This document shows, piece by piece, positions 1 to 9,608 of a stretch of 9,608 bases of DNA. Location of the stretch: the NCBI GenBank assembly GCA_023130215.1, contig JAGMAN010000025.1:1-9608 (forward strand), written 5' to 3'. Both the position numbers and the translations under genes were made by a program. Under the pieces are notes generated by a model. The model saw nothing but the letters and a program-made list of their open reading frames with translations. It was not told the origin of the DNA and made no database searches. How positions within the stretch are numbered: the first letter of the stretch is position 1; every line of letters starts with the position of its first letter. This DNA comes from a bacterium (GTDB lineage: Bacteria > NPL-UPA2 > JAGMAN01).

Positions 1-20
1 ATTACTTTAAGTAATCCAGG

Positions 21-365
21 TTAGCCAGGAGGCCAGCCAAGTTTCCTTCCTCCTAAAAGATGGAAATGAAGATGCTGGACTGCCTGCCCGGCATCCGGTC
101 CAGAGTTTACTACGAGCCTGAAGCCGCACTGATAGACAGATTGCTCCCTGGCAATCCGCTTAGCCACCAAACAAATCTTTCCAATCAGCTCTTTGTCCTC
201 TTCCTCCAATTCAGTTACCCCGGGAATGTGCTTCTTGGGAATAATGAGAAGATGCACAGGGGCTTGAGGATTGACATCTTTAAAGGCTAATATATCATCA
301 TCTTCATAAAGGATATGGCTCTCCATCTCTTTCTTAATAATGCGGCAGAATAGGCACTTCTCCAC
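21..365 (-). CDS. HIT-family (HINT-like) nucleotide-binding protein
   Basis: This 114-residue protein belongs to the histidine triad superfamily, small soluble enzymes that bind purine nucleotides and hydrolyse nucleoside phosphoramidates or related adenylates. The signature is near the C-terminus: HLHFHLLGG at residues 98-106, in which His98, His100 and His102 form the triad, with the last histidine normally the nucleophile. The N-terminal C4-x2-C7 pair and the stretch NPQAPVHLLIIPKKHI (32-47) are typical of the bacterial HINT branch, where Cys and His residues often bind zinc. Length is normal for the family. The start is GTG at 365, supported by a GGGGAGGT site at 375-382, 9 nt upstream; no better ATG lies inside. 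It is the last gene of the leftward series and has its own likely promoter. The cellular substrate cannot be told from sequence. The family call is very secure. Confidence 0.95.
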   Translation of the reverse strand: MEKCLFCRIIKKEMESHILYEDDDILAFKDVNPQAPVHLLIIPKKHIPGVTELEEEDKELIGKICLVAKRIAREQSVYQCGFRLVVNSGPDAGQAVQHLHFHLLGGRKLGWPPG

Positions 366-374
366 CTTGGCACC

Positions 375-382
375 ACCTCCCC
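375..382 (-). promoter_or_regulatory. Ribosome binding site for the HIT gene (GTG start)
   Basis: On the minus strand this reads GGGGAGGT, a strong Shine-Dalgarno match 9 nt before the GTG at 365. It decides in favour of GTG as the start codon. Confidence 0.75.
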
Positions 383-386
383 TGTT

Positions 387-415
387 AATATATCAGAAAC
401 CCAGGATGAAGACAA
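387..415 (-). promoter_or_regulatory. Putative sigma70 promoter of the HIT gene
   Basis: On the minus strand, TTGTCT (410-415) is followed by a 17-nt spacer and TATATT (387-392), with TGA just before the -10 giving an extended -10 element. Initiation would fall near 380, close to the ribosome binding site, so the leader would be very short. The -35 box overlaps the T-tract of the upstream terminator, so the HIT gene would be transcribed separately from the membrane-protein gene. It is predicted by eye from consensus and spacing. Confidence 0.5.
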
Positions 416-447
416 GAAAAAAGGCAGTGAAAAAATCTCACTGCCTT
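411..447 (-). terminator. Rho-independent terminator after the small membrane-protein gene
   Basis: A perfect 10-bp stem pairs AAGGCAGTGA (421-430) with TCACTGCCTT (438-447) across a 7-nt loop. Read on the minus strand, the stem runs directly into TTTTCTTGTC (420-411), a T-rich tail. It begins 22 nt after the stop codon at 470. The plus-strand side lacks a good T-tract, so it acts leftwards. Confidence 0.88.
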
Positions 448-469
448 GTTTAAGGTTAAGGGTCAAGTT

Positions 470-736
470 TTACTCTTTCTTTTCCTCTTCCTTCTTCTCC
501 TCCTTCTCTTCTTTCTTTCTCTTAGCTTCCTCTCTCTTTGTGGTAATCTTATCCTTGATGGAGCTTATCCCGGCGGCAACAGCAATGGCTCCGCCGAAAG
601 GTAATCCTAAGGACAGAAACCCCTTGATGAATCTGAAGGCGTCATCCCAGGCATAACCGAAACCCGGGTATTGCGGTGGAAGCAGCCACAAAATTCCCAC
701 AACAATGCAGATCAACCCAATAATTATAGCTAACAT
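470..736 (-). CDS. Small two-helix membrane protein with Lys/Glu-rich tail, unknown function
   Basis: I do not recognise this protein family. With ATG at 736 it has 88 residues. A first hydrophobic segment at the very N-terminus (MLAIIIGLICIVVGILWLLP) is a likely membrane helix or uncleaved signal anchor. A loop rich in aromatic and proline residues follows, then a glycine/alanine-rich second helix (about residues 39-60), then a tail of almost only Lys, Glu and Arg, probably a cytosolic charged helix. Reading can be extended to a GTG at 745, but AGGAGG (745-750) touches that GTG and sits 8 nt from the ATG at 736, so the ATG is preferred. The gene lies between a pair of candidate promoters and a strong terminator, which suggests it is truly expressed as a single-gene unit. 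The tail is low-complexity, so similarity based on it would mean little. Confidence 0.7.
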   Translation of the reverse strand: MLAIIIGLICIVVGILWLLPPQYPGFGYAWDDAFRFIKGFLSLGLPFGGAIAVAAGISSIKDKITTKREEAKRKKEEKEEKKEEEKKE

Positions 737-744
737 CAGCTTCA

Positions 745-750
745 CCTCCT
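745..750 (-). promoter_or_regulatory. Ribosome binding site that sets the start of the small membrane protein
   Basis: AGGAGG on the minus strand lies 8 nt from the ATG at 736, the optimal spacing, but overlaps the alternative GTG at 745. This argues for the shorter 88-residue product. Confidence 0.75.
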
Positions 751-771
751 CTCAAAATCCCATCAGTAAAG

Positions 772-800
772 ATTTTACACTACTTTTTCCAGCCCGTCAA
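772..800 (-). promoter_or_regulatory. Putative proximal promoter (P2) of the small membrane-protein gene
   Basis: On the minus strand, TTGACG (795-800) is followed by a 17-nt spacer and TAAAAT (772-777). Each box matches the sigma70 consensus in five of six positions. Initiation would be near 765, giving a leader of about 30 nt before the ATG at 736. It lies downstream of the palindrome at 801-869, so transcripts from it would lack that structure. Confidence 0.6.
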
Positions 801-869
801 ATAAAATAAGCGATTCCCCACAGATTTCTTCGAAATCTATACGTGGGGACAAGTCGCACATTATTTTAT
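801..869. repeat. 69-bp imperfect palindrome (terminator-like or REP/MITE-like)
   Basis: Nested complementary arms are visible: 801-809 with 861-869 (ATAAAATAA / TTATTTTAT), 810-813 with 854-857 (GCGA / TCGC), 816-821 with 843-848 (CCCCAC / GTGGGG) and 822-828 with 832-838 (AGATTTC / GAAATCT), around a TTC loop. Small internal loops (TT / ACAAG) and a bulge (ATAC) interrupt the stem. Transcribed in either direction the stem is followed by a U-rich run, so it could be a bidirectional terminator, notably for metG, whose stop codon is at 895-897. The long interrupted stem also resembles dispersed palindromic elements. Copy number in the genome cannot be judged from one window. Confidence 0.75.
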
Positions 870-893
870 ACCACCCAGGCAAAATCTTGTCAA
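865..893 (-). promoter_or_regulatory. Putative distal promoter (P1) just after metG
   Basis: On the minus strand, a perfect TTGACA (888-893) is followed by a 17-nt spacer and TATAAA (865-870), with TGG before the -10. This is one of the best promoter matches in the window and starts 2 nt after the metG stop. Its -10 overlaps the outer arm of the palindrome, and initiation near 858 would place the strong hairpin at the extreme 5' end of the RNA. Confidence 0.6.
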
Positions 894-894
894 C

Positions 895-2412
895 CTATTT
901 ATTTCCAATCCGTGGGAATATGGGTTGTGGGTTCCCTACCTTTGCCCCGGGCTTTATCCCACCCCAGCTTTTGAGTTTATCCAATTTCTGCCTGCAGAGG
1001 TCCTCTTCCATTCCTAATTGCCCCCATATCTTCTCCGCTCCATTGGGTATGAAGGGGAAGCTGAGGATGGCGATGAATCTCAGGCTCTCAAGGAGATTAT
1101 AGAGCACCTTTGATAGTTCTCCCTTTCTGCCCTGGTCCTCGGCCAGGCTCCAGGGGGCAGTCCTCTCAATATAGCGATTGGCATAGCGAACCAGCTCCCA
1201 GATGACGGCTATGGCCTGGCCAATTTCCAGCTTTCTTAGGGCTTCGTCCACTTTCTCTACAGTGGCCAGAGCCAATTTTTTCAATTCCTCATCCTGCTTC
1301 CCGGAGGGAACCGTTGATTGAGCAAACCTTTCCACCATAACTAAAGTCCGGTTGACCAGATTCCCCAGGTCATTGGCCAGATCATTGTTGGTCCTCCTGA
1401 CCAACCCTTCTTCAGAGAAGTTGCCATCTTCACCGAATGGGATCTCTCTCAACAAGAAATAGCGCAGGGCATCCACTCCATAGAGATTGGCTACTTTCAG
1501 GGGGTCCACCGTGAGGCCCTTGCTCTTACTCAACTTCTCCCCCCCCACATTGATAAATCCATGGACGAAGATACTGCGAGGCAGTTCCATATCTGCGGCC
1601 AGGAGGATAGAGGGCCAGATGACGCTGTGGAACCAGAGGATATCTTTCCCTATGAGATGAACATCCGCCGGCCAGAACTTTCTAAATTTAGCTCCGGTCG
1701 GATAACTTAGAGATGATACATAGTTGATAAGAGCATCGAACCAGACGAAGATAACGTGACCCTCATCCATGGGCAGGGGGATGCCCCAGCGGAAACTGGA
1801 GCGGGAAATACATAGGTCCCTCACCCCTTCTTTTATCCGGTTGGCGATCTCCCCCCTACGCCTCTTCGGCTGGATGAAGTCTTCGTTTTTCTCAATATGC
1901 TCTAAAACCTTCTCCCGGTAATCACTCATCCTGAAGAAATAGCTTTCTTCCTCTAAGTGCTCCACTTCCTTGTCGTGCACCGGGCACTTCCCCCCCACGA
2001 GATCCCTCTGAGAAAAGAAACACTCGCAGTCAACGCAATAAAGTCCCTCATATCTGCCTTTATAAATATCTCCCTTATCATAGACCCTTTTAAAAATTTC
2101 CCGGCAGGCTTTTATATGCCTCTCCTCAGTAGTCCTGATGAAATCATCGTTGGAGATGTCCAGCTTCTGGCAGAGCTCCCTGAACTTCTTTGACATTTCA
2201 TCTACGAACTCCTGCGGCTTCTGTCCGGCCCTCTGAGCGCACCTCTCTATCTTCTGCCCATGCTCATCGGTGCCCGTCAGAAAGAATACATCCTCTCCCT
2301 TTAAACGATGCCACCGGGCCAGAGCATCAGCACAGACCTTCTCATAGGCATGTCCCATGTGAGGGCTGGCTGAAGGATAATCTATAGCGGTTGTGATGTA
2401 GAATTTTGACAT
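895..2412 (-). CDS. metG: Methionyl-tRNA synthetase
   Basis: This class I aminoacyl-tRNA synthetase charges tRNA-Met with methionine, using ATP, in the cytosol. Visible motifs are the HIGH-type HMGH at residues 18-21, the TGTDEHGQK stretch near 46-54, one zinc knuckle with C126-x2-C129 and C143-x2-H146, the WFDAL segment at about 224-228, and the KMSKS-type KLSKS at 293-297. The helical anticodon-binding domain follows, with its NDLANDLGNLVNRT stretch. The 505-residue length and single knuckle fit the shorter MetG form; there is no C-terminal EMAP/Arc1p-like tRNA-binding domain, which the longer ~630-680-residue enzymes carry. The start is sound because the HIGH motif falls at the usual distance. 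GGGGGAGG touches the ATG, so effective pairing must use its 5' part. A near-consensus promoter lies just upstream. Confidence 0.98.
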   Translation of the reverse strand: MSKFYITTAIDYPSASPHMGHAYEKVCADALARWHRLKGEDVFFLTGTDEHGQKIERCAQRAGQKPQEFVDEMSKKFRELCQKLDISNDDFIRTTEERHIKACREIFKRVYDKGDIYKGRYEGLYCVDCECFFSQRDLVGGKCPVHDKEVEHLEEESYFFRMSDYREKVLEHIEKNEDFIQPKRRRGEIANRIKEGVRDLCISRSSFRWGIPLPMDEGHVIFVWFDALINYVSSLSYPTGAKFRKFWPADVHLIGKDILWFHSVIWPSILLAADMELPRSIFVHGFINVGGEKLSKSKGLTVDPLKVANLYGVDALRYFLLREIPFGEDGNFSEEGLVRRTNNDLANDLGNLVNRTLVMVERFAQSTVPSGKQDEELKKLALATVEKVDEALRKLEIGQAIAVIWELVRYANRYIERTAPWSLAEDQGRKGELSKVLYNLLESLRFIAILSFPFIPNGAEKIWGQLGMEEDLCRQKLDKLKSWGGIKPGAKVGNPQPIFPRIGNK

Positions 2413-2429
2413 CCTCCCCCTTCGGGATG

Positions 2430-2458
2430 ATTATATAACAACCTGAGCCTGGGGTCAA
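2430..2458 (-). promoter_or_regulatory. Putative sigma70 promoter of metG
   Basis: On the minus strand, TTGACC (2453-2458) is followed by a 17-nt spacer and a perfect TATAAT (2430-2435). Initiation would be near 2423, leaving a leader of only about 11 nt that is almost entirely the ribosome binding site. That leaves no room for a T-box riboswitch, a known control of aminoacyl-tRNA synthetase genes in some phyla. Confidence 0.75.
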
Positions 2459-2488
2459 TTCTTTTCCGTTGAATTGCCAAAAAAATTC

Positions 2489-2517
2489 TTGCACTTTGAA
2501 GCAGGTTATGGTATCTT
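2489..2517 (+). promoter_or_regulatory. Putative extended -10 promoter of argG
   Basis: TTGCAC (2489-2494) is followed by a 17-nt spacer and TATCTT (2512-2517), with TGG (2509-2511) forming an extended -10 that could compensate for the weak -35. Initiation near 2524 gives an argG leader of about 105 nt. I see no clear ARG-box operator or stable hairpin in that leader. It is weaker than the divergent metG promoter. Confidence 0.45.
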
Positions 2518-2629
2518 GATGTTGTTAGAGAAACATTACACAGAAATTTCGGGGTAGAAAGAGGCATTTCAAGATGGTGGGAGATAAGAGATTAAAAGAA
2601 AATAGAGCAGATTTAGGGAGGAGGGGCTG

Positions 2630-3868
2630 ATGAATGTAGAGCAGATTATAGATAAAGTAGAAAAAACAGAGGTTCCTGAAGTCAAGAAGGTAGCCATCGC
2701 CTATTCGGGAGGGCTGGACTCATCGTTAGGGATTATCCTGCTGAGGAGAAAGTATAAGGCCGAGGAGATTTTCCCCATAACCATTGACGTTGGCCAGGGG
2801 GAGGAGGAACTGTGCGCCAGCCGGGAGAAGGCTAAGGCCCTGGGCATCGCCCAGACCATCATTGATGCTAAAGAAGAATTCACCGAGAAATGGCTGAGAA
2901 GGGCCATCCAGTCTAACTCTGACTATAATGGCTATCCGGTCTCCACCTCTATGACCCGCCAGTTAGTGGCCCGGGAAGTGGCCAAGCTGGCCCGTAGCCG
3001 TGGCTGTGATGCCATTATGGAAGGAAGTTCCGGAAAAGGCAACGACCAGTATCGGATGCATAATGTCTTTAAACTTTTTGCCCCTGAGCTGAAGGTGCTG
3101 GTGCCGGTGCGGGATTTTGATCTGACCCGGGGAGAGGAGGAGGAGTTATGCAAGGCCTGGAAAGTTCCGGTTACCGAAACCATCCGGGGCGGGGATGATA
3201 AGACCATGTGGTGCCGCTCCATTGCCAGCGGAGCAATTGACCTCAACCAGGAGATCCCCCGGGAGGTCTGGATGTGGTACTGCCCACCTCATGAAGCTCC
3301 GGATAAATCCACCCGCATTGAGCTGAAGTTCGCGGAGGGGATTCCAGTAGCATTGAATGGGAAAACTGGCTCCCTGGAAGAGATCCTTATGGAACTCAAT
3401 GTAGTGGGCGGAGCCAGTGGTATCGGAAAGATAGACATGTTCGAGGATGGCATCATGGACCTGAAGAGCCGGGAGATCTACGAAGCCCCAGCGGCCCACA
3501 TCATCCTCAAGCTCCATCGTGACCTGGAACAGTCCTGCCTGACCAAGGACGAGATTCAGTTCAAGAAAATGATAGATGCCAAATGGGCCTATCTCGTCTA
3601 TCATGGGATGTGGTTCCATCCTTTGAAGCAGGACTTAGATGCCTTTATCGCCGAAACGCAGAAGGTGGTCAACGGCACCTACGCGGTAGAACTATACAAG
3701 GGGAATATAGACATCGTCTCCAGGGAATCAGCTACTTCACTCTTTACTCCCGAGATCCGCAGTATCAAGAGCCGCGGGTTCAATCAAAGGATGTGTGCCG
3801 ATGCAACTCGGATCCGGGGGCTTCCATTCGAGATACTGGCCAAGCGGGAGTTCTCAAGGAGAAGTTGA
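2630..3868 (+). CDS. argG: Argininosuccinate synthase
   Basis: This enzyme joins citrulline and aspartate using ATP to give argininosuccinate, the penultimate step of arginine biosynthesis, in the cytosol. The 412-residue length is normal. The N-terminal PP-loop SGGLDSS (residues 26-32) binds ATP, followed by DVGQGEEE (53-60). EGSSGKGNDQYR (131-142) matches the family's GKGNDQ motif. SREIYEAPAAHIILKLHRDLE (280-300) is the conserved C-terminal-domain signature. The start is supported by GGGAGGAGG six nucleotides upstream. Residues differ from the commonest form: SGGLDSS where SGGLDTS is usual, and MWCRS (193-197) where a WGRS-type motif is usual, so this looks like a divergent subtype. No argH or other arginine gene is in view; the downstream permease begins 1 nt after the stop, so some read-through transcription into the next genes is likely. 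Confidence 0.95.
   Translation: MNVEQIIDKVEKTEVPEVKKVAIAYSGGLDSSLGIILLRRKYKAEEIFPITIDVGQGEEELCASREKAKALGIAQTIIDAKEEFTEKWLRRAIQSNSDYNGYPVSTSMTRQLVAREVAKLARSRGCDAIMEGSSGKGNDQYRMHNVFKLFAPELKVLVPVRDFDLTRGEEEELCKAWKVPVTETIRGGDDKTMWCRSIASGAIDLNQEIPREVWMWYCPPHEAPDKSTRIELKFAEGIPVALNGKTGSLEEILMELNVVGGASGIGKIDMFEDGIMDLKSREIYEAPAAHIILKLHRDLEQSCLTKDEIQFKKMIDAKWAYLVYHGMWFHPLKQDLDAFIAETQKVVNGTYAVELYKGNIDIVSRESATSLFTPEIRSIKSRGFNQRMCADATRIRGLPFEILAKREFSRRS
3856..3861 (+). promoter_or_regulatory. Ribosome binding site inside the argG 3' end, for a TTG-started permease
   Basis: AAGGAG lies within the last codons of argG, 8 nt before TTG at 3870. It supports TTG, rather than the far-upstream ATG at 3795 inside argG, as the permease start, and suggests translational coupling to argG. 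Confidence 0.65.
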
Positions 3869-3869
3869 T

Positions 3870-4835
3870 TTGTTGCAACGGATTGTGGCTATAGCTGTTA
3901 ATACGTTCACTGAATCAGTGCGTCAGCCTGTATACGGAATAATACTGTTTTCGTCTCTGGTCTTAATCTGTCTTAGCCCGGCCTTTTCTATGTTTAGCAT
4001 GACTGAAGACGTTAAGATCATGACTGATACAGGGCTGGCTACAATTTTTCTGGCAGGTCTGCTTCTGGCTGCCTTTTCCGCCTCCGGTGTAATATGGCGG
4101 GAAATAGAGTCTAAGACTGTCCTGACTGTAGTCACCAGGCCGGTGCGTACTCTGGAATTCATACTGGCAAAGTTTGGGGGGATTATCCTCTCTCTCGCCA
4201 CAGCCATGTATCTCCTTACCCTGGTTTTTATCCTTATGATCAGGATTGGTGTACCCGAAACAGCGAGTTTTGAGCTTGACCGGGCTGTCACCCTGGGGCT
4301 TTTGGGCAGTTTGCTTCTTTCGATTATTATCGGCGGATGTGCTAATTATTTTTTTAACAAGCATTTCGTTTCAACAACAATCACTGTTGCTGTTTGTCTG
4401 ATTACGGCAGCCTTTGCCGTACTTTGCTTTTTTGATAAAAATTTTGCTCTCCAGAGTTTCGGAGCTGATATAAACCGGGAGCTGGCCAAGACATGTATTC
4501 TCTTATGGTTTGCCGTGTTCATACTCGGTGCCGTGGCCACGGTTTTATCAACCAGATTAGGTATTGTCATGAATATGGTCATCTGTATGGTTATATTCAT
4601 CCTGGGGCTGCTTTCCGACCATATATTAGGTGAGCTGGCCCATACGAATGTTCTCGCCCGTATAGCCTATGCAGTCTTACCTAACCTGCAGTTTTTCTGG
4701 CTGGCAGATGCCCTTACTATGAAGAGCATAATTCCCTGGAGTTATGTGGTCAATGTGATTGGGTATGCTGTCTTCTACCAGGCGGCAATAATCTGCCTGG
4801 GCACTCTGGTATTCAGCAGCCGCGAACTTTCATAA
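3870..4835 (+). CDS. ABC-2-type transporter permease subunit
   Basis: This is a 321-residue polytopic membrane protein of the ABC-2 permease type (NosY-like, 'multi-copper enzyme maturation' permease group). With the TTG start it begins MLQRIVAIAVNTFTESVRQP, the usual short amphipathic N-terminus of this family. The family hallmark, REIESKTVLTVVTRPVRTLE (77-96), lies after the second helix and is thought to contact the ATPase partner. I count about eight hydrophobic segments, near residues 22-42, 54-74, 98-124, 141-160, 168-187, 207-227, 232-250 and 290-315, which exceeds the six-helix core. Such permeases need a separate ABC ATPase, and none is encoded in this window. It is the first gene of the plus-strand membrane cluster; the next ATG lies 11 nt past its stop. 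The substrate is unknown. Reading upstream to ATG at 3795 would overlap argG by 74 nt and is unlikely. Confidence 0.85.
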   Translation: MLQRIVAIAVNTFTESVRQPVYGIILFSSLVLICLSPAFSMFSMTEDVKIMTDTGLATIFLAGLLLAAFSASGVIWREIESKTVLTVVTRPVRTLEFILAKFGGIILSLATAMYLLTLVFILMIRIGVPETASFELDRAVTLGLLGSLLLSIIIGGCANYFFNKHFVSTTITVAVCLITAAFAVLCFFDKNFALQSFGADINRELAKTCILLWFAVFILGAVATVLSTRLGIVMNMVICMVIFILGLLSDHILGELAHTNVLARIAYAVLPNLQFFWLADALTMKSIIPWSYVVNVIGYAVFYQAAIICLGTLVFSSRELS

Positions 4836-4846
4836 TATAAGGTATT

Positions 4847-6733
4847 ATGTACGAAAAAAATAAAGCAGTTATAGCCGCAATTATTGGTATGGGCCTCCAG
4901 CTTATATTGGGCAGCTTAACACTCCTGGTGAGTGGCTGGAGCAGTTCCTCGGCCTGTCAGGCCATTGGTTTATTTAGTTTAGCCTCTTCTCTTATCTGGG
5001 GTCTGGCTTTTCTGCATACCAGACAAGAGTATCTGGCCGAAGAAGAAGAAAAAGACCTGGCTGAAACAGAAAAACAAGGAGCATTATTTGAGGGTCATGA
5101 CCTGGGTGCCATCAGTGCCCAGGCAGGTCTTAAGCGGCTGGAAAGATATTTTCTGCCTATAGCCGCAATATTAATTGCCGCCGGCTTTATTGGACTGACC
5201 ATTTACCTTTATACGGGCTGGTTAAAACATGGCACCCTTACCCCTTCTATCTTCCTTATGCCAGGAGCGCTTGTCTTTGGATTTGGTTCTATATTCCTCT
5301 TTTACGGTATGTATGTCAAAGGCATGACCTCTGTGCCAGGCTGGCGCTTGCTCCGGGCTGGTTCCAGTGTGATGCTGTTTGCTGCCTTTGCTTTTATGGC
5401 TATAGGTGTAAGTATTATCCTCTGCTCTTTAGGGATTCCCAATATTGAAAAATATCTGTCCTGGATTATAACTGCCATACTCGCCTTAACCGGAATAGAA
5501 CTTATTTTTAATATGTTGACTTCGTTTTTCGTGCCCCGTTTACCCGGCGTGGTAATCCTGCCGCCTTATTACTTACGCACTCTCGATGTTATTACCAGTC
5601 CGCGTGATATTTTAAAGACTGCGGCTGATATTGTAGATTACCAGTTTGGATTCCGGGTCTCTGAAACCTGGTTTTATAGCTTCTTAGAAAGGGCTATTAT
5701 GCCTCTTATTATTTTCTGGGCACTGATACTCTATGCCTTCACCTGTATAGTTGTTATCGGACCGGATGAACAGGCTGTAATGGAGCGTTTCGGAAATCCT
5801 ATGGAAAAGACTCTTGACTCCGGCCTGTATTTTAAACTGCCCTGGCCTGTTGATATCTGTTATATCTTCCCGGCTAAGAGGGTCCAGACTATTACTATGG
5901 GACACAAGGGAGAGATAGAAGACCAGCCGGCTATTTTGTGGACCCGGGAACATTATAAAGAAGAAGATGTCTTCTTGGTAGCCACACGGGAATCAACAGT
6001 CAGTCAGGATACAGGCAATAAAAACACAAACAGCAGCGAAGATAAATCCAAACGCGTACCAGTCAGTTTTGTCTCCTCGGCGATAAAACTTCACTACAGA
6101 GTTACTAATCTGCGTCAATACCTGTATGAAAAAACTAACCCCCATGATTTTATTAAGGATATTGCCTATAGAGAACTGGTAAAATTTATGGGTAGTATTG
6201 ATATATTAGACCTGCTTAAGGAAAAGCGGCTGGTTCTGGCAGAAGAACTTAGAGGGAAAATCCAGGAGGTGTTAAGCGAGGCGAACATCGGTGTGGAGAT
6301 ATTCTATCTGGGATTTGAGAGCGCTCATCCACCCGTAGCTGTAGGAGAGGCTTATGAATCCGTGATTAAGGCCCTTGAAGAAAAACACGCCTCTATACTT
6401 GACGCCCAGGCTTATGCTAATCAGACCTTACATCAGGCTCAGGCCGAGGCCTATAGTATAAATAGAGCCGCCCTGGCCTATAATAACCGCCGCACGAAGA
6501 TATCAGGAGCAGATGCCGATAGGTTCCGGATGCGGTTGGAGTCTTATAAGATAAGTCCTTCTGTCTTCCGTGCCCGCAACTGGCTGGGTACTATGGAAGA
6601 TAGTATGGAAAATATAAGAAAATATATCATCTCCTCTCAAGTGCAGACAAATTTAAATACAATATTAAACCTTGAAGACAAACTCACTTTTGGAGTTGAA
6701 GATATAGATTTGAATTCTACATTAGAAAAATAA
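4847..6733 (+). CDS. Polytopic membrane protein with C-terminal SPFH/band-7 (HflK-like) domain
   Basis: This 628-residue protein has an unusual architecture. Two helices (about 7-29 and 35-55), an acidic loop (61-75), four more helices (about 102-122, 133-155, 169-193, 203-227) and a seventh at 282-303 precede an SPFH domain. The domain opens with IGPDEQAVMERFGNP (304-318) and GLYFKLPWPVD (326-336), the HflK/HflC signature. It contains a hydrophilic insert (about 366-405) and continues with YRVTNLRQYLYEKTNP (417-432). The segment SAHPPVAVGEAYESVIKALEEK (492-513) and an Ala/Gln-rich helix (514-545) match the HflK C-terminal half. HflK proteins normally carry one N-terminal helix, so the six-helix extension is the odd part. 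The ribosome binding site is weak (AAGG, 4 nt from ATG). It probably scaffolds or modulates membrane complexes; the specific role is unknown. Confidence 0.85.
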   Translation: MYEKNKAVIAAIIGMGLQLILGSLTLLVSGWSSSSACQAIGLFSLASSLIWGLAFLHTRQEYLAEEEEKDLAETEKQGALFEGHDLGAISAQAGLKRLERYFLPIAAILIAAGFIGLTIYLYTGWLKHGTLTPSIFLMPGALVFGFGSIFLFYGMYVKGMTSVPGWRLLRAGSSVMLFAAFAFMAIGVSIILCSLGIPNIEKYLSWIITAILALTGIELIFNMLTSFFVPRLPGVVILPPYYLRTLDVITSPRDILKTAADIVDYQFGFRVSETWFYSFLERAIMPLIIFWALILYAFTCIVVIGPDEQAVMERFGNPMEKTLDSGLYFKLPWPVDICYIFPAKRVQTITMGHKGEIEDQPAILWTREHYKEEDVFLVATRESTVSQDTGNKNTNSSEDKSKRVPVSFVSSAIKLHYRVTNLRQYLYEKTNPHDFIKDIAYRELVKFMGSIDILDLLKEKRLVLAEELRGKIQEVLSEANIGVEIFYLGFESAHPPVAVGEAYESVIKALEEKHASILDAQAYANQTLHQAQAEAYSINRAALAYNNRRTKISGADADRFRMRLESYKISPSVFRARNWLGTMEDSMENIRKYIISSQVQTNLNTILNLEDKLTFGVEDIDLNSTLEK

Positions 6734-6744
6734 GGAGGATTGCC

Positions 6745-7665
6745 ATGAAACCCAAATTAATCCTTACTATAACTGTGGCTGTGCTCATAGTTATATGCTT
6801 TGGTCTGTTCCTGACCGGTTGGACCTTGAGGGTAACGGAATGTGCTGTTGTCCTGCGCTGGGAAAACCCCAGGTACGCCTTAGTAGGTACTACAAAAGGT
6901 GATGCCGGTCTCCACTGGAAACTGCCCTGGCCTATTGACAAGGTTGAGAAATTCGATGCCCGGGTTCATGTCTTCTCCACCAGGTTTGAAGAGACCTTTA
7001 CCCGGGACGGATATACCCTGGTAGCCACCGCCTCTACAGGCTGGCGTATAGCCGATCCTGTTCAGTTCCGGGAAAAAGTGGGGACAGTTGAAAAGGCCCA
7101 GGAACACCTGGTAGGACTGGTACGCACATACAAGAATGCGGTTATAGGCAAACATCCTCTCTCCCATCTTATTTCCACAGACCCGGGGACATTGCAATTC
7201 GATAATATAGAAAAAGAAATGCTGGCTAATGTCAGCCGTGAGGCTGAGGATAAATACGGCCTGACCGTTGAATTTACCAAGATAAAACAGATTGGATTGC
7301 CTCCGGCGGTAACAGAAGCGGTGTTTAACCGGATGAAAAAAGAACGGGAAAGAATCGCTGTAGATATCAGGGAAAGCGGCGAGAAAGAGGCTAAGAAAAT
7401 GCGGGCTGAAGCTGATGCCAAACGTGATGAAATCCTGGCTGTGGCCGAGGCAGAAGCCAGACTGCTTATGGGACAGGGCGACGCAGAAGCAGCCAAATAC
7501 TATGAAATCTTTGCTGATAACGAAGAACTGGCTATATTCTTGAGAAAACTCGATGCCCTAAAGAAGACCCTGGAAAAAAGAGCTACGGTTATTTTAACTA
7601 CTAAAGATGAACCTTACGACCTTTTTGAAAAAGGCTGGAAGGAAGAAACAAGCAATGACAAATAA
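6745..7665 (+). CDS. hflC: HflC-like SPFH/band-7 membrane protein
   Basis: This 306-residue protein has one N-terminal membrane anchor (about residues 5-26), an SPFH domain starting TECAVVLRWENP (31-42) with GLHWKLPWPIDKVEKFDAR (55-73), and a long charged helix. The stretch IGLPPAVTEAVFNRMKKERE (183-202) followed by an Ala/Glu/Arg-rich coiled coil and GQGDAEAAKYYEIF (243-256) closely follows the HflC pattern. In characterised bacteria HflC assembles with HflK into a large membrane cage around the FtsH protease and alters its activity. Length is slightly below E. coli HflC (334). AGGAGG at 6733-6738 overlaps the preceding stop, 6 nt before the ATG, so the three SPFH genes are coupled. No FtsH gene is present here. 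The family assignment is firm, while the symbol assumes HflC orthology rather than a locus-specific paralogue. Confidence 0.88.
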   Translation: MKPKLILTITVAVLIVICFGLFLTGWTLRVTECAVVLRWENPRYALVGTTKGDAGLHWKLPWPIDKVEKFDARVHVFSTRFEETFTRDGYTLVATASTGWRIADPVQFREKVGTVEKAQEHLVGLVRTYKNAVIGKHPLSHLISTDPGTLQFDNIEKEMLANVSREAEDKYGLTVEFTKIKQIGLPPAVTEAVFNRMKKERERIAVDIRESGEKEAKKMRAEADAKRDEILAVAEAEARLLMGQGDAEAAKYYEIFADNEELAIFLRKLDALKKTLEKRATVILTTKDEPYDLFEKGWKEETSNDK

Positions 7666-8827
7666 CGATAAAAATATCCATAGTTCTGCTTCCCAACAAA
7701 ATCCGGGTATGCAGTCCCTGAATGAAGCATTGAAAGTCTTCTTCTCTGTGCTCAAATGGGTTATGCTGGGGACTGTTGTCTTCTTTCTGTTTTCCGGTGT
7801 CCGTGTTATCCAGCAGCATCAGGTCGGGCTTATTCTTAGATTCGGAGAGATAACCGGCCCGCCTGGTAAACAGGTGCTGCAACCTGGCCTGCATTGGGCT
7901 CTGCCCCATCCTATACATGAGGTGGTAAAAATAGATGCCGGCCGGATAAGGTCCCTGACGGTAGAGAATTTCTGGTCACCAGAAAGTGTTTCGGATATTC
8001 TTAAAAGAGAATCCGGCTCTCCGCGAACAAGCGTTAAAACTGTTCTTAATCCGGGCGAAGACGGATACGCCCTGACCGGAGACATTAATATCCTTCACTT
8101 CATGTGGGAGGCCCGTTACAAACTCAAAGACCCGCTGCAGTATTTCCTTAATCTGGCCCAGCCCCTGGAAATAAACACCGCCAATAAACAAGACATAGCT
8201 GCAGTTGACCCCATTGAGGCTTCTGCCTCTAGTTTTGTTGAAACTGCCCTGGCCAATGCCGTACTCAGGCAGGCCGGCCAGATGAATATAGATGAGATTC
8301 TAAAACATAAACAAGGAGAATTTAAAAACAAGGTTGAAAAAACAGCCCAGCAGATTTTAGACCAAATGCGGACCGGTATTGCCTTGGAACGGCTTGACCT
8401 TATCCGGATTAGTGTGCCCATAGCTGTACAGGAATCATTCGATATGGTACTGCAAGCAGAGATGGAGAAAAGTGAAAAGGAAAACCAGGCCCAGGTCTAC
8501 CGTAATAAGGCAATACACCAGGCCGAAGGTGACAGTGCCCGGATCCTGGCTGAGGCCAGGGTATATAAAAAGAAGGTTATCTCATCTGCAGAGGCTGATG
8601 CCGGTTATATAAAGAAACTTTTGGAAAGATACCCTTCGGGTAAAGATACAGAAAAACTGGATGTATACCTAAGGCAATATCACATTGAGACATTAGACCA
8701 GGTACTTTCTAAGATAAAGAGTAAATACATTGTGCGCACTGATGAATCTCAAGAAGGCAAGCTCTGGATAATGCTGGGTAAAGACCCCAAAGATACAGCC
8801 GTAGGCAGTACTGCTAACCGTAGGTAG
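7655..8827 (+). CDS. hflK: HflK-like SPFH/band-7 membrane protein
   Basis: With ATG at 7655 the product has 390 residues: a polar N-terminus, one membrane helix (about 29-49), then QQHQVGLILRFGEI (53-66) and GLHWALPHPIHEVVKIDAG (78-96), the start of an HflK-type SPFH domain. YALTGDINILHFMWEARYKL (138-157) matches the HflK strand before the helical part. Residues about 170-195 form an insert relative to E. coli HflK. The C-terminal half is a long coiled coil containing EGDSARILAEARVYKKKVI (291-309) and a closing YHIETLDQVLSKIKSKYIV (342-360), a strong HflK match. It would pair with the preceding HflC-like protein. ATG 7655 has AGGAAG 9 nt upstream and overlaps the hflC stop by 11 nt; an upstream ATG at 7607 would overlap by 59 nt and lacks support. 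The C-terminal tail is encoded by repeat-like DNA. Confidence 0.88.
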   Translation: MTNNDKNIHSSASQQNPGMQSLNEALKVFFSVLKWVMLGTVVFFLFSGVRVIQQHQVGLILRFGEITGPPGKQVLQPGLHWALPHPIHEVVKIDAGRIRSLTVENFWSPESVSDILKRESGSPRTSVKTVLNPGEDGYALTGDINILHFMWEARYKLKDPLQYFLNLAQPLEINTANKQDIAAVDPIEASASSFVETALANAVLRQAGQMNIDEILKHKQGEFKNKVEKTAQQILDQMRTGIALERLDLIRISVPIAVQESFDMVLQAEMEKSEKENQAQVYRNKAIHQAEGDSARILAEARVYKKKVISSAEADAGYIKKLLERYPSGKDTEKLDVYLRQYHIETLDQVLSKIKSKYIVRTDESQEGKLWIMLGKDPKDTAVGSTANRR

Positions 8828-8851
8828 CACTGCTTCACCGTGCTTCACCGT
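8812..8851 (+). repeat. Short tandem repeat at the hflK / ATPase junction
   Basis: TGCTTCACCG occurs twice back to back (8831-8840 and 8841-8850), followed by T. A degenerate copy, TGCTAACCGT, lies at 8812-8821, inside the last codons of the HflK-like gene. The pattern suggests replication slippage near the stop codon. The repeats lie upstream of the ATPase ribosome binding site and make no obvious hairpin. Confidence 0.7.
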
Positions 8852-8869
8852 AAGGAAGGGAATTAATAT

Positions 8870-9608
8870 ATGCATGGTCATGTGCACCATCTTGGAGAAA
8901 AGAAACTTATAGGTTTCTGGCTTCTGGGTTCATTCATAGGGGCTATTTTTATTGCTAATTCATATATTTTAAAGTATGCCCTTAAACAGGGTGACTCTGT
9001 AGCCGGAATATGTGCGTTTATAGGCGCCCTTATCCTGGGCCTGCCGGTAGTCATCCGGGCTATCAAAGATTTAGTGCGCGGCGAGCTCCATATGAACGAA
9101 CTGGCAGCTATTGCTGTCCTGGCCTGTTTTGCCCGGGGAGATTACACCACTGCAGGGGTAGTGTCCTTCCTGGTTCTCGTCGGTGACATTATAGAACACA
9201 GGACAGCTATCGGGGTTCATGAATCTATTGAAACGCTCCTGAAGCTCGTGCCTCAAAAGGCCAGACTTATTGAAGACGGCCGGGAAAGAGAGATAGAAGC
9301 TTCCTCTCTCAAGCCCGGCCAAACAATAAGGATTCGGCCCGGAGAAAATGTGCCTGCCGACGGTACGATAGAAGAAGGGACATCAGCCCTTAACGAAGCC
9401 ACTATTACCGGTGAATCATTGCCCGCCGACAAAGGTGTGGGCCAGGCAGTGTTTGCCGGCACCTTAAATCTTACCGGAGCCATAAAGGTCAAGGTCACAA
9501 AAATAGGTGAGGATACTACCCTGGGCCGGGTACGGCACCTGATAAAAGACGCTGAAGCAACCCGTATACCTATAATGACGGTCATTGACAGATATATGAG
9601 CTGGTACA
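8870..9608 (+). CDS. P1B-type heavy-metal-transporting ATPase, 5' part
   Basis: The reading frame is open to the window end (246 residues, incomplete). P1B ATPases move transition metals across the cytoplasmic membrane using ATP. Visible are a short His-rich start (MHGHVHHLGEKK), helices near 13-30 and 43-62, ELHMNELAAIAVLA (72-85) leading into the next helix pair, and GDIIEHRTAIGVHESIETLL (105-124), typical of the P1B subfamily. The actuator domain follows, with RPGENVPADG (156-165) and the dephosphorylation motif TGES (180-183). The cysteine/metal motif of helix 6, the DKTGT phosphorylation site and the nucleotide domain lie beyond the window, so the metal (Zn, Cd, Co, Cu or other) cannot be assigned. 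There is no N-terminal HMA CxxC domain; the His cluster may stand in for it. AAGGAAGGG (8852-8860) is placed 9 nt before ATG. Confidence 0.9.
   Translation, partial: MHGHVHHLGEKKLIGFWLLGSFIGAIFIANSYILKYALKQGDSVAGICAFIGALILGLPVVIRAIKDLVRGELHMNELAAIAVLACFARGDYTTAGVVSFLVLVGDIIEHRTAIGVHESIETLLKLVPQKARLIEDGREREIEASSLKPGQTIRIRPGENVPADGTIEEGTSALNEATITGESLPADKGVGQAVFAGTLNLTGAIKVKVTKIGEDTTLGRVRHLIKDAEATRIPIMTVIDRYMSWY

Follow-up and report, generated by a model that had tools for sequence, protein, structure and literature searches.

Among the SPFH ring proteins, structures of HflKC, stomatin, prohibitin and flotillin have been solved. HflK and HflC are said to make up the SPFH3 group among the prokaryotic SPFH subfamilies distinguished by Hinderhofer et al. 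in 2009. A setting in which such proteins meet a metal transporter is the hmtA locus of Pseudomonas aeruginosa, where, by published annotation, three SPFH proteins (PaFlo5-7) and the P1B-type ATPase HmtA are encoded in one locus, as in the DNA analysed here (PMC4542158, PMC8531726, PMC11761036, PMC13086221). HmtA is reported to import zinc and copper. The genes PA2439-PA2434 are 6- to 14-fold induced in delta-znuA (PMC4542158), their proteins are up in zinc depletion (PMC11761036) and the promoter of the locus is bound by Zur with zinc (PMC8531726), while a transcription study observed no response of hmtA to zinc addition (PMC8531726) and deletion of paFlo5-7 had small effects only (PMC13086221). 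In the text of the SPFH family and operon survey of Hinderhofer et al. 2009 (PMC2636767), a term search met none of the words cation, ATPase and transporter.

Results

The window, that is the whole stretch of 9,608 nucleotides under analysis, is one entire contig, the 3' end of which falls inside the P1B gene. The tight run of five plus-strand genes that the preliminary description had claimed is present (Table 1), with intergenic gaps of 11, 11 and 42 nt plus one overlap. Counting argG, which runs to 3868 and leaves 1 nt to the permease gene, the tight run starts one gene earlier. The start of perm1 is TTG 3870 with AAGGAG 8 nt upstream, and for the HflK-like gene ATG 7655, with GGAAGGAA upstream and an 11 nt overlap with hflC, is a likelier start than 7607.

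Table 1. Coordinates of the genes and protein domains of the conserved set in the window
Feature	Position	Strand	Remark
perm1, ABC-2 type permease, ~321 aa	3870-4835	+	first gene of conserved set
Polytopic SPFH protein, 628 aa: CDF-like membrane domain and HflK-type SPFH	4847-6733	+	
Polytopic SPFH residues 1-232, six-helix CDF (YiiP/ZnT) fold, metal site lost	4847-5542	+	
Polytopic SPFH residues 275-628, anchor helix, SPFH domain and long helix, HflK-like	5669-6733	+	
HflC-like protein, 306 aa, one N-terminal TM helix	6745-7665	+	TIGR01932 hflC E 3e-35
HflK-like protein	7655-8827 (ORF opens 7607)	+	TIGR01933 hflK E 6e-38
P1B-type heavy-metal ATPase, first 246 of ~630 aa, open 3' end	8870-9608	+	PF00122 E 3e-36

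Escherichia coli HflK-HflC is resembled, by profile and fold, by two of the SPFH proteins in their entirety and by the third in its C-terminal part. On their profile scores the SPFH proteins are relatives just outside the curated HflK and HflC equivalogs, both HflK-type proteins missing the curated HflK cut-off of 159.4 bits (148.2 and 130.8 bits) and the HflC-like protein, which is 53% identical to the gene at the same position in two genomes of the same phylum (G006 and G008), falling slightly under the HflC cut-off (121.5 vs 134.4 bits). In contrast to E. coli HflK-HflC, which works with FtsH, the window set comprises three subunits, one of them with a six-helix CDF domain, and has metal transporters adjacent to it and no hfq, hflX or ftsH as neighbour. 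An ordinary hflK-hflC pair of the same genome is located on the separate contig C124.

In the third SPFH protein, an HflK is joined to a domain with the fold of CDF zinc transporters. Band_7 covers residues 303-523 and TIGR01933 hflK is matched with E 3e-43; an AlphaFold2 model (pLDDT 84.5) resolves the seven helices recognised earlier into a six-helix bundle and one anchor helix. By Foldseek the protein shares with HflK the SPFH fold, the anchor helix and the long coiled helix, HflK chains being the top matches of residues 275-628 (best 7vhq_E, E 9e-14), and the same region matches HflK 7vhp by profile with E 1e-45. Residues 1-232 share the membrane fold of the cation diffusion facilitators YiiP/FieF and ZnT: VIA-align superimposed the predicted model on YiiP 8f6k_B over 200 residues at 2.8 A with Z 18.9, and hhalign against CDF-SPFH fusions gave E 5e-15, compared with E > 0.05 for membrane-protein controls. 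Unlike these facilitators, the window domain has lost the metal site, lacks the CDF cytoplasmic domain and continues into the SPFH protein. Taking HxxxD/HxxxD (or D) in TM2 and TM5 as the criterion for the site, the window carries F43, S47, S174 and F178 at the positions occupied by H, D, H and D in relatives that transport; the site is absent in 63/63 relatives, none of which retains three of the four positions. Judged from fold and site residues together, the domain is CDF-derived and not a working CDF. The ArsP/SO_0444 fold was ruled out as a relative of this domain (E 0.33), and a scan of viral contigs gave no match to the polytopic protein.

The order permease, polytopic SPFH protein, HflC, HflK and P1B ATPase is the same in G006, G008 and G385, and 80 named loci, mostly of Planctomycetota, Verrucomicrobiota and Lentisphaerae, continue into genes for an ABC ATPase, another ABC-2 permease and a TPR protein. 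The eight-gene order also occurs in G235 and G258. What the window shows is thus the front part, five genes long, of an operon that is widely conserved among bacteria. The ABC ATPase, which had been predicted past position 9608, is accordingly found downstream in the loci of relatives, and the grouping of the SPFH genes with permease and P1B ATPase, the recurrence of which in other lineages had been proposed as the decisive check, does recur there. A four-gene core of three SPFH genes and the P1B gene is carried on plasmids of Rhizobium, Burkholderia, Paraburkholderia and Klebsiella; a Pseudomonas copy of the operon, sought among plasmids, was not found. The P1B gene lies directly 3' of hflK in 56 of the 61 related loci that extend far enough to show it and in 0/21 ordinary hflKC loci (Fisher p 4e-15, a guide only, as a similarity search with a single gene retrieved the related loci, which are not independent), and none of these 21 has a P1B or ABC-2 permease gene as neighbour. 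Prevalence is patchy, with 7/7 genomes in the phylum of G385, 4/44 in that of G235 and 3/9 in the window's own. No description of the CDF-HflK fusion or of the eight-gene set was encountered in the open-access literature searched.

Window perm1 scores 18.3 bits against PF12730, below the Pfam cut-off, and a 45% identical homologue (L038:11245-12201) passes PF12679 (35.8 vs 27.2). In 60 of 72 related loci perm1 adjoins the polytopic SPFH gene, 18 of these 60 being in divergent orientation.

In other operons with this three-gene order, the place of the window's CDF-like domain is taken by an intact CDF or by an SO_0444 transporter. The HxxxD/HxxxD site is intact in 12/12 CDF-SPFH fusions, and five of five fusions with the SO_0444 Cu/Zn efflux transporter score above the curated cut-off. 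The SO_0444 family (NF033936, ArsP_1 fold), fused to the HflK-like subunit in these sister operons, is absent from the window and by profile unrelated to its domain. All fused three-gene sets (18/18) are without a P1B ATPase; P1B ATPase and fused transporter are complementary in their distribution.

The window P1B ATPase finds its best NCBIfam match in TIGR01525 (heavy-metal P-type ATPase), has a His-rich N-terminus (MHGHVHHLGEKK), shares 53% identity with the full-length G008 gene and breaks off at the contig end, short of the CPx and DKTGT motifs. Neither the rest of the gene nor a second P1B copy was found in its own assembly. DKTGT is present in complete relatives, which likewise have His-rich N-termini and in which the metal motif is mostly CPC, but also SCPT (G008), CPS, CPG and VPA, so that the metal may not be identical everywhere. 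The operon P1B ATPases group in a single clade with support 0.999, which lies closer to ZntA than to CopA, and TIGR01512 (Cd/Zn) outscores TIGR01511 (Cu) among them. They are set apart from ZntA by their link to SPFH genes, as a separate clade usually with the CPC motif and a His-rich N-terminus.

By gene content and published annotation, the P. aeruginosa hmtA locus is the characterised counterpart of this operon. In difference to the window, an extra gene, PA2436, lies in between, and ABC-2 permeases, an ABC ATPase or a TPR protein are not mentioned. The proteobacterial N-terminal domain resembles CDF weakly in direct comparison (E 0.003) and is connected to it only via the window-type family (E 2e-11). 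Upstream of proteobacterial operons, no Zur-like box scored above shuffles. As no regulator of the Fur/Zur family was found in the window's own genome, which is ~90% complete, regulation by Zur is unlikely here.

Discussion

The conserved operon probably encodes a metal-transport machine whose framework is an SPFH cage with a dedicated P1B ATPase, the metal being most likely Zn(II) or Cu. The HflK with CDF domain, the HflC and the second HflK would assemble on the membrane in the manner of the HflK/HflC cage and enclose or recruit the P1B ATPase, which would pump the metal, while the CDF domain, devoid of its metal site, may act as a floor in the membrane or as a docking site. Other bacteria have an active CDF or SO_0444-type Cu/Zn transporter fused in its place and no P1B ATPase, as might be expected of interchangeable engines in one housing. 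A membrane-anchored TPR protein and an ABC transporter of two ABC-2 permeases and an ATPase are added in the window's phylum and in relatives among the planctomycetes and Verrucomicrobiota. A dedicated SPFH assembly, perhaps for metal efflux or for quality control of metal-handling membrane proteins, had been proposed previously: such an assembly with a link to metal transport is well supported, whereas the direction need not be efflux, since zinc starvation induces the hmtA locus, the nearest one characterised, and HmtA is a reported importer.

An HflKC-like cage could alternatively steer FtsH to spare or degrade the adjacent P1B pump and ABC transporter, metal entering as a property of the substrate only. 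E. coli HflKC does enclose FtsH, its structures 7wi3 and 9cz2 rank high among the structural matches, and the earlier statement that FtsH is missing holds for the cluster and fails for the genome, which encodes FtsH on contig C114, so that some link to FtsH may exist. Against such quality control, which appears unlikely, FtsH is in no cluster among the loci seen, a separate ordinary hflKC pair is kept in the genome, and in two other classes transporter domains are fused to an SPFH subunit, which points to a built-in part and not to a passing substrate. Less probable still is a flotillin-like scaffold that simply concentrates unrelated transporters, P1B and ABC-2, in an ordered lipid patch and retains the CDF fold as a leftover anchor. 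The uniform loss of the CDF metal site would suit this scaffold, as would the ABC-2 and TPR genes, which have no obvious metal role; a general scaffold, on the other hand, would need neither the conservation of gene order and P1B subfamily across phyla nor the mutual substitution of P1B ATPase and fused transporter. That the genes are neighbours by chance or through shared descent of one region, a view to which the retrieval of all related loci through one gene lends something, is contradicted by the same order in distant phyla and on plasmids of three proteobacterial classes and by its absence from all 21 ordinary hflKC loci checked, and is very improbable indeed.

Beyond this operon, the metal-transport reading can tentatively be widened: SPFH cages might be a general housing for metal transporters, in which a three-subunit cage with an exchangeable engine provides a closed membrane chamber for pumping Zn or Cu in or out, in several phyla together with an ABC transporter. 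If true, a large group of bacterial SPFH proteins would have a definite job, and the HflK/HflC-like genes in the zinc-starvation hmtA locus, noted but unexplained in the cited papers, would be accounted for. In this widespread three-SPFH operon the one part that varies is in every case a metal transporter, whether fused or encoded next door, which makes this a concrete and testable task.

The ABC-2 part and the TPR protein have no known metal role, which counts against the metal-transport reading, as do the variable metal motif of the P1B relatives, the negative searches for a Zur-like box and a Fur/Zur family regulator, and the P. aeruginosa results on zinc addition and on paFlo5-7 deletion. 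The TPR protein, which by fold gives generic TPR matches only, was not found in the window's own assembly; the genomes of the same phylum encode a shorter TPR relative located elsewhere.

Conservation of the operon

The five plus-strand genes recognized in the preliminary description (see table) are spaced by 11 nt, 11 nt, an overlap and 42 nt, and their grouping is real and extends past the window, as the same order is present in relatives. In genomes G006 and G008 of the same phylum, the identical five-gene order is followed by genes for an ABC ATPase, another ABC-2 permease and a TPR protein, the latter recognized by profile. When genome contigs were searched using an alignment of the polytopic SPFH protein, 80 named loci were obtained; they belong to Planctomycetota, Verrucomicrobiota, Lentisphaerae, Kiritimatiellota and others, and in them profile annotation gave the recurrent order permease, polytopic SPFH, HflC, HflK, P1B, ABC ATPase, permease 2 and TPR protein. 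With neighbour counts restricted to loci with sufficient flanking sequence, HflC (78/78) and HflK (70/70) were present in all related loci, while P1B is located immediately 3' of HflK in 56 of 61, two of the remaining five (L162 and L168) having it upstream of the permease instead. Permease 1 adjoins the polytopic SPFH gene in 60 of 72 related loci and is divergent in 18.

Features in the window and in a genome of the same order (G003)
Feature	Position	Strand	Remark
Small two-helix protein	470-745	-	Lys/Glu-rich tail
argG	2630-3870 region		ends 1 nt 5' of permease start
ABC-2 permease	from 3870	+	permease 1
Polytopic SPFH	4847-6733	+	628 aa
HflC-like		+	
HflK-like	start more likely 7655 than 7607	+	
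P1B ATPase	to contig end	+	first 246 residues present; own sixth-helix motif beyond sequence end
L040, three-SPFH set	G003:C24:1-14508		cut by contig end
L044, hflK-hflC pair with P1B	G003:C68:24000-38000		one strand, in a row

All eight genes occur also in G235 and G258, which belong to other phyla, and the four-gene core of the three SPFH genes and P1B in G280. The ABC-2/TPR half is lineage-dependent: it is missing from the proteobacterial forms, and neither the permeases nor the TPR gene are recognizable in several Lentisphaeria loci in which P1B, the ABC ATPase and the SPFH genes are retained. A TPR protein related to that of the operon but shorter (L236-L241, open frames of 230-282 aa) is encoded by G001-G005 and G007 of the same phylum, genomes in which the window-type operon was not found.

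The order long HflK, HflC, SPFH, P1B is found on proteobacterial plasmids, namely those of Paraburkholderia sprentiae, Burkholderia ubonensis, Rhizobium tumorigenes, R. lusitanum and Klebsiella aerogenes. In Paraburkholderia, genes for PCu(A)C and for a metal ABC transporter are close by. As the K. aerogenes (L233) and B. ubonensis (L234) plasmids were typed as conjugative and the core is found near transposase genes on both, the four-gene core is mobile. Ordinary hflK-hflC loci served as a control: none of 21 such loci, of which one belongs to the window's genome and 20 to other genomes, had a P1B ATPase or ABC-2 permease within the available flanks.

A CDF-like domain and alternative transporters

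An AlphaFold2 model of the polytopic SPFH protein, built from 63 relatives (mean pLDDT 84.5), displays six membrane helices, a linker, a single anchor helix and the SPFH domain. Compared with solved structures, residues 1-232 match YiiP, a CDF zinc transporter (8f6k_B, Z 18.9, 2.8 A, 200 residues), and human ZnT proteins, and the part from residue ~283 matches HflK. As independent evidence, a profile of the N-terminal domains matched CDF domains from other SPFH fusions with E 5e-15, four unrelated membrane families giving E 0.08 or more; directly against E. coli FieF plus ZitB, E 0.002 only was reached. In the window, F43, S47, S174 and F178 occupy the CDF metal positions (HxxxD in helices 2 and 5), and the site is lost in 63/63 relatives. 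The N-terminus is thus a CDF-derived membrane domain devoid of the CDF metal site.

In 13 loci of other phyla (L041, L042, L075-L085) the first SPFH gene encodes a CDF-HflK fusion, followed by HflC and HflK; PF01545 (Pfam) was checked on seven of them, and L086 is one more CDF fusion and stands alone. All 12 CDF-SPFH fusions that were aligned have a whole HxxxD/HxxxD site. Another five loci have an SO_0444 family Cu/Zn efflux transporter in the fused position instead, over the curated cut-off. P1B was found beside none of the 18 fused three-gene loci, but in 8/8 non-PVC loci of window type; every set thus has a Zn/Cu-type transporter, be it part of the fusion or encoded separately as P1B, and this complementary pattern is the strongest clue to function.

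In G003, L040 is a three-SPFH set nearest to the CDF-fusion class, after which come two MinD-like ATPases carrying 4Fe-4S motifs; FeoB is encoded farther along the contig, which makes this another metal context. L044 of the same genome groups an hflK-hflC pair with genes for a membrane protein of 235 aa and a P1B of 902 aa that has three HMA domains.

In a fast maximum-likelihood tree, the operon P1Bs, the proteobacterial ones included, form one clade (support 0.999) that excludes the sampled background P1Bs and to which ZntA is nearer than CopA; the sole apparent exception, L225, is G006's own operon gene. For full-length operon P1Bs, the Cd/Zn model gives better scores than the Cu model. Many operon P1Bs possess His-rich N-termini, and the sixth-helix motif is CPC in most and CPT, CPS, CPG or VPA in a few. 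VPA, found in three gut-type Lentisphaeria (L130, L137, L149), suggests altered or lost metal binding.

Possible function and relation to the hmtA locus

E. coli HflK and HflC form a closed cage over the membrane. By analogy, three SPFH proteins of which one brings a six-helix membrane domain could assemble into a cage of this kind whose membrane floor is larger and which holds the P1B pump; in the fused CDF or SO_0444 forms, the transporter would be built into the cage.

The component families are each already known, and the grouping of three SPFH proteins with P1B has in part been described before, as the hmtA locus of Pseudomonas aeruginosa, which was matched to the window family on gene content rather than on sequence. 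PA2434-PA2439 comprise HmtA (P1B), two HflC-family genes and one HflK-family gene. In a znuA mutant they are up 6- to 14-fold, and a weak Zur box is predicted (PMC4542158); Zur binds the PA2439 promoter when zinc is present (PMC8531726) and the proteins increase under zinc depletion (PMC11761036). HmtA has been reported as a Zn/Cu importer (PMC8456098). A 2026 study named the three SPFH proteins PaFlo5-7, observed weak phenotypes upon deletion and suggested horizontal transfer from their patchy distribution (PMC13086221); searching its text for terms turned up no reference to P-type ATPases. The hmtA locus makes import under starvation as likely for the window operon as the efflux considered in the preliminary description. 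As a Fur/Zur regulator was not found in the window's genome, regulation must differ from that of the hmtA locus. In the open-access literature searched, no description was found of the eight-gene set, of the CDF fold in the polytopic SPFH protein or of the transporter swap at this position.

Genomic setting

The source genome comprises 1.0 Mb in 136 contigs, and the window spans all of C55. The absence of FtsH noted initially holds for the cluster, but not for the genome, which encodes FtsH on another contig. As an ordinary hflK-hflC pair is also present, on C124, the SPFH set of the window is an extra one. argG and the operon may share a common transcript in this genome; relatives lack argG upstream of the permease. 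The small protein encoded at the opposite end of the window weakly matches the magnetosome protein MamI (NF040963, E 4e-8, 33 vs cut-off 80 bits); this is probably chance similarity among short hydrophobic proteins.
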